From Roseiflexus sp. RS-1 (GTDB taxonomy: Bacteria > Chloroflexota > Chloroflexia > Chloroflexales > Roseiflexaceae), in NCBI RefSeq assembly GCF_000016665.1, contig NC_009523.1:1240001-1304000 (forward strand): a stretch of 64,000 nucleotides of DNA, in the 5' to 3' direction. The first letter of the stretch is position 1. Every line of letters starts with the position of its first letter. The notes under the pieces are model-generated. The model searched no databases. It saw only the letters and a list, made by a program, of their open reading frames with translations, and was not told the DNA's origin. A program made the translations under genes and the position numbers. Positions 1-64,000 of this stretch are shown here, one piece after another.

Positions 1-1512
1 CACGCGGTCATCAACGGGCTGGCGGGACGCGACGCGCGCCAGCCGCCGTTGACGTTCGGCGATCTGGAAAGGAAGGGCATTGCGCTGCGCACGATGACCA
101 GCAACCTGAGTGAGCACATGCCGTATGTGCTGCCGAAAGACCTGGGGCGGTTTCTCTTCGATCCGAACGAGTGGGCGCGCCTGTTTCCCGATGTTGTTGT
201 CGAACATCTGCGCGCACACAGCGCTGGCGCCGTATACCGCATCGCCGATGCGCGGGGCGCTTCGCAAACGTTGCTGCCGCTCCCTGCATGGCGTGATATA
301 CCGGTGGTTGTGGGAGCGCGCATGAGCTTGAGTTTTCCGCTCCTGATCGCCGCCGTGCCGCTCTACACCATCAGCGTCGCCGGGCAACGCGAGGCGAGCG
401 CCGGAAAGACTCTGCGCGCGGATCATGTTCAGCGTCATGTCTTCAGTGATGGCGGGATTGCCAGCAACTTCCCGATCCATTTCTTCGACCGCTGGCTGCC
501 GACCCATCCGACCTTTGGCATCAACCTGGTGCAACTCCCTGCCGATGAAGCCGACAATGAACAGTTTCTCCAGACCCTCCTTGCCGACGATGTTGCGGAA
601 GCCGCAGCAGAACCGGTGCAACCCGGCGTTACTGTCAAACAGGCGCATCTTGGGCGCACCGACTTTCGTGCTGCCGCGCCCGCACCGCCGCCACAGATGC
701 GCTCCGCCGCACCGTTCAGCGATCCGCGAGGTGAGGTGTATCTGCCGCCTGCTGGACCGGGCGATGATTACATCGAATGGCGCGCAATCGGCAGCCTTCC
801 GGCGTTCTTCTGGTCGATCTTCGGCACAGCGCAGAACTACCGCGACACGGCGCAGGCGCGCCTGCCAGGGTACAACGAGCGCGTGGTGCGCGTGCGGCTG
901 AAACCCGATGAAGGCGGACTCAACCTGCGCATGCCGCGCCAGACCATCGCGGCGATTATGCACAAGGGGCAACTTGCCGGGCGCGCGTTGCTGCCGCAGG
1001 AACCAGAGGCAGCCGGGAGAAGGCGCGGCGGGTTCACCTTCGACGATCATCGCTGGGTGCGCCTCGTGACGCTCCTTTCGGAGATCGATCAGCAACTCAA
1101 CGATATGCGCTCCGCCTACGACGATGTTCAGGCGGACTATGCCACGTTTCTGCGCAACGCGCTGACGAATGACAATCTGCCGGTTTGCCCGCCCTACTAC
1201 GCTGGCAGCCCGGAAGAACGCGCGCTCTTTGCGCGGCGCATCGAGGCATTGATTGCGCTCTGCACCCTGTGGAGCGATCTCGATGAAGAAACAACGGCGC
1301 GCCTCAATACGATCCTGTTGCGCATGAACAAACGGACGCTGCAGGACATGGCGCGTCTGCTCGATCAACCCGATGACCAGGAGGCGTTGAGCGGTCTGCA
1401 CCACTGGCTCGCTGCGATGCATGCGGAAAAAGTTCGCCTGGCAAAAGCGGCGGAACGCGAGTCATCGCCGGTTGAGGACATGATCGACCTGCGGGTGATG
1501 CCGACGATTTGA
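1..1512 (+). CDS. Patatin-like phospholipase family protein (5' truncated by window edge)
   Basis: The reading frame is open from base 1, so the start lies upstream; about 503 residues are visible. The stretch HVFSDGGIASNFPIHFFDRW carries the D-G-G motif of the second half of a patatin catalytic dyad, followed by the NFPIHFF segment typical of patatins; the GxSxG serine motif would lie before the window. The family comprises serine acyl hydrolases acting on membrane lipids. The roughly 270 residues after the patatin core are helical and charged and not recognised. An in-frame TTG at 49 is only an internal codon, because the protein reads sensibly before it (INGLAGRDARQPP). The catalytic serine cannot be checked here. 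Confidence 0.8.
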   Translation, partial: HAVINGLAGRDARQPPLTFGDLERKGIALRTMTSNLSEHMPYVLPKDLGRFLFDPNEWARLFPDVVVEHLRAHSAGAVYRIADARGASQTLLPLPAWRDIPVVVGARMSLSFPLLIAAVPLYTISVAGQREASAGKTLRADHVQRHVFSDGGIASNFPIHFFDRWLPTHPTFGINLVQLPADEADNEQFLQTLLADDVAEAAAEPVQPGVTVKQAHLGRTDFRAAAPAPPPQMRSAAPFSDPRGEVYLPPAGPGDDYIEWRAIGSLPAFFWSIFGTAQNYRDTAQARLPGYNERVVRVRLKPDEGGLNLRMPRQTIAAIMHKGQLAGRALLPQEPEAAGRRRGGFTFDDHRWVRLVTLLSEIDQQLNDMRSAYDDVQADYATFLRNALTNDNLPVCPPYYAGSPEERALFARRIEALIALCTLWSDLDEETTARLNTILLRMNKRTLQDMARLLDQPDDQEALSGLHHWLAAMHAEKVRLAKAAERESSPVEDMIDLRVMPTI

Positions 1513-1857
1513 TAGAGACGGGCGCCCCTACACCCACTACCACGGGCGACTGCCGTCGCGGACGATCCGTGAGGAGCCACGCTACACAGGCGAGGGGATG
1601 ACTGCGGCGCAGCCGCTATCAGCGATCACGTCTATCGAAATCACAGCGTCGGAACCCGTACCCCTGATCCCTCCCCCTCTCAGGTGTAGAGTTCCTGGGA
1701 GAGATGCGCGGTTTGCTGCATTCCTGTGCGCTTTTGCCCCTCATCCCCCCAACCCCCTTCTCCCACAAGGGGAAAAGGGGGAGTCTGGGCTTCCTGAAAC
1801 CCAGAATGAGAAAAGAAATGCAAGGGCTTCCCAAAAAACCTACCCCTGTAAGGATCC
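1513..1857. repeat. Intergenic region holding R1 hairpin repeat, copy 1
   Basis: No gene is seen. From about 1675 to 1853 lies the first of four copies of a dispersed element (R1). It opens with CTCTCAGG.GTAGAG, has a central palindrome CCCCCTTCTCCCACAAGGGG plus AAAAGGGGG (about 1759-1787), continues with a conserved TCCTGA.ACCC block, and ends CCCCTGTAA. Other copies are near 6388, 11617 and 38560; the last two are split by insertions. Confidence 0.75.
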
Positions 1858-2502
1858 CTACTCCCCGGCATCCAACTCCTCGAGCGCTTCGACCGGCATC
1901 CCCCAGCGGATGACGGTCTCGCGCTCTTCTTCCGGTGAGGCGCATTTCTTCCAGCGCGCGCCAGAGACGCCATGCACCCGCGCGCGGCACTCTTCCCAGG
2001 TCGCATGGCGCGCCAGCACGCCATGCACCAGGCTCAGGTACGACATGTGTCTGCGTGCCTTCCCCTGGGACCGACCTGTCGCACGTCCATCGGCATACGC
2101 CTGAGCCAGCGTGTTGGCGCGTTCGTTCCATGGATCGCCGCTATGCCCGCGCACGTACTGCCACGTGACACGCTGATCGGCGAGCGCATCCAGTTCTTCC
2201 CAGAGATCGCGATGTTCGACCGGCGTTTGTTCAGTGGTGAGCCAGTTGCGCTTTTTCCACAACAGAAGCCAGTGAGTCGCGCCGTGCAGCAGGTACTCGC
2301 TATCGGTCGTCAGGCGCACCGGCGCATTGGGCGGAACCCGCCGCAACGCCTCGACTGCGGCGCGCAGTTCCATGCGGTTATTTGTCGTCCGCTCCTCAGC
2401 GCCGCCGATTTCGATCACCTCGCCGTTCTGAACGATGACCGCCGCCCAGCCGCCGGGACCGGGATTGCCACGGCAGGCGCCATCGGTAAAAATCTCGATC
2501 AT
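1858..2502 (-). CDS. rnhA: Ribonuclease HI with a C-terminal viroplasmin-like domain
   Basis: Degrades the RNA strand of RNA-DNA hybrids. Residues 1-150 are a complete RNase HI: FTDGACRGNPGPGGWA (first Asp), NNRMELRAA (Glu), LTTDSEYLLHG (Asp) and YVRGHSGDPWNERAN (His and last Asp). The protein is 214 aa, about 60 longer than the E. coli enzyme. The extra tail (SLVHGVLARHATWEECRARV, then HGVSGARWKK) resembles the viroplasmin/hybrid-binding domain, which in eukaryotic and Bacillus-type RNase H1 sits at the N terminus. GGAGA lies just before the ATG. The gene is divergent from the SARP regulator. The RNase HI call is firm; the tail assignment is by motif memory. Confidence 0.93.
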   Translation of the reverse strand: MIEIFTDGACRGNPGPGGWAAVIVQNGEVIEIGGAEERTTNNRMELRAAVEALRRVPPNAPVRLTTDSEYLLHGATHWLLLWKKRNWLTTEQTPVEHRDLWEELDALADQRVTWQYVRGHSGDPWNERANTLAQAYADGRATGRSQGKARRHMSYLSLVHGVLARHATWEECRARVHGVSGARWKKCASPEEERETVIRWGMPVEALEELDAGE

Positions 2503-2660
2503 AGGTCTCCTGTGCGTCTGAGACGCAACGATTGAGTGAATGCAGATGTTTGAGAAAACAATTCAGCATTGCGTTATCTTCAGCAAACGCAACGCTCGAC
2601 ATCAATGTCGCTTTGCGGCTGATGCATAGCGCAAGACGACAAAAGCGATGTCTGAACAGG

Positions 2661-2666
2661 TATAAT
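2661..2666 (+). promoter_or_regulatory. -10 box of the SARP regulator promoter
   Basis: A perfect TATAAT, with only a weak -35 (GACAAA 17 bases upstream). Transcription from here would begin near 2673 and exclude the upstream in-frame TTG at 2532, so it supports the ATG at 2721 as the start. Confidence 0.5.
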
Positions 2667-2720
2667 ACCATCACACGCAGAGTATCCGGTTCAATCCGCC
2701 CGAATCGCAAACGCATCGTC

Positions 2721-5700
2721 ATGATCGGTCCGCATCATCCACATCCATCGCTCGAACTCCGGGTTTTCGGCACGCCGCGCCTTTTGCTCGACCAGCACGA
2801 CGTGCCGTTCCGCCGGCGACAACCGCTGGCAATTATGGCTGTGCTGGCGCTCAGCGAACGTTCCGTCACCCGCGATGAACTGACGTACCTGTTGTGGCCC
2901 GACTCGCCGCAGACCGTCGGACGTCAACGGTTACGCCGTTTACTCTCACAACTGCGTCAGTCGGTCGGTCCGCTGGCTGACCGGTTGTTGACCGGTGAAG
3001 CCGGGATCGGCAGTGGCGTCATTCGTTTCGATGCCAGTATGTGCCGGGTCGATGCCCGTGAGTTCGTGCGCTTATCCGGTCAGGCGCGCACATTGCCCGA
3101 TCCGGACGGCTTACGCGCTGCCGAGCAGGCGACGCGACTCTATGCCGGACCGCTGCTGAGCGGTCTGGAACTCGAAGAGTCGCCGGAGTTCGAACACTGG
3201 CTCCTCCAGCAGCGCGAACGCTTCGAGCGCATGATCCTCGATATCTGGCGGCGTCTCGTCGATGGATACGCCAGCACAGGCGATTTTGACCGCGCTATTG
3301 CTGCGGTTGAACATGCGCTCGTTCTCGATCCGCTCTCTGAAATGCTGCACCGCAAGGCGATATGGCTCTATGCAAAAACCGGTCGTCGCAGTGACGCCAT
3401 TCGGCAGTTTACCGTCTGTGTTGCGTTGCTCGAACGCGAACTGGCGCTTGAGCCGGACGCAGACACTGCGGCGCTCTATCGGGCTATTCTGAATAACCAG
3501 CTCGATACTGCGCGGTCGCTGGCATTCCGGGATCAGTCGCTTCCATCCGCCATCCGCAGTTCCACCGGTCGTGCGGAACATACCTCGCCAGCGACACTCA
3601 CGACGACGTTGACAGCAGATCTGGTCGCGGCCATGCGCACCGCGCTCACCGGATCGTCGCCGGTTGTCGTTGTGGAGGGACCGGCTGGCAGCGGGAAAAC
3701 GCGCATGGTTCGCCAGGCGCTGGATCAGATTCGACAGACAACGACCAATCTTCTGGTCTGGCTATCCGGTGCACGGCGATCAGGTCAGCAACGCCCCTTT
3801 GGCGTCATGATCGACCTGCTCGATACGGCGCTGCGCGAGCGATTGAACCATCCTGACGCAGAGCGTGCTTTGCCGACCGACGTGCGGATGACTGAGGCCG
3901 TCCGCGTGCTGCCGGAGTTGCGCGCCGTTTTCCTCCGATTGCAACCCATTCGCCAGCCCACAGAAGAATCACCATCGTCCCACCACCTCTTGCAGCGGCG
4001 GTTGTTGCAGGCGCTGCCACGCGCCGTCCATGCGCTGGCAGGCGGAGAGCCGGTTATCGTGGCGCTGGAAGACCTGGATCAGGCCGATCCACTCTCGATA
4101 GAAGCCGTCGCCTGGCTGGCGCGTTCGCTGCACGGAACGAATCTGGCGCTGGTGATCACGTGTCGCACCGCAGAGGGCGCCCTCAACGCGATGCTCTCCG
4201 ATCTGCGCGCACGCGGCATGCTGCAATCGTTGACGCTGACTGCATTCGATCACCCGACAGTCATCGGTCTGGCGCAGCATGCCGGTCTGCCGACGACGAC
4301 GGCTGAACAGATCTGGCGGCAGACGGGCGGTGCGCCGCTGGCAACCCGCGAGATGGTGCGTGCGATGGTTGCTGCCGGAAAAGACCTTTCCGCACTTCCT
4401 TTGTCACTGCACGAAGCCATTCAGATTCAGTTGAAATCGCTTGCCCCGACCATCCGCCAGGTTATGGAAGCAGCAGCGGTGCTGCAAAGCGGTGATGCGC
4501 TTGAGATTCAGCAGGTCAGCGGACGCACCGCCGACGAGGTGGAACACGCCTGTGAGGAACTTCAGGCACGCGACTGGCTCACGTTTGACGGATCACGGTA
4601 CGTCGTCGCGCATCCAGAGGTGCGGGAAGCAGTGCTGGAAAGCCTGAGTCCGGCGCGTCGCCAGCGGCTGCACCGTCAGGCTGCGTTGGTGATGCGTCAG
4701 CACAACGCGGACCCTGCGCGAATTGCATCCCATCTTGAGTCCGCCGATCAACCAGATGAGGCAGCCGCGATGTGGCTTCAGGCGGCGCGGCGCGCCCGGT
4801 CGCTCTATGCGCGCGATGCTGCACTCACGGCGCTTCAGTGTGGTCTGGGGCTGGTTCGTGATCGACACGTGCTGTTCGAATTGTTGAGCGAACAGGAATC
4901 AATTCTGCACGAACACGGGTTGCGCGATGAACAACGCGCGACGCTGGAGACACTGGAGCGTTTCGTCGAACAGTCACCCGATCACCCCGACTGGCGCGCC
5001 GAAGTCTATCGCAAACGCGGGCGTCTTGCCCTTGCGTGCAACGAGTGGAATGCCGCTATCGATGCGCTGCGTCGAGCGGCAGTGTTCACACTTCACAGCG
5101 ACTGGGCAACGTTGTGTCTGCTGGCGCGCGCCCTCGGACACAACCAGCAGTGGCACGAAGCGGACGAGATACTCCAACGCGCGCTGGCGCTGGCACAGCA
5201 GCAGCGTGATCGTGAAGCGCAGGCGCGCTGCTGGCTGACCCGCGCCGACATCGAGCAGGGACGGGAGCGTTTCGACGCTGCCGAAAGCGCCTTGAAGCAC
5301 GCCGTGCACCTGATCGAACCCTCATCACCAACATTGCCGCAACTGATGTTGAACCTTGGGAATATGGCTACCGTGCGCAACGATTTCGTCAGTGCGCTGA
5401 CGTATGGACAGGAGGCGCAACGTCTGTTTGCGCAGCGGGGCGCGCCCGATAGCGAAGCCGCCGCCTGGGTGCTGGTCGCCCGGATGCACGCCCGCCTGGG
5501 GCAGTTTGAAGCGGCATTCGAAGCGTACCAGTCCGCCTATGCGGGGTATGCTGCGCTCGAACTGCGCCAGGGTATGGCAGCCGCTCGTATCAATGCGTGC
5601 ACCCTGGCGTTGCGCATTGGCAATTTTGACAACGGGTTGCGCCTGGCAGAGGAAGCCTGGGAACTGTTCCAGGCGATCAACGATGCGCGTGGCATGTGTG

Positions 5701-6272
5701 TCACCGCCAGCAACAGGGGTGCGGCGCTGGTCTGGATGGGACGCGGCGCCGAAGCCGAGCCATGGCTGCGCGAGTCGTATGAGCGTGCGGTTGCGATTCC
5801 GCTGCCTGCGCAACAGGCGGCAGCGCTGGCGAACCTGGGCGCGGCGCTGCTCCAGCAGGGACGGCTGGAAGAAGCCCGTCGGTTGATGGAACAGGGACTG
5901 GCGTTGCGCGTCGCGCAGGGGCATATCGATGTGAGTGTCGACCGCGCATTTCTGGCGATAGCCTGCCTGCGTCTTGGCGACATCGAGGCTGCTGACCGGT
6001 ATAGCCTGGAGGCTGTGGAGTACCTGGCGCGAGCGCCACAGGTAGAAAACCCACAGCAGGTCTGGTTTGCACGTGCTCAGGTCCTCCGCGCTCAGGGTTT
6101 GATAACCGAAGCTAACAATGCTTTGCAGTCCGCCGTGGAATGTCTATACCGCAGCGAGCAACAACTGCCGCCACCGTACCGCGAACGCTACCGCAGCGTG
6201 TTTTCGTTCAATCGTGCGATCCTGCATGCCTTCGATAATGGCGTCTGGCCCGAACCGCCGATGCTGGTGTGA
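2721..6272 (+). CDS. SARP-type (BTAD) regulator with AAA/STAND ATPase and TPR repeats
   Basis: A 1183-aa signal-transduction regulator. Residues 1-90 form a winged-helix trans_reg_C-like DNA-binding domain (LELRVFGTPRLLLD, then RDELTYLLWPDSP). About 95-245 is the bacterial transcriptional activator domain (BTAD). A Walker A motif GPAGSGKT lies at 320-327 and a Walker B-like VALEDLDQAD follows, as in STAND ATPases. From about residue 700 to the end are TPR-like repeats (WHEADEILQRALALAQQQ, ADIEQGRERFDAAESALKHA). The frame is open upstream to a TTG at 2532, but the TATAAT at 2661 and the first natural domain residues favour the ATG at 2721; no Shine-Dalgarno is obvious. The family couples ligand or nucleotide sensing to transcription. 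Its target is unknown. Confidence 0.85.
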   Translation: MIGPHHPHPSLELRVFGTPRLLLDQHDVPFRRRQPLAIMAVLALSERSVTRDELTYLLWPDSPQTVGRQRLRRLLSQLRQSVGPLADRLLTGEAGIGSGVIRFDASMCRVDAREFVRLSGQARTLPDPDGLRAAEQATRLYAGPLLSGLELEESPEFEHWLLQQRERFERMILDIWRRLVDGYASTGDFDRAIAAVEHALVLDPLSEMLHRKAIWLYAKTGRRSDAIRQFTVCVALLERELALEPDADTAALYRAILNNQLDTARSLAFRDQSLPSAIRSSTGRAEHTSPATLTTTLTADLVAAMRTALTGSSPVVVVEGPAGSGKTRMVRQALDQIRQTTTNLLVWLSGARRSGQQRPFGVMIDLLDTALRERLNHPDAERALPTDVRMTEAVRVLPELRAVFLRLQPIRQPTEESPSSHHLLQRRLLQALPRAVHALAGGEPVIVALEDLDQADPLSIEAVAWLARSLHGTNLALVITCRTAEGALNAMLSDLRARGMLQSLTLTAFDHPTVIGLAQHAGLPTTTAEQIWRQTGGAPLATREMVRAMVAAGKDLSALPLSLHEAIQIQLKSLAPTIRQVMEAAAVLQSGDALEIQQVSGRTADEVEHACEELQARDWLTFDGSRYVVAHPEVREAVLESLSPARRQRLHRQAALVMRQHNADPARIASHLESADQPDEAAAMWLQAARRARSLYARDAALTALQCGLGLVRDRHVLFELLSEQESILHEHGLRDEQRATLETLERFVEQSPDHPDWRAEVYRKRGRLALACNEWNAAIDALRRAAVFTLHSDWATLCLLARALGHNQQWHEADEILQRALALAQQQRDREAQARCWLTRADIEQGRERFDAAESALKHAVHLIEPSSPTLPQLMLNLGNMATVRNDFVSALTYGQEAQRLFAQRGAPDSEAAAWVLVARMHARLGQFEAAFEAYQSAYAGYAALELRQGMAAARINACTLALRIGNFDNGLRLAEEAWELFQAINDARGMCVTASNRGAALVWMGRGAEAEPWLRESYERAVAIPLPAQQAAALANLGAALLQQGRLEEARRLMEQGLALRVAQGHIDVSVDRAFLAIACLRLGDIEAADRYSLEAVEYLARAPQVENPQQVWFARAQVLRAQGLITEANNALQSAVECLYRSEQQLPPPYRERYRSVFSFNRAILHAFDNGVWPEPPMLV

Positions 6273-6785
6273 GTGGTTCTCAACGCCCCAATCTCTTCTG
6301 CTCACAGATAGCGGGTCTTTTACAAGGGCGAGAGGTGTGTACCGCACCTGACGCCCTTTTTTCCTTGCCTCCCGTAACGCTCTCCCGCTCTCAGGGGTAG
6401 AGTTCTCAGCAGAAATGCGCGGTTTTCTGCATTCCCGTGTGTTTTTGTCCCTCGTCCCCTAATTCCTTCTCCCACGAGAGGAGAAGGGGGAGTTCGGGCG
6501 TCCTGATGCCCAAAACGAGAGAAGGCACACAGGGGTTTCCACAACATCTGCCTGTGTAAACCCTCTCGTGCGCAGACGCAGGAGACCTTCGGACATCAGG
6601 ATGAGTCTACCACACCCCATCGTAATGACTCTCCGCCGGGTTCTCTGATGTAGACGTTGTGTGGACGCCTCTCCGGTAGGATGTGCGCACTCAAATCATC
6701 ACGACCCAAAACCTCATCGTTGCAGATTCACGGCATGAACTGAAAGGAACGCCAGGTATCATCAAAAAAGGAAAGGAAATGAGAC
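6273..6785. repeat. Intergenic region with R1 hairpin repeat, copy 2
   Basis: From about 6388 to 6561 lies an uninterrupted R1 copy (CTCTCAGGGGTAGAG, CCTTCTCCCACGAGAGGAGAAGGGGG, CCCAAAACGAGAGAAGG, CCTGTGTAAACC). It serves as the reference for copies split by insertions. The remaining 220 bases before the next gene show no gene; GAAAGGAAAT precedes the ATG at 6786. Confidence 0.7.
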
Positions 6786-9700
6786 ATGCGACGTGCTCTT
6801 GCTCGAATCGGCCTGATCCTCGGGATCGCGTTGATCGTTCTCTCATCTGTACCTCCGTCACGATCCACCATGGCAGAGTCGGCCAGTCCTACCGCAGTTA
6901 CCAATACGCTGTATCTTTCAGGATCGGGTTACCTTCAAGTGCCCAACGCACCGGCCCTCAACCCCAGCGGCGGCCTCACCGTCGAGGCGTGGGTGCGCCG
7001 GATTGACACCTCAACGTCCTGCCAGACTATCGTCGGCAAGGGCTATCAGACCGGCTTCTGGCTCGGCATCTGCGGGAACAAACTGCGCTTCTACAGCAAC
7101 GGATCGCTCTCTTGGTTCGACGGCGCAACGGCCTTTGTCTCGGGCGAATGGACGCACGTGGCGGCGACCTTCGACGGCACGACCCGCCGCCTCTACGTCA
7201 ACGGCAACCTCGACGCCGAAAGCGTCCGCGTCAGCCCGTTGCCCGTGAACGCGCAACCGCTGCGCATCGGCGCAGATGTGGGCGATATCTTCAGCACCTA
7301 CCCCTTTGTCGGCCATCTGGCCGACGTGCGCTTGTGGGGTGTGGCCCGGGGGCGCGACGAGATCCGCCGCGACATGGTGCGCCTGTTCGAGGCGCCGGAA
7401 ACAGGTTTGATCGCAGCCTGGCATCTGGAAGGCACTTCGGCCGACATCTTCGGCAACCACAATGCCACTGGTGTTGGCACGTATGCTTTCAACGACCCGG
7501 CTGCGCCGTCAACGACGCACCATCCGATCAAAGTGCCACGACTGTTCGTTGCGCCGATGGTCGATGGCTGGTGCGGTTCAGGCGAGTACGGTAGCGGCGC
7601 GCTGCGGCTGCGCCTGCCGATGTGGCTGGATGGGGTGAGCTACCCGCCCAGCCCGGTGTGGGTGAACATCGGAGCCACGTCAAGCAACGTGTATGTGTGC
7701 ATGGAGCGGGTGGAGGTTGGCACATCTGCCATGGTGGTCTATCTCGACCCCAACAACGGTGGCGATGCATGGGCGCAGGCGGATGACCGGGCTTTCATCG
7801 TCAGGGCTGATAGGACTAGCCAATGCAGGCAGGGAGATGGTTCGGGCGGCTACGTCAACGCATCGTCCTGCGATTATCAGGCAGTGCTTCCCTCCTCTTT
7901 CGAGTTTGAGAAAAGCGCCGAGTTTCGCTTCCCGCGTTCACTCCTGACCGGTTCGCCTGCCCTCTTCCGCCTGGCATTCGCACATCAGGGCGTCGGCGGC
8001 ACGGCGGGCAGCGACCGCGTCTGGCCGCTGGGTGCGGCACAGAACTCGCCGGCCACCTGGCTCACTTTCGTCATCAACGACATCGACCTGCCCCGCAGTG
8101 ACAGCGGCAACCCGACCGTGTCGGTTCGTCACTCGCCCGACGTGGTGCGGCGCGGCACAACAGTCTCCTTCACCGCTACGGCGAGTGATGACGTGGACAT
8201 CCAGAGCATTGATATCATTGTGGGCGGCATAGCACGACGCACGTGCGACTTCGCCGGCACGAACGACCGCAATGGTGCGTGTACCTTCTCCATGACGTTT
8301 AGGGAGCTGGGCCGACAATACTACTCCGCCCGCGTGGTCGATCATCGTGGCCGGATCGGCTTCGCGCCGATGTCGAGTTTTCTAGTGCAGGTGGATGGCC
8401 GCGCACCGGTCATTACCATTGATCATTCCCCGCGCCGACCGGCCATTGGGGCTTCCGTCACCATCAATGCCACGGCTACTGACCCCAGCGGTGTGCGCTC
8501 CATCACCATCAATTCACCATCGGTCCGCAGATGCACCTTCGACGGCACACGCACGACCGAAACGTGCACGGTCACCGTTGCACCCGGTGGGCGGCGGATT
8601 GTCGGCTACTCGGCCAGCGCGATTGATAGCGAAGGACTATCTGCCTACACATCCGGCGTGAGCATCCTGTTCGGCAACACACCCACCGCGACACGACCCG
8701 ACACTGACCAGGACGGCATTGTAGACGATCTCGAACGGCTGCTCGGCACGCGCCCCGATAACCCCGACACCGACCGCGACGCGCTGCCCGATGGCTGGGA
8801 GGTGATCGGGTTGGACTTCGGCTCCGAGTTCGTCAATTTACCGGCGCTGGGCGCCAACCCATTGCGCAAAGACATATTCGTGCAATACGACTACGAGCGC
8901 GGGGCGAAGGTCGAGCCAGAAACATGGCCCTACGTCATCGAGCTGTTCCGCCGCCACGGCATCACCCTCCACCTGACCGAGAATGAGCGGCCACGGAGCT
9001 TCGTGCCTGGCCGGGGGGCCATCGGTGCCGAGCAGGCCGCTGCGACGATTGACCCTGCCACTGGCCAATACTACTTCCCGCCCAAGCTGAGCTGGACGCA
9101 TCACTACATCTACAGCCGCTACTTCCCCGGCCGCAGCGGCGCGTGGCACCACGTGACGATTGATATGCGTCAATGTCCGGAGGATGTGTTCGATCCTGAC
9201 GCTCCCGGCTGCTTTGACCGGCCTATCTGGGATCAGATCTATCGAATCGTTCACGAGCTAGGGCACAACCTCGGTCTTGGTCACGGCGGACGGACGGGAT
9301 CGGGTAGGCAGACGCGCATAGGTGACATCGTGTATTACGAGGGTGCCTGGAATAACACCAACATGAAGCCGAATTACATCAGCGTGATGAACTATCGCTA
9401 CAACGCCAGCCATCTGTGCTACAGGGAGGACACGAACCAATGGTTCGCGGCGACGGACTTCCAAAGCGGCTCGCGGTTCGATCTGAACGAAGCCAGGCTG
9501 CAAGAGAACCGCATCTACGAGCTACCGCGCAACGTGCAGTGCGCCACGGCCGACTCCGCCTTCGTGCCCGTCTTTGAGTATAGCTGCACCGATCCGATGG
9601 GTCAAAGGTGGATCGTGCTGAGCGATGGAAGGCGCACCCTGGGTCGGCAGCGGGGCGGTCAGACTCGTGCGGACACGCCGGACAGCGACTGGCAATTCAC

Positions 9701-10583
9701 CGACCTGCCAAGTCATGCTCCAGGCGTGGATTGGAACTGTGACGGCACTATCCAAACCGCGACGGTGAGCCATAACATCAACGGTGACGGCATCGAGGGT
9801 ATGTGGGGTACAGGACCCGCGAACGAAATCCTGACCAGCCCCGACGACTGGCGCGGCCTGCCCTACGGTCCCGGCAGCGGGTGCTGGATCGTGCGCGATA
9901 GCAGCGAAGCAATCCGGCGCGTGATGCCCGATGCTTACCGCAATGCGATCGGTCGAAGCGACTGCCGTATCGCGCCAGCGGCCGGAATGAGCGCACTCAA
10001 TGCTGAGGCGTCGCTTTTGCCGGAACAACCATCGGCAGCCGGTGCGCCGCTCAACGTTTATCCACCTGAACCGATCGAAGAAAACGATATATCGTTGCCG
10101 CCAATACCGAACCTGGAGCAATGCAACGGCGTGAACGACGACGGCGACGATCAGATCGACGAGGGCTGCCTGGACACCGACCGCGACGGCATCGCCGACG
10201 CGATCGACTCGTGCCCGCAGACGCCGAACCCCGACCAGGCCGACGCCAACGCGAATTACCTTGGCGACGCCTGCGAGCGGCCGACGCTGGCATCGCTGAC
10301 GCTGACGCCTGCGCCAGGTAACAATGCGCTGGCGTGGAGCGGCACGGCGACCGACGTGCTGGGCTACAACGTCTATCGCCAGTGTGAAGGGGAAGATACA
10401 CCAGCGCTGCTGGGTGGAGATTTTCCCACCACGACGGCGCAGAGCTATACCGACGCGACCGCTGGTGCGGCGAAGTGTCAATACATTGTGCGCGTCCTCA
10501 ATCGCAATGGCGTTGAGACCGATGAGCGCATTGTAGGTAGTCTGCCGATGAAGGTATTCATACCACTGCTGCTGAAGCAGTGA
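6786..10583 (+). CDS. Secreted LamG / metzincin-like metallopeptidase with thrombospondin-3 type repeats
   Basis: A 1265-aa exported protein. Residues 1-32 are a Sec signal peptide (MRRALARIGLILGIALIVLS). About 40-190 is a LamG/concanavalin-like jelly roll (GSGYLQVPNAPALNPSGGLT, YVNGNLD, HLADVRLWGVARG). The middle has Ig/cadherin-like beta repeats. A Ca-binding TSP3 segment (DTDQDGIVDDLE) begins near 638. HELGHNLGLGH at 823-833 is the zinc site HExxHxxxxxH; SVMNY with M868 fits the metzincin Met-turn. A second Asp-rich segment (NGVNDDGDDQIDEG, DTDRDGIADAIDSCP) lies near 1120-1160, then a fibronectin-like domain. The C terminus VFIPLLLKQ resembles the short xPLxx tails I associate with secreted Chloroflexota proteins. 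It is probably surface-bound; its substrate is unknown. Confidence 0.85.
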   Translation: MRRALARIGLILGIALIVLSSVPPSRSTMAESASPTAVTNTLYLSGSGYLQVPNAPALNPSGGLTVEAWVRRIDTSTSCQTIVGKGYQTGFWLGICGNKLRFYSNGSLSWFDGATAFVSGEWTHVAATFDGTTRRLYVNGNLDAESVRVSPLPVNAQPLRIGADVGDIFSTYPFVGHLADVRLWGVARGRDEIRRDMVRLFEAPETGLIAAWHLEGTSADIFGNHNATGVGTYAFNDPAAPSTTHHPIKVPRLFVAPMVDGWCGSGEYGSGALRLRLPMWLDGVSYPPSPVWVNIGATSSNVYVCMERVEVGTSAMVVYLDPNNGGDAWAQADDRAFIVRADRTSQCRQGDGSGGYVNASSCDYQAVLPSSFEFEKSAEFRFPRSLLTGSPALFRLAFAHQGVGGTAGSDRVWPLGAAQNSPATWLTFVINDIDLPRSDSGNPTVSVRHSPDVVRRGTTVSFTATASDDVDIQSIDIIVGGIARRTCDFAGTNDRNGACTFSMTFRELGRQYYSARVVDHRGRIGFAPMSSFLVQVDGRAPVITIDHSPRRPAIGASVTINATATDPSGVRSITINSPSVRRCTFDGTRTTETCTVTVAPGGRRIVGYSASAIDSEGLSAYTSGVSILFGNTPTATRPDTDQDGIVDDLERLLGTRPDNPDTDRDALPDGWEVIGLDFGSEFVNLPALGANPLRKDIFVQYDYERGAKVEPETWPYVIELFRRHGITLHLTENERPRSFVPGRGAIGAEQAAATIDPATGQYYFPPKLSWTHHYIYSRYFPGRSGAWHHVTIDMRQCPEDVFDPDAPGCFDRPIWDQIYRIVHELGHNLGLGHGGRTGSGRQTRIGDIVYYEGAWNNTNMKPNYISVMNYRYNASHLCYREDTNQWFAATDFQSGSRFDLNEARLQENRIYELPRNVQCATADSAFVPVFEYSCTDPMGQRWIVLSDGRRTLGRQRGGQTRADTPDSDWQFTDLPSHAPGVDWNCDGTIQTATVSHNINGDGIEGMWGTGPANEILTSPDDWRGLPYGPGSGCWIVRDSSEAIRRVMPDAYRNAIGRSDCRIAPAAGMSALNAEASLLPEQPSAAGAPLNVYPPEPIEENDISLPPIPNLEQCNGVNDDGDDQIDEGCLDTDRDGIADAIDSCPQTPNPDQADANANYLGDACERPTLASLTLTPAPGNNALAWSGTATDVLGYNVYRQCEGEDTPALLGGDFPTTTAQSYTDATAGAAKCQYIVRVLNRNGVETDERIVGSLPMKVFIPLLLKQ

Positions 10584-10618
10584 GGCTATTGAATCCACCT
10601 CGATGCGCCGATGCGTGA

Positions 10619-10843
10619 TCACACATCGGCGTCGTCAACGCAACAACCACAAGCTGGAGCGCCGAGATACAGATCGAGGTCGCCCGTCTGGGTGGATGGA
10701 ACAAACTGGTGCGTATGCTGGTCGCCCATGATCCGGTCGCGGCGTGGCCGCGTGGCAGCGTGGCGCACGAGCCAGGGCGCTGGGGGTTGACAATGTTGGG
10801 TGAGGTCAGTTACCGGGTGAACCTGCCGCTGGTTGTCAGGTAA
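10619..10843 (+). pseudogene. 3' remnant of a secreted-protein gene
   Basis: Directly after an in-frame stop (TGA 10616-10618) the + frame stays open for 74 codons to a TAA. It reads a protein-like sequence (VVNATTTSWSAEIQIEVARL, then GGWNKLVRMLVAHDP) ending YRVNLPLVVR. There is no plausible start or ribosome site. The LPLVVR end matches the style of tail on the preceding metallopeptidase (IPLLLKQ), so this looks like the C-terminal stub of a deleted neighbour of the same class. Inference from reading quality and tail motif only. Confidence 0.5.
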
Positions 10844-10951
10844 ATGCATGCTCCTGGGGAAGAGGCTCTACCGCGCCTCTTCCCCTACCGGCGCCTTTCG
10901 CAGGCTTTTGTAAGCGCCAACATCCACCGCACCACCACAGGGAGGAAGACA

Positions 10952-11467
10952 ATGAACGTGAGAGTACGCTCCACCAATCGCATCCGAGGTCTCTGGGGCG
11001 ATCCAATCATGCTCGTTATCGGATTGGGCATCCTGTTCCTTGGATTGCAGTGGCGCACCTTCACCCAGAATCAGATCGCCGCGATGTTAACGTCAGAGGG
11101 CAGGGTGGTCGAAGTCATTTCGCGCACCAAAACGTCGGGTGGCGAGCGCAAGACCTACTTCTATCCGGTCGTGGAGTTTCGCACGGCTGACGGGGAGAGT
11201 GTCCGTTTCGAAGGCAGCACGGGCAGCAATCCATCGTCGTACCGTGTCGGCGATACGGTCAGGGTGCGCTACGACCCGCAAACGCCACAGTCGGCGTTGA
11301 TCGATTCGTGGGAACTCTGGTTGCCGTCAGGGATCGTCATCGGGGTGGGCGGCTTTTTTGCGCTGATGGGCATCCTCGCCTTGCTCAACGCACTGGCGGT
11401 TCTGCTGAAATGGGGGGGATTGCTCGGGTTGCTCGGCATCATTCTGCTGCGGCGGAGACGCACGTGA
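10952..11467 (+). CDS. DUF3592 family membrane protein
   Basis: A 171-aa protein. A first transmembrane helix ([16 protein letters not shown]) lies at about 19-36. It is followed by the extracytoplasmic beta domain typical of DUF3592: [55 protein letters not shown] second hydrophobic hairpin ([20 protein letters not shown], then [10 protein letters not shown]) ends in RRRRT. The start is the ATG at 10952, with GGGAGGAAG seven bases upstream; the frame is open upstream to 10844 but that part overlaps nothing credible. The function of the family is unknown. It seems to be a single-gene unit. Confidence 0.85.
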
Positions 11468-12102
11468 CACGTTCTTATGCTCGATCTGGATACATCTCGT
11501 ATCTATTCCTGCAGCATCCTGCCTGAATTGCCAGGGTGCGCGGGCTTCCAGCCCGCATCCGGCGCAACCGGCGGGCTGCTCAACCAGGAGGAGGCGATGG
11601 ACGCCACTCCGGCCCGCATGATGATGTAGTTTGCTTCATTCCCGCGCCTTTTGCCCCTCATCCCCCCTGCCCCCTTCTCCCACAAGGGGTTTATGGGCGG
11701 ACAGAACGTTTGAGCAAAGATGCGTTTTCTGGCGTTGCAATGGGCAATCCGCCCTCACCCCCGACCCCTCTCCTGCACTGCGGGAGAGGGGCGAATCTGA
11801 GGCAAGTCTACCGCGTTATGATGCTGTCCGAGGTTTGTATCGCACATATTTTCTGTCCGCCCTTGAACCACAAGGGGAGAAGGGGGAGTTCGGACGTCCT
11901 GATGCCTGAAACGGAGAATGGCAGGCAGGGGCTTCCCCAAAAACCTCCCCCTGTAAGCCTGCGTGCGTCTGATGCAAAGCCCGCCTGCGCGGAACGTGAA
12001 CTCCAACGGTGATCCTCTCGACGAGCAGCTATCGGCTATCGGTTATCGGCTATCGGTTATCGGCTACGATAGGGCGACGGCGCGCTGTAGTGCACCCTGC
12101 TT
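11468..12102. repeat. Repeat-rich intergenic region: R1 copy 3 split by a MITE, and heptamer repeat
   Basis: R1 copy 3 occupies about 11617-11689 and 11878-11963, interrupted by the 178-bp element described separately. Next is a conserved segment (CGGAACGTGAACTCCAACGG, about 11990-12009) that also occurs near 54390-54600 (inverted) and 59105. It is followed by four to five heptamers of the (C/T)TATCGG type at about 12030-12068. No gene is seen. Confidence 0.7.
11690..11867. mobile_element. 178-bp MITE with 17-bp terminal inverted repeats, inserted in R1
   Basis: The left end TTTATGGGCGGACAGAA and right end TTCTGTCCGCCCTTGAA are inverted repeats (14 of 17 matching). They equal the ends of the insertion sequence at 38625-41642. 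The element is flanked by an exact 10-bp direct repeat CCACAAGGGG (11680-11689 and 11868-11877), which is the target-site duplication. Removing it restores an intact R1 palindrome. It carries no transposase and is probably a deletion derivative mobilised in trans. Confidence 0.85.
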
Positions 12103-14082
12103 CTACGCCTGCAACGGTTGCACTTCGACCCGCGCATTCGGGTGGGCGAACAGGCTGTAGGCGAGCCAGGTCGGATCGTCGGGCTGACGGATGGCGTTGC
12201 GCGCCTGCCACATTGCCTCAGCGACGGTGGCAGGGCGATCAGGGTTGAGCAGCGCGGTGTAGAAGACTTCGCTAAAGCGGAAAGCAAACTCGTCGTTGAC
12301 CGACCAGAGCGGCGCGATCATCATGCCCGCACCGGAGCCGACAAACTGCGTGACCCAGCCGGCAGCGCCGCTGAGCGAAGGTTGCTCACGACCGACGTGA
12401 CAGGCGTTCAGGATGATCGCCGGGCGGTGGTTGCGTAGCGCGCTCCGGATGCGCAGACCAGTGATCGCGCTGCTCGCCAGCCACTGGTTGTCATCCAGGC
12501 CGATTGCGCTGCTGTGCAACGCCGATTGAGCGAAGAAGTCGCCGTGGGTGATGACGTGCAGCCAGTCGAAGCCACCCGTTTCGAGCAAAGCGATGACCTC
12601 TGCCTCGGTTGCCCGCTGCGGGCTGCGGTCGGTCAGGCAATAGCGGGCAATCAGGTCGCGCAGCAGTTTGTGTTCTTCAGGGACAGCCTTCAGTTCCGGG
12701 TAGCAGGTAGGCACGACTGCGGCCAGGGTGCGCAGCCGCAGTCGCGGTAGGGGAACCACGCTCTCAGGGCTGTCGGGGCGCTTGAGCAGCCAGCGGGCGA
12801 AGTGGAAGGTCTGGCACCAGAAGTCCTCTTCCCAGCAATCCGGCCCATCGCTGTACGGACGCACCAGCTCCCAGGGGATGTCCGGCTCGTTCGATTGCAC
12901 CAGCAGGCTCCAGCGTTGCCCGGCTGCGATGGCGCTCTGCCACTGGTGGCGCTCGCGGGCATAGTATAGTTTGAGTTCGGGTGGGATCAGGTCATCCCAC
13001 AGTTTGTAGCCCAGATTGCGGATGCGCCGCTCGACCTGTTCGGCAGTCAGGAGCGACGAACCACGCCGTCGGTTAGCGCTGTCGGTACCGCGTTGCAGCA
13101 GGTGTAACTCGTCAAAGAGCGCATTGAGCAGCGCGTCGGGGGGATGGCGCAGCGTCTGTTCGGCGTAGCAGAGCGTAACGTTGTCACGGTGCAGCGTGAA
13201 CTGCATCCGCCCGGCAGGGTCGCGAAAGACGACGAGGGTGAGGTCTGGCGGTGTTACGTCAGCCATGCGCGGACTGACGGGCGTTTTCGGTATTAATGCT
13301 GGCGCAAAGACCGGCTCTACCTCTAGCACCTCAATGGGCGCCACGACCGTGGCGATGAGATTGCCGCGCTGCCAGAACTGGATGGCGATCTCGTGGGGAC
13401 CGGTTTCGCGCGCCTTGAGGTGAAACACGACCGGGGCGCTATCGTCATCCCGCTCGACAATGATTGTTTGTTCGAGCGGACTCAGCGGTTCAAAGCCGGG
13501 CGCATCGATCCGTACTTTGACCTTGCCCTCGAAGACCTCGATAGCCTCGCACGCGACGCTCTCCGGCTGGGGCTGCATCGTCAGCGCAACGGTGACGGTG
13601 ACCCGGCTGTTCACCTGCGCCCGTCGCGGGCAGGAGATGTCGGTGTGGCGGGTAAAGCGCGGCTCGTAGAAGTGTTGATGCACTGTGGCCTGCGCGCCCT
13701 GACCGATGGCAATGCCGGTGCCGGTGATGTTGCCAGTGGTAATGCTCTCGCCGTGGATTGACGCTTCACGTGTCCGAATCTCTTGCCAGGCTGCCGAGAG
13801 TTCAGCGTCAGATGGCATGCCGCGCGTGCTGAAGCGGTTATGTGCCTCGCCAGCGCGCATGGCTTTGCGCATCGTAATCAGCTTCTGGTAGAGATCGGGA
13901 TCGGTATCGAGCAGCAGGTCGGTAATGCGCATAGCGATTTCTGCGCGAGTGTCTTCATCGGCGCTCTGTTGAAACTGATCGACCAGTTGGCGCAGCTCCG
14001 GCAGTAATGCGGGCCAGCGCGCACTGGATGAACATTCGTCCCAAATAGCTGCCAGCGCGGCTATAGTCTCTTCACCGGCCAT
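12103..14082 (-). CDS. CHAT-domain (caspase-like) protease
   Basis: A 659-aa protein. The first 130 residues are helical and may be an effector-associated or death-like adaptor. Then comes a low-complexity linker GNITGTGIAIGQGAQATVHQ, a motif seen in bacterial effector-associated proteins. A beta-sandwich region follows (about 150-280). The C-terminal CHAT peptidase has His513 in LHVITHGDF and Cys561 in ILNACHVGREQ; the later SGAGMMIAPLWSVNDEFAFR is also typical. CHAT proteases are caspase relatives, some of which cleave partner proteins in antiphage responses. The gene starts directly after the stop of the upstream TPR-CHAT gene (TAA then ATG), with GGAG upstream, so the two are probably translationally coupled. 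The substrate is unknown. Confidence 0.85.
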   Translation of the reverse strand: MAGEETIAALAAIWDECSSSARWPALLPELRQLVDQFQQSADEDTRAEIAMRITDLLLDTDPDLYQKLITMRKAMRAGEAHNRFSTRGMPSDAELSAAWQEIRTREASIHGESITTGNITGTGIAIGQGAQATVHQHFYEPRFTRHTDISCPRRAQVNSRVTVTVALTMQPQPESVACEAIEVFEGKVKVRIDAPGFEPLSPLEQTIIVERDDDSAPVVFHLKARETGPHEIAIQFWQRGNLIATVVAPIEVLEVEPVFAPALIPKTPVSPRMADVTPPDLTLVVFRDPAGRMQFTLHRDNVTLCYAEQTLRHPPDALLNALFDELHLLQRGTDSANRRRGSSLLTAEQVERRIRNLGYKLWDDLIPPELKLYYARERHQWQSAIAAGQRWSLLVQSNEPDIPWELVRPYSDGPDCWEEDFWCQTFHFARWLLKRPDSPESVVPLPRLRLRTLAAVVPTCYPELKAVPEEHKLLRDLIARYCLTDRSPQRATEAEVIALLETGGFDWLHVITHGDFFAQSALHSSAIGLDDNQWLASSAITGLRIRSALRNHRPAIILNACHVGREQPSLSGAAGWVTQFVGSGAGMMIAPLWSVNDEFAFRFSEVFYTALLNPDRPATVAEAMWQARNAIRQPDDPTWLAYSLFAHPNARVEVQPLQA

Positions 14083-17000
14083 TTATGCAGCTCCTTCCAT
14101 TGCACCGTTGAACGTAAAGGCGGCCCAACATATTGGGTTGGCGTATGGACGGTTGTTCGGATGATCGAGCATATATTCCTCAGCCAGGGCGCGCCCCACT
14201 TCGATCAGAGCAGACGGCATCCGCACACCTGAAACCTGCACCGATGCCGAGTTATGCTGCCGCACCGCTTTGAGCTGGCGATGCCGCTGAAAATAGTCAA
14301 ACATCTCTTTGTAGGTCAGATCGCGCAGCCACTGTTGCGCCAGGCGCAATGCCCGCACCGGCGGTTGCGGCGCCAGCCCTGCCGCGTCATCGCCGTGCAG
14401 GTGCAGTTCGTAGAAGCGGTGCATCAGCAGCGCCGTGCTGAGGTCGTTGACACTCCAGAGCGTGCCGACGACGGCGGGCACACCGGCTTGCAGAAAGCCG
14501 CCCGGCAGACCGATGCTCTCGTCGGGCAGGCGCCCGAAGTCGGTGATCGCAGTCTGGCAGGCCGAGAGCGCCACCAGACGTAGATTACTCAGTGCTGTGG
14601 TGTCGCCTGCCACCAGGTCGCGCAGCGTAATACGATCACCTGCCGCCAGGTGCAAGGCCGAATCGAGTGGATCGTCGGCGAAACTGCCATGGCAGGAAAA
14701 GTGACCAATGGTGCTCTCACCGAGAGCGGACCAGATTGCGCTACGAGTCGCAGCCTGCTCATAGAACGTTGTCGTCGCCGCCGGTGGCAGCAGATCGCAG
14801 ATACTGTGCAACTCTGCACTGGCATAACGCAGATCGCCGGTAGGATTCCCAACACCAGCCAGCCGCACCCCCTTTGCTGCCCGCCGCTGCTGTTCGCGTT
14901 GCGCAATTGCCAGCACCCGCGCCGACGGCGCATAAGCGACATCAAACTCATCGAGCAGGCTGCGGGAGGAGCCATCAATTCGGTAGGTTGCCGCATGCAG
15001 CGGCAACAGGCTGAGCAGACCGGTGGGGACGAGCGTCACGCCGGTAGCATTCAAGGCGCGGAGCCGTTGTGCCAGCGGCGCGATCAGCCGCTCGCCAAGG
15101 ATCGGCAGCGCCATTGCCAGCGCCGTTTCCAGCATCTTACCACCGAGCAACTGACCCGGCAGATACCCACCTACCACTTCATCGCCTGTGCGCACGAGCA
15201 GGAGGTTTTTCAGATCGTTCTCCGTAAATTCGTCGAGCAGCAGCGCTTCAGGTTCTGCATTGCCATCGGGAACGATCAGCGCCAGACTGCCCTGGGGAGT
15301 GGTGATCAGGTAGACCAGTGGCACGCCGGGTTGGGCGGCTGCCGCGATCTCAGCGTAGGTGGGAGGCCGGAGGAACGCTTCATAGCCGGGAATGGCGCGA
15401 ATGGCTTCAATGGCGGCATCCAGATCGGCGCGGGCAGCGCGGATGCGGTTCGCCAGTTCGGTGAACGACGGTTGCGCTTCGTCCTGGCGATCAGTCGTGG
15501 CGCGGTCGGTGCGCTCCAGACTGCGCACGACCTCCGCTGCCGCACGGTAGCGTTCGTAGATGTCCGGGTATTGGCGTTCGATGATGGAGAGATCGCTGCG
15601 ATCACGGGCCAGCGTCTCGCCGAGACCGCGGGCACGGCCAAGCTCTGCGACCTCAACGGCGCGGCGCAGCGCGCTGGGACGGGCAGCACGGACAAGGGCG
15701 TAGGCGGCAGAGGTGTGCAAGCCACGAGCGGCACTCAGCCACAATTCCTGCTCGCTGCGGCGCAATTGGGCGCGGTGCAACTGTTCAATCGTCTCCAGTC
15801 CAAACCCGAAGGCATACGCTGCTTCTTTCCAATAATGACGCTCGCCGGCCCACCGTCCCCATGACTGGGAAGCGGCTAATGCACTTTCGGGCGCAAGCAG
15901 TTGGCCTTGTTTGCAGGCGAGTGCATACGACCGTCGGGCTTGCTTAAGCTCCTCCAGCCGCCCGCTGCGGGCATAGCGGTCGCGCAGCCCGGTCCCCAGG
16001 TTGTTCAGCCGAGCGGGGCGGTCGGGGGAGTCGGGCGGGGGAGTCGGGCGGGGTGGCATCCAGCGCCTGCTGCCAGGCGGCAATGGCCGCATCCAGGTCC
16101 TCCAGCCGCCCGCTGCGGGCATAGCGGGCGCGCAGCCCGGTCCCCAGGTTGTTCAGCCGAGCGGGGCGGTCGGGGGAGTCGGGCGGGGTGAGCTCGACCG
16201 CCCGTTGCCACAACTCGATAGCGCGATTTAAATCGGCAATGTGACCCACTGACCAATAACGCTGCAAGAAGATAACGCCTGCATCATTCATAGCTGCCAG
16301 TTGAAAGCGTTCCTGGCTACGCGCAAAAGCGGGATCATCGAGCACCCGCTGCCAGGCCGCAGCCGCGGCATCCAACGCGGCACGGTCGCCTGTGCGCCGG
16401 TAGCGCTGCTCGGCTTCCTTGGCTTGCTGCAGATCATTACGGAATCGGGACGGGACATCCACGCCGCTGCCTATGTCCATCGCCTGCGCCGCAGCCTCGA
16501 TCGCCTGCGCCGGCGTCAGCCCGGCCGCCTCAGCCTGCGCCAGCGTCTCGGGCGGTAGCATCTTCGCGGCGAAGGCGCGTGGGATGCCGACCTCGCGGCA
16601 ACGCCGCAGCAGAGACAGGTGTTCCTCGAAGAAGGCGACGGCGCGGGAGTTGCCCACCGTGCGGGCAGCGGCAATGCGCTGCTCGAGCAGCGCCAGCGCC
16701 TCGTCGCTCAGCAGTTCGGGGTGGGCCTGCACTTGCCGGTAACTGTCGATCCAGGTGCGGGCGTTGAGGAAGGCGTCTAAAGCCTGGATCAACGCAGGCG
16801 CGTCGGTCGTCGCGGCGCTCGCTGGCGCTTCATCCGGCGTCTGGTCGGCTGCCAGCAATGCTGCCATTGCCTGCTGCGCTTCTGCCTCGAGCCGGGCGAA
16901 CGCCTCCGGGTCGCGCCGGCGCAGTTCGGCGAGCGCCTGCTGCATCTGGACGGCCAGCTCCTGCAACGCTGCTGCCGGATCGTCGGCCAGCGCCAGCGGC

Positions 17001-17368
17001 AGTATCTGGCGCGGCACGACTGTCAGTCCCTGGCCAAGCCAGGCGTCGTTCCACGCTGCGCCCAGGCGCTGGCGCAGGATGCCGATCAATTCTGCGGCAT
17101 GTTGTTGATCTTGCTCTGTGCTTGTTTGCTGCGCAGGTGCGAAGAGGATGGGCGGCTCGGCGGTGGGGCGGAAGATCAGCAGCGGGGCGTCGAGGGTGCG
17201 GGTCTGGCCACACTGCGGGCATGTCGCAGTATGCAGAGTGCCGTTACGGATCTGTTCAACCAGGTCGGGGCGTTCGTCAGGGGCGACGATCAGCCAGATG
17301 TCGGCGGTGTGTGATGTGCCGCATGCGGGGCAGGTGAGCGTGATCAGTTCGGCATGCGAGATGGGCAT
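14083..17368 (-). pseudogene. CpXC zinc-ribbon / TPR / CHAT protein, split by a 13-bp duplication
   Basis: Two overlapping frames make one protein. The upstream frame starts at ATG 17368: LTCPACGTSH and TCPQCGQT form a CpXC-type zinc ribbon, then helical sequence, then TPR-like units RPARLNNLGTGLRARYARSG. It loses frame near 16045 and stops at 15944. The downstream frame, open from 16122, continues the same TPR unit and ends in a CHAT domain with His478 (GHFSCHGSF) and Cys522 (ALSACQTA), numbered from 16122. At about 16019-16044 GGGGAGTCGGGCG is present twice in tandem; the sister repeat unit near 16164 has it once. Deleting one copy gives a continuous 1090-aa protein. It could be a true pseudogene, a phase-variable gene or a sequence error. 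The stop abuts the start of the next CHAT gene. Confidence 0.8.
16019..16044. repeat. 13-bp tandem duplication causing a frameshift
   Basis: Two adjacent copies of GGGGAGTCGGGCG. Since 13 is not a multiple of three, the TPR-CHAT gene is shifted by one base here. The paralogous TPR unit about 145 bp away has a single copy in otherwise identical context. Confidence 0.85.
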
Positions 17369-18537
17369 AGGTGCAGAGCCTTTCCAGCACGGTAAGACGA
17401 CGACGTGCAACGATATGATTCACTGCCGGTTGTGCGATAACGGGTGCAAGGCAGGCGCCTTGGGTTGCATTGATGTGCCCATGATTCTATAACGATACAT
17501 TATGCACATTGTAGCATGGGTTTCTGAATAGAACGCGGATGGGCGCGGAGGTTGCCTGATGAATAGCCCACGGATGTGCACGGGTGCGACGGATCGGCAC
17601 GGATTACAGCATTTCTCAGATACATTGACATCGTTCATATCTGCCGTGTCGCACGAGACGCCCGCTTCCGGCGGAGAGTAGACTGTTTAATAATCCGCTA
17701 CAGCCCGCGCAGGCGGGCGTCGCCTCGCAGAGCCGAGGGCTTATGGTCTTTGAATAAATAATCCGGTATAGCCCGCGCCGGCGGGCTTTGCCCTGGTTAG
17801 CCGAGGGCTTATGGTCTTTGAATAAATAATTCGGTATAGCCCGCGCCGGCGGGCTTCGCCTTGGCTAGCCGAGGGCTTATGGTCTTTGAAGAAATAATCC
17901 GGTATAGCCCGCGCAGGCGGGCTTTGCCCTGGATAGCCGAGGGCTTCAGCCCCACGGCTAGCGCAGTATAGCGGATTTAATTTTCAATCTCCATGAGCCC
18001 CACGGCGTGCCGTCGCCCTGAAGGGCTCGACGAGCAGGGCAAAGGCCGCTGACGCGGCCTGCTGGCAAGCCCGCGCAGGCGGGCTTCCCGCCTGCCAGCC
18101 GCGACTTCAGTCGCCAGGCGGCGAGCGAAAACACCCTGTCGCACAAGGTTCGTCGTTCCGACACCGAAACAGTCATGCGACCCGGTGTGCTCAGAGCCTA
18201 TCCGAAAAACTGTAACCTTTTCGCCTGTGGCGTGATCGCCGTGCGTGCCGCCGGGTTATTCGGATAGGCTCTAAGTACTCAATCTCCATCAGCCCGCAGT
18301 CTCCGCATGCGGGCGGGGACGCCCGCGCACCCAGGATGCACGGGGTTCACTCATCCTGCCCATCGCGATACATGCTCAATCTTCATCAGCCGCACGACAT
18401 TTCGGTCTCCTTTCCACCACCCAGGGTAGTTCGTCATCACCGCGTGACCGATCAGCAACGGACGGCATGCGCAGGCGTGTCGTAGCACGCACAGGCGGCG
18501 GTTTCTGTATGATCCATGCGGGCATGCTGGTGAATGG
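17369..18537. repeat. Long intergenic repeat cluster (MITE A fragment, MITE B array, MITE C)
   Basis: No gene is seen. At about 17605-17690 is an inverted fragment of MITE A (CAGCATTTCTCAGATA). From 17690 to about 17990 is a direct array of roughly 68-bp units, each with CCCGCGC.GGCGGGC, GCCGAGGGCTTATGG and TCTTTGAATAAATAATCCGG. The array ends in a full MITE B end (GGATTTAATTTTCAATCTCC). 18000-18272 is an inverted copy of the 260-bp unit found at the window end, including MITE C. At 18290-18345 is another dispersed hairpin (GCATGCGGGCGGGGACGCCC) that recurs near 49780 and 50025. Confidence 0.75.
18193..18272 (-). mobile_element. MITE C, solo 80-bp copy
   Basis: Ends AGAGCCTATCCGAA and TTCGGATAGGCTCT form perfect 14-bp terminal inverted repeats. 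The copies at 63226, 63486 and 63746 have the same 80-bp length in the opposite orientation. Here the third base of one end and its partner are A and T, where two of the other copies have C and G, so pairing is kept. Confidence 0.75.
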
Positions 18538-18581
18538 TATAATAGAAAAAATGTTCCATTTTTGTGGAATGTTGCATTCCA
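18538..18581 (+). promoter_or_regulatory. Promoter -10 with overlapping palindromic operator
   Basis: TATAAT at 18538-18543 lies 67 bases before the DUF4365-like gene; the -35 is weak. Immediately downstream are three half-sites of one motif: TTCCA (18554-18558), TGGAATG (18565-18571) and CATTCCA (18575-18581). The last two make a perfect 7-bp inverted repeat with a 3-base spacer. The position just past the expected transcription start fits a repressor operator. The binding protein is unknown; the WYL regulator at the other end of the locus is a candidate by inference. Confidence 0.5.
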
Positions 18582-18610
18582 TGGTGACAGCCGCCTGATG
18601 AGTGATTATA

Positions 18611-19111
18611 ATGGACCTGTCACGACAGAAAGAGCAGTTCAGCATCGCCTGGGTGCGCGCTGTTGTCAGCGTCGCCGGGTATGCTGTCTACCAGCCGGAA
18701 GTCGATGACGACAGCGTTGACCTGGGGATCGCAGTGCGCGGCGGCAGGGGAACGGTGCGTTCGCCGCGGCTGGAGGTGCAACTCAAATGCACCGCTGAGC
18801 CGATATGGCAGTCCGATCCGATGCGGTTTACCCTCAAAAAGAAGAACTATGACGATCTGCGCGGCGATGATCTGCTGGTTCCACGCATGCTGATCGTTGT
18901 TTGCGTACCTGAAGATGTCGATCGGTGGATCGATCAGAACGAGGAGCGCATGATACTCCAGCGGTGCGGATACTTTCTGTCACTGCGCACCTTTCCCGCC
19001 CGAAGCGACGGCAAGGCTTCGGTGACGGTGCCGATACCCCGTCGTCAGCAGTTCACCGTCGCGGCGCTGAGAGATATCATGTGTGAGATTGGACAGGGTC
19101 GACGACCATGA
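18611..19111 (+). CDS. DUF4365-like protein, probable PD-(D/E)XK fold
   Basis: A 166-aa protein. The pattern is that of DUF4365: an N-terminal helix KEQFSIAWVRAVVSVAGY, an acidic segment DDDSVDLGI, then a strand LEVQLKCT (E-x-Q-x-K), and later RMLIVVCVPEDVDRWI and GYFLSLR. The Asp ... E-x-(Q)-x-K spacing suggests a restriction-endonuclease-like active site. In this family that is a structural inference, not proven catalysis. The start could be GTG 18602 or ATG 18611; I chose ATG. It is the first gene of a four-gene + strand operon and overlaps the next by ATGA. Context suggests a nuclease or accessory subunit of a defence system. Confidence 0.65.
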   Translation: MDLSRQKEQFSIAWVRAVVSVAGYAVYQPEVDDDSVDLGIAVRGGRGTVRSPRLEVQLKCTAEPIWQSDPMRFTLKKKNYDDLRGDDLLVPRMLIVVCVPEDVDRWIDQNEERMILQRCGYFLSLRTFPARSDGKASVTVPIPRRQQFTVAALRDIMCEIGQGRRP

Positions 19112-20241
19112 CGTCAACTATTCGCAACAGCGCGGTATTACGCGCTGTTCGTCCTCAGGATGTGGCGGTTTATCTGCAGGCGCGACGCTGGCGTGAGCAG
19201 GAACGTCGTGAAGGTGAGTATGCCATCTGGCAGCGCACCGCCGATGATGAGCCGGTTGAGATTCTCCTCCCGCTGAATACGGCATACCGCGATTATGCTG
19301 CGCGTATCGCCGGGGTGTTGCAGACGCTGGAAGCGGTCGAGCAGCGGTCGCAACTCGACATTCTTGCCGACATTCAGACGGTTGGCTGTGATGCGATCCA
19401 TATGTCGGCGGAGGGGGAGGCGCTGGCAGGCGGCGCCATTTCGCTGCACGGCGGGACGCTGTTTATCGCCGGTGTGCAGAATCTTATGCTGGCGGCGGCG
19501 TGCAGCGCTGTGCAGCCGCGTCCGGTCTTCTATGATCCTGTGCCAGAAGCGGCGATGGCGTATGTGCAGCAGGTGCGGATCAGCATGGGGCGCGGCAGTT
19601 TTATGGTTTCCATCAAGGCGCCCGTTGATCTGGAAGCGACACAGACGCATATTGGGAAGCGAAAGACGTCGTTCGCCCGTCGGACAACGCTGATCCTCAT
19701 GCAGTCGCTGAGTGTCGTTCGTGACGCTCTTGATCGCTCCGAGTCCGGTCATGCCATCGAGACCCTGCTGGAGGTGGCGCCTGGCGGCATCAGCGCCAAT
19801 CTGTGCGATGCGCTCGTCGATCTGTACAGGGGGAGCCAGGCGGATCAGATTCGCTTCAGCGTTACCTGGTCGCCGTTGCGACGCGTCCCGCATGATGCTG
19901 TGTCGGATGTGACGATCCCGGCGGGCGTTGTTCCGCTCTTGCAGGAAGCGAGCCGCATCCTGCGTGAGACGACGCCGCGTGAAGGTTTTATCTTGCAAGG
20001 GTTCGTCGTTGATCTGGAACCAGAGTCGGATCATCGGCAGGGACGGGCGATCATCGAAGGACTCATCGATGGTGATTTGCACAAGGTGGAATGCGATCTC
20101 GCAGGAATGCATTACCTCCGCGCCCGTCGCGCCTTTGATCGGCGTCAGGTTATCCGCTGCACCGGCGATCTGGTGCAATCCGGTGAGCGATATATTCTGC
20201 GCAATCCTCGCAATGTGACCCTCCTCGACGAAGAGTCTTGA
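19108..20241 (+). CDS. Uncharacterised protein of the McrBC-like operon
   Basis: A 377-aa soluble protein with no family I recognise. It has no signal peptide, transmembrane segment or cysteine cluster. Visible landmarks are an N-terminal basic/acidic helix (YLQARRWREQERREGEYAIW), a hydrophobic mid-region (GGTLFIAGVQNLMLAAACSA), a basic patch GKRKTSFARRTTLILMQSL, and a C-terminal beta-rich part (GFILQGFVVDLEPE, IIEGLIDGDLHKVECDLAGM). The latter could be an OB-like or DUF-type beta barrel. It is translationally coupled to the DUF4365-like gene (ATGA overlap) and sits 55 bases before the AAA ATPase, so it probably belongs to the same complex. It could act in target recognition. Confidence 0.7.
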   Translation: MTSTIRNSAVLRAVRPQDVAVYLQARRWREQERREGEYAIWQRTADDEPVEILLPLNTAYRDYAARIAGVLQTLEAVEQRSQLDILADIQTVGCDAIHMSAEGEALAGGAISLHGGTLFIAGVQNLMLAAACSAVQPRPVFYDPVPEAAMAYVQQVRISMGRGSFMVSIKAPVDLEATQTHIGKRKTSFARRTTLILMQSLSVVRDALDRSESGHAIETLLEVAPGGISANLCDALVDLYRGSQADQIRFSVTWSPLRRVPHDAVSDVTIPAGVVPLLQEASRILRETTPREGFILQGFVVDLEPESDHRQGRAIIEGLIDGDLHKVECDLAGMHYLRARRAFDRRQVIRCTGDLVQSGERYILRNPRNVTLLDEES

Positions 20242-20296
20242 GCAGGGTGGGGCGCTCCCCACCCGCTCGTTCTGTGCTGGTTGCAACAGGTTAACG

Positions 20297-22303
20297 ATGA
20301 ACGATCATCTGCTCCCCCACTCCCTTGGCAGTGCGCTGAAGCCCTACGTGAAACTGGCGGCGCTGCTTGAAGGGGTCGTTGCGACGCCCGAACAGATTGC
20401 GGATCGTCTGATGCGGGTGAGTCCGCCGCTCACGCCTCACCTTGCCGCGCCGCCCGATCCGCAGGCGCTGGTGCGTGATCTGCTCCATCTACGCCTGATC
20501 GAACCGCTGGAAAACGGGATGTACCGCTGCTGGGGACATCTCGCAGGGGCGATTGAGGTGCAGGCGCTGCGCTATGTGGCGCTGACGCTGCTCGTGCCGC
20601 TGCCCGATGGCACGTATGACCTGCCGGTGCTGCGCGCGCCGTTCGACGGTCTGCCGCATCCGCCGGATGCCTGGCCCCACCACGAAACGCTGCTGCCCTG
20701 GTACGCTGAAGCCGGTCTGGTCAGGCAACGCCACGATGGGTTGTGGGAATCGCTCTCCGATGCGTTGCAACCGCAACCTGCCGATACTGCCTGCATCCGC
20801 GTGCTCAACGCCTTTCTCGAACAGGTCTGCCAGGCGCGCGCCTGGCAGACTGCGGCGCAACCGGTCGATGACGCGCTGCCGCCGCTCGATCCGGCGTTGC
20901 TGAATGAGCGTATCGCCGAGATCCAGCGCGAATTGCTCATCGAACGCGATGTTATTCTGCGTATCTATCGGGCGCTGATCGCCGGGCAGCACGTCGTTCT
21001 CAGCGGTCCGCCCGGCGCCGGCAAAACGCATCTGGCGACCCTGTTGCCGCGGGTGCTCTGGCGCGATGCCGAACCGACAATGGTCATGCTGCCGGTGACC
21101 GATCCGCGTCTGCCGCCCGATGCGCCGCCGCAACCGACGCCGGTGTATCGTCAGGGGTACTTCGCCGACCTGACGACGGCCACCGAAGATTGGGGAGTGC
21201 GGCATGTGATCGGCGGGATTGCGCCGCAGATCGTGCGTGATCAGGGGCGCACGTCGCTGGTGTATCAGGTGCGTTACGGTTGCCTGACGCGCGCGGTGCT
21301 GGCGAATTATGGCAGTGACGGCGCCACGCTTCCGAAGGAGTTTCGGCGCTGTGAGGTGCGCCACAATGGTGTGCGCTATCGTGGACAATGGCTGGTCATC
21401 GATGAGTTGACCCGCGCACCGATCGATGCGGCATTCGGCGGGTTGCTGACGACGCTTGGCGGTCAACGCGCGCCACTTGCCGTTCCCGCCGACGATGGCG
21501 AGGCGCAGGTTCCGTTGCCGCGCGATTTCCGCATAATTGCCACGCTCAACAGTTTCGACCGCCATTTTCTCCATCAGATCAGCGAAGCCATGAAACGGCG
21601 CTTCGTGTTTATCGATATTTTGCCGCCAACCGGCGCACTTGCGGCTACCGAGCCAGCAGTGGCGCTGCGGAATGCGCTGCGGCGTCTGCATGAACTGCGG
21701 GTTGTGGAACGTGTTGCGACTGATGGCGGCAATCTGGCGTGGGAAGGGTTCGTCACAATCACTGCGGAAGACGATGCGGGCGATGCTGTGCCGCGCTACC
21801 GGGTGACCTGGCATCATGCCGATGGCGAACGGGCGTTCGATCATTTCTGGCGCATCTTCCGCGCGATCCGCGTCTACCGGCGTCTCGGCGTCGCGCAGGC
21901 GGAGGCGGTCTGCACCGCGCTGATCAGCGGCGTGGTAGTTGGAATGGCGTGGGATGCTGCGCTCGATGCGGCGCTGGCGGATACGCTGGCGGATCAACTG
22001 CAGGTGTTGACCCGTGATGAACAGGCGGTGCTGCTGGCATACCTCGATCACGCCGGTGATGCGGAGCGTTTCACCGAACAGGTGCGCGCTATCCTGAGCG
22101 AGTTGCCGGTCGCGCGGCAAAGGAGTCATCTGGCGTTGCTGAGCGATGCCGATCCAGCGCAGAATCTCACCGATCTCGATCTTCAGCTGATCGACGCAGC
22201 GTTGCTCCAACGCATGTTTGCGCTCGACTCGTCGCTGCTCATCGATGGGCGCAGTCTGTTCGCCCAACGGTTGCGCACGTTTGTTGCAGAACGCGGGTTG
22301 TGA
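20297..22303 (+). CDS. McrB-like AAA+ ATPase
   Basis: A 668-aa protein. The N-terminal 200 residues are helical, with no recognised DNA-binding domain. Walker A SGPPGAGKTHL lies at about 235-245. Walker B-type WLVIDELTRAPIDAAFGGLL follows, then sensor-1 RIIATLNSFDRHFLHQISEA and MKRRF. The N-x-x-D-R-x arrangement before the arginine-rich MKRRF resembles the McrB signature, with MoxR-type ATPases the nearest alternative. McrB hexamers power type IV restriction of modified DNA together with the McrC nuclease. The next gene starts one base after this stop and encodes a PD-(D/E)XK protein, which fits that pairing. Substrate modification is unknown. Confidence 0.8.
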   Translation: MNDHLLPHSLGSALKPYVKLAALLEGVVATPEQIADRLMRVSPPLTPHLAAPPDPQALVRDLLHLRLIEPLENGMYRCWGHLAGAIEVQALRYVALTLLVPLPDGTYDLPVLRAPFDGLPHPPDAWPHHETLLPWYAEAGLVRQRHDGLWESLSDALQPQPADTACIRVLNAFLEQVCQARAWQTAAQPVDDALPPLDPALLNERIAEIQRELLIERDVILRIYRALIAGQHVVLSGPPGAGKTHLATLLPRVLWRDAEPTMVMLPVTDPRLPPDAPPQPTPVYRQGYFADLTTATEDWGVRHVIGGIAPQIVRDQGRTSLVYQVRYGCLTRAVLANYGSDGATLPKEFRRCEVRHNGVRYRGQWLVIDELTRAPIDAAFGGLLTTLGGQRAPLAVPADDGEAQVPLPRDFRIIATLNSFDRHFLHQISEAMKRRFVFIDILPPTGALAATEPAVALRNALRRLHELRVVERVATDGGNLAWEGFVTITAEDDAGDAVPRYRVTWHHADGERAFDHFWRIFRAIRVYRRLGVAQAEAVCTALISGVVVGMAWDAALDAALADTLADQLQVLTRDEQAVLLAYLDHAGDAERFTEQVRAILSELPVARQRSHLALLSDADPAQNLTDLDLQLIDAALLQRMFALDSSLLIDGRSLFAQRLRTFVAERGL

Positions 22304-22304
22304 C

Positions 22305-24614
22305 ATGGAAGCAGCGACACGTTCTCCGCTCGAACGTGAAGCCTTCAGCGCGATGCAGGCGCGTCTGGTGGCGCTGCTGCTGCGCTACGATGAAGCGGGC
22401 TTTCGTCGGCGCGTGAGCGCCAGGCGCGACTACGCGGCTGAACGCGATGAACACCTGCTTAAGCCCTACCGCGTGCTCGGCGCGTTGTTTGCGCTGCGCG
22501 ATGACCTGTTCGATGATATTGTGCCGCGCATTGTGCGCCGCCTCAGTTTTACCGCGCCACACCGCCTGGTGGTCGAAGAACCTCCCGCACGCGGTCGGGT
22601 TCACTGGGAACGCACACTCGACGCCGTGTGGGATGAGCGACCGGGGGAGCCGCCGCTGCTGCTGTATGCGCGCCAGCGCTGGCGCGACTTCGCCACGCCG
22701 GAGAATCTGCTGACGGTTGCGACGTTGCTGGAGTATCGCGCTGCCGCGCAGGACCTGTTGTGGGAAGAAGCGCGCGTCTCGCGGTCGGCGGCGCTGCGCC
22801 ACCCGCTCCACGAACTGGTGGAGCGCTGTGAGCGCGAACTTGCGTTTCCGCAGTTTGCAGGCATTCGCGCCAGAGCACAGCGCATTGTCGAAGGCGACGA
22901 AGGCGGAGTCGCCGAACTCGAACGTCGGGTGCGCGAATGGTTGATACCTGGTTCCAACAGCGCCTATCAGGACCTGCTGACCTGGCGTGCGCGTCTTGCA
23001 TCGCTGCGTCTGCTGCGGCGCGACGAGCTGGCGCGCGATGAAACGCTCGGCGCTGACCCGGCGCGCGACAATTATCTCTACCAGGTCTGGATCTTTTACG
23101 AACTCGCCGATCTGCTCGCCGCGCCGGACATCGCCCGTCTCGACAGTCTCGATCCGACGCCGGGACAGATGATGTTGCGCTTCCGCTGGGGGGAAGGGAA
23201 TGATGTGCGCCGTTACGAACTGCGCCACGATCAGAGCGTTCCCTGTGCACCCGACGGATGGGAGGCGGAACCGCGCCAGCGCTCCGCCGTTCCCGGCGTG
23301 CGCCCCGATTTCTACCTGTGGCGGATCGATCCGCCGTCGGAGCGGGTCGAGCACAATGGCGCGTTGATCTGGCGCGAACCGGGCATGGTGTGGGACGCCA
23401 AGTACTACCGGGAGCGCGAAAGTCCCAACGCCCCATCATTGCCGGTCAAACGCATGGTTGCCGACCTGGCGCTCCTGGGTGAGGCGTGGGGCGCGCTGTT
23501 GTTCGCCTTTCTCGTGGATGGGGGTGAGGCGTCCGGGTATCGGCTTCGTCCGGTTGATTGGAATCAGCGAACCGCTCCTGATCAGGAGATTGTGGTGCAA
23601 CCGCTGCGTCCGGCGCTCGATCCGCGCCACGTGCGCGCGACCCTGACCGCCCTGATCGACGCTGCGCATGCGCGGTTGCGAACGCCCCGCACCCCGCGCT
23701 GTTCTGGCGTCTTTCTCGATACCTTGAGCCTGGAGGAACGCGGCGCACTGCCAGGACGCGACGGCGCCGTCCTGGCAGCCGACGATCTGCTCATCTGCCC
23801 AAAGCCGCACATCGGCGCCTGGCGCATCGATCTGGTCAGTCGCGCTGCGCACTGTTGCCGCGACGCGCGTTTCTGTCACATTATTAGTCAACCGGGAGCG
23901 ACGCCGCCGGTGCGTCCGCCACGAACCGCCGTCGAGTTGCTCGCCGAAATGGAACGCCTGTTCCTGACCGGCGATGTCGGCGATCTGTCAGAAGAGACGG
24001 TCGTTCAGGTGAGTGAGCGGATCGAGTCGCTCACCCGTCGCTTTGCACAGTTCACCGGCGCATTGAACCATCTGGGACGGTATGAAGCGCAGTTGGGAGA
24101 CATGGGACTGGATCGCACGCTGCACCTGCTTGCGCCGTCGGAGCGCGAATCGCTGGCATTGGCGATCTACCTGCGCGATCAACTCGACGAGGTGCAGGCT
24201 GGCGACTATTCGGCGCCGGTGATCCACATTGCGCGCGTCTTCGAGCGCGAACTGCAACGGCGTCTCATGGCGATCCCCGACATTCCGCCAGACGCCTTTC
24301 CCCACGGCAAACCGACGCTTGGATCGCTCGGCGGCGTCCGGCGCAAACATCCGCTTGCCTGGCAGGTGATCGAGGCGCACCTCCGGCGTATCTGGAACGG
24401 TGTTGTGGATGACGCCGACCCGAACGTTGTTGTGACGGTCGATCAGTTTATTGACGAGATCGAACACCTGAGCCGGGCGCGCAACCAGGCAGCGCACACC
24501 ACCCCTATTCCGCGCGAACGCTTCCGCAATATCCTGCGCACACTGTGCAGCGCCGGTCCACTGCGCGTCGGGGCGCTCAATGTCTTGTTGATCGCATGGA
24601 GGGTCGAAGGTTGA
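22305..24614 (+). CDS. McrC-like protein with PD-(D/E)XK nuclease motif
   Basis: A 769-aa protein. VRPDFYLWRID (about 333) followed by MVWDAKYYRE (about 361-370) gives PD ... D-A-K, the core of a PD-(D/E)XK nuclease as in McrC/DUF2357-type partners. N-terminal residues 1-300 are helical (repeated RxLxLLRRDEL-like segments). The final 170 residues are also helical, with a possible HEPN-like SRARNQAAHTTPIPRERF (R-x4-H style). Start ATG 22305 lies one base after the ATPase stop; the frame is open further upstream but inside that gene. It is likely the nuclease partner of the ATPase. The C-terminal HEPN idea is weak. Confidence 0.75.
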   Translation: MEAATRSPLEREAFSAMQARLVALLLRYDEAGFRRRVSARRDYAAERDEHLLKPYRVLGALFALRDDLFDDIVPRIVRRLSFTAPHRLVVEEPPARGRVHWERTLDAVWDERPGEPPLLLYARQRWRDFATPENLLTVATLLEYRAAAQDLLWEEARVSRSAALRHPLHELVERCERELAFPQFAGIRARAQRIVEGDEGGVAELERRVREWLIPGSNSAYQDLLTWRARLASLRLLRRDELARDETLGADPARDNYLYQVWIFYELADLLAAPDIARLDSLDPTPGQMMLRFRWGEGNDVRRYELRHDQSVPCAPDGWEAEPRQRSAVPGVRPDFYLWRIDPPSERVEHNGALIWREPGMVWDAKYYRERESPNAPSLPVKRMVADLALLGEAWGALLFAFLVDGGEASGYRLRPVDWNQRTAPDQEIVVQPLRPALDPRHVRATLTALIDAAHARLRTPRTPRCSGVFLDTLSLEERGALPGRDGAVLAADDLLICPKPHIGAWRIDLVSRAAHCCRDARFCHIISQPGATPPVRPPRTAVELLAEMERLFLTGDVGDLSEETVVQVSERIESLTRRFAQFTGALNHLGRYEAQLGDMGLDRTLHLLAPSERESLALAIYLRDQLDEVQAGDYSAPVIHIARVFERELQRRLMAIPDIPPDAFPHGKPTLGSLGGVRRKHPLAWQVIEAHLRRIWNGVVDDADPNVVVTVDQFIDEIEHLSRARNQAAHTTPIPRERFRNILRTLCSAGPLRVGALNVLLIAWRVEG

Positions 24615-24632
24615 AGGGCGCAGAGGGAACCT

Positions 24633-25664
24633 TTACCCTTCGGTTGCAGACCCGTACTTTTCCCACAGTCCCTGTGCCGTGCGGCGGAACATCTCGATCA
24701 GTTCCGGCGGCGACAGAACCGTGCATGCGTCACCGTAGCGCAGCAGCACCTGACGCGCCTGCCAGAGATTGGTCACGGTGGCAGTCACGGTTGCGCTGCC
24801 GTCGTCGTGATACTCGATCTGCGTATTCGGGAAATACGCTGCGACATCACGACGGCGGGCAACAACCGGGAGCAGGTGGTAGCGCAACGGGTAGAAGCGC
24901 GGAACGATCCGCTCCGGCGGCAGCATCGTCGGCAGCACCCTGACCGAACCGGGCACGATCCGATCAAGACGGTAGTCGATGGCGGCGTGGATCGTCTCGC
25001 CACCGACCGGTTTCACTTCCAGCAGGGTTGCGTCGAGATAGGTATGCCCTTCGGGGCGGAAGAAGATGCCATACGGCGCAACACGATGCTGGCGCGGTGC
25101 GTCGATATCGAACGTGCTCCAGTACAGAAAGCGCAATTCGCGGCGCTCATTGATCGCCCGTTTGACGGTGCGCAGCACACCGGGATCGACGCGCGACTCC
25201 GGCTGCGCCGGCAGTTGCAATCGCGGCGCAGAGCGCCGGCGCCGCTGCTCTTCCTGACGCTCAACCGGCAGCAGGCGCAGCACCTGATCGAGAAGCTGTC
25301 GCACGTTTGCGAGTTCCGGTATCGCTGCGCCGGGCGGAAAACTGGCATCAAGGAAACTGAATGCTTCCAGCGCCTCGTCCGACAGATCGAGCAGCGCCAG
25401 TTCTCCCAGGTCTTCGAGCACATACCCGCCGACATCGCGGCGCAGCGTGATGCGGCAACCGTACTCCGTCTTGAGCGCTTTGATGTCATGCCGGAGTGCG
25501 ACCTGCGCCGCAGCGGGATACCCTTCAGTTCCGAGTTCGCGCTGGATCGCCTCGATGAGTTCTTCAGCAGTTGCCGGACCGCGGAGCAGCAATCGAACCA
25601 GGAGCAGACGGCGGCGAAACGTCAGTTGCGAACTGCGCTTGATCCCGCCTCCGTAGCGAGTCAT
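24633..25664 (-). CDS. WYL-domain transcriptional regulator
   Basis: A 343-aa protein. The N terminus is a winged helix (TFRRRLLLVRLLLRGPATAE, ALRHDIKALKTEYGCRITLR). A WYL domain spans about 160-260 (INERRELRFLYWSTFDID, HRVAPYGIFFRPEGHTYLDA) and a WCX-like C-terminal extension follows (ATVTATVTNLWQARQVLLRY). WYL regulators often control defence operons by sensing nucleotides or DNA ends. This one converges on the McrBC-like operon with 18 bases between stops, so control of that operon in trans is plausible. It starts within the last codon of the 74-aa gene (ATGA overlap). Confidence 0.9.
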   Translation of the reverse strand: MTRYGGGIKRSSQLTFRRRLLLVRLLLRGPATAEELIEAIQRELGTEGYPAAAQVALRHDIKALKTEYGCRITLRRDVGGYVLEDLGELALLDLSDEALEAFSFLDASFPPGAAIPELANVRQLLDQVLRLLPVERQEEQRRRRSAPRLQLPAQPESRVDPGVLRTVKRAINERRELRFLYWSTFDIDAPRQHRVAPYGIFFRPEGHTYLDATLLEVKPVGGETIHAAIDYRLDRIVPGSVRVLPTMLPPERIVPRFYPLRYHLLPVVARRRDVAAYFPNTQIEYHDDGSATVTATVTNLWQARQVLLRYGDACTVLSPPELIEMFRRTAQGLWEKYGSATEG

Positions 25665-25885
25665 AACGGTTCCTTTCGTGCAATGGCGTGATAGACCATG
25701 AGTATAGCACGAGCGGACTGAACGTGATCAACAGCAGCAAGGACAGGCGCTGCCAGGCGGATCAGGCGTTCGAGCGCTACGCCATCATCGTCCCACTGTT
25801 CGGTCTGGTTCAACTCCTGCACCAGCGGCATCCAGCATTCGATCAAACGAAGCATTGCGGTATCTTCGGGGGATGGGTTCGACAT
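25661..25885 (-). CDS. Small acidic protein coupled to the WYL regulator
   Basis: A 74-aa protein, helical, with no recognised family (MLRLIECWMPLVQELNQTEQ, LIRLAAPVLAAVDHVQSARA). It overlaps the WYL gene by four bases and is upstream of it in the same transcript. It has no transmembrane or zinc motifs. It may be a co-regulator or sensor for the WYL protein. Support for it being real is the clean ATGA coupling and the intergenic start. Confidence 0.6.
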   Translation of the reverse strand: MSNPSPEDTAMLRLIECWMPLVQELNQTEQWDDDGVALERLIRLAAPVLAAVDHVQSARAILMVYHAIARKEPL

Positions 25886-25999
25886 CGCACGACTCCTTTG
25901 CGTACACCAGGACGATCGTCTGCTTTCTATCAGTATACGCCGGGAGTGCGACGCAAATACGTTTTTCTGAATGGAAACCAGCGCGTGTGTGCCGAATGG

Positions 26000-26848
26000 C
26001 TATGCCTGAATCGTCTCCATCACGCGTCGGATCGTTTGTTCCGCCTGGGCGCGATACGTGGCACGCAGCGTTTCCAGATCGGGAAAGGGGCGTTCAATGA
26101 TAAAAGGAAGGGTGCGAGTCGGTGCGCCAAAGGCGCTGCTGATCGCGGCAAGCGTTTGCGCCTGCCGGCGGGTGACCTTTGCTGGATCGGCATAGAAGTC
26201 GAGCAGATGTTCATTCGCACCGAAATCATCGATCACCAGAATCTGATCCGGTTCGATGGCAAGTCCGGCACGCACGCGACTCCAGAACAGCGCACCTTCT
26301 TTGTGCGCGCCAAGGTCGGCAGAGTTGGCGAGCGCGACGGTGTGGGGTGGAAGGGAGGCAGACGCGCTCCCATCGATCAACACCCGACCTGATGCATCCG
26401 TCTGCAATGCCGCCGCGCGCCATCCCATCGCCGCGATCTGCTGTGCGATATGCGCCGTCGCTTCGGCGTAGTGGTCGGTGGCGATCAGCGGCGCGACGCT
26501 GTTCGCCGATTGCAACGCATCGAACAGCGCGCGCCATACCGGGTCGATGACGGAAGCCTGCATATACGCTTGAACGAACTGTTCAGCGCGGCGAAGCGCA
26601 TCATCGAACGCAACGTGCGGGGGATGCACACGCTGCGCCACCAGGTACGCATACGGGGTGCGCGTCGTGCTTCCGATCTCCCATGTCGGTTTCACGACAT
26701 CGTTCCAGTAGCGCGCACCATCCACGCCCAATTCCCACAGCCCGGAATGCCGCAGCGCCTGCTCCAGGCGATCCGGCATTCCGAAGCAGACCGCTTCCAG
26801 GCTCAGCACCCCGGAAAAGTCCAGCACCAGCAGCGTGCGTTGTGTCAT
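26000..26848 (-). CDS. HAD-superfamily hydrolase, candidate thiamine-pathway phosphatase
   Basis: A 282-aa protein. HAD motif I is LVLDFSGVLSLE (D-F-S-G, a variant of DxDGT in which the second Asp is Ser). Motif IV is likely ILVIDDFGANEHLLDFYADP. A cap with helices covers about 25-110. The family dephosphorylates small metabolites. The second Asp of motif I normally acts as acid-base, so activity is uncertain. It overlaps the upstream tenA by four bases under one TPP riboswitch. In plants a HAD domain fused to TenA_E dephosphorylates thiamine monophosphate, so a similar role here is a reasonable inference. Confidence 0.7.
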   Translation of the reverse strand: MTQRTLLVLDFSGVLSLEAVCFGMPDRLEQALRHSGLWELGVDGARYWNDVVKPTWEIGSTTRTPYAYLVAQRVHPPHVAFDDALRRAEQFVQAYMQASVIDPVWRALFDALQSANSVAPLIATDHYAEATAHIAQQIAAMGWRAAALQTDASGRVLIDGSASASLPPHTVALANSADLGAHKEGALFWSRVRAGLAIEPDQILVIDDFGANEHLLDFYADPAKVTRRQAQTLAAISSAFGAPTRTLPFIIERPFPDLETLRATYRAQAEQTIRRVMETIQA

Positions 26849-27501
26849 GACGGCAACCAGGCTTCAAGCCGGTACGCGCTATCCCAGAACATCCACTCCA
26901 GCCGCGAAGAAGAGACGAAAGCGGCGCGCATCCGCTCTTTCTGCGTCTCCGAGGCGTGATCGGCAATCCTGTCGGTCAGCGCAATGGCGCGATCAACCCA
27001 TTCGCCGAACTCCTGACCGGCATACGTATCGATCCATTTCTGATAGGGGTTATTCGGCGCTGCGCGCTTGTAAATATCGTGTCCCACTTCGCGGTAGATC
27101 CAGAAACAGGGGAGAAGCGCAGCCATCCCTTCCTGGTAACTGCGACAGGCGGTTGTCGCCAGCAGGAAGTTGGTATAGGCGAAGCACGAAGGCGACTGCT
27201 GGCGGGTTGGCGTCTCGATCCCAAACTCGTGGAAGTATGACGTGTGCAGCGCACGTTCGACCACTGCCACGCCCTCGGCGAAACGCACGAACTGGAGCAA
27301 CGCTTCTTCATCGGGAGCGCGTCCAGCCATCGTCGCCAGCGCACGTGCAAAATCGGACAGGTAGAGCGCGTCCTGCTGCATGTAGAATGCAAACTTTTCG
27401 CGCGGGAGCGTGCCCTGCGCCAGTTCCTCATTGAACGGGTGCCGGATGATCGCCTGGTAGATGTCGGTGATTGACGACCAGAGCGTTTCGGTGAAGCGCA
27501 T
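26845..27501 (-). CDS. tenA: TenA family thiaminase II / aminopyrimidine aminohydrolase
   Basis: A 218-aa all-helical enzyme that hydrolyses aminopyrimidines from thiamine breakdown to salvage HMP. The TenA_C signature is intact: MALLPC-FWIYREVGHDIY with the catalytic Cys, FAYTNFLLATTACRSYQEGM, and C-terminal SSRLEWMFWDSAYRLEAW with the conserved Glu. Start ATG 27501 has AAGGAGG upstream; the longer frame to 27567 lacks a ribosome site. It is the first gene after a TPP riboswitch on the same strand, which confirms the thiamine role. It is followed by the HAD gene with an ATGA overlap. Confidence 0.93.
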   Translation of the reverse strand: MRFTETLWSSITDIYQAIIRHPFNEELAQGTLPREKFAFYMQQDALYLSDFARALATMAGRAPDEEALLQFVRFAEGVAVVERALHTSYFHEFGIETPTRQQSPSCFAYTNFLLATTACRSYQEGMAALLPCFWIYREVGHDIYKRAAPNNPYQKWIDTYAGQEFGEWVDRAIALTDRIADHASETQKERMRAAFVSSSRLEWMFWDSAYRLEAWLPS

Positions 27502-27635
27502 CGCGTTCCCTCCTTTTTGCGCAAACTGTGAAAAGGTTTGACCGTGTTTCCGTCGGGGAACGCACAATGGAGAGGCTGCGCACCGTGAAGGAGATGAAAA
27601 CGGCGACCGGCAGAAGAAGCCGATGACCGGTTCCG

Positions 27636-27716
27636 ATTTCCTACGCCGGCATTACCCGGATCAGGTGCGAAGGGTAACTTCTCAGCCTCGCTCTGTCAGC
27701 GAAGCGCCCCTACGGA
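27636..27716 (-). ncRNA. TPP (THI-element) riboswitch
   Basis: Read on the minus strand the element runs TAGGGGCGCTT ... GGCTGAGA ... TACCCTTCGCACCTGATC then CGGGTAATGCCGGCGTAGGAA. The CTGAGA and ACCTGAT ... AATGCCAGCGTAGGGA-type blocks are the diagnostic TPP-binding cores. It lies about 135 bases before the tenA start and after a consensus promoter. Expected to lower expression when thiamine pyrophosphate is abundant. Confidence 0.95.
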
Positions 27717-27725
27717 ACGGTATGG

Positions 27726-27754
27726 AGTATACGCATGATGACAGCGACTGTCAA
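27726..27754 (-). promoter_or_regulatory. Promoter of the TPP-riboswitch operon
   Basis: On the minus strand TTGACA (27754-27749), a 17-base spacer, and TATACT (27731-27726). The start would fall a few bases before the riboswitch. Confidence 0.8.
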
Positions 27755-27799
27755 GACGCTGTGCAACATTCCTGTCGGATGCTGGCAGGATTGAGAGGA

Positions 27800-28594
27800 C
27801 TACGGACGCAATCCGCGGGCGCGCAGATGGGCATCGAGCCAGGCGGCTTCGTCCGGCGTCAGGTCGGGAGGCGGCGGCGGTTGGCGGTAATCGATCCGCA
27901 GATCGTAGCGCGCATTGCGATACACCTGGTGCAGCAGTTGGGTGAGCGGCAGCGGCGTATCCGGGTCGGGGCGACGCAGCGGCACGGGAACGGTGGGCAG
28001 CGGTCGGTCGAGCGGGCAAACCCAGATATCGACGGCGGGCCAGCGTTCGGCGCGACTGAGGAAGACGAAGTAAGGCGCGGGAGGGAGCGGGTCGGGGCGC
28101 GCCAGGCGCGGACGCCGACCGCCGCGCAGCAGGTCGATTTCGAGCAAATGGACGCCGCTGCGAAACAGGTCCTGCCGCTTCTGCTCGTAAGCGTCGGCGC
28201 CGTCAGGCGTGGGGCGCTTGTTGGCCGGGGAGAGGAGTTCGATGGCAGTGACGAGGGTCTCATCGGCGACGGCGCGGAGTTCGACGCGGGCATAGCGGGT
28301 GGGAATGTCGAGGAGCGCCGCGCCGGTGAGCGACGGGGCGTCGACGGCGGCGGGCAGGACGGCGACGGCGGCAGGGTCGCGTTCATAGACGCCGACATCG
28401 GGAACGAGCGCACGGCGCGGGGCGGCGATCTCAATCTGCTCAAGCGCGACGTAGGGCGTGATCTGCGCAATGTACCCCGGCGCAATCCGCGCCTGAAGAT
28501 AGTCGCGTATAGCAGTAATCAGCCCGATATGGACATCGGGCCACAGGCTTGATCGCTCCAGATACGGATCCATCCCCGGAAACGGCGGTTCCAT
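27800..28594 (-). CDS. DUF4058 family protein, copy 1
   Basis: A 264-aa protein. MEPPFPGMDPYLE at the N terminus, VTAIELLSPANKRP in the middle and DLFRSGVHLLEIDLLRGG are the DUF4058 hallmarks. This family is common in cyanobacteria and Chloroflexota and of unknown function; it has a nuclease-like E...K-rich core, which is only a suggestion. AGGAGGTGCGT precedes the ATG at 28594. It is the last of three tandem copies with a unit length of 864 bp, nearly identical in sequence to copy 2, so the duplication is recent. Confidence 0.9.
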   Translation of the reverse strand: MEPPFPGMDPYLERSSLWPDVHIGLITAIRDYLQARIAPGYIAQITPYVALEQIEIAAPRRALVPDVGVYERDPAAVAVLPAAVDAPSLTGAALLDIPTRYARVELRAVADETLVTAIELLSPANKRPTPDGADAYEQKRQDLFRSGVHLLEIDLLRGGRRPRLARPDPLPPAPYFVFLSRAERWPAVDIWVCPLDRPLPTVPVPLRRPDPDTPLPLTQLLHQVYRNARYDLRIDYRQPPPPPDLTPDEAAWLDAHLRARGLRP

Positions 28595-28663
28595 ACGCAC
28601 CTCCTGCTGCGTTATGATACCACGCTCCGCCCGCTCGCGCATTGCCGACGAAGGGCAGGTTGG

Positions 28664-29458
28664 CTACGGACGCAAGCCGCAGGCGCGCAGATGGGCATCG
28701 AGCCAGGCGGCTTCGTCCGGCGTCAGGTCGGGAGGCGGCGGCGGTTGGCGGTAATCGATCCGCAGATCGTAGCGCGCATTGCGATACACCTGGTGCAGCA
28801 GTTGGGTGAGCGGCAGCGGCGTATCCGGGTCGGGGCGACGCAGCGGCACGGGAACGGTGGGCAGCGGTCGGTCGAGCGGGCAAACCCAGATATCGACGGC
28901 GGGCCAGCGTTCGGCGCGACTGAGGAAGACGAAGTAAGGCGCGGGAGGGAGCGGGTCGGGGCGCGCCAGGCGCGGACGCCGACCGCCGCGCAGCAGGTCG
29001 ATTTCGAGCAGATGGACGCCGCTGCGAAACAGGTCCTGCCGCTTCTGCTCGTAAGCGTCGGCGCCGTCGGGAGTAGGGCGCTTGTTGGCGGGGGAGAGAA
29101 GTTCGATGGCGGTGACGAGGGTCTCATCGGCGACGGCGCGGATTTCGACACGGGCATAGCGAGTAGGAATGTCGAGGAGCGCCGCGCCGGTGAGCGACGG
29201 GGCGTCGATGGCGGCGGGCAGGACGGCGACGGCGGCAGGGTCGCGTTCATAGACGCCGACATCGGGGACGAGCGCACGGCGCGGGGCGGCGATCTCAATC
29301 TGCTCCAGCGCAACATAGGGGGCGATCTGCGCAATGTACCCCGGCGCGATCCGCGCCTGAAGATAGTCACAGATGGCGCTGATGATCCGATGGTGAACAT
29401 CGGGCCACAGGCTTGATCGTTCCAGATACGGATCCATCCCCGGAAACGGCGGTTCCAT
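28664..29458 (-). CDS. DUF4058 family protein, copy 2
   Basis: A 264-aa protein that differs from copy 1 at only a few positions (for example IGLITAIRDY versus HRIISAICDY near residue 22, and LRARGLRP versus LRACGLRP at the end). The upstream region and ribosome site (CAGGAGGCGCGT) are duplicated as well. It starts at ATG 29458. The product is presumably redundant with copy 1. Confidence 0.9.
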   Translation of the reverse strand: MEPPFPGMDPYLERSSLWPDVHHRIISAICDYLQARIAPGYIAQIAPYVALEQIEIAAPRRALVPDVGVYERDPAAVAVLPAAIDAPSLTGAALLDIPTRYARVEIRAVADETLVTAIELLSPANKRPTPDGADAYEQKRQDLFRSGVHLLEIDLLRGGRRPRLARPDPLPPAPYFVFLSRAERWPAVDIWVCPLDRPLPTVPVPLRRPDPDTPLPLTQLLHQVYRNARYDLRIDYRQPPPPPDLTPDEAAWLDAHLRACGLRP

Positions 29459-29527
29459 ACGCGCCTCCTGCTGCGTTATGATACCACGCTCTACCGGCTC
29501 GCGCATCGCCGACGAAGGGCAGGTCGG

Positions 29528-30316
29528 TTACGGACGCAAGCCGCAGGCGCGCAGATGGGCATCGAGCCAGGCGGCTTCGTCCGGCGTCAGGTCGGGGGGC
29601 GGCGGCGGTTGGCGGTAATCGATCTCAAGATCGTAGCGCGCTCGACGATAGGTTTCGCGGATTGCCGCACCAATATCGAGGCGCACATCAGGATCGGGCG
29701 CCTGCAACGGAACCGGTACTGGCGTCATCGGCGTGCGCAGCGACAGGGGCCAGATGTCGATATACGGGCGGCGCTGCACACGACTGAGGAAGATGAAATA
29801 CGACGCTTCAGGCAATGGGCGTGCAACCTGTGGACGCTTACCGCCGCGCAACAGGTCGATTTCGAGGAGGTGCGCCGTGCTAAAAAAAATCTCCTGGCGT
29901 TTTTTCTCGTAAGCGTCGGCGCCATCGAGGCCAGGGCGCTTGTTCGCCGGGGAGAGGAGTTCAATCGCAGTAACCAGCGTCTGATCGCGTACCGTGCGAA
30001 TCTCAATGCGACCATACTCGACCGGAACGAGCATTGCTGCCGGCGGACTCAGCGGGGCTTCTTCGACCACGGCAACGCCTGTGTACGGCAGGTTGAGATG
30101 ATCACGATCAAGAACCGCAACATCCGGTGCAATCTTGCGCACCGGCGCGATCTCGACGCTCTCGAAGGCGACGTATGGCGTAATAACCGCCCGGTAGCGC
30201 GGTGGAAGTTGCTCCTGAATCTGGTCGCAGAAAACCGTAATCAGGCGATGATGAACATCGGGCCATAAGCCGGGATCTTCAAGATACGGATCCATCCCCG
30301 GAAACGGCGGTTCCAT
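29528..30316 (-). CDS. DUF4058 family protein, copy 3 (divergent)
   Basis: A 262-aa protein, first of the trio in transcription order. It shares MEPPFPGMDPYLE and the core IELLSPANKRP with the other two but differs widely in between (VITPYVAFESVEIAPVRKIA, SYFIFLSRVQRRPYIDIWPL). The last 30 residues (RQPPPPPDLTPDEAAWLDAH, then LRACGLRP) and the DNA beneath them are again almost identical to copy 2, which implies gene conversion or unequal recombination at the 3' ends. AGGAGGCGCGT precedes the ATG. Confidence 0.9.
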   Translation of the reverse strand: MEPPFPGMDPYLEDPGLWPDVHHRLITVFCDQIQEQLPPRYRAVITPYVAFESVEIAPVRKIAPDVAVLDRDHLNLPYTGVAVVEEAPLSPPAAMLVPVEYGRIEIRTVRDQTLVTAIELLSPANKRPGLDGADAYEKKRQEIFFSTAHLLEIDLLRGGKRPQVARPLPEASYFIFLSRVQRRPYIDIWPLSLRTPMTPVPVPLQAPDPDVRLDIGAAIRETYRRARYDLEIDYRQPPPPPDLTPDEAAWLDAHLRACGLRP

Positions 30317-30764
30317 ACGCGCCTCCTGTGTGGTGCAAGTTCCATGATAACACAGACGCGTATACTATAGCAGTTCCCATTGAGGTTGAACCAATTGGAC
30401 CGGGTTGAACACTCCCAGAATCGCGCTCCCGACACGGTGACCGAAATGATGAAGATTGAAAATTAAATCCGCTATACTGCGCTAGCCGTGGGGCTGAAGC
30501 CCTCGGCTAACCAGGGCAAAGCCCGCCTGCGCGGGCTACACCGGATTATTTATTCAAAGACCATAATTTCGGTCTACGCTCTGCCGGAAACGGGCATCTC
30601 ACGCGACACGGCGGATAGGAACAATGGTCAATGTATCTGAGAAATGCTATAAAAAAGTAATCCTGACTACAGCAGCGCAGCAGGCGTAGCATGGATGGAA
30701 ATCTCTGCGCGCCCGGCGCCTCTGCGGTGCGCTTTTGCGGCAAAGGACTCACTGCGCATGTCGA
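30317..30764. repeat. Intergenic region: MITE A interrupted by MITE B
   Basis: MITE A ends are at about 30366 (TATAGCAGTTCCCA) and 30651 (TGAGAAATGCTATA). Its central palindrome, read as CCGAAATGAATTTCGG in the intact copy at 54663, is split after CCGAAATG. The insert runs from ATGAAGATTGAAAATTAAAT to ATTTATTCAAAGACCATAAT (about 30447-30567), which is a full MITE B. The stretch 30652-30764 shows no gene. Confidence 0.75.
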
Positions 30765-30793
30765 TTGACGAAATCGCGTTGGGATGCTATACT
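30765..30793 (+). promoter_or_regulatory. Promoter of the infC-rpmI-rplT operon
   Basis: TTGACG (30765-30770), a 17-base spacer, TATACT (30788-30793). The predicted start near 30800 gives a leader of about 65 bases. Confidence 0.75.
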
Positions 30794-30864
30794 TACCTTC
30801 ACATCGCGTCTTTTCGGCGCGGTTTGTTTTCTGTTGCTGTCACGATTTTGAAAGGAGCGCTGCA

Positions 30865-31500
30865 ATTAGAGACCGGCTTCGTATCAACAATCGCATTCGC
30901 GCCCGCGAAGTGCGCTTGATTGATGAAAACGGCGCGCAGATCGGCATTGTGTCGATCCGCGACGCGCTATCCATGGCGGAAGAGCGCGGGCTTGATCTGG
31001 TCGAAGTTGCGCCAAACGCCGTCCCGCCCGTCTGTCGCATTCTGGATTACGGCAAATTTCGCTACGAGCAATCGAAGAAAGAGCGCGAGGCGCGCAAGAA
31101 CCAGAAGCAGGTGGAGGTCAAGCAGATCCGACTGGAACCGAAGACTGATGATCACGATCTTGAAGTCAAAGCCAAACAGGCGCGGCGATTTCTCCTGGAA
31201 GGCGACAAAGTCAAGTTCAATCTGCGGTTCCGCGGGCGCGAGATCTTTCATCAGGAGATTGGGCTGGAAATGCTGGAACGCATGGCGGAGGAACTGCGCG
31301 ACATCTCGGTCGTCGAGCAGCGGCCAACGATGGAAGGGCGCGTGTTGACATTATTACTTGCGCCGAATCAGAAAGCCAAAACGCAGGCGCAGCGCGAACG
31401 GCAGCAGCAGACATCTCGCAGTACAACGTCATCGGTAGCGAAGGTCAGCGCGCCCGCGTCTGATGCAGCGCCCGACGATCAGGCTGACGAAGAGGATTGA
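30865..31500 (+). CDS. infC: Translation initiation factor IF-3 (AUU start)
   Basis: Binds the 30S subunit, blocks premature subunit joining and checks start codon and initiator tRNA. The coding sequence opens ATT-AGA-GAC-CGG-CTT-CGT-ATC-AAC (RDRLRINNRIRAREVRLI), preceded by AAAGGAG seven bases upstream, so the start is the rare AUU codon. AUU in infC is known to give autoregulation because IF-3 discriminates against it. The N domain (IRDALSMAEERGLDLVEVAP), linker and C domain (KQIRLEPKTDDHDLEVKAKQ, VKFNLRFRGREI) are complete. The 211-aa product has a Ser/Thr/Gln-rich acidic tail of about 35 residues beyond the usual end. First gene of the infC-rpmI-rplT operon. Confidence 0.95.
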   Translation: MRDRLRINNRIRAREVRLIDENGAQIGIVSIRDALSMAEERGLDLVEVAPNAVPPVCRILDYGKFRYEQSKKEREARKNQKQVEVKQIRLEPKTDDHDLEVKAKQARRFLLEGDKVKFNLRFRGREIFHQEIGLEMLERMAEELRDISVVEQRPTMEGRVLTLLLAPNQKAKTQAQRERQQQTSRSTTSSVAKVSAPASDAAPDDQADEED

Positions 31501-31504
31501 ACGC

Positions 31505-31717
31505 ATGCCCAAAATGAAAACCCATAAAGGCGCGGCGAAGCGGTTCCGGTTGACTGGCTCAGGCAAGATGGTTCGCACTGCCGGTCGTCGTGGTCACTTC
31601 CGTCGCCGTATGTCGTTGCGCATTTTGCAACACCTTGATCGAACGTTCGAAGTGCATAAGAGTGTTCAGCGCCGCCTGCGCCGTGCGTTGCCGTACATTG
31701 CGAAGCATAGCCGGTAA
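31505..31717 (+). CDS. rpmI: 50S ribosomal protein L35
   Basis: A 70-aa basic protein. MPKMKTHKGAAKRFRLTGSG and the following KMVRTAGRRGHF match the L35 N-terminal signature, and RALPYIAKH the end. It starts four bases after the infC stop. The order infC-rpmI-rplT is the standard bacterial operon. Confidence 0.96.
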   Translation: MPKMKTHKGAAKRFRLTGSGKMVRTAGRRGHFRRRMSLRILQHLDRTFEVHKSVQRRLRRALPYIAKHSR

Positions 31718-31752
31718 AGGGAGCGCCTGTTAGTATATAAGGATCAGGTTGT

Positions 31753-32106
31753 ATGGCTCGCGTCAAACGTGGCGTCATGGTGCGTAAGCGCCACAAAAAG
31801 TTGCTCGAACAGGCAAAAGGGTATCGCGGCAGTCGCAGTCGCCGCGTCAAGGTGGCGCGCGAAACGGTGATGAAGGCGCTCTGGTATGCCTATCGCGACC
31901 GGCGCAACCGCAAGCGTGATTTTCGCCGCCTCTGGATTGTGCGTATCAATGCCGCCGCCCGAATGCACGGCATGTCGTATAGCCGCTTTATGAACGGTCT
32001 CAAGCGCGCTGGCATCGATCTTGATCGCAAGATTCTCGCCGATATGGCGGTGCGCGACCCGGCGGCGTTTAGCCGCGTCGTCGAACAGGCGCGACAGGCG
32101 GTGTGA
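31753..32106 (+). CDS. rplT: 50S ribosomal protein L20
   Basis: A 117-aa protein of normal length. [60 protein letters not shown] and [20 protein letters not shown] are diagnostic. L20 binds 23S rRNA early in 50S assembly and in other bacteria represses rpmI-rplT. AAGGATCAGG precedes the ATG. The stop overlaps the start of the next gene. Confidence 0.97.
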
Positions 32107-32891
32107 TTACCAGTCCGGCGAATCAGCACGTTAAGCGTATCCGCTCGCTGGCTTCCGATCGTCACGAACGCCGCCGCGAGCGGATGCTTGTGCTTGAAGG
32201 GGTGCGCCTGGTCGCCGATGCGCTCGAGAGTGGCGCCACACTGACCCTGACGCTCTATGCGCCGGATCAGTTGCAACTCACGCCAGCAGGCGCAGCGCTG
32301 TTGCAAAAGTTGCGCTACCTGCCCGCCAGTTATGAGGCGACGCCGCAGGTGGTCGCTGCGGCGTCGGATACCGTTCATCCGCAGGGTGTTGTGGCGCTGG
32401 CTTCGTGGCCCCATGTCGCGCCTGGCAAACCCGGCTTATTGCTGGTGATCGACGCTGTGCAGGACCCCGGCAATCTGGGAACGTTGCTGCGCAGCGCTGA
32501 AGCGGTCGGCGTGGCGCAGGTGCTGTGCAGTGTCGGAACGGTCGATCTCTATGCGCCGAAAGTGGTGCGCAGCGCAATGGGGGCGCACTTCCGCCTGGCG
32601 ATGGAACAGGATTTGTCGTGGGACGCGATCGGTGAGCGCCTGGCGTCGGTTGATCACGTGTATGCCGCCGATCCGGAGGCGCGTATGCCCTACTACGCCG
32701 CCGACTGGCGTCAACCATCGGCGCTGCTGGTCGGGAATGAAGCGCACGGCTTGAGCGATGCAGCGCGTCGTCTGGCGACGAAGCAGATTGCCATCCCGAT
32801 GCGCGGCGGAACCGAATCGCTCAATGTTGCAGTCGCGGCGAGCGTGATACTTTTCGAGGCGCTGCGACAGCGTACTCTGGGACGCAGTTAG
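32103..32891 (+). CDS. TrmH/SpoU family RNA 2'-O-ribose methyltransferase
   Basis: A 262-aa SPOUT enzyme starting at GTG 32103, overlapping rplT by four bases. N-terminal [20 protein letters not shown] and [15 protein letters not shown] form the substrate-binding L30-like domain. The catalytic part has the three SpoU motifs: [39 protein letters not shown], and [14 protein letters not shown] with [20 protein letters not shown]. It forms the trefoil-knot SAM site. The likely target is 23S rRNA, given its place behind rplT and its RlmB/TsnR-like length; the exact nucleotide is not predictable from here. Confidence 0.92.
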
Positions 32892-32894
32892 TAC

Positions 32895-33136
32895 TGACAG
32901 GGCTGTGACGAAGCGAGTAGGCGGGTGAGAGCGGACAGAGAGCGAGGGCCAAAGGGTGGAAGCCGTCGCCGTGACTCCCCGCTGAAGTTCCCTTCTGAGC
33001 CGCGATGGGGAAAGGAAGTGGAGACTGCCTGGTCTCCGCAGGCGCCGAGTAGTCATCGCCGGTTGCCCGCCGTTAGCAGGGCTATGAGGGTAGGGTCGCG
33101 CTACGCGCCTCTGCCGAATCAGGGTGGTACCACGGG
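32895..33136 (+). ncRNA. T-box leader of the phenylalanyl-tRNA synthetase operon
   Basis: The 300-base gap before pheS holds a T-box riboswitch. The 5' part has TGACGAAGCGAGTAGG (stem I motif). The antiterminator core AGGGTGGTACCACGG at about 33121-33135 is an almost canonical T-box, and a terminator with a T run follows. T-boxes sense uncharged tRNA; the downstream genes indicate tRNA-Phe. Candidate TTC specifier codons occur at 32988 and 32993, but I could not fold stem I to decide between them. Confidence 0.92.
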
Positions 33137-33170
33137 CCACGCCTCGTCCCTGGCGAGTGCGTGGTTTTTT
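33137..33170 (+). terminator. T-box terminator before pheS
   Basis: CCACGCCTCG pairs with CGAGTGCGTGG (one bulge) across a short loop and is followed by TTTTTT. It competes with the antiterminator that uses the T-box sequence just upstream. Confidence 0.85.
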
Positions 33171-33192
33171 GTTGAACGCGGAGGATACGAGG

Positions 33193-34236
33193 ATGTCGCT
33201 GATCGATCAGTTGAACCAACTCGAATACGAAGCCCTCGCAGCGCTGGAACAGATCGCCGATCTGACCGCGCTTGCGGAGTGGAAGAGTGCGTACCTGGGC
33301 AAACAGGGCGCGCTTTCTCGCCTGAGCCGCGGACTCGGTGCGCTTCCGGCGGAAGAACGTCCGGTCGCTGGCGCACGCTTCAATGCTGCGCGCGCGACGC
33401 TCGAACAGGCGCTCGAACGCGCCGAGGCGCAGTTAAAGCGTATTGCCCGTCAGCATGCCTTCGAAGCCGACCAGGTCGATGTTACCCTCCCCGGTCGTGC
33501 GCCTGCCGTTGGTCGGTTGCATCCGACCACCCAGATGCTCCGCACCATCTACGGCATTTTGGGTGAGATGGGATTCCAGGTCTGGGAAAGCCCGGAAGTC
33601 GAAACCGATGAGTTCAACTTTCAGTTGCTCAACATGCCGCCCGACCATCCGGCGCGTGATATGTGGGATACGTTCTATGTCGAAACGGCGCCCGGCGAGC
33701 CGACGCTGCTGCTCCGCACCCACACGTCTCCAGGGCAGATCTATGCGATGCGCGCCAATGCGCCCAATCCGGTGCGCGCGATTCTGCCCGGCAAATGCTA
33801 CCGCTACGAACAGGTGACCGCACGCCACGAGATGCAGTTTTATCAGGTGGAAGGGATTGCAATCGGGGAGCAGATTTCTTTTTCGGACTTGAAGGGCACG
33901 CTGGTGGCGTTTGCTGAACGACTGTACGGCAAAGGAGTGAAAACGCGCTTCCGTCCCAGTTACTTCCCATTCACCGAGCCGAGCGTCGAGTTCGACATCG
34001 AATGTTTTCTGTGCGGCGGTGCAGGATGTCGCGTGTGCAAGCAGTCGGGCTGGCTCGAAATCCTTGGGGCGGGGATGATCCATCCAGTTGTGCTGCGCAA
34101 CGGCGGGTATGACCCCGATACGGTCAGCGGCTTCGCGTTCGGCATGGGACCGGAGCGGATGGCGATGCTGCGCTATGGCATCGATGATATTCGCTGGTTC
34201 TTCAGCGGTGATGAACGGTTCTTGCAACAATTCTGA
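33193..34236 (+). CDS. pheS: Phenylalanine-tRNA ligase alpha subunit
   Basis: A 347-aa class II synthetase subunit that carries the aminoacylation site. The N-terminal coiled coil is LEQIADLTALAEWKSAYLGK. Motif 1-3 signatures are present: HPTTQMLRTIYGILGEMGFQ, LLLRTHTSPGQIYAMRANAP, GKCYRYEQVTARHEMQFYQV, and C-terminal SGFAFGMGPERMAMLRYGID. ECFLCGGAGCRVCKQSGWLE holds the cysteine insertion common in many PheS. Start ATG 33193 follows ACGAGG. Controlled by the T-box leader. The stop TGA shares its last base with the start of the next gene. Confidence 0.97.
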   Translation: MSLIDQLNQLEYEALAALEQIADLTALAEWKSAYLGKQGALSRLSRGLGALPAEERPVAGARFNAARATLEQALERAEAQLKRIARQHAFEADQVDVTLPGRAPAVGRLHPTTQMLRTIYGILGEMGFQVWESPEVETDEFNFQLLNMPPDHPARDMWDTFYVETAPGEPTLLLRTHTSPGQIYAMRANAPNPVRAILPGKCYRYEQVTARHEMQFYQVEGIAIGEQISFSDLKGTLVAFAERLYGKGVKTRFRPSYFPFTEPSVEFDIECFLCGGAGCRVCKQSGWLEILGAGMIHPVVLRNGGYDPDTVSGFAFGMGPERMAMLRYGIDDIRWFFSGDERFLQQF

Positions 34237-36044
34237 TGAATGCCTCGTCGCCGCTCATCGCATTGGTTGGGTTATTTCTGGCGCTGTGTGTGGTGTACAA
34301 CGCCGTGACGCCGCTCGGTGAGGGACCGGACGAGCCGGGGCATGCGGCGTATGTGTTCTTTCTGGCGCGCGAGGGGCGTCTGCCGGTGCAATGTTCGCCG
34401 CCCTGCGCCAGTGATGTGCCAGGATCGGGGCATCATCCGCCGCTTGCATATCTGCTGGCGATGCCTGCGGCGCTCTGGTTGCCGCCAACGCTGCGTACCT
34501 TCGATCTGCCCGGTAATCCACGCTTTACCTGGGCAGGCGGCGATCAGGTGAACGCGGTGGCGCACGGGAGCCGCGAACAGTGGCCCTGGGACGCACAGGT
34601 GTGGTCCTGGCGATTGGCGCGCCTGGCGTCGAGTCTGGCCGGCGCGGCGACGATCATCTTTACCTGTCTGGCGGCGGATGCGCTGCATCGTCGCCTGAAC
34701 AACGATCCGGCGCGTGGGAACAGCGACCAGAAGGCGCTGCTGGCAGCCGCACTGGTTGCGTTCAACCCGCAGTTCATCTTCACATCGTCGCTGGTGACGA
34801 ATGATGCGCTGCTGGCGGCGCTCGGCGCGGCGCTTCTCTGGCTGTTCATCAGCAGTCCGCGGTCGCTGCCGCATACGGCGCTGATCGGAACGATCCTGGG
34901 AATGGCGCTGATCACCAAACAGAGTGCGCTGCTCTTTCTACCGCTTGCGCTTGCCTGGTGCGCAACCGGCGGCGTCCGGCAACGATGCGCAGCCGCGATC
35001 CCGGTTCCTGCTGCGCTGCTGGTGGTTACTGGCGTCGCAGGACTGGTTGGCGGTTGGTGGTATGTGCGCAACTGGATTCTGTACGGCGATCCGCTCGGTT
35101 TGCAGGCGTTTCGGGTGGAGTTCACAACGCAGGCGTTCGAGGTGACCAACCCGGCAGCCTGGACAGGTGCGCTGACGACCCTGCATGAATCGTTCTGGGC
35201 GCGCTTCGGCTGGATGAACCTGCCAGCGCCAGCATGGACGATGCTGGTCTATACGCTGGTGATCGCGGCAGCGGCTGCCGGGTGGATACGACGTTCGATC
35301 CGACCGCACCAGATAACGTGCGCATGGAACTGGCAGCTTGCGGCGTTGCCGCTGCTGGCGTTCCTGTGGGTGGTGAGTTTCGCTCTGACCGCCGGGCTGG
35401 TTGCCTGGCAGGGACGGATGCTCTTTCCTGCGCTGGCAGCGATTGCGATCCTGATTGCGTGTGGTCTGGGAGTGTGGATCCGTGGCCGTGTACTGACGCT
35501 CACGATCATTATCGGAATGGCGGGACTGGCCGCCTGGCTGCCGTTCGGTGTCATTCAACCGGCGTATCCACGGCAGACCCTTGCGGCAGAAGCGGCGCGC
35601 AACTGGGAAGGTATCGACACCTATGCGCGGTTTGCCCGTTCGACCGAACCCGGTGCCGTCATTCGCCGCTGGCGGATCGACGGAACGCCGCGCCCTGGCG
35701 CAACCATCGAAGTGGCGCTGCTGTGGCACGCACGCTCACGCCAGGATCGCGACTGGTGGACATTCGTTCACCTGGTCGATGACAACCGACGGATTGTCGC
35801 CGAGGATAACCGCGAACCACGCGACGGCGCGTACCCGATGTCGCAATGGGTTGCTGGCGATTGGGTGGAGGCGCGCTACACGCTCGCCATTCCCGCCGAT
35901 CTGCCGCCCGGATCATATGCGCTCTGGGTTGGGTTGTGGGACCCGGCGACCGGACGGCGCGCTGCGTTCTTCGATGATGATAATGTCTACGACCCTGATA
36001 GTGATCATGTCGTGCTCACCACACTGGTTATCACCGGACAATAA
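34236..36044 (+). CDS. GT-C type membrane glycosyltransferase-like protein inside the pheST operon
   Basis: A 602-aa polytopic protein with about ten hydrophobic segments. The first periplasmic loop has PLGEGPDEPGHAAYVFFLAR, with the D-E motif characteristic of GT-C enzymes (ArnT/PMT/DUF2142-like) that use polyprenyl-phosphate sugars. Later segments (AALVAFNPQFIFTSSLVTND, GMALITKQSALLFLPLALAW) match the same class. The last 130 residues form an extracytoplasmic beta domain (TIEVALLWHARSRQDRDWWT, PPGSYALWVGLWDPATGRR). It starts on the last base of the pheS stop (TGATG) and ends nine bases before pheT, so it is co-translated with the synthetase subunits. Donor and acceptor are unknown. Confidence 0.8.
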   Translation: MNASSPLIALVGLFLALCVVYNAVTPLGEGPDEPGHAAYVFFLAREGRLPVQCSPPCASDVPGSGHHPPLAYLLAMPAALWLPPTLRTFDLPGNPRFTWAGGDQVNAVAHGSREQWPWDAQVWSWRLARLASSLAGAATIIFTCLAADALHRRLNNDPARGNSDQKALLAAALVAFNPQFIFTSSLVTNDALLAALGAALLWLFISSPRSLPHTALIGTILGMALITKQSALLFLPLALAWCATGGVRQRCAAAIPVPAALLVVTGVAGLVGGWWYVRNWILYGDPLGLQAFRVEFTTQAFEVTNPAAWTGALTTLHESFWARFGWMNLPAPAWTMLVYTLVIAAAAAGWIRRSIRPHQITCAWNWQLAALPLLAFLWVVSFALTAGLVAWQGRMLFPALAAIAILIACGLGVWIRGRVLTLTIIIGMAGLAAWLPFGVIQPAYPRQTLAAEAARNWEGIDTYARFARSTEPGAVIRRWRIDGTPRPGATIEVALLWHARSRQDRDWWTFVHLVDDNRRIVAEDNREPRDGAYPMSQWVAGDWVEARYTLAIPADLPPGSYALWVGLWDPATGRRAAFFDDDNVYDPDSDHVVLTTLVITGQ

Positions 36045-36053
36045 GGAGTTCAT

Positions 36054-38561
36054 ATGCGCGTTCCATTGTCATGGCTGAAAGAGTTCGTCGATATTACCCT
36101 GCCGGTAGAAGAACTCGCCGAACGCCTGACCCGCGCAGGGTTGGAGTGTGAGGGGATCGAACGGATCGGCGTCGAGGGCGCCGATCTGCCGTGGGACCCG
36201 GAGAGAATCGTCATCGGCAGGATTCTCGAAGTCCGGCAGCATCCAAATGCGGATCGGCTTGTGCTGGCCGATGTCGATTATGGCGCCGATGCCCCGCATA
36301 CGGTTGTCACCGGAGCGCCCAATCTGTTCCCTTACAAAGACAAGGGGCGATTGTCGCAACCGCTGAAGGGCGTATTCGCGCGCGAAGGCGCTGAACTGTA
36401 CGACGGTCACGCCGAAGGGTGGGTGAAAACGCGACTGAAAGGTCGTCCGGTGCGTGGCATTATGTCCGACGCCATGCTCTGTTCAGAGAAAGAGTTAGGG
36501 CTTTCCGAAGATCACGAAGGTATTCTGATCCTGCCGGACGATGCGCCGGTCGGTATGCCGTTGCGCGATTATCTCGGCGATGTGGTGCTGAAGTTCGATG
36601 TCCTGCCGAACATGGCGCGTTGTCTGTCGATTGTCGGCGTGGCGCGCGAGGTGGCTGCGCTGACCGGCGTGCCCTTACGGATGCCGGAGATGCACGTCGT
36701 CGAGGATGGTCCTCCCATCGAGGGGCGCGTCCGGGTGACGATCGAAGAACCTGACCTCTGCCCGCGTTTTACAGCGACCCTGATCGAGGGGGTCACCATC
36801 GGACCATCGCCGCTCTGGATGCAGCGCCGCCTGACGATGGCTGGCATGCGCCCGATCAACAACATTGTGGACATCAGCAACTATGTGATGCTCGAACTCG
36901 GCGGTCCGAACCATATGTTCGACGCGGATCGCGTGGCGGAACAGCACCTGATCATTCGCCTGGCGCGCCCCGGCGAGCGTCTGGTCACGCTCGACGGCAA
37001 GGAGCATAACCTGGATGCTTCAGTTGGCGGCGGAATGCTGCCGTTGCTGGTGTGTGACCCGCAGGGACCCCTGAGTCTGGCGGGTGTGATGGGCGGCGCA
37101 TCGAGCGAAGTCAGTTCAACAACGACCCGTATATTGCTGGAAGTCGCGGTGTGGGATCCGACGATCATCCGGCGGATGGGGACTGCGTTGCGGGCGCGTT
37201 CAGAGGCGTCGAAACGGTTCGAGCGCGGTGTGGATTACGAATTGCCGCCGCTGGTGCAGCGTCGTGCGCTCTCGTTGCTGCAACGAATTGCTGGCGGCAG
37301 AGTAGCGCAGGGCATGGTGGACAACTATCCGCGTCCGTGGAAACCGGTGGTTCTCGACCTGACGCCGCGCGAGGTGCGCCGCATCGTTGGCGTCTCGCTC
37401 AGCGCCGCCGAGATCGCCGACCTGCTGCGACCGCTGGGGTTCGCCTGCGATCTGATCGACGATGGTGCGGCAGTGCGGGTGACCGCACCAGGTTTCCGGC
37501 GTGATGTCACGATGCTTGCCGACCTCTGCGAGGAGGTGGCGCGCATGTACGGGTACGACCGTATTCCGCTCACGCTGATGGCGGATGTGCTCCCTGAGCA
37601 GCGCAACAACCCATCGCTCGAACTGGAACTGCGTGTGCGTGATCTGCTGGCCGGGGCAGGGCTGGATGAGGCAATGACCTATTCGCTGACCAGTATGGCG
37701 GCAGTCGCAAAGATCAATCCAGCTGATGCCGATGCGTCGCTCTATCTGCGTCTGGCGAACCCATTGACGCCGGAGCGCGAATATCTGCGCCGGTCGCTGC
37801 TGCCGACGCTTCTGGAGGCGCTGGCGCAGAATCTGCGGGAACGCGAACGGACGTTGCTGTTCGAGATCGGGCGCGTGTACCTGAAGCGCGCACCCGGAAG
37901 CGGCGAAGTGCGACCGGAAGAACCGCGTCGTCTGGCGCTGGCGCTGGCGGGAAGGCGCTATGAACGTTCGTGGCATACGCCCGACGAGACGGTGATGGAT
38001 TTCTTCGATCTGAAGGGGATTGTCGAGATGCTCCTGGCGCGCCTGAACATTGCCGATGTCCGCTTCGTGGCGTTGACCGACGATCCACGGTTTCATCCGG
38101 GGCGCGCGGCGCGGCTCGAACGCGATGGGCGTGTGATCGGCGTCATTGGCGAAGTGCACCCCGATGTTTGTGAGCGCCTGGAGATCGCCGCGCCGCGCGC
38201 GATGGCGGCTGAACTCGATCTGGACCTGATCGGCGAACTGGTCGAACCGGTGCGCTACCGCGCAATCTCACGCTATCCCGCCACAACCAACGATCTCGCG
38301 CTGGTGACATCGGTCGGTGTGCCAGCGGAACAGGTCACTCGCACGATTCGCAAATATGCTGGCGCGCTGCTTGAGTCGCTCACACTCTTCGATGTGTATA
38401 CAGGTGAGCAGGTAGGGGCAGGTAAACGCAGCCTCGCCTATCGCCTGGTATTCCGCGCTCCTGACCGCACCCTGAATGATGCTGAGGTTGCCCGGATCCG
38501 GCAGAAAATCGTGCGTGGTCTGGAACACGACCTCGACGCCACGATTCGGGGGGAGGGTTGA
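36054..38561 (+). CDS. pheT: Phenylalanine-tRNA ligase beta subunit
   Basis: An 835-aa protein of normal length. The order is the EMAP/OB-type tRNA-binding domain (about 40-160, VIGRILEVRQHPNADRLVLA, VVTGAPNLF), B3/B4 editing domain (IRRMGTALRARSEASKRFER), B5 domain (RIVGVSLSAAEIADLLRPLG), synthetase-like core (LFEIGRVYL, FHPGRAARLERDGRVIGVIG) and C-terminal ferredoxin-fold anticodon-binding domain (PATTNDLALV, DRTLNDAEVARIRQKIVRGL). AAGGAG lies seven bases before the ATG. It is separated from pheS by the membrane protein gene, an uncommon arrangement. Confidence 0.97.
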   Translation: MRVPLSWLKEFVDITLPVEELAERLTRAGLECEGIERIGVEGADLPWDPERIVIGRILEVRQHPNADRLVLADVDYGADAPHTVVTGAPNLFPYKDKGRLSQPLKGVFAREGAELYDGHAEGWVKTRLKGRPVRGIMSDAMLCSEKELGLSEDHEGILILPDDAPVGMPLRDYLGDVVLKFDVLPNMARCLSIVGVAREVAALTGVPLRMPEMHVVEDGPPIEGRVRVTIEEPDLCPRFTATLIEGVTIGPSPLWMQRRLTMAGMRPINNIVDISNYVMLELGGPNHMFDADRVAEQHLIIRLARPGERLVTLDGKEHNLDASVGGGMLPLLVCDPQGPLSLAGVMGGASSEVSSTTTRILLEVAVWDPTIIRRMGTALRARSEASKRFERGVDYELPPLVQRRALSLLQRIAGGRVAQGMVDNYPRPWKPVVLDLTPREVRRIVGVSLSAAEIADLLRPLGFACDLIDDGAAVRVTAPGFRRDVTMLADLCEEVARMYGYDRIPLTLMADVLPEQRNNPSLELELRVRDLLAGAGLDEAMTYSLTSMAAVAKINPADADASLYLRLANPLTPEREYLRRSLLPTLLEALAQNLRERERTLLFEIGRVYLKRAPGSGEVRPEEPRRLALALAGRRYERSWHTPDETVMDFFDLKGIVEMLLARLNIADVRFVALTDDPRFHPGRAARLERDGRVIGVIGEVHPDVCERLEIAAPRAMAAELDLDLIGELVEPVRYRAISRYPATTNDLALVTSVGVPAEQVTRTIRKYAGALLESLTLFDVYTGEQVGAGKRSLAYRLVFRAPDRTLNDAEVARIRQKIVRGLEHDLDATIRGEG

Positions 38562-38624
38562 GCGTTTTCTGCATTCCCGTGCGCTGGCGCTCCTCATCCC
38601 CCTAACCCCCTTCTCCCACGAGGG
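38560..38624. repeat. R1 repeat copy 4, left part
   Basis: GTTTTCTGCATTCCCGTGCG, then the C-rich arm CCCCCTTCTCCCACGAGG. The right part resumes at 41643 (GGAAGAAGGAGGAG ... CCCCTGTGA) after the insertion sequence. It ends in the insertion's target site CCACGAGGG. Confidence 0.75.
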
Positions 38625-39438
38625 TTCAAGGGCGGACAGAAAAGGTGTTCGTTTTTGAGCCATTCTGGCCCTATGGGGATCAGGAGCGGTGACAACCATG
38701 CGGTAGTTCTGGTATGCTGGTCGTATCACCCGCCTCATATCCAGGAGACCACCGCATGGCCACCAGCAGACGTTCTTTCATCCGGGCGGTCGACTCGTTG
38801 TTCCGCCAGAGCATGAGCGACATGCCGCAACGCACCCGCCAACGGGTGGTCGTTCTCACCCTGAGCATCCTGTGCAGCGGCTCGCTCACGCTGCGCCGGA
38901 TGGCAAGCACCCAGGCGTACCTGACGCTCCAGACGACGTGCGCAGCCCGTCATAAACGGCGGCTGCGGCGGGTGCTGAACGACCCGCTTCTGACCTGGGA
39001 ACGGAGCGCTGCGCCCGTGGTGCGACGCCTCTTGTCGCGACGGCGGGCCCGCCGCCGGGTGATGATCATCGACGAAACCGCGCAGGCGGAACACCTGCGG
39101 GTCCTGACCGCCGCGCTCTGGCAGCGCGGTCGCGCCATTCCGTTGGCCTGGGTCTGCTGGCCGGGGCGGACCAAACCAACGGTCTCGTAGTGGAACCGGT
39201 GTGGTCACGTGTTGGACCAGGCGGCTCAGGCGCTGCCAGCGGACGCACGGGTGGTGGTCGTGGCAAATCGCGCCTTCGGCGGTCACGTGTTGACCGATCA
39301 GGCGCCCGCGCACGGCTGGGATGGGCTGGCGCCGGTGCACGGTCAGACGCGCTGGCGCGATCGTCAGGGACGCATCCCGCCGATGGTCCAGCAGGTCGCC
39401 CAACGCGGGGATCGCTGGAACGGCCAGGGAGAGGTTTT

Positions 39439-39805
39439 TATAGCGGTTCTCATAGAGGTTGAACCTCCTTGGACAAGCACAGTCACGCTCGCGCTCCCCA
39501 CACGGCGACCGAAATGAATTTCAGTCTACAGGAGAAGCAATCCGACGTCGTCCGTCGTCGGGCGTGACTCCGTTCGTGCGGGCTAAAGCCCTCCCTGAGC
39601 GCATGGAAGCCCCTGCGGGGCTGGCGTTTCAGGTATCCTTGCCATAGCCAGGGGGACCTGGGTTGATCCAGCCCGCAGGGCTTGCCCGACCTCAGCCAGG
39701 GCTTTAGCCCGCCTGAGGCGCACGACGATTGAACGCTCCAGCAGCGGGCGCCTCGCGCGACACGGCAGACCCGGACAAGGGTCAACATATCTGAGAACTG
39801 CTATA
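39439..39805. mobile_element. MITE A, long copy in the transposase gene
   Basis: TA plus left end TAGCGGTTCTCA at 39439 and right end TGAGAACTGCTATA at 39805 are inverted repeats. The interior has the family palindrome region CCGAAATGAATTTCAG and a second hairpin-rich insert (CCCTCCCTGAGCGCATGGAA, GCAGGGCTTGCCCGACCTCA) also found in the copy at 62860. Confidence 0.7.
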
Positions 39806-39899
39806 ATCCGCTATCCCGCGCGAGCCGTCGGGCCAATGGAGATTGAGCATGTATAGCAGCTCTCACAAAGATTGGTCTGGTTGGGCAGGGTTGCACTTG
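39806..39899. repeat. MITE B fragment and left end of a second MITE A
   Basis: 39806-39850 is AATCCGCTATCCCGCGCGAG followed by AATGGAGATTGAGCAT, a MITE B fragment. TATAGCAGCTCTCACAAAG at 39852 begins a second MITE A copy whose right end (TGAGAACTGCTGTA) lies at 41202-41215, on the other side of the IS110 element. Confidence 0.6.
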
Positions 39900-39993
39900 C
39901 CATCGAAACCAGACGCCGTGTGCGCCCTCCCTCCGCGTGCTCCGCGTCTCTGTGTGCATCAGACCGGCTCACGCGGAGTAACTGTGTTGCTTG

Positions 39994-40956
39994 TCAAGGG
40001 GCGCTCGTATGCACAGCCGGATCCCAGGGCTTTTGCTGACGCAATATTGCGCCGAGAATAGTCAGCAGCTTGCGCATCGCAGCGACGATGGCGACCTTGC
40101 GCGGCTTGCCAGCTTGACACAGGCGCTGATAGAAGGCGCGCCTGACCAGACGGCGCCGCGTGGCCGCCAGGGTCGCCATGTACAACACGCTGCGCACATC
40201 CCTCCTGCCGCCGGAGATATGCCGGGGTTTGTGCTGTGCGCCGCTCTGATTGGCATACGGCGCAACGCCCACAAAGGCCGCCGCTTCCTTGCGATTGATG
40301 GTCCCCAGTTCGGGCAGGCGGAGCAGCAGGTTCAGTGCGGTGATCGCGCCGATGCCGGGCACGCTTTCGCGCAGCTCCCGTTTCCGGCGCACCTCGTCGG
40401 TGCGCTCCGCCTCGTTGTCGCGTTCCTGCTCAAGCGCACGGATCTCCTGATCCAGCCAATCAATATGCTGCTGGATGCCCGGGCGGAGGTTCGGCGCGGC
40501 AGCCGTCAACCGATTGATCTCAGCCGTCCGCATCTGAATCACCTGCTCCCGCCGGACCAGCAGGTCGCGCAAGGATGCGCGCTGCTCGTCCGTCGCTTGG
40601 TGGTGCGGCGGGCGCACCCGTTCGGCAAAGCGGGCGAGCAACCGGGCATCCAGGCGGTCGGTCTTCGCCTGGCGTCCTTCCGCGTGCGCCAGGGCGCGCA
40701 CGCGGCGTGGCTGCACCCGCGCCGTCGGCACGCCAGCCTGGAGCAGTTGGGCGAACACCATGCGCTCCAGCCCGCCGGTCGCCTCCAGCACAATCAGGGT
40801 CGGCTGCAGGCGCTGGAGTCGCGTGACCAGGAGCTGGACACCTTCGTCGGTAGACGGTATCGTCTCGCGTGGCGCGTGCGGGTCGGCGCCAAACGCCACA
40901 TCCAGCGTCTGTTTGGAGACATCAATGCCGATAAAGAGCGACTCACGGGAAGCCAT
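39994..40956 (-). CDS. IS110 family DEDD recombinase (transposase)
   Basis: A 320-aa intact recombinase. The N-terminal RuvC-like DEDD domain has IGIDVSKQTLDVAF (D), LIVLEATGGLERMVF (E) and KTDRLDARLLARF (D, D). The C-terminal Transposase_20 domain has SVPGIGAITALNLLLRLPEL, EAAAFVGVAPYANQSG and HISGGRRDVRSVLYMATLAA with the expected serine. Members excise and insert as circles and are guided by a bispecific bridge RNA from the element's non-coding end. All motifs are intact, so it could still be active. Confidence 0.95.
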   Translation of the reverse strand: MASRESLFIGIDVSKQTLDVAFGADPHAPRETIPSTDEGVQLLVTRLQRLQPTLIVLEATGGLERMVFAQLLQAGVPTARVQPRRVRALAHAEGRQAKTDRLDARLLARFAERVRPPHHQATDEQRASLRDLLVRREQVIQMRTAEINRLTAAAPNLRPGIQQHIDWLDQEIRALEQERDNEAERTDEVRRKRELRESVPGIGAITALNLLLRLPELGTINRKEAAAFVGVAPYANQSGAQHKPRHISGGRRDVRSVLYMATLAATRRRLVRRAFYQRLCQAGKPRKVAIVAAMRKLLTILGAILRQQKPWDPAVHTSAP

Positions 40957-41140
40957 ACACAGAACCTCCTGAGGAAAACGGCGCCAGCCTTGCTAGCATA
41001 TGCGGGTTTGAGGGCCCAGATACCTGTTCGGCTTGGTCGCGTTGAAGGACACGGCTACCCAACACTCCGCGGCGATCTCGTGAACCTGGCGCAGAACGGT
41101 ATACCGTGTCCCGTTAGATTATACTAGGCGCGGAGAGCGG
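40957..41140 (-). ncRNA. Candidate IS110 bridge-RNA region
   Basis: About 180 bases between the recombinase start and the element end, on the recombinase-upstream side, where IS110-group elements encode their bridge RNA. The region shows no open frame. I infer the RNA from element architecture; loops and guide segments were not resolved by eye. Confidence 0.45.
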
Positions 41141-41642
41141 GAGCGCAGCGGAAACGGGCGCCTTGCGCGACACGGCAGATCCGGACGAGGGTCAACGTAT
41201 CTGAGAACTGCTGTAAAGCGCTGTTCCGCGACGGGAAGTCGAGCGGGCGGCGCCGGGAATCCAGCCGGGTGCGCGATCTGACGCATCAAGAGCATCTGGT
41301 GGCGGGGCTGGGACTGGCGACGCTGATCACGCTCGTGTTGGGCGTGCAGGCGGCAGAAGCCGAACGCAGCCGTCCCGCGCGCCGTCACCGCCGCCAATCG
41401 TGGCGTAGCCGCCAGAGTTGGTTCCCGCTGGGTCGTGAGGCCTTCTGGCATCGGCTGTGGCGGCGGGACCGCACCCCCATCCGCTGGGATCTCACCGACC
41501 TGGATGGGCGCAATTGGTCGGCCGAGCAGCGTGCCCGGCACGCCCTGGCGGGCGCCGACCTGGGGCGGCGGGCGGCCTGGTGGCGAGCCCATTGGAATGC
41601 GAGAAATCGTCAGAAGGCTCATATGTTCTGTCCGCCCTTAAA

Positions 41643-41781
41643 CCCACACAGGAAGAAGGAGGAGTTGGGCGTCCTGATGCCTGAAACGGGAGATGGCACG
41701 CAGGGGCTTCACAAGAAACCTGCCCCTGTGAGCAAAATTGGGTGTCCTGTGCTGAAGGGTGAGGACCGATGCCGCTTTGGG
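41643..41781. repeat. R1 repeat copy 4, right part, and gap before lipA
   Basis: GGAAGAAGGAGGAGTTGGGC, GTCCTGATGCCTGAAACGGG and CCTGCCCCTGTGAGC continue R1 after the insertion, to about 41732. The remaining bases to the lipA stop show nothing. Confidence 0.7.
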
Positions 41782-42687
41782 CTAATGCTGTTGGGCGTTG
41801 ACGTGGAGATGCGCGTGATAACTCGAACGCACCAGCGGACCGCTTTCGACGTGGCGAAAACCACGCTCCAGCGCATACCTGCGAAATTCGGCAAACTCGG
41901 CGGGGGTGACATAACGATCCACGGGCCAGTAACTTGCACCGGGTGAGAGGTATTGACCGATGGTGAGCACATTCACATCGACATCACGCAGGCGATCAAT
42001 GACCTGGTACACTTCTTCGTTCGTCTCACCGGCGCCAACCATCATCCCGCTCTTGGTGACCAGATATGGTCGTGCGGCGCGCGCGCGCGCCAGCAGTTCG
42101 ATGCTCTGCTCGAAGCGGGCGCGGGGACGGAAGCGCCGAAACAGACGCGGGACGGTCTCGATATTATGATTGAGAACGTCCGGTTCAGCGGCCAGCACCG
42201 TCTCGAGCGCCTCCCAATTGCCGTCGAAATCGGGGATCAGAACCTCGACTTTGCAGTCGGGCGCTTTTTGTCGGATCAGTTCAATGGTGCGGGCGAAGAT
42301 AGACGCGCCGCCATCGGGCACATCGTCACGGTTGACCGATGTCAGGACGGCAAATTTCAACTTTAAGTGCGCAACCGACGCGGCGACCCGCTCCGGTTCA
42401 TGCTCGTCGATTGGTTCGGGCTTCCCTTTGCCGATAGCGCAGTAGCGACAGCCACGGGTGCATATGTTTCCAAGCAACAGAAAAGTGGCGGTACGGTGAT
42501 TCCAGCACTCGCCAATGTTCGGGCAGTGCGCTTCTTCGCACACGGTATGAAGATTCTGCTCGCGCATGAGGCGAAAGACATCGTGATAGTTCGCGCCGCC
42601 CGGCGCACGCACCTTGAGCCATTCGGGTCGGCGCGCCCGGTTTGAGGGCAACGAATCGGTTGCGATCAACGGGATCAAGTCTGCCAT
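41782..42687 (-). CDS. lipA: Lipoyl synthase
   Basis: A radical-SAM enzyme that inserts two sulfurs into protein-bound octanoyl groups. The auxiliary cluster motif is CEEAHCPNIGECW (C-x4-C-x5-C), the SAM cluster motif CTRGCRYCAIG, and the C-terminal RSSYHAH supplies the serine ligand. 301 aa from ATG 42687; an in-frame ATG at 42723 would add 12 residues and no ribosome site decides between them. It is the last gene of a minus-strand group and follows lipB, which makes its octanoyl substrate. Confidence 0.96.
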   Translation of the reverse strand: MADLIPLIATDSLPSNRARRPEWLKVRAPGGANYHDVFRLMREQNLHTVCEEAHCPNIGECWNHRTATFLLLGNICTRGCRYCAIGKGKPEPIDEHEPERVAASVAHLKLKFAVLTSVNRDDVPDGGASIFARTIELIRQKAPDCKVEVLIPDFDGNWEALETVLAAEPDVLNHNIETVPRLFRRFRPRARFEQSIELLARARAARPYLVTKSGMMVGAGETNEEVYQVIDRLRDVDVNVLTIGQYLSPGASYWPVDRYVTPAEFAEFRRYALERGFRHVESGPLVRSSYHAHLHVNAQQH

Positions 42688-42829
42688 CGATGATCTCACA
42701 TTCCAGCCGTCGTCGATCATCATCGACGACGTGATCCGCTTGTCGGTTGTCTGTTACGTTGTATTGTAGCGCACATCGCGAACATGCGCCTGTCCTGATC
42801 GCTAACAGCACAATACATCAGAACCGGCT

Positions 42830-43552
42830 TTACCGCTGCGCAAGGTGATCTCTTTCGGCTGCCGGGAGATGCGCTGTCCACTGTCCGGCAGTGACAACCA
42901 CAGCCGGTTCCAGGTCGAAGACGGCGCAGAGATGCCCGATCAGCCGTTCAGCCACCGAACTCATCGCCACGACCTCACCCAGTTCGGCGGACATTGAGGT
43001 GACGCCGCGCCCATGCACACCGCAAGGGACAATCAGATCGAAGCCACGCAAATCGATGTTGACATTCAGCGCCAGTCCGTGAGTGGTCACGCCGCCTGCG
43101 CTCACCTTGATGCCGATAGCACAGATTTTTGCCGCGCCGTTCCGAACCCAGACGCCGGTCAAGCCGGGGACGCGCTCACCGATCAGACCGTCATCGCGCA
43201 GGACACGAATGACGCTCTCTTCCAGCCCGCGCAGATACCGACCAATATCACGTCCGTGCTGCAAGAGTTTGAAGATCGGGTAGGCGACGATTTGCCCCGG
43301 CGCGTGGTAGGTCGCCCCGCCGCCGCGGTCACTCTGGACCACGGTCACCCCTTCGGCGCTGAGGTGTTCCGCCGGAACGAGCAGATGTTCGGTACTGGCT
43401 CTACTGCCCAGCGTAATCGTTGGCGGGTGTTCGAGCAGCAGCAGGGTGTCGCCGACCTGACCGGCGGAGCGTGCGCGAGCAATTCGGCGCTGCACATCCC
43501 ACGCAGTGCGATAGTCGATGAGACCCAGGTGGTAGATCGTCAGTGTCCGCAT
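42830..43552 (-). CDS. lipB: Octanoyl-ACP:protein N-octanoyltransferase
   Basis: A 240-aa protein. The motifs TLLLLEHPPTITLGSRASTE, SDRGGGATYHAPGQIVAYPI, GAAKICAIGIKVSAGGVTTH (catalytic Lys) and FDLIVPCGVHGRGVTSMSAE (catalytic Cys) are all present. It transfers octanoate from acyl carrier protein to lipoyl domains. It lies upstream of lipA (gap about 140 bases) and close behind acpS and the Coa1-like gene, so lipoate and acyl-carrier genes are grouped. Confidence 0.96.
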   Translation of the reverse strand: MRTLTIYHLGLIDYRTAWDVQRRIARARSAGQVGDTLLLLEHPPTITLGSRASTEHLLVPAEHLSAEGVTVVQSDRGGGATYHAPGQIVAYPIFKLLQHGRDIGRYLRGLEESVIRVLRDDGLIGERVPGLTGVWVRNGAAKICAIGIKVSAGGVTTHGLALNVNIDLRGFDLIVPCGVHGRGVTSMSAELGEVVAMSSVAERLIGHLCAVFDLEPAVVVTAGQWTAHLPAAERDHLAQR

Positions 43553-43598
43553 TGCACCAGACGCCCCCTTCGTCGTCGCAGCGTTTTTGAGTCAGACG

Positions 43599-44006
43599 CT
43601 ACAGGTCGCGCAGCAGATCGATCCGCTGACCGGTTCCATCCACCGTCACGATCAGGCGGTCATATTCCCAGACGCCACGGGTGCGCACCCCGGAGATGAT
43701 CAACGTTCCCGATCCACGCGGACCGGAGATCGGCAGGGTGAGGTCAACTTCGCCGCCCCCATTGGCATCGGTGCGGAGTGAGCCGGTGGGCAGAAACCAT
43801 CCGATTTCGAGTGGACGCCCCAGCGCCGCTTCGACCTGCGGATCGCGTTGCGCACGCGCCAGCGCCTCCTGTGCCACGTCGGAGTTGCGGAATAGACTGA
43901 TGACGCCAGCGAAGATGCCGACGACGCAGCCGACGACGACGATGAATGTTACGCCAGCGATGAGACAGGAGAGCGGTGTGCATCCCCGGCGACGAACGGT
44001 TACCAT
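43599..44006 (-). CDS. Coa1/Tim21-like membrane protein
   Basis: A 135-aa protein. RRRGCTPLSCLIAGVTFIVV begins a single transmembrane helix (about 14-36). ALARAQRDPQVEAALGRPLE followed by GSLRTDANGGGEVDLTLPIS, GPRGSGTLIISGVRTRGVWE and YDRLIVTVDGTGQRIDL match the Coa1 (cytochrome oxidase assembly factor 1) domain pattern. Start ATG 44006 has AGAAGGAGGA upstream and overlaps the 3' end of acpS by seven bases. Role in bacteria is unproven. Confidence 0.75.
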   Translation of the reverse strand: MVTVRRRGCTPLSCLIAGVTFIVVVGCVVGIFAGVISLFRNSDVAQEALARAQRDPQVEAALGRPLEIGWFLPTGSLRTDANGGGEVDLTLPISGPRGSGTLIISGVRTRGVWEYDRLIVTVDGTGQRIDLLRDL

Positions 44007-44416
44007 GGCATCCTCCTTCTGGCTGCGGGTGAAGTCGACGCGACGGCGACCGCAATTGCCAGACCGTGATCGTGCGACAGGCTGATACAGATGCTCTCGA
44101 TGTGCAGTTCGCGGGCGCGCGCGCGCGCCGCTCCGCTGAGCGTCACAGTTGGACGCCCGTCGTCGTCGGTGAGCGTCTCGATGTCGCGGAACGCAACGCT
44201 GTGTGCGCTGCTGCCAGGACCACGCATCCCGACGCCCAGCAATTTGGCGACCGCCTCCTTTGCCGCCCAGCGCGCCGCCAGCGAATTGATCCGCCCGGCG
44301 CACAGCGCAATCTCAGCGGGAGAATAGATCCGCTGCACGAATCGGTCGCCCCAGCGCTCGACTGCGCGTTTGATCCGTGCTATCTCCACAATATCGATAC
44401 CGGTGTAGACTGTCAC
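44000..44416 (-). CDS. acpS: Holo-[acyl-carrier-protein] synthase
   Basis: A 138-aa enzyme that transfers 4'-phosphopantetheine from CoA to acyl carrier protein. GIDIVEIARIKRAVERWGDR with the metal-binding Asp, FVQRIYSPAEIALC, and LAARWAAKEAVAKLLGVGMR with the KEA motif are diagnostic; ICISLSHDHGLAIAVAVA is the end of the fold. It starts at GTG 44416, overlapping the stop of the upstream membrane protein (GTGA). Length is normal. Confidence 0.95.
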   Translation of the reverse strand: MTVYTGIDIVEIARIKRAVERWGDRFVQRIYSPAEIALCAGRINSLAARWAAKEAVAKLLGVGMRGPGSSAHSVAFRDIETLTDDDGRPTVTLSGAARARARELHIESICISLSHDHGLAIAVAVASTSPAARRRMPW

Positions 44417-45840
44417 TGCCTGCCGATCAGTGAGATGCCGGTCACTTCTGAGAGATAATCGTGTCCGCGCGCTTCGATGCGGATGCTCTGGATATAACGC
44501 GCCTGGCGCAAGAGCGCGTCGTCGCGCAGTTCGACATTCAGACGATACCACTGAAACTGCGGCACCTGCCGATACCGGATCTCTCCTGCATCCTCGCTGT
44601 TGGAGACCTCGCCGCTGCCGGTGTAGATGCAAAAATAGCGACTCGCCTCCTGATCGGTCGGACTGGTGGGTTTGTAGGTGATCCGCACCATCACCGGGCA
44701 TTCAGACCCGGCGACTCCGGCGAGTTGCACCGTTTGGGTCAGCACCCGCACCCACATGCTCAGGCGCAGCGAGGGAAACTCCGAAACGTCGGCATCGATG
44801 GTCTGCTCGATGCCAACGGTGAAGGGACGGGTTTGCAAACCGTCGCGGCGGAACTGCCCGATCAATACCTGATCGTCCGGCGTGCAGAAGTCAGGTGTTT
44901 CGGGGCGGCAGGAACGCACAACGGTAAACCGTCCATTGTGCTCTTCGGGCGCCATGCCCGGTGCATTTGGAAGAGCGTATTTGCGCCAGGTTTTGGATGT
45001 CTGATCATACCGGTTCTGATCCGCATACTGTTCAAACCCGCCATCGCGGATCAACTCCCAGCGCGCTTCGCCAGGTCCGAGGAGGGCGCCGGCGGCATCG
45101 ATCTGCACCAGTTGACCAGGCTGCACCTCGACCGTGTTCTCCCGATGTTCGATGATTGCAGAACCGGCGCGGGTGGCGACCTCGACCCGGATCGGCTCGC
45201 CGGTAACGGCAGGCGCAGACACCGCTCTGCTCGCATCGGTGAGCACACTAATGGAATAACTCCCGCCGGGCATGAGGCGGATGCGCGTTCCACCACCCAC
45301 ATCGACCACGTAGTCAACCTGATCGTAGGGTTGCCCGGCGGCGATGTCGTAGCGCAGGTAGCCAGCATTCTGACGCATGAGCGCCTCGAGACGCCCGTTG
45401 TGCCACGCAGTTGCGCGGTAACTGACCAATGCCAGTTCTGCGCCAGCGGGATGCGCCCAGAAGTCGATCTGCGTCCGATCGGCGAGCACCAGCGATGCGA
45501 CAGGACCGTACCCTGCTTCGGTTTTGGTGCGGATCACGCTTCCTTCGGCGACCGTTGCGCAAATATCGAGTTCGCCGGGGCATGGATCGCGTTCTGGCGG
45601 CAGGCGTTCGATACTTTCGGCAACCAGCCGACCGCGCGGCTGAATCGAGACGCCGGCATTCACGTGGCTGCGCAGCACCGCTCCTTCGACAGGATTCATC
45701 GCCGTCGCGTAGTACTGCCAGCCGGCGTAACCGGCAACGGCGACCAGCACGCAGAACAGCGCGAAGAATACGAGCAACCACGTCCACGCAACGCGCTGGT
45801 AGTAGACCTGTTCCGGTTGTGGTCTGGCAGCCTGTGCCAT
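44413..45840 (-). CDS. Membrane-anchored extracytoplasmic protein, FecR-like middle
   Basis: A 475-aa protein. One N-terminal transmembrane helix (VAWTWLLVFFALFCVLVAVA) lies at about 18-45 after a short cytosolic tail. The exterior part is beta-rich: VRTKTEAGY-type strands and DVGGGTRIRLMPGGSYSISV followed by GSAIIEHRENTVEVQPGQLV resemble FecR domains. The C-terminal half is a carbohydrate-binding-like jelly roll (GIEQTIDADVSEFPSLRLSM, IRIEARGHDYLSEVTGISLI). The function is unknown. It lies 36 bases after the glutamine synthetase homologue and overlaps acpS, within one long minus-strand transcript. Confidence 0.65.
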   Translation of the reverse strand: MAQAARPQPEQVYYQRVAWTWLLVFFALFCVLVAVAGYAGWQYYATAMNPVEGAVLRSHVNAGVSIQPRGRLVAESIERLPPERDPCPGELDICATVAEGSVIRTKTEAGYGPVASLVLADRTQIDFWAHPAGAELALVSYRATAWHNGRLEALMRQNAGYLRYDIAAGQPYDQVDYVVDVGGGTRIRLMPGGSYSISVLTDASRAVSAPAVTGEPIRVEVATRAGSAIIEHRENTVEVQPGQLVQIDAAGALLGPGEARWELIRDGGFEQYADQNRYDQTSKTWRKYALPNAPGMAPEEHNGRFTVVRSCRPETPDFCTPDDQVLIGQFRRDGLQTRPFTVGIEQTIDADVSEFPSLRLSMWVRVLTQTVQLAGVAGSECPVMVRITYKPTSPTDQEASRYFCIYTGSGEVSNSEDAGEIRYRQVPQFQWYRLNVELRDDALLRQARYIQSIRIEARGHDYLSEVTGISLIGRQ

Positions 45841-45876
45841 AGCAACGTTATCTGAGCAGGCGTCGGATCCGAAACG

Positions 45877-47211
45877 TTAGTAAACCGGCAGATACCGGTC
45901 GAGTTCCCACTGACTGATCGCGTGGCTGTACTCTTCCCACTCACGTGCGCGGGCTTCGATGAAACGTTCGAGAATATGCGGACCAAGCGCTTCGGTGATC
46001 ACCTCATCGCGCTGCAACTCCTCGAGCGCCGCGCCGAGGGTCGATGGCAGCACCTCGAACTGACGCGCGCGCAGATCGACCTCGAACAGATCCTCTTCAA
46101 CCGGCGGCGGCAACGGCAGTTCGCGCCGGATGCCGTCGAGACCGGCTGCCAGAATGACCGCCAGCGCCAGATACGGATTGCACGACGGATCGGCGCAGCG
46201 CAGTTCGACCCGCGCCGACTGCGGTCGAGCGGTGCTGATACGCGGCACCCGCACCAGTTGCGCGCGGTTGGTGCGCCCCCAGATCAGGTAGACCGGCGCC
46301 TCGAAACCGGGCACCAGGCGCTTGTACGAATTCACCAGCGGCGCCAGGATGGCGATCATACCGCGCGCATGCGCCAGCAACCCGGCGATGAAATGCCGCG
46401 CCAGTTTCGAGATGCAGTACGGATCGTGCGCATCGAAGAACAGATTGTGACCGCTGGCTGCATCGACCAGACTCAGATGCATGTGCAGCCCGTTCCCGTT
46501 CAGGTGGGCGATTGGTTTGGGCATAAACGTGGCATAGAGGTTCTGTTGTTGCGCTATTGCCTTGAGCGTCGCGCGGGTGGTCACCAGATTATCGGCAGCG
46601 CGCAGACCGTGCGTATGGCGCAGATCGATTTCGTGCTGACCAAGCGCGCCTTCGTGATGGGTCGCTTCGACCTCGATGCCGAACGCCTGCAACGCGCGCA
46701 CCATGCGACGGCGGATATGGGTGGCGGCATCGGTGGTGGCATCGAAGTATCCGGCGACATCATGCGGGATCAACGCCGGACGACCGTCCGGACCGGAGCG
46801 AAACAGAAAGAACTCGACCTCTGGACCGACCAGGAAGGTCATCCCCACGCGCTGCGCCGCATCGAGTGCGCGCCGTAGCGCGTAGCGCGGGTCGCCGGCG
46901 AACGGCTTTCCCTCCGGCGTATGGACATCGCAGATCATGCGCGCCGTCACGAATCCTGCCGCCTCGTCCCACGGAACAATCGCAAATGTATCGAGATCGG
47001 GCACAAGATACATGTCGCTCTCGGCGACGCGGGCAAACCCTTCGAGCGAGGATCCGTCGAACCAGACGCCGTGGTCGAGGCAATCGGGAAGTTCGGATGC
47101 CGGGATGGTCACATTCTTCACCATGCCGACAATGTCGGTGTACTGAAGGCTGACGAACTCAACCTGACGCCCGGCAGCCTGCTTGAGAATAGTTTCAGGA
47201 GAGACTGTCAT
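45877..47211 (-). CDS. Type I glutamine synthetase family protein
   Basis: A 444-aa protein. The beta-grasp N domain has FVSLQYTDIVGMVKNVTIPA and HGVWFDGSSLEGFARVAESD. Catalytic motifs include FLVGPEVEFFLFR, ATHHEGALGQHEIDLRHTHG, HLNGNGLHMHLSL, LVNSYKRLVPGFEAPVYLIW and ARVELRCADPSCNPYLALAV. GS converts glutamate, ammonia and ATP to glutamine. The length is that of the GSI-alpha type, and the adenylylation-loop Tyr of GSI-beta is not evident (IRRELPLPPPVEEDLFEVDL there). It may be a housekeeping GlnA or a GlnA-like gamma-glutamyl ligase. It overlaps the lipoprotein gene by four bases. Confidence 0.85.
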   Translation of the reverse strand: MTVSPETILKQAAGRQVEFVSLQYTDIVGMVKNVTIPASELPDCLDHGVWFDGSSLEGFARVAESDMYLVPDLDTFAIVPWDEAAGFVTARMICDVHTPEGKPFAGDPRYALRRALDAAQRVGMTFLVGPEVEFFLFRSGPDGRPALIPHDVAGYFDATTDAATHIRRRMVRALQAFGIEVEATHHEGALGQHEIDLRHTHGLRAADNLVTTRATLKAIAQQQNLYATFMPKPIAHLNGNGLHMHLSLVDAASGHNLFFDAHDPYCISKLARHFIAGLLAHARGMIAILAPLVNSYKRLVPGFEAPVYLIWGRTNRAQLVRVPRISTARPQSARVELRCADPSCNPYLALAVILAAGLDGIRRELPLPPPVEEDLFEVDLRARQFEVLPSTLGAALEELQRDEVITEALGPHILERFIEARAREWEEYSHAISQWELDRYLPVY

Positions 47212-47645
47212 TGGTTCTTCTGCACCCGCTGATACAAAATCTGATAACCGCCGTCACGCGCGCCACGTGCGACAACGCGGTAGCGCAGCACGCCGTTTTC
47301 GTCGAGTCGCACCATACCAGATCGCGATACCTGATCGCCAGGACGACTCTGGACGGCGAATGCAACGCTCCCCCCGGCGTTCAACAGTTCCAGACGCATT
47401 TCCCCCTGCTGGAGTTCCAGGATTGCGATCACCTGGAGCAACGCTCCGCCATCACCGAGAGGGACGGTATACACTTCAGACCCTTCGGCGCCCAGAAATG
47501 TGCGGGTCACATTTCCCGCATCGGGACGCACATCGGTTGACGTCCGCTCCCCCGACGCCAGCATACACGCCTGGAGAAAAAACAGGATCACTGCCGCGCC
47601 GATCAGCGCCAGGTATCGTCGTTTCCGGCACAAGAACGGTTGCAC
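47208..47645 (-). CDS. Small lipoprotein
   Basis: A 145-aa protein starting at GTG. YLALIGAAVILFFLQACMLA carries a signal peptide with lipobox LQAC, so it is probably lipidated and surface-attached. The mature part is a beta-rich domain (EVYTVPLGDGGALLQVIAIL, QGEMRLELLNAGGSVAFAVQ) like those that decorate pre-peptidase C-terminal domains. No family assigned. The stop overlaps the start of the glutamine synthetase gene by four bases. Confidence 0.7.
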   Translation of the reverse strand: MQPFLCRKRRYLALIGAAVILFFLQACMLASGERTSTDVRPDAGNVTRTFLGAEGSEVYTVPLGDGGALLQVIAILELQQGEMRLELLNAGGSVAFAVQSRPGDQVSRSGMVRLDENGVLRYRVVARGARDGGYQILYQRVQKNQ

Positions 47646-47648
47646 TCT

Positions 47649-47846
47649 CTACCCATACGACTCCGGGCGATCATCAGCATTGTACGTTGCCTCTTCCGGT
47701 ACGAGCTTCAACCGTACCGGACGGCGCGCTTCGACATACAGATTACTCTCACAGTCGGTGCACACCAGACGCGTGCCTGGAGTCACATACTCTTGCAGCG
47801 CCAGTTTTCGCCCGCAGACCGGGCACGTTGTCACTTCGAGCGGCAT
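47649..47846 (-). CDS. Small zinc-ribbon protein (LysW-like core)
   Basis: A 65-aa protein. VTTCPVCGRKLALQEYVTPG and RLVCTDCESNLYVEARRPVR carry C-x2-C ... C-x2-C like LysW, but the C terminus is DDRPESYG and lacks EDWGE, so it is unlikely to be an amino-group carrier. It starts at ATG 47846, 16 bases after the ftsY stop, and lies three bases before the lipoprotein gene. Function unknown. Confidence 0.7.
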   Translation of the reverse strand: MPLEVTTCPVCGRKLALQEYVTPGTRLVCTDCESNLYVEARRPVRLKLVPEEATYNADDRPESYG

Positions 47847-47862
47847 CGTAGTCGTGCAGTGA

Positions 47863-48843
47863 TTAATCCTGGGCGAACAACGACTCGACAAATGTTTCGG
47901 CATCGAAGAGCGCCAGATCGGTCATCTTCTCGCCGGTGCCGATGTAGCGGATCGGGCGCTCGATATCCTGCGCGATGGCGAAGGCGATCCCTCCTTTGGC
48001 AGTACCGTCGAGTTTGGTGACCGCCACGTGGGTCACATCGACCGCCTTCAGGAACGATTTTGCCTGCAACACACCATTCTGCCCGGTTGTGGCATCGATC
48101 ACCAGCAGCACCTCGTGGGGTGCGTCCGGGAAGCGACGCCGGATAATATTGCGCAGTTTCTGCAATTCCAGCATCAGGTTTGTTTTGGCGTGCAGGCGTC
48201 CGGCGGTATCGATGATCAACACATCGACATCACCATTGGATACTGCTTCGATGGCATCATACACCACCGCGCCGGGATCGGCGCCCTGACCGCGTGAGAT
48301 CACCGGCACACCCACGCGCTCCGCCCATGTTTCCAATTGCTCGGTCGCCGCAGCGCGGAAGGTGTCGCCGGCTGCCAGCAGGACGCGCCTGCCGAACTGG
48401 TTCTTCAGGCGGTACGCCAGTTTGGCGATCAGGGTCGTCTTGCCGGCGCCATTAACGCCAACCACCAGTATAATGTACGGGCGCGCATCAATCTGGGGCT
48501 GACGTTCCTGTTCCTGAAGGACGCGCACCATCTCCGCCTTCAACATATCGCGCGCCTCGCGCGCCCGCTTGACGCCGTAACGGTTGCAACGGTCCTTGGT
48601 GCGGTTGACCAGGTACATCGTCGTTTCGACGCCGACATCCGCCTGGATCAACAGCGCCTCGAGATCGTCCCACAGATCATCGGTGATCGGGTCATCGGTG
48701 GCGAACAGGCTGGCGATCTGTCCGAACAGACCACGACGCGCTTTCGCGGTTGCCTGATCGATCTTTTGCTCTTCCTGTCGTGCTTCTTCCTCAGTGCGCG
48801 GCGCATCCTGCCCGCGCCCGAACATCCGCTTGAAAAATCCCAT
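47863..48843 (-). CDS. ftsY: Signal recognition particle receptor FtsY
   Basis: A 326-aa SRP-type GTPase that docks ribosome-SRP complexes to the membrane. The N domain is helical (ITDDLWDDLEALLIQADVGV). G-domain motifs are GVNGAGKTTLIAKLA, AGDTFRAAATEQL, DTAGRLHAKTNLMLELQKL, VTKLDGTAKGG and C-terminal YIGTGEKMTDLALFDAETFV. The acidic N-terminal A domain is short, as in most non-enteric bacteria. Start ATG 48843 has GAGGAG close upstream. It is the first gene of the minus-strand run. Confidence 0.96.
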   Translation of the reverse strand: MGFFKRMFGRGQDAPRTEEEARQEEQKIDQATAKARRGLFGQIASLFATDDPITDDLWDDLEALLIQADVGVETTMYLVNRTKDRCNRYGVKRAREARDMLKAEMVRVLQEQERQPQIDARPYIILVVGVNGAGKTTLIAKLAYRLKNQFGRRVLLAAGDTFRAAATEQLETWAERVGVPVISRGQGADPGAVVYDAIEAVSNGDVDVLIIDTAGRLHAKTNLMLELQKLRNIIRRRFPDAPHEVLLVIDATTGQNGVLQAKSFLKAVDVTHVAVTKLDGTAKGGIAFAIAQDIERPIRYIGTGEKMTDLALFDAETFVESLFAQD

Positions 48844-48978
48844 GATCTCCTCACGATCTCGCCCGCGTTGCACACGTGTCTGCCCCGTATTGTACCACGT
48901 TGCCGCCAGCGATCAGCAAATCGGTCTGTCGGGACGTAGAACCTCTGCTTCTTGCACGTGATCTGCACGATTTTCATC

Positions 48979-49007
48979 TTGCTTCTGCACAGTCTTCATG
49001 GTATAGT
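48979..49007 (+). promoter_or_regulatory. Promoter of the small lipoprotein gene
   Basis: TTGCTT (48979-48984), a 17-base spacer and TATAGT (49002-49007), 77 bases before the ATG at 49084. Confidence 0.55.
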
Positions 49008-49083
49008 TGAGACAGGTCCACACACAAGGTTCCCAGAGTCGAAACGCAAGCGCAACAGTCACATCAGAAGGGAGTGGAGTCAC

Positions 49084-49446
49084 ATGCTGCGAACCATCAA
49101 ACGCCGCGGGGTGGCGCTGATCGCCGGTTTGGGTCTGGCGCTGAGCATTGCAGCCTGCGCAAGCCAGGCGAAGGTGCAGGATCAACCGTTGTTGAACCAG
49201 TTAATGGCGCCGAACGGCTTTGTCATTCAGCAGCCGGCGCAGTCTCCGGCGCAGTTGAATCAGACGGACGCGAACACAGCGCCCTTGTTTGATCGCGTTG
49301 AGCAGGCGCCCGCCGCACCCGCCAGCGATGCACAGGAGACGTTTGATCGCACTGAAAAAGCGCCAGCTGCCGCACCCGCAAGCGAGTCGCAGCGCGCGAT
49401 GGAAACGAAGCAGGACGCTGCCATGTATATGGGGTGCGGGAAGTAA
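49084..49446 (+). CDS. Small alanine/proline/glutamine-rich lipoprotein
   Basis: A 120-aa protein. IAGLGLALSIAACASQ is a signal peptide with a lipobox (SIAAC). The mature part is low in complexity, with a repeated motif: PLFDRVEQAPAAPASDAQET and TFDRTEKAPAAAPASESQRA. It ends AMYMGCGK. It has its own promoter and a strong terminator, so it is a single-gene unit. GGAGTGGAG precedes the ATG. Function unknown; it may be a cell-envelope spacer. Confidence 0.75.
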   Translation: MLRTIKRRGVALIAGLGLALSIAACASQAKVQDQPLLNQLMAPNGFVIQQPAQSPAQLNQTDANTAPLFDRVEQAPAAPASDAQETFDRTEKAPAAAPASESQRAMETKQDAAMYMGCGK

Positions 49447-49475
49447 CGTCGCCACCTCACGGACGTGCAACGAAA

Positions 49476-49505
49476 CAGGGGTAAACGTTGGTTTACCCCT
49501 GTTTT
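49476..49505 (+). terminator. Rho-independent terminator
   Basis: CAGGGGTAAAC and GTTTACCCCTG form a perfect 11-bp stem around GTTG, followed by TTTTCTCTTTC. It lies 30 bases after the lipoprotein stop. Confidence 0.93.
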
Positions 49506-50421
49506 CTCTTTCGTCGCCAGGCTATCGTGCGTCGGTCGCTGCAGGCGCCTGAACAGTAGACCGAAATTCATTTCGGTCACCTATCGTAGACCGAAATTAT
49601 GGAGATTGAGCATTAAATCCGCTATACCGCGCTAGCCGTGGGGCTAAAGTTCTCGGCTATGTGAGGCGAAGCCCTCCCTGAGCGCGTGGAAGCCCCTGCG
49701 GGGCTATAGCGTGCTCACCGCTGAGAGCGATGGGCAGCACGATTGAACCACATGCGTCCTGGGTGCGCGGGCGTCCCCGCCCGCATACGGAGACTGCGGG
49801 CTGGTGGAGATTGAGAAATAAATCCGCTATCCCGCGCCAGCCGTCGGGCTGAAGCCCTCGGCCAGGCAAGGCGAAGCCCGCCTGCGCGGGCGCGACGTTG
49901 CTCGTGCGGGCTGAAGCCCTCCCTGAGCGCGCGGAAGCCCCTGCGGGGCTATAGCGTGCTCACCGCTGAGAGCGATGGGCAGCACGATTGAACCACATGC
50001 GTCCTGGGTACGCGGGCGTCCCCGCCCGCATGCGGAGACTGCGGGCTAGTGTAGAATAAATCCGCTATCCCGCGCCAGCCGTCGGGCTGAAGCCCTCGGC
50101 TATACGGGGCAAAGCCCGCCTGCGCGGGCTGGATTAGAGCACGGCGATGCGACGCCGAAGCGGCGCCGTCAGGGCACGGCATGCCGTGCCCCGACCTGCA
50201 GCCGGAAACAGGCGCCTCGCGCGCCATGGCAGGCCCAGACTATTCCAGACAAAACTCATCACAAGGGTTTTCATCTTTGTCAGTCAGGGGTTATCCGGCG
50301 CATCGCGCCACAGCGAACGTTCACATCAGGCACATAGCACCAGGGCAAACGCTCAAACCTTCAACCTTCAACCCCCAACCCTCCCACCTTCAACCTTCAA
50401 CCTTCAACCTTCAACCCCGCC
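49506..50421. repeat. Repeat-filled gap between lipoprotein gene and def
   Basis: At 49556-49602 are two copies of the MITE A palindrome GACCGAAATTCATTTCGGTC; the second is cut after GACCGAAATT by a MITE B start (ATGGAGATTGAGCATTAAAT). About 49667-49890 and 49912-50140 are a roughly 245-bp tandem duplication (CCTCCCTGAGCGCG, GAGAGCGATGGGCAGCACGA, GCGGGCGTCCCCGCCCGCAT). At 50354-50417 is a heptamer microsatellite (CAACCTT type) that ends four bases before the def stop. No gene is seen. Confidence 0.75.
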
Positions 50422-50979
50422 TCACTCCGCCGCCGTCGGCGCCATCTCCTCGCTGTAATCCTTCAGTGTCGAGAGATCGCGGATGCGCTCGGTGAACAGG
50501 ATTCCGTCCAGGTGATCGATCTCGTGCTGCAAGGCGCGCCCAAGCAACCCCGTCGCCCGGCGGATGCGCTGCCGCCGCCCGTTGAGATCGGTGTACTCGA
50601 CGGTGACCCACGCCGCGCGCGGCACTTCGCCGTACCAGCCCGGCAGACTGAGACACCCTTCCAGTCCCACGTCTTCCTGATCGCTGGCTTTGATAATTTC
50701 GGGATTGATCAGCACGAAGTTTTGCTCCGGCGCCACTTCGACCTTTGAACCATCGGGGCGCTCTTCGACCACCGGCGGGATTGAAATGACTGCCAGGCGC
50801 TGCGTGATGCCGATCTGCGGCGCTGCGAGTCCAACGCCGCTGGCGGCATGCATCGTCTCGAACATATCAGCCACCAGTTGTTTCAGCGCCGGGTTCGGCA
50901 ACCGCACCGGGTGGCAGCGCGTCGTCAGGATTTTCTTGTCATCGGGATTATCGATACGCAAAATGCGGCGCAGCGCCAT
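50422..50979 (-). CDS. def: Peptide deformylase
   Basis: A 185-aa enzyme that removes the formyl group from nascent proteins. The three metal-site motifs are GVGLAAPQIG, EGCLSLPG and QHEIDHLDG. Start ATG 50979 has AGGA upstream; the frame is open to 51120 but that extension has no family similarity and covers the promoter region. A TATAAT-like box (minus strand, 51040-51035) lies upstream. It is a single-gene unit, divergent from the lysine cluster. Confidence 0.96.
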   Translation of the reverse strand: MALRRILRIDNPDDKKILTTRCHPVRLPNPALKQLVADMFETMHAASGVGLAAPQIGITQRLAVISIPPVVEERPDGSKVEVAPEQNFVLINPEIIKASDQEDVGLEGCLSLPGWYGEVPRAAWVTVEYTDLNGRRQRIRRATGLLGRALQHEIDHLDGILFTERIRDLSTLKDYSEEMAPTAAE

Positions 50980-51080
50980 GGCGTCCTGTCCTCCACAGAA
51001 GTTGCAGCACTCTCGATTGCGGTGCATTGGGATAATTATAGCATGGCGGCGCCAAGCGTAGACCAACGCCGCGCCCGCAC

Positions 51081-51109
51081 TTGACAGCCTGGCGTCCTGG
51101 TGGTACACT
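51081..51109 (+). promoter_or_regulatory. Promoter of the lysine biosynthesis operon
   Basis: TTGACA (51081-51086), a 17-base spacer and TACACT (51104-51109). Transcription would start near 51116, 28 bases before the leader peptide. Confidence 0.85.
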
Positions 51110-51143
51110 GCGCAACGCAATATCGCACGAGTTGGACATCAGT

Positions 51144-51206
51144 ATGCATTCCCTGTTCGTCAAGCAGGTCAAGCAGAGCAAAAAGCCGGACTCCTGGTCT
51201 GGTTAG
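51144..51206 (+). CDS. Lysine leader peptide (attenuator)
   Basis: An open frame of 20 codons, MHSLFVKQVKQSKKPDSWSG then TAG. Four of eight consecutive residues are lysine (codons at 51162, 51171, 51180 and 51183). It sits between a consensus promoter and a terminator at the head of lysine biosynthesis genes. A ribosome slowed at the lysine codons would leave CCTGGTCTGG (51193-51202) free to pair with CCAGACCAGG (51248-51257) in the terminator loop. A ribosome reaching the stop would cover it and let the terminator form. Lysine attenuation by a leader peptide is known in Thermus; here it is inferred from sequence. Confidence 0.75.
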   Translation: MHSLFVKQVKQSKKPDSWSG

Positions 51207-51237
51207 GCTCGCTTGTCCTGCTGTGTGGTAGACAGGC

Positions 51238-51276
51238 GCCCGCTTCGCCAGACCAGGTGAAGCGGGCTTTCTGTTT
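51238..51276 (+). terminator. Attenuator terminator before lysT
   Basis: GCCCGCTTC (51238-51246) and GAAGCGGGC (51259-51267) form a 9-bp stem. The tail is TTTCTGTTT. The loop contains CCAGACCAGG, the exact complement of 51193-51202 in the leader peptide frame, so the two structures are mutually exclusive on topological grounds. Confidence 0.8.
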
Positions 51277-51294
51277 GTGTCTCAGGAGGGTATC

Positions 51295-52560
51295 GTGGGG
51301 CAAACGCTTGCAGAACAGATCCTTTCACACGCTGCCGGGCGTCCGGTCTCCGCCGGCGAGAATATCGTCGCCAGGATTGATCTGGCGATGATGCACGACA
51401 GCATCTCACCGAGCATCATCAAAATCCTGCACCACGAATTGGGCGCCGAACGGGTGTGGGATCGCGACCGTGTGGCAGTGGTGGTGGACCACGTTGCACC
51501 GGCGGCGACGATCCAGAATGCTGAGCATCAACTGGCGCTGCGACGGTGGGTGCGTCAGCAGCAGATCACGCATTTCTTCGATGTCGGGCGCGGCATTTCG
51601 CATCCGGTACTGGTCGAGGAGGGGCTGGCGCGCCCCGGTATGCTGATCATCGGCAGCGACTCGCACTCAACGGCGTATGGCGCGGTCGGGGCGTTTGGCG
51701 CCGGCATGGGTTCCACCGATATGGCGCTGGCGCTGGCGACCGGGCAGACGTGGCTGCGTGTGCCGGAGACGGTGCGCATCCTGGCGCGTGGGCGGTTTCA
51801 ACCTGGGGTGGGCGCAAAGGATCTGGGGCTGCGCGTAGCGCGTCTGATCGGCGCCGATGGCGCGACCTATCAGTCGGTCGAGTGGCACGGCGTCGAGGAA
51901 TTGAGCATCGGCGAACGGATGACGCTCGCCACGCTCTCTGTTGAAATCGGTGCGAAGGCAGGGATCATTCCGCCTGTCGGTCCCGGCTGGGAAGAGCACG
52001 CCACCCGTCGCGGCATCACCGTCCCGTCATGGTTGCGCGTCGAAGAGGGAGCGCGCTACAGTCGCACCGTGGAGGTCGATCTCGACACCCTTGAGCCGCA
52101 GGTGAGCGTGCCGCACTTCGTGGACAATGTGCGTGACCTGAGCGATCTGGGGCGTGTTGAGGTGGATGTGGTCTATATTGGCACCTGCACGAACGGTCAT
52201 GCGAACGACCTTGCTGCTGCTGCGCGCATCCTGAAGGGGCGCAAAGTGGCGCGCGGTGTGCGCCTGCTCGTGGTGCCGGCGTCGAGCGAAGCGTTGCAGC
52301 AGGCGACGGCGGATGGAACGCTGGCGACACTCCTTGAATCCGGCGCAGCCATTGGCACCCCTGGATGCGGCGCATGTATCGGGCGGCATATGGGCGTCCT
52401 GGCGCCCGGCGAGGTCTGCCTGTTCACCGGCAACCGTAACTTCCGCGGGCGCATGGGATCGCCGGAGGCGCAGATCTACCTGGCGTCGCCTGAAGTTGCA
52501 GCGGCGACGGCAGTGCTCGGGTATATCGCCCATCCGGCGGAGGTGGTGAACGGGCGGTGA
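51295..52560 (+). CDS. lysT: Homoaconitase large subunit (aconitase family)
   Basis: A 421-aa protein that holds the [4Fe-4S] cluster: VVYIGTCTNGHANDL (first Cys) and GTPGCGACIGRHMG (CxxC). Other family motifs are MMHDSISPSIIKILHHELG, VVDHVAPAATIQNAEHQLAL and IIGSDSHSTAYGAVGAFGAG. It isomerises homocitrate to homoisocitrate with LysU. On sequence alone it could be isopropylmalate isomerase; the LysW cluster around it makes homoaconitase the better call. Start GTG 51295 follows AGGAGG; GTG 51277 lies in the terminator T run. It is the first structural gene after the attenuator. Confidence 0.88.
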   Translation: MGQTLAEQILSHAAGRPVSAGENIVARIDLAMMHDSISPSIIKILHHELGAERVWDRDRVAVVVDHVAPAATIQNAEHQLALRRWVRQQQITHFFDVGRGISHPVLVEEGLARPGMLIIGSDSHSTAYGAVGAFGAGMGSTDMALALATGQTWLRVPETVRILARGRFQPGVGAKDLGLRVARLIGADGATYQSVEWHGVEELSIGERMTLATLSVEIGAKAGIIPPVGPGWEEHATRRGITVPSWLRVEEGARYSRTVEVDLDTLEPQVSVPHFVDNVRDLSDLGRVEVDVVYIGTCTNGHANDLAAAARILKGRKVARGVRLLVVPASSEALQQATADGTLATLLESGAAIGTPGCGACIGRHMGVLAPGEVCLFTGNRNFRGRMGSPEAQIYLASPEVAAATAVLGYIAHPAEVVNGR

Positions 52561-53219
52561 GTAAAAGGAATCACCTCGTGATCATTGATGACATACCTCT
52601 GTTTGTGCGCGCTATGCTTATCGGTCTCAGCATCGCTGCACCTGTCGGACCTGTCAGTCTGCTGTGCATCCGCCGCACGCTGGCAGACGGATTTGCTGCC
52701 GGTCTGGCGTCGGGAATGGGCGCTGCAACTGCGGATGCCGTCTATGGAATTGTTGCCGGGTTTGGGCTGACCTTCGTCACGGTATTGCTGACCGGCGGAG
52801 AGTTCTGGTTGCGCTTGATCGGCGGTTTGTATCTCTTCGCTACCGGCGTCGCAACGTTTCTTGCTCGACCAACCGGGCATGCTACGTCGGTCAACCGTCG
52901 TCATCTGTCTGGCGCATGGGCATCGACGTTTGTGCTCACGCTGACCAATCCGGCGACCATTCTGGCGTTCGCTGCGATGTTTGGCGGTGTGGGACTGACA
53001 TACCAGGCGCACGCCAGCGATCCTGCTGTCATCGTTGTGGTTCTGGTGTCAGGAATCTTCACCGGCTCGGCGATCTGGTGGATGCTTCTGTGCATGAGTG
53101 TGAGCCGGTTGCGCACGCGACTCGATCAACGCGCCACGGTCTGGATCAATCGTGTGTCGGGTGTTGCCATCGCCGCGATCGGCGCCCTGGCGATTGGCAG
53201 TCTGTCAGGATCAGGGTAG
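52557..53219 (+). CDS. LysE/RhtB family amino-acid exporter
   Basis: A 220-aa membrane protein with six hydrophobic segments. The family signature is AMLIGLSIAAPVGPVSLLCI with GFAAGLASGMGAATADAVYG; later STFVLTLTNPATILAFAAMF and GSAIWWMLLCMSVSRLR also fit. LysE-type carriers export basic amino acids and related compounds. It starts at GTG 52557, overlapping lysT by four bases, so its expression is tied to lysine biosynthesis. Export of lysine or of an aminoadipate-type intermediate is inference. Confidence 0.9.
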   Translation: MSKRNHLVIIDDIPLFVRAMLIGLSIAAPVGPVSLLCIRRTLADGFAAGLASGMGAATADAVYGIVAGFGLTFVTVLLTGGEFWLRLIGGLYLFATGVATFLARPTGHATSVNRRHLSGAWASTFVLTLTNPATILAFAAMFGGVGLTYQAHASDPAVIVVVLVSGIFTGSAIWWMLLCMSVSRLRTRLDQRATVWINRVSGVAIAAIGALAIGSLSGSG

Positions 53220-53232
53220 AGGGAGACGACCG

Positions 53233-54375
53233 GTGCATCTCGAAACAATCTCCATCCATGCCGGGCAGGAGATCGATCCGACAACCGGATCGGTCATCCC
53301 GCCGATCTACCTGACAACGACCTTTGAACGCGCGCCCGACGGGAGTTTTCCGCACGGGTACATCTACACGCGCAATGGCAACCCCAATCGCGCGATGCTC
53401 GAAACCTGCCTGGCGACGCTCGAGGGCGGCGCAACCTGCGTGGCGTTCAGTTCGGGGCTTGCGGCGGCAATGAGCATCTTTCAGGCGTTGCGTCCCGGTG
53501 ACCACGTCGTTGCGCCCGACGATGCCTACCACGGGGTGACGCGATTGCTGCGCGACATCATGGCGCCGTGGGGTCTGGAGTATACCCGCGTCGATATGCG
53601 CGATCCGCAGAACGTTGCGGCTGCGCTGCGCCCGAATACGCGCCTGGTCTGGATCGAAACCCCTTCCAACCCGCTGCTCAAAATTGCCGATATTGCTGCG
53701 ATTGCGAGCATTGCCCATCAGGCAGGCGCGCTATGTGCGGTCGATAATACCTGGGCGACGCCGGTGCAGCAGCGTCCGCTCGAACTCGGCGCGGATATGG
53801 TGATGCACGCAACAACCAAATATATCGGCGGGCACAGTGATGTGCTCGGCGGCGTGGTCGTTTTCCGCGAGAACGATGCGTTTGCGGAACGGGTGCGTTT
53901 CTTGCAGATCAACGGCGGGGCGGTTCCGTCACCGTTCGACTGCTGGTTGACGCTGCGCGGCATTCAGACGCTGACGTACCGGGTGCGCGCTCACGCTGCC
54001 AGTGCGATGCGGGTCGCCCGTTTCCTGGCAACCCATCCGCGTATCGAACGTGTCCACTATCCGGGGCTGGAAACCCATCCCGGTCACGCGGTCGCCGCCC
54101 GGCAGATGCGCGGTTTTGGCGGCATGATCTCGATTGAGGTTCAGGGTGGCGAGGCGGCGGCAATGGCGGTCGCGGCACGGGTACGGATTATCACCCGCGC
54201 CACCAGTCTGGGCGGCGTCGAAAGCCTGATCGAACATCGCGCATCGGTTGAAGGACCGGAGAGCGTCACCCCGCCCAACCTGCTGCGTATCTCGGTCGGT
54301 CTCGAGCATCCTGATGACCTGATCGCCGACCTGGCGCAGGCGCTGGAGGTTGATGACGTTTCGCCGCAGCGGTGA
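53233..54375 (+). CDS. Cys/Met metabolism PLP enzyme (cystathionine gamma-synthase/lyase type)
   Basis: A 380-aa fold-type I PLP enzyme. Signature segments are FSSGLAAAMSIFQAL, DDAYHGVTRLLRDI, WIETPSNPLLKIADI, AVDNTWATPVQQRPLELGAD, HATTKYIGGHSDVLGGVVVF with the PLP lysine, and GVESLIEHRASVEGPESVTP. Start GTG 53233 has GAGGGAG upstream. It lies 13 bases after the exporter gene. It could be cystathionine gamma-synthase, beta-lyase or gamma-lyase. It is not the LysJ aminotransferase, which is a different subclass. Why it sits in the lysine operon is not explained by the sequence. Confidence 0.88.
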   Translation: MHLETISIHAGQEIDPTTGSVIPPIYLTTTFERAPDGSFPHGYIYTRNGNPNRAMLETCLATLEGGATCVAFSSGLAAAMSIFQALRPGDHVVAPDDAYHGVTRLLRDIMAPWGLEYTRVDMRDPQNVAAALRPNTRLVWIETPSNPLLKIADIAAIASIAHQAGALCAVDNTWATPVQQRPLELGADMVMHATTKYIGGHSDVLGGVVVFRENDAFAERVRFLQINGGAVPSPFDCWLTLRGIQTLTYRVRAHAASAMRVARFLATHPRIERVHYPGLETHPGHAVAARQMRGFGGMISIEVQGGEAAAMAVAARVRIITRATSLGGVESLIEHRASVEGPESVTPPNLLRISVGLEHPDDLIADLAQALEVDDVSPQR

Positions 54376-54915
54376 ATCGGTTCTTAAGTCCGGTCTGGTC
54401 TGCGCAGGCGGGCTTCGCACCACATAGCCGAGGGGTTATCGTAGCCGATAGCCGATAACCCATAGCCGATGGTCGAGAGGGTCGCCGTTGGAGTTCGCGT
54501 TCCGCGCAGGCGGGCTTCGCACCACATAGCCGAGGGGTTATCGTAGCCGATAACCGATAGCCGATGGTCGAGAGGGTCGCCGTTGGAGTTCGCGTTCCAC
54601 GCAGGCGGGCTTCGCCTCGCCTGGCCGAGGGCTTTAGTCCGACGGCAAGCGGCCATACGGATTATAGCAGTTCTCACAAAGGTTGAACCCAATGGACGGA
54701 GTTGAACATTCCCGGAGTCGCGCGCCTCACGCGGCGACCGAAATGAATTTCGGTCTACACTTTGCCGGAAGCGGGCGTCTTGCGCGATACGGTGGATACA
54801 GACGATGGTCAACATATCTGAGAAATACTGTAAATTCTTAATCTTCATCAGCCCCGCGGCACGAGGCGAATACCGGTTTCTATTCTCATCGGTGAGATGC
54901 AGAAAGGACAGAACA
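54376..54915. repeat. Intergenic repeats inside the lysine cluster, with an intact MITE A
   Basis: At 54390-54600 are two inverted copies of a repeat with GCGCAGGCGGGCTTCGC, ATAACCGATAGCCGATGG and GTCGCCGTTGGAGTTCGCGT, which carries CCGATAG heptamers. Next is a MITE B-like hairpin to 54655, then MITE A (54663-54832). No gene or clear promoter is seen before lysU. AGAAAGGA is its ribosome site. Confidence 0.75.
54663..54832. mobile_element. MITE A, shortest intact copy (170 bp)
   Basis: Ends TATAGCAGTTCTCA and TGAGAAATACTGTA are inverted repeats. The centre is a palindrome CGACCGAAATGAATTTCGGTC (21 bases; core ACCGAAATGAATTTCGGT). TA at each end fits a TA target duplication. It serves as the reference to recognise longer or interrupted copies at 30366, 39439, 39852 and 62860. 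Confidence 0.8.
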
Positions 54916-55416
54916 ATGGCTCGAATCTGGCGTTTTGGCGCGAATGTCAATACCGATCAGATCGTTCCCGGTCGTTATGCGCCCTATATGCTGAAGAGCG
55001 AGGAAGAACTGCGCAACTATCCGTTCATCGAGGCGCGCCCGGAGTTTGCTTCGACCGTGCGTCCCGGCGACCTGATCATTGCCGGTCCGAACTTCGGGTG
55101 CGGCTCATCGCGCGAATACGCGCCGCTGGCGCTCAAGATGGTCGGCATCGGGGCGATTATCGCGCCGCTGTTTGCGCGCATTTTCTACCGCAATGCGCTC
55201 AACCTGGGCATTCCGCTGTTCGAGGCGGATCTGACCGGTCAACTGGAGGATGGGCAGGAGGTTGAATTCAATGTCGAGACCGGCGTTATCATTGCCGATG
55301 GGCGCACCATTCAGTTGCCGCCGCCGCCCGAATGGATGCGCGAGGTCTGGCGCGAGGGCGGCATCGTTCCGTTCTACCGCAAGTATCGACGCTTCCCCGG
55401 AGCCGTGACGGTATGA
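54916..55416 (+). CDS. lysU: Homoaconitase small subunit
   Basis: A 166-aa swivelling domain partner of LysT. FGANVNTDQIVPGRYAPYML, GPNFGCGSSREYAPLALKMV and FARIFYRNALNLGIPLFEAD are the small-subunit motifs shared with LeuD. The size is as for archaeal-type HacB/LysU. It starts at ATG 54916 with GAAAGGA and overlaps the dehydrogenase gene by four bases. The large and small subunits are split by 2.4 kb holding the exporter, the PLP enzyme and repeats. Confidence 0.9.
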   Translation: MARIWRFGANVNTDQIVPGRYAPYMLKSEEELRNYPFIEARPEFASTVRPGDLIIAGPNFGCGSSREYAPLALKMVGIGAIIAPLFARIFYRNALNLGIPLFEADLTGQLEDGQEVEFNVETGVIIADGRTIQLPPPPEWMREVWREGGIVPFYRKYRRFPGAVTV

Positions 55417-56501
55417 GTGCAGCGCCGTACACCATTCTGGTCATCCCCGGCGACGGCATCGGGCGTGAAGTGATCCCGGCGGCGGTCGCAGTCTTGCGCG
55501 CTACCGGCTTGCCCTTCCACTTCGAGAACGCCGACGCCGGGTGGGAATGTTTCCAGCGCCAGGGGGAGGCGCTTCCCTCCGCTACGCTCACTGCTGCGCG
55601 CGCCGCAGACGCGATCCTGTTCGGCGCCGTCGCCTCGCCCGGCTACCCGGTCGCCGGGTATCGCAGCCCGATTGTCCGGTTGCGCCGCGAACTCGACCTG
55701 TACGCCAATATCCGCCCGGTTTTCGACGATCTGCCGGAGAACGGCAGCAACCCCCGGCGGCGGAAGGTCGATCTCGTCGTGGTGCGCGAGAACACGGAAG
55801 ATGTGTACGCCGGACGCGAACGGGTCGAGGATGATGGGGCGACTGCGATCGCCGAGCGTGTCATCACCCGGCGCGCCAGCGCGCGCATCATGCGCGTCGC
55901 CTGCGACCTCGCGCGCGCCCGGCGCAGTGCGCGCAACGGATCAGACGCGCCGCCGGGCAGGGTCACCGTCGTTCACAAAGCGAATGTGTTGCGCGAAACG
56001 TGCGGACTGTTCCGCTCCGTCGCGCTGGAGGTCGCACAGGCATACCCCGATCTCCAGATCGATGAGATGCTGGTCGATACCTGCGCACTCCAGCTCGCCA
56101 CCCGCCCCGAACGGTTCGATGTTATCGTCACCACCAACCTGTTCGGCGATATTCTGTCGGACGTTGCGTGCGCCTGGGGCGGCGGGTTGGGTCTGGCGCC
56201 GTCGGCGAACCTGGGTGAACGGCATGCCCTGTTCGAGCCAGTGCACGGCGCAGCGCCCGACATTGCCGGGAAAGGGATTGCCAATCCGCTGGCGGCGATT
56301 GGATGCACCGCGCTGCTTCTTGACCATCTTGCCGGTCGTGCACCGGCAGACCTGGCTTCCGCCATGCGCGGTTGGAGCGCACGCATCCAGCGCGCCATTC
56401 GCCACGTGCGCGCTGCCGGTCCACACACGCCCGACCTGGGGGGGAGCGCAGTCACAACCGATATAACCAACGCAGTATTATCCCATATGCTCACCACATA
56501 A
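55413..56501 (+). CDS. lysB: Homoisocitrate dehydrogenase
   Basis: A 362-aa beta-decarboxylating dehydrogenase. [19 protein letters not shown] and [20 protein letters not shown] are the family core. [20 protein letters not shown] is the substrate helix: its SPI..LR..LDLYANxRP form matches Thermus homoisocitrate dehydrogenase rather than Leu[16 protein letters not shown] and [17 protein letters not shown] (Lys) follow. It oxidises homoisocitrate to 2-oxoadipate with NAD. ATGA overlap with lysU. Confidence 0.9.
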
Positions 56502-56517
56502 GAAAGGAGACATCGCC

Positions 56518-56685
56518 GTGCGTGCCACATGCCCGGAGTGTGAAGCCGAAATCACCCTTCCCGAAGGCACAGTCGAGGGGGAGATCCTCACCTGCCCCGA
56601 ATGCGCCGCCGAACTGGAAGTCGTCAGTATCGATCCGCCGGAACTGGCGCTCGCGCCGGAAGTTGAAGAGGACTGGGGAGAGTAA
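56518..56685 (+). CDS. lysW: Amino-group carrier protein LysW
   Basis: A 55-aa acidic protein starting at GTG with AAGGAG upstream. [16 protein letters not shown] and [18 protein letters not shown] form a zinc ribbon. The C terminus VEEDWGE carries the invariant EDWGE whose last Glu is linked to the amino group of alpha-aminoadipate. LysW protects and carries the intermediates through LysX, LysZ and LysY. It lies 16 bases after the dehydrogenase gene and three bases before lysX. Confidence 0.97.
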
Positions 56686-56688
56686 CGT

Positions 56689-57537
56689 ATGCGAGTTGGC
56701 GTCCTCTGCTCACGCATCCGCGTCGAGGAGAAACTGCTCTTCGCCGAACTGGAACGACGCGGCATCGCCTATGAACGCATCGACGACGATGATGTCATTT
56801 TCGATCTCAACGAAGGACGCTACGAGTACGACGTTGTGCTCGAACGGAGCATTCACCATTCACGCGCGCTCTATGCACTGAAGGTCTTCAACGATGCTGG
56901 CGTTCCGACGGTCAATACCGCGTATGTCGCCGACATCTGCGGCGACAAGTTCAAGACCACCCAGGCGCTGATCCGCGCTGGCGTGCCGACGCCGCGCACC
57001 CGTATGGCGTTTACGCCGGAATCGGCGCTGCGCGCTATCGAAGACCTTGGCTATCCGGTCGTGCTCAAACCTGCGATTGGATCCTGGGGGCGCCTGATCG
57101 CCAAGGTCAACGACCGTGAAGCGGCAGAAGCATTGCTCGAACACAAACAGATCCTCGGCTCATACCATCATTCGATCTTCTACATTCAGGAGTACATTCC
57201 CAAACCACACCGACGCGACATCCGCGCCTTTGTCGTCGGCGACGAGTGCATCTGCGCGATCTACCGCACGAGTGAGCACTGGATCACCAACACCGCGCGC
57301 GGCGGGATCGCAAGCGTTTGCCCGGTGACGCCAGCGCTGGCAGACCTGTGCGTCAGCGCGGCGTATGCAGTCGGCGGCGGGGTAGTCGCCATCGATGTGC
57401 TCGAAGCGTCCGATGGCAGGCTGCTGGTGAACGAAGTGAACTACACCATGGAGTTTCGCAACAGCATCGCGCCAACCGGCGTAGACATCCCGGCGCGGAT
57501 CATCGATTACACGCTGGCGGCGGCAAAGAAGGGATAA
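56689..57537 (+). CDS. lysX: Alpha-aminoadipate-LysW ligase LysX
   Basis: A 282-aa ATP-grasp ligase (RimK type) that joins alpha-aminoadipate to the C-terminal Glu of Lys[21 protein letters not shown] starts the pre-ATP-grasp fold. ATP and metal motifs are [40 protein letters not shown], and [20 protein letters not shown] with the E-x-N metal site. It directly follows lysW. Assignment to LysX rather than the glutamate-specific ArgX rests on the homoaconitate genes beside it. Confidence 0.93.
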
Positions 57538-57554
57538 CCGGGAGGAGTGTTCGC

Positions 57555-58601
57555 ATGAGCGTCCGTGTCTCTATCGTCGGCGGCAGCGGCTACGTCGGTG
57601 GTGAACTGCTGCGGTTGCTCCTCTTTCATCCGCTGGTAACCGTCGCGCAGGCAACCTCCGAGCGTCTGGCGGGCAAGCCGATCACTGTCGCCCATCCGAA
57701 CCTGCGTGGCATTCCCGCAGCGCGCGAGGTGCAGTTTACCTCGCAGGATCGACTGACGCCGTGCGATGTCCTGTTTCTGGCGCTGCCGCACGGCGACGCT
57801 GCCCGCGCTATCGACCGCTTTGCAGAACTTGCGCCGAAGATTATCGACTGCTCCGCCGATTTTCGTCTGCGCGATCCGGCGTTGTACGCCCGCTGGTACG
57901 GCGAAACGCATCCAGCGCCGCACTGGCTGGAGCAGTTCGTGTACGGTCTGCCGGAACTGCACCGTGACGCTATCCGCACTGCCAGGTACGTCAGCGGTGT
58001 CGGATGCAACGCGACCGCAACCAACCTGGCGTTGCTGCCGCTGGTGCGCGTCGGACTGATCGACCCCACGCGCGATGTGATTGTCGAGGTGAAAGTCGGC
58101 TCGTCGGAGGGTGGTGCGCAACCTGGCGAATCATCGCACCACCCGGAGCGGAGCGGGGCGGTGCGCTCGTTTGCGCCCGTCGGTCACCGGCATACTGCCG
58201 AGGTCGTGCAGGAACTCGGGCTATCGCGAGTTCACCTGTCGATCACGAGCGTCGAGTTGGTGCGTGGTGCGCTTGCCACTGCGCACGCATTCGCCAGCGC
58301 TCCGGTGAGCGAAAAAGATCTGTGGCGCGCATTCCGCGCTACGTATGGCAGTGAGCCGTTCGTGCGCATTGTACGTGAAAAGCAGGGGGTGTACCGCCTG
58401 CCGGAACCGAAAATCCTGGCGGGAAGCAACTATGCCGATGTCGGGTTCGCCGTCGATGAAGAGACCGGACGGATCGTATCGATCTGCGCCATCGACAATC
58501 TGATGAAAGGCGCAGCCGGAACCGCTGTGCAATGTATGAACCTGATGTGCGGCTTCGAGGAGCGTACCGGTCTGGAGTTTCCTGGATTACATCCGATTTA
58601 G
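57555..58601 (+). CDS. lysY: [LysW]-aminoadipate 6-phosphate reductase LysY
   Basis: A 348-aa ArgC-type NADPH dehydrogenase. VSIVGGSGYVGGELLRLLLF is the Rossmann motif, YVSGVGCNATATNLALLPLV has the active-site Cys, and PVGHRHTAEVVQELG a conserved His. The C-terminal DNLMKGAAGTAVQCMNLM is typical of ArgC/LysY. It reduces LysW-bound aminoadipyl phosphate to the semialdehyde. Start ATG 57555 follows GGGAGGAG; a longer frame upstream overlaps lysX and is spurious. Confidence 0.94.
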   Translation: MSVRVSIVGGSGYVGGELLRLLLFHPLVTVAQATSERLAGKPITVAHPNLRGIPAAREVQFTSQDRLTPCDVLFLALPHGDAARAIDRFAELAPKIIDCSADFRLRDPALYARWYGETHPAPHWLEQFVYGLPELHRDAIRTARYVSGVGCNATATNLALLPLVRVGLIDPTRDVIVEVKVGSSEGGAQPGESSHHPERSGAVRSFAPVGHRHTAEVVQELGLSRVHLSITSVELVRGALATAHAFASAPVSEKDLWRAFRATYGSEPFVRIVREKQGVYRLPEPKILAGSNYADVGFAVDEETGRIVSICAIDNLMKGAAGTAVQCMNLMCGFEERTGLEFPGLHPI

Positions 58602-59131
58602 GAGAACTAAGAACCAAGAACTAAGAACCGAGGACTAAGAACTGAGAACTGAGAACCGAGGACTAAGAACTGAGAACTGAGAACCAAGAACCAGGAACCA
58701 AGAACCGAGAACCGAGGACTGAGGACTGAGAACCAGGAACTGAGAACCGGGGACTGAGGACTGAGAACTGGATGTTGTGCAGAGACCGGTCGTGCGTCTA
58801 CCTGGCGGTTGATGAAGAACTTAAGGAAATAAACCGGTATGCGCCTCGTGCCGTGGGGCTAATGGAGATTGAGCACTTAATCCGGTTGCGCCTCTGGCCG
58901 TCGGGCTGAAGCCCTCGGCTATACGGGGCAAAGCCCGCCTGCGCGGGCTGACGCATGCCGTCGGGCTGATGGAGCCGGTATTCGCCCTTTGCCGTCGGGC
59001 TGAAGCCCTCGGCTATACGGGGCAAAGCCCGCCTGCGCGGGCTATACCGGACTTAATTTCTTAAAGATCATAAGCCCTCGGGCAGGCGAGGCGAAGCCCG
59101 CCTGCGCGGAACACGAACTCCAACGGTGACC
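58602..59131. repeat. Heptamer microsatellite and MITE B-like repeats
   Basis: 58602-58771 is a degenerate heptamer array of type AGAAC(C/T)(A/G), with variants such as AGGACTG, starting one base after the lysY stop. From about 58830 to 59095 are two MITE B-like hairpin units (GGGCTGAAGCCCTCGGCTAT, AAAGCCCGCCTGCGCGGGCT). 59095-59131 has the CGAACTCCAACGGTGACC segment that also precedes the heptamers at 12030. No gene is seen. Confidence 0.8.
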
Positions 59132-59265
59132 CTATCGGTTATCAGCTATCAGCTATCGGCTATCGGCTATCGGCTATCGGCTATCGGCTATCAGCTATCG
59201 GCTATCGGCTATCGGCTATCGGCTATCGGCTATCGGCTATCGGCTATCGGCTATCGGCTATCGCC
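59132..59265. repeat. (CTATCGG)n heptamer array, about 19 units, next to a start codon
   Basis: About 19 tandem units of CTATCGG with a few TTATCAG or CTATCAG variants. The array ends ten bases before the ATG at 59275 of the homocitrate-synthase candidate and occupies the place of its ribosome site and 5' leader. Confidence 0.9.
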
Positions 59266-59274
59266 TAGAGATGT

Positions 59275-60786
59275 ATGGACATGTCACCAATACCAGAGTT
59301 CTTGCGCAGCGAAAACCCGGCGCAGCCGCGGTACCACGAAGCGGTTGAACTGTTTGCCCTGTTCGACTACCTGAAAGCCATGCGCTGGGGGGTCTTCAGC
59401 ATCCGCGAGTCCCTCCAGGCGGTCGGCGAATGCCGCGACGGGACGCTCCAGGGATTTCATCTGACCGTCGATGAAGCATGGGAAGCCGTGCGCGGCATGG
59501 ACTCGCTCGGAGTCGGGGTGATCGAACTTCCCGCATTTCCCGCCAACCCGCCGGGACAGGCGTTCAACCGCCGTCTGCTGGAGCGCGCCGAAGCCCATCG
59601 CCTGACGACGACCTTCGCCGCGCATGCGCGCTGTGTGGCAACCGACATTCGCACCGCCGCAGAAACCGGCTTTCGCCGTCTCCACCTCTACATCGGCGTC
59701 AGCCCGATCAAGCAGGCAACGGTGCGCGCAAACGCGACGCAGCTTGCTGATCGCGCCTTCGATGCCATTCATCTGGCGCGCGAACTCGGCTTCGACTGTG
59801 TGCGCATCAGCACCGAAGACGCCTACCGCACGCCGCTGGACGACTACCGCGCCTTCTATGAGCGCTTGCAGGATCGCCTGATCCGTCACAACCTGCACGT
59901 CGATGGCATTGGCATCCCCGACACCGTCGGCGTTGGCACGATTGACGATCTCGGTGACCGGATCGCCATTCTGCAGCATATCGGCATCCGGTTTGCCTTT
60001 CTCGAATGTCACATCCACAACGACATCGGGCACGCTGATCGGTTATACGTCGATACGCTGATCCTCTGCATGCGACTGGGCATCATGATGCTCCCTGATT
60101 TCTCGATCCTGGGGATTGGCGAACGCAACGGGACGATCGGTCTCAGTTCGCTGATCGAAGCCATCTACCGGCGATTGTTGCTCCTCTACCCGCGGTCGAT
60201 GCCCGCCATCCGTCAGGCAGTGCGCGAGAAGCTTGGTGTGCTGCCCGACGGTGAACTGTTCGTCAACCGCTACCGTGACCTCGATTCATTCTTCTACCGG
60301 ATTCTGGCGCGCAGCGGCTTTGTGTTCGACCGGAGTCCGTTTTCATCGAACACCGAGTACGATGGTTCCGGCGTCCACGCCGACACCACCCTGCGCGCAT
60401 TTCGCCTGGCGCTGGAGAACGGCTACGAAGGGCAGCGGGCGATTGATCTCGGCAACAGCGCCTACGCCGGGGCGCTGCCGCCCTACGACATGCCGCTGCG
60501 CACGCCAGTGCTCGCCTGCTTCGGCTGCGGCAAGAGCAACGTGCGCTTCTGGCGCGAACGGGAACACCTGGTCCTGCGTCATCCCGATGACATTCGCCTC
60601 AGAATTGCGCCCTACGCCGATGATCTTGCCGAAGAGAGCCTGCATATTCCAACCGACGAGGCAACCGCCGATGAACTCGCTGCACGGTTGATTCGCTGCG
60701 CCAGTGTGCGCGAAGGCGGGATCAACCATCACCAGGCAATGGAGATCGTCCGACTCTTCTACCGTCCAAAGGAGGCATGCGCATGA
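59275..60786 (+). CDS. HMGL-like (DRE-TIM) acyltransferase, candidate homocitrate synthase
   Basis: A 503-aa protein. A divergent DRE-TIM barrel: GVFSIRESLQAV occupies the place of the R-D/E-x-x-Q helix, ELPAFPANPPGQ and RISTEDAYRTPLDDYRAFYE follow, GIGIPDTVGVGTIDDLGDRI is strand 6-7, and LECHIHNDIGHADRLYVDTL has the metal-binding HxHND. GIGERNGTIGLSSLIEAIYR matches the GxGERxGN motif. About 150 extra C-terminal residues follow (ACFGCGKSNVRFWRERE). As the only such enzyme in the cluster it probably makes homocitrate from 2-oxoglutarate and acetyl-CoA, though the altered R-D motif leaves doubt. Start ATG 59275 or 59281; no ribosome site. ATGA overlap with lysZ. Confidence 0.75.
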   Translation: MDMSPIPEFLRSENPAQPRYHEAVELFALFDYLKAMRWGVFSIRESLQAVGECRDGTLQGFHLTVDEAWEAVRGMDSLGVGVIELPAFPANPPGQAFNRRLLERAEAHRLTTTFAAHARCVATDIRTAAETGFRRLHLYIGVSPIKQATVRANATQLADRAFDAIHLARELGFDCVRISTEDAYRTPLDDYRAFYERLQDRLIRHNLHVDGIGIPDTVGVGTIDDLGDRIAILQHIGIRFAFLECHIHNDIGHADRLYVDTLILCMRLGIMMLPDFSILGIGERNGTIGLSSLIEAIYRRLLLLYPRSMPAIRQAVREKLGVLPDGELFVNRYRDLDSFFYRILARSGFVFDRSPFSSNTEYDGSGVHADTTLRAFRLALENGYEGQRAIDLGNSAYAGALPPYDMPLRTPVLACFGCGKSNVRFWREREHLVLRHPDDIRLRIAPYADDLAEESLHIPTDEATADELAARLIRCASVREGGINHHQAMEIVRLFYRPKEACA

Positions 60787-61586
60787 TTGTCGTCAAAGTC
60801 GGCGGCGGCGCCAGCATCGCCTATGATCCGCTCTGCGACGACCTGGCGACACTGACACGCGCCGGTCAGCGTTTCGTGCTGGTGCATGGCGGCTCCCATG
60901 AAACCAACACCCTTGCCGAACGGCTCGGACATCCACCCCGCTTCGTGACATCACCCTCCGGGTACACCAGTCGCTACACCGACCGTGTGACCCTGGAACT
61001 CTTTCTGATGGCGACCGCCGGCAAAGTCAACAAACTGATCGTTGAGCGTCTCCAGCATATGGGAGTGAACGCCATCGGTCTCTCCGGTCTCGACGGGCGC
61101 ATCCTTCAGGGGCAGCGCAAGGCGGTCATTCGCATCATCGAAGATGGCAAACAGAAAGTTCTGCGCGACGACTGGACCGGGACGGTTGAACAGGTCAACA
61201 CCGACCTGCTGCGTCTGCTGCTGGACGCCGGACTGTTGCCGGTCATTGCGCCGATTGCCGTCAGCACCATCGGCGAAGCGCTCAATGTTGACGGCGACCG
61301 CGCGGCGGCAGCGATTGCGGCTGCGCTTGGCGCCGACACGCTTGTGCTGCTGACCAACGTTCCTGGTCTGCTGCGCGCATTTCCCGACGAACGCACCCTT
61401 GTGCGGCACATTCCGCGCGCCGATGTCGAAGCGTACCTGCCGCTGGCGCAGGGGCGGATGAAGAAGAAAATCCTGGGCGCGTCCGAAGCGCTCAACCAGG
61501 GCGTGGGGCGGGTCATCCTCGGTGACGCGCGCGTATCCGAACCGGTCTCGCGCGCGCTTGCCGGCGAAGGCACGGTCATCGCATGA
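60783..61586 (+). CDS. lysZ: [LysW]-aminoadipate kinase LysZ
   Basis: A 267-aa amino-acid kinase (ArgB type) that phosphorylates LysW-bound aminoadipate. IVVKVGGGASI is the N-terminal nucleotide loop, VLVHGGSHETNTLAERLGHP the substrate loop, PIAVSTIGEALNVDGDRAAA the NVDGD motif, and LVLLTNVPGLLRAFPDE the end of the ATP site. RMKKKILGASEALNQGVGRV is a conserved Lys-rich loop. Start ATG 60783 follows AGGAGG at the end of the preceding gene, with an ATGA overlap. Confidence 0.95.
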   Translation: MIVVKVGGGASIAYDPLCDDLATLTRAGQRFVLVHGGSHETNTLAERLGHPPRFVTSPSGYTSRYTDRVTLELFLMATAGKVNKLIVERLQHMGVNAIGLSGLDGRILQGQRKAVIRIIEDGKQKVLRDDWTGTVEQVNTDLLRLLLDAGLLPVIAPIAVSTIGEALNVDGDRAAAAIAAALGADTLVLLTNVPGLLRAFPDERTLVRHIPRADVEAYLPLAQGRMKKKILGASEALNQGVGRVILGDARVSEPVSRALAGEGTVIA

Positions 61587-62806
61587 CACGCTGGCAGCAG
61601 ACGCTCTTCATCCTGGTTGCCGCCCAACTGGTATCAGCCGTCGGCTTCGGTATGTTCTTCCCGTTCCTGCCGTTGTATGTCGAGCGCCTCGGTACGAACA
61701 CCGGCTTCAGCCTCGAATTCTGGGCGGGGATGGTTTTTTCGGGGCAGGCGCTCACCATGGCGATCAGTTCACCGATCTGGGGATCGCTGGCGGATCGCTT
61801 CGGGCGCAAAGCGATGATCGAGCGTGCCATGTACGGTGGCGCTGTGATTATCTTGCTGATGGGTTTTGCCCGTTCGGCGGAAGAACTGGCGCTGTTGCGC
61901 GCCATCCAGGGCGCTATCACCGGAACCATTGCGGCGATCAATGCGCTCACCGCCTCGCTCGTGCCACGTGAACGGGTCGGGTACGCCATGGGGATGCTTC
62001 AGGTCGGGTTATGGGCAGGGATCGCTGCCGGTCCTATGCTTGGCGGCGTTGTCGCCGACCTGCTCGGCTTTCGTGCAGCATTCATCGTCACCGCGATCCT
62101 GTTGATCATATCGGGCATTGTTGTCACCTTCGGCGTGCAGGAGCGCTTCACACCGCCGTCGCAGGGAACGCGCAGAACCGGGATTATGAGTGATTGGCGG
62201 CGCATTCTGGTGTTGCCAGGTGTTGCCGCCGCATACACCACCCGCTTCCTCAACTGGCTCGGTCCGAACATGCTGCTGCCGGTGCTGCCGCTCTACATTG
62301 CCACGCTCATGCACGGCAACGAAGGGGTCAGCACCTTTACCGGCATTATCGTCGGACTCTCCTCGGCGGCAGGAACTGTCAGCGCGCTCTACCTGGGGCG
62401 GTTGGGCGACCGTATCGGTCACCGACGGGTGCTGCTGGCGGGAACGGCGGTTGCGGCGCTTGGTTTCATTCCGCAGGCATTCGTAACAACTGGATGGCAA
62501 CTGCTCATGCTTCAGGCGCTGACCGGCGCAGCGACAGGGGGCATGAATCCGGCGCTCAGCGCACTGCTGGCGCGCTACACCGGCAGCGGCGACGAAGGGG
62601 CGGTATTTGGCATCGACAACTCGGTGAACTCCGCTGCGCGCGCCGCCGCGCCCCTGCTTGGCGCTGCTCTCGCCGCCTGGTTCGGGTTGCCGTCGATTTT
62701 CCTTGTTACCGCACTTGTCCTGCTGGGCGCGGCGGCGCTGACATTCCGCTGCCTGCCAGAGCGTATCGCCGTAGCGTCGCCAGCGACGCCAGCGGTGCAA
62801 TCCTGA
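61583..62806 (+). CDS. MFS transporter (DHA1-like)
   Basis: A 407-aa protein with twelve hydrophobic segments. ISSPIWGSLADRFGRKAMIE is the classical loop 2-3 motif, and YLGRLGDRIGHRRVLLAGTA its second-half copy. LQVGLWAGIAAGPMLGGVVA is the antiporter-like motif C of drug:H+ antiporters. It overlaps lysZ by ATGA and ends the cluster, so it is co-expressed with lysine genes. It could export lysine or a toxic intermediate; substrate unknown. Confidence 0.92.
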   Translation: MTRWQQTLFILVAAQLVSAVGFGMFFPFLPLYVERLGTNTGFSLEFWAGMVFSGQALTMAISSPIWGSLADRFGRKAMIERAMYGGAVIILLMGFARSAEELALLRAIQGAITGTIAAINALTASLVPRERVGYAMGMLQVGLWAGIAAGPMLGGVVADLLGFRAAFIVTAILLIISGIVVTFGVQERFTPPSQGTRRTGIMSDWRRILVLPGVAAAYTTRFLNWLGPNMLLPVLPLYIATLMHGNEGVSTFTGIIVGLSSAAGTVSALYLGRLGDRIGHRRVLLAGTAVAALGFIPQAFVTTGWQLLMLQALTGAATGGMNPALSALLARYTGSGDEGAVFGIDNSVNSAARAAAPLLGAALAAWFGLPSIFLVTALVLLGAAALTFRCLPERIAVASPATPAVQS

Positions 62807-63225
62807 AGTGTGCGCGTCGCGCCTGTTGATCGTATGGATGATGAACTTCAAGAAATCATAGCGGTTCTCACAGAGGTTGAACCTATCGGGCAAGGTTGAA
62901 CACTCCTCGGACGACCGCAACGAACATCGCGCCCCACGCTGCGACCGAAATGTCAGTCGGTAAGAGAGGACACCCGACATTATCCGTCGTCGGGCGTGAC
63001 TCTGCTCGTGCGGGCTAAAGCCCTCCCTGAGCGCATGGAAGCCCCTGCGGGGCTGGCGTTTCAGTCATCCTTGCCATATTCCGGGAGGACCTGGGTTGAT
63101 CCAGCCCGTAGGGCTTGCCCGACCTCAGATAGGGCTTCAGCCCGCCGGAGGCGCACGAAGATTGAACACTCCAGAAGCGGGCGCCTCGTGCGACGCGGCA
63201 GACTGCTATAATCTCGATCTCCATA
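62807..63225. repeat. MITE A copy with internal hairpin insert
   Basis: Left end ATAGCGGTTCTCACAGAGG near 62860; right side ends at CAGACTGCTATA (63207) and lacks the GGTCAACATATCTGAGAA part seen in other copies. The interior GCATGGAAGCCCCTGCGGGG, CCTGGGTTGATCCAGCCC matches the long copy at 39439. No gene is seen. Confidence 0.65.
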
Positions 63226-64000
63226 AGAGCCTATCCGAATAACCCGGCGGCACGCACGGCGATCACGCCACAGGCGAAAAGGTTCCAGTGGTTCGGATAG
63301 GCGCTGAGCACACCGGGTTGCATAACTGTTTCGCGTGTCGGAACGACGAACCTTGTGCGACAGGGTGGTTCCGCTCGCCGCCTGGCGACTGAAGTCGCGG
63401 CTGGCAGGCGGGAAGCCCGCCTGCGCGGGCGTGAGGGGGCGCATCCCGCTCGCCCGTAGACCAGCCCGTCGGACTTCCACGTCTTAGCGCCTATCCGAAG
63501 AACCCGGCGGCGCGCACGGCGATCACGCCGCAGGCGAAAAGGTTACCGTGGTTCGGATAGGCGCTGAGCACACCGGGTCGCATGACGGTTTCGCGTGGCG
63601 GAACGACGAATCTTGTGCGACAGGGTGGTTCCGCTCGCCGCCTGGCGACTGAAGTCGCGGCTGGCAGGCGGGAAGCCCGCCTGCGCGGGCTTGCGGGGGC
63701 GCATCCCGCTCGCCCGTAGCCAGGCCCGTCGGACTTCCACGTCTTAGCGCCTATCCGAATAACCCGGCGGCGCGCACGGCGATCACGCTGCAGGCGAAAC
63801 GGTTCCAGTGGTTCGGATAGGCGCTGAGCACACCGGGTCGCATGACGGTTTCGCGTGGCGGAACGACGAACCTTGTGCGACAGGGTGGTTCCGCTCGCCG
63901 CCTGGCGACTGAAGTCGCGGCTGGCAGGCGGGAAGCCCGCCTGCGCGGGCTTGCGGGGGCGCATCCCGCTCGCCCGTAGACAAGCCTGTCGGACTTCCAC
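63226..64000. repeat. Tandem array of 260-bp units, each starting with MITE C
   Basis: Three units start at 63226, 63486 and 63746; the third is cut by the window end. Each has an 80-bp MITE C (63226-63305, 63486-63565, 63746-63825; ends AGCGCCTATCCGAA / TTCGGATAGGCGCT). The following 180 bases hold GCGACTGAAGTCGCGGCTGG and GGCAGGCGGGAAGCCCGCCT hairpins. Reading frames through it are repetitive and not convincing genes. An inverted single copy lies at about 18000-18272. Confidence 0.85.

Follow-up and report, generated by a model that had tools for sequence, protein, structure and literature searches.

The region ahead of lysT in Roseiflexus sp. RS-1 is, with high probability, a lysine-specific, ribosome-mediated transcription attenuator, and a shortage of lysine very probably turns on the Roseiflexus lysine genes through a leader peptide and a switchable hairpin; both readings draw on sequence comparison and on modelled RNA folding. 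The window, meaning the whole stretch of 64,000 nucleotides that was analysed, comes from a genome of 5.80 Mb in a single contig; its closest named relatives, judged by lysT, are Roseiflexus MAGs (identities of 97, 93 and 92%). Leader-peptide attenuation of amino-acid genes is known mostly from Proteobacteria. Classical leaders have a short ORF rich in codons for the product amino acid and segments that pair as 1:2, 2:3 or 3:4, with a terminator before the first structural gene and termination when translation does not occur. The window element has a short ORF rich in codons for the product, an intrinsic terminator, an antiterminator formed by the leader end and a segment 1:2 hairpin (Table 1), the exclusivity of the pairings being an assumption of the folding model.

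The promoter proposed at 51081 in the initial annotation matched the consensus at 10 of 12 positions and had an equivalent, at the equivalent position, in all Roseiflexus relatives inspected; the transcript start is predicted near 51116. The 20-codon frame was found exactly where it had been annotated, and its four Lys codons correspond to P ~4e-4 at the Lys frequency of the operon itself (1.75%). Also borne out were the terminator and the exact 10-base complementarity: CCTGGTCTGG (51193-51202) is the exact reverse complement of CCAGACCAGG (51248-51257), and segment 2:3 is lengthened by one U-G pair (51203/51247). For a leader of 63 nt and a terminator of 30 nt, ~0.001 exact 10-mer complements are expected, by arithmetic at uniform base composition. 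The duplex of leader end and terminator reached -22.1 kcal/mol (z -6.2 versus shuffles of the leader end, with 0/300 as good), and the fold of the whole leader gave z -5.8. Two parts, the segment 1:2 hairpin and hairpin P2, were absent from the initial annotation. The genes downstream agree with the alpha-aminoadipate lysine operon that had been proposed, and include lysT, a LysE-type transporter, lysU, homoisocitrate dehydrogenase, LysX and LysY. Elsewhere in the window, a TPP riboswitch lies at 27620-27721 on the minus strand, and the CRISPR-DR28 repeat model matches at scattered places, in some cases singly, at 17769-17928, 30515-30538, 50108-50131 and 58927-59044.

Table 1. Positions in the window of the predicted attenuator and of the lysine gene cluster that follows it.
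Feature	Position	Strand	Details
Sigma-70-type promoter	51081..51109	+	TTGACA 51081-51086, 17-nt spacer, TACACT 51104-51109, extended -10 TG
Leader ORF MHSLFVKQVKQSKKPDSWSG, putative sensor, 20 codons	51144..51206	+	ATG 51144, TAG 51204-51206; Lys codons 51162-64, 51171-73, 51180-82, 51183-85 (n=4)
Segment 1 (AGCCGGAC)	51184..51191	+	Partner is segment 2 (51197-51204) when free of the ribosome
Segment 2 (CCTGGTCTGGT), leader end, antiterminator strand	51193..51203	+	Conservation, duplex and folding tests
Segment 3 (GCCAGACCAGG), terminator loop and stem top	51247..51257	+	Complement of segment 2
Hairpin P2	51211..51237	+	GCTTGTC 51211-51217 with GACAGGC 51231-51237; inside the antiterminator, abuts the terminator
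Intrinsic terminator	51238..51277	+	12-bp stem 51238-51249/51256-51267, loop AGACCA, U-rich tail TTTCTGTTTG
Shine-Dalgarno-like AGGAGG	51284..51289	+	Precedes lysT GTG 51295
lysT, homoaconitase large subunit, aconitase family	51295..52560	+	First gene under predicted control; Pfam Aconitase
Remainder of apparent lysine cluster	52602..61586	+	
LysE-type transporter	52602-53219	+	
Cys/Met PLP enzyme	53224-54375	+	
lysU	54913-55416	+	
Homoisocitrate-dehydrogenase type	55410-56501	+	
LysX	56689-57537	+	
LysY-like	57570-58601	+	
Kinase-like ORF, probable LysZ	60777-61586	+	Assigned by reading the translation

The homologs of lysT in 75 class genomes were taken for leader extraction, and short Lys-rich leaders were present upstream of lysine genes at 56 further loci of Chloroflexales. 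A covariance model built from 39 leaders (R1) had matches in 65/82 Chloroflexales genomes, and R2, a model restricted to the 3' module, in 71/82; named carriers include Herpetosiphon aurantiacus, Chloroflexus, Oscillochloris, Chloroploca and Viridilinea. The window genome contained one credible copy by model search. Four weaker matches there were set aside, three on inspection and the fourth as the opposite strand of the leader itself. The gene that follows lysine-class leaders is lysT, homocitrate synthase or lysX. The leader of Roseiflexus and close relatives lies ~150 nt upstream of lysT, and in most other Chloroflexaceae, as well as in Herpetosiphonaceae, it lies 1.3-1.7 kb before lysT, ahead of a homocitrate-synthase-like gene (identified from reading DTTLREGEQ and from gene order) that precedes lysT.

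Between the terminator and homocitrate synthase, a conserved ORF of ~36 codons lies directly 3' of the terminator (loci L084, L087, L070, L056 and L062-L069). In Chloroflexaceae it has MKxx followed by VAYTPRYCRPELFGSCQVR; its version in Herpetosiphon contains HRPAAVRPELFTGCSCGRIVLS, and it is not in the window, where lysT is immediately next. In genus g12, Chloroflexus (L084-L094), the terminator hairpins have a poor U-tract (GGGCCAATTGTTTG), and the predicted start site falls almost at the leader ATG, so that the leader mRNA may be near leaderless.

The initial annotation had made its reading depend on the Lys codons and the complementarity being kept in relatives, and both were conserved throughout Chloroflexales. 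Each of the 60 lysine-class leaders had 3-4 Lys in its last 15 codons, a count biased upward because candidate leaders were chosen partly for Lys content. Lys made up 25% of residues in these last 15 codons versus 1.75% in the lysine proteins of the window. At position -8 the codon was AAG in 23 leaders and AAA in 15, a synonymous exchange that points to selection on the amino acid. Cleaner evidence comes from the contrast with the 30 arginine-operon leaders that carry the common module, since these were picked out by the RNA model irrespective of their codons: they carry 0-1 Lys and 3-8 Arg (Mann-Whitney 3e-17 and 3e-15 versus the lysine class).

The pairings were tested on the 39 leaders and beyond. 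Segment 2:3 paired in 96% of cells versus 20-40% in slid registers, and segment 1:2 in 98% versus 1-68% when slid. The terminator covaried strongly, with 42 cells changed on both sides versus 16 in shuffles (0/500). P2 covaried as well, reading GCTTGTC:GACAGGC in Roseiflexus, GCTTGCAC:GTGTAGGC in many Chloroflexaceae and also CTTGTCT:AGACAAG, and 0/300 permutations were as good; RNAalifold on A1 did not return P2 because the MAFFT alignment puts the hairpin out of register, and P2 was tested by hand. Within A1 the two strands of segment 2:3 change so little that their covariation did not exceed that of shuffles; a segment 2 that has to fit both 1 and 3 would be expected to vary this little. 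Each family keeps an almost constant pairing of leader end and terminator, and the sequence of that pairing differs from one family to the next. Swapped sequences were seen in L064 (GGCTTGGT:ACCAGGCT) and in Herpetosiphonaceae (GCGAGTCT:AGGCTCGC and GCGGGTC:GACCCGC). Among the 81 non-identical members of the wider family, segment 2/3 duplexes of matched strands averaged -14.8 kcal/mol versus -12.45 ± 0.26 kcal/mol when re-dealt (0/300), with kinship left in the permutations. The terminator finder mis-called L043, L074, L143, L149, L150, L163, L164, L167 and L169, which were omitted from the state-folding and overlap statistics; most of them were retained in the table of leader-end/terminator duplexes.

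Folding by ribosome position was modelled with the ribosome taken to shield 14 nt, counted from the first base of its A-site codon, and with ViennaRNA without pseudoknots, so that segment 2:3 and the terminator were treated as exclusive. The modelled states behaved as had been proposed for a ribosome paused at the lysine codons versus one at the TAG. With the ribosome at K7, K10 or K13 of the window leader, the antiterminator had a probability of 0.9-1.0 when RNA extended out to 51258-51262, before the terminator 3' arm is complete, and 0.58-0.84 with the full leader. The probability of the terminator was 1.0 with no ribosome or with the ribosome at UAG. A stall at K14 hides part of segment 2, and the model then favoured the terminator. 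Without a ribosome, segment 1:2 pairing had a probability of 0.97, and in this fold the Lys-codon strand CAAGC paired with GCUUG, the 5' strand of P2, with 1:2 closed. Among lysine leaders, at least five antiterminator pairs formed before the 3' arm in 52/57 when stalled, 33/57 without a ribosome and 0/57 with the ribosome at the stop, the stalled count being weak alone because 131/171 shuffled controls also reached five pairs. In these GC-rich leaders, shuffled leader ends paired appreciably (~6 pairs versus 9-10 for the real ones). At full-length equilibrium most relatives preferred the terminator even when stalled, and the predicted switch must thus be kinetic.

In the mechanism that we infer, with its start site, translation, stalling, premature termination and lysine response all predicted, RNA polymerase would start at the site given above and a ribosome would translate the 20-codon leader. 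When lysine is scarce, the ribosome would wait at a Lys codon and prevent both the Lys-codon region and segment 1 from pairing; the free segment 2 would pair with segment 3, P2 would form between them, and the terminator 5' arm would be trapped between two helices, so that polymerase would continue into lysT and the cluster. When lysine is plentiful, a ribosome at UAG would cover segment 2 together with the P2 5' strand, leaving the terminator free to form. It would form again without translation, as segments 1 and 2 would pair and CAAGC would take up GCUUG of P2.

The peptide C-terminus is strongly conserved in Chloroflexaceae and Roseiflexaceae (Pro -6 in 39/40, Gly -1 in 40/40, Ser -2 in 37/40), which would suit nascent-peptide arrest, in which the conserved end KKPxxRSG before the stop stalls the ribosome for lysine or another ligand in the manner of TnaC or SpeFL, RNA pairing being secondary. 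The conserved residues, however, are encoded by the RNA strands required for segments 1 and 2 (CCGG, TCTGG), and they shift with the nucleotides: L064 has RLG together with a compensated loop, L077 and L079 have RPG, and Arg leaders end in PG, TG or FG. Herpetosiphon retains TCTGG yet reads past SG to LLRRV before its stop, and Arg operons exchange Lys for Arg with the module kept. We regard arrest by the peptide as very unlikely. The specificity of the leader codons for Lys or Arg, strong and by operon class, likewise leaves little credence for a terminator that responds to translation in general or to the arrival of a ribosome, or for a constitutive partial terminator, even though the model predicts termination with no ribosomes as well as after the leader has been fully translated.

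Control of the terminator by a ligand-binding riboswitch or a T-box, with the small ORF incidental, appears extremely improbable. L-boxes do serve lysine genes elsewhere and T-boxes reach Chloroflexi (PMC3766115), but conservation in the leader is focused on sense codons and alternative pairings, and the change of sensor codons from Lys to Arg follows the operon. The leader region had no Rfam match at gathering score, the models for T-box, L-box RF00168 and Trp/His/Leu/Thr leaders included, and permissive searches gave chance-level matches only. L-box RF00168 was absent from the 158 class genomes, where positive controls were detected.

For the favoured lysine-specific attenuator, the initial annotation had the antiterminator act through the terminator loop rather than the stem. 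This stands for the window and for most Roseiflexaceae and Chloroflexaceae, in which the median overlap of segment 2:3 with the terminator is 3-4 of 14 pairs. It does not extend to Herpetosiphonaceae (8/11 pairs) or family f4 (7.5/12), in which the antiterminators use the terminator 5' arm in the fashion of classical attenuators. In the loop-directed version, P2 and 2:3 would flank and clamp the terminator 5' arm and thereby block termination, and the stem should not close easily once its 10-nt loop is tied up in a 10-bp helix. Given the overlap of ~3/14 pairs, segment 2:3 and the terminator may also coexist as a loop-loop complex. The element thus poses a mechanical question, whether a helix on the terminator loop, clamped by a neighbouring hairpin, blocks termination while most of the stem stays free.

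Gene context in the window fits the lysine assignment, but the element is not confined to the lysine cluster: it has relatives with Arg-rich and with Gln/Lys-rich leaders. Second model matches per genome carried the common 3' module with other codons (gene names here come from reading translations). The Arg-rich leaders lie directly ahead of argG, or they precede argC or a phosphoglycerate-mutase-like gene followed by argJ; in the window genome, argG is without an Arg leader and sits behind a carB-like ORF. A second Lys leader at L140 precedes lysX. Lys- or Gln-rich leaders precede LysE-type transporters, including in f1/g9 genomes, and a lysT homolog was not found in the f1/g9 genomes that have such a leader. 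Together these leaders probably form one homologous, re-codable attenuator family of Chloroflexota, whose constant 3' switch, made of segment 1, a segment 2 that overlaps the stop codon, P2 and the terminator, would have been duplicated or moved between operons with new sensor codons: Lys for lysT, homocitrate synthase and lysX, Arg for argG, argJ and argC, and Gln/Lys-rich for LysE-type genes, plus a lineage-specific version with apex pairing and a flanking hairpin. Such a family would amount to a natural codon-swap experiment, in which homologous switches have sensor codons tracking the operon. It would also predict lysine and arginine regulons and help to pin down the specificity of LysE-type transporters that are poorly annotated. 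In genus g9 of Roseiflexaceae (L160-L167) the gene immediately after the lysine-type leader is that of a LysE-type transporter; some of these leaders have drifted from Lys towards Gln, and their codons may reveal what the transporter carries.

Like the trp, his, thr and leu attenuators of Proteobacteria, the window element combines an ORF of product codons, 1:2, 2:3 and 3:4 pairing, a terminator and predicted termination without translation. Unlike them, the Chloroflexota element is predicted to sense lysine or arginine, one homologous 3' module serves the operons of several amino acids, and in Roseiflexaceae and Chloroflexaceae the antiterminator aims at the terminator apex and is accompanied by the extra covarying hairpin P2. 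Thermus thermophilus reportedly has a lysine leader-peptide attenuator, with Lys codons in a short leader, an alpha-aminoadipate/LysW cluster and a terminator, and it is to this reported description that the window element is alike. L-box RF00168 likewise brings about premature termination of lysine genes but, unlike the window element, binds lysine directly without a ribosome. A survey that applied the Rfam leaders of its time and included five Chloroflexi genomes listed, for amino-acid operons, only those for Trp, His, Leu and Thr (PMC3766115). In other species arginine is served by T-boxes and lysine by L-boxes, and Actinobacteria yielded no RNA elements for lysine or arginine (PMC1262725). 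Comparative genomics has given candidate his/trp attenuators in Firmicutes and Actinobacteria (PMC9413887, PMC1262725) on like evidence, a leader peptide with alternative hairpins, for other amino acids and phyla, and the triple complementary motifs of PMC1262725 resemble segments 1/2/3 of the Chloroflexota element. In keeping with the suggestion that the attenuator may be undescribed, no earlier description of a Chloroflexota, lysine or LysW leader family was found in Rfam or the open-access literature searched. One attenuator design would then span Chloroflexales and extend to other classes, which would explain lysine control where a lysine riboswitch was not found.

In other classes, Lys leaders lie before homocitrate-synthase-like genes in f60 (L175) and f92 (L281), and Arg-type leaders before argC at L201 and L202. 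The LysE-type loci of f49 (L172, L173 and L176) are among those at which Gln-rich leaders (QQQP) and the module precede LysE-type transporters, together with L199 and L203-L205 (other Chloroflexota and f4). The Planctomycetota-binned contig of L258 has MKTTCKKQKQLKQRPRGSS, ending at its stop, before homocitrate synthase, and its lysT is 57% identical to that of the window; this occurrence may be due either to lateral transfer or to mis-binning. The model matches L200, L273-L275, L277, L279, L280 and L282 were weak and look like chance. In family f19 (L267-L272), the module of segment 2 and terminator loop was seen behind leaders such as NPNPSPR..SRSG before the stop, upstream of MazG-like pyrophosphohydrolase and LOG-like ORFs.
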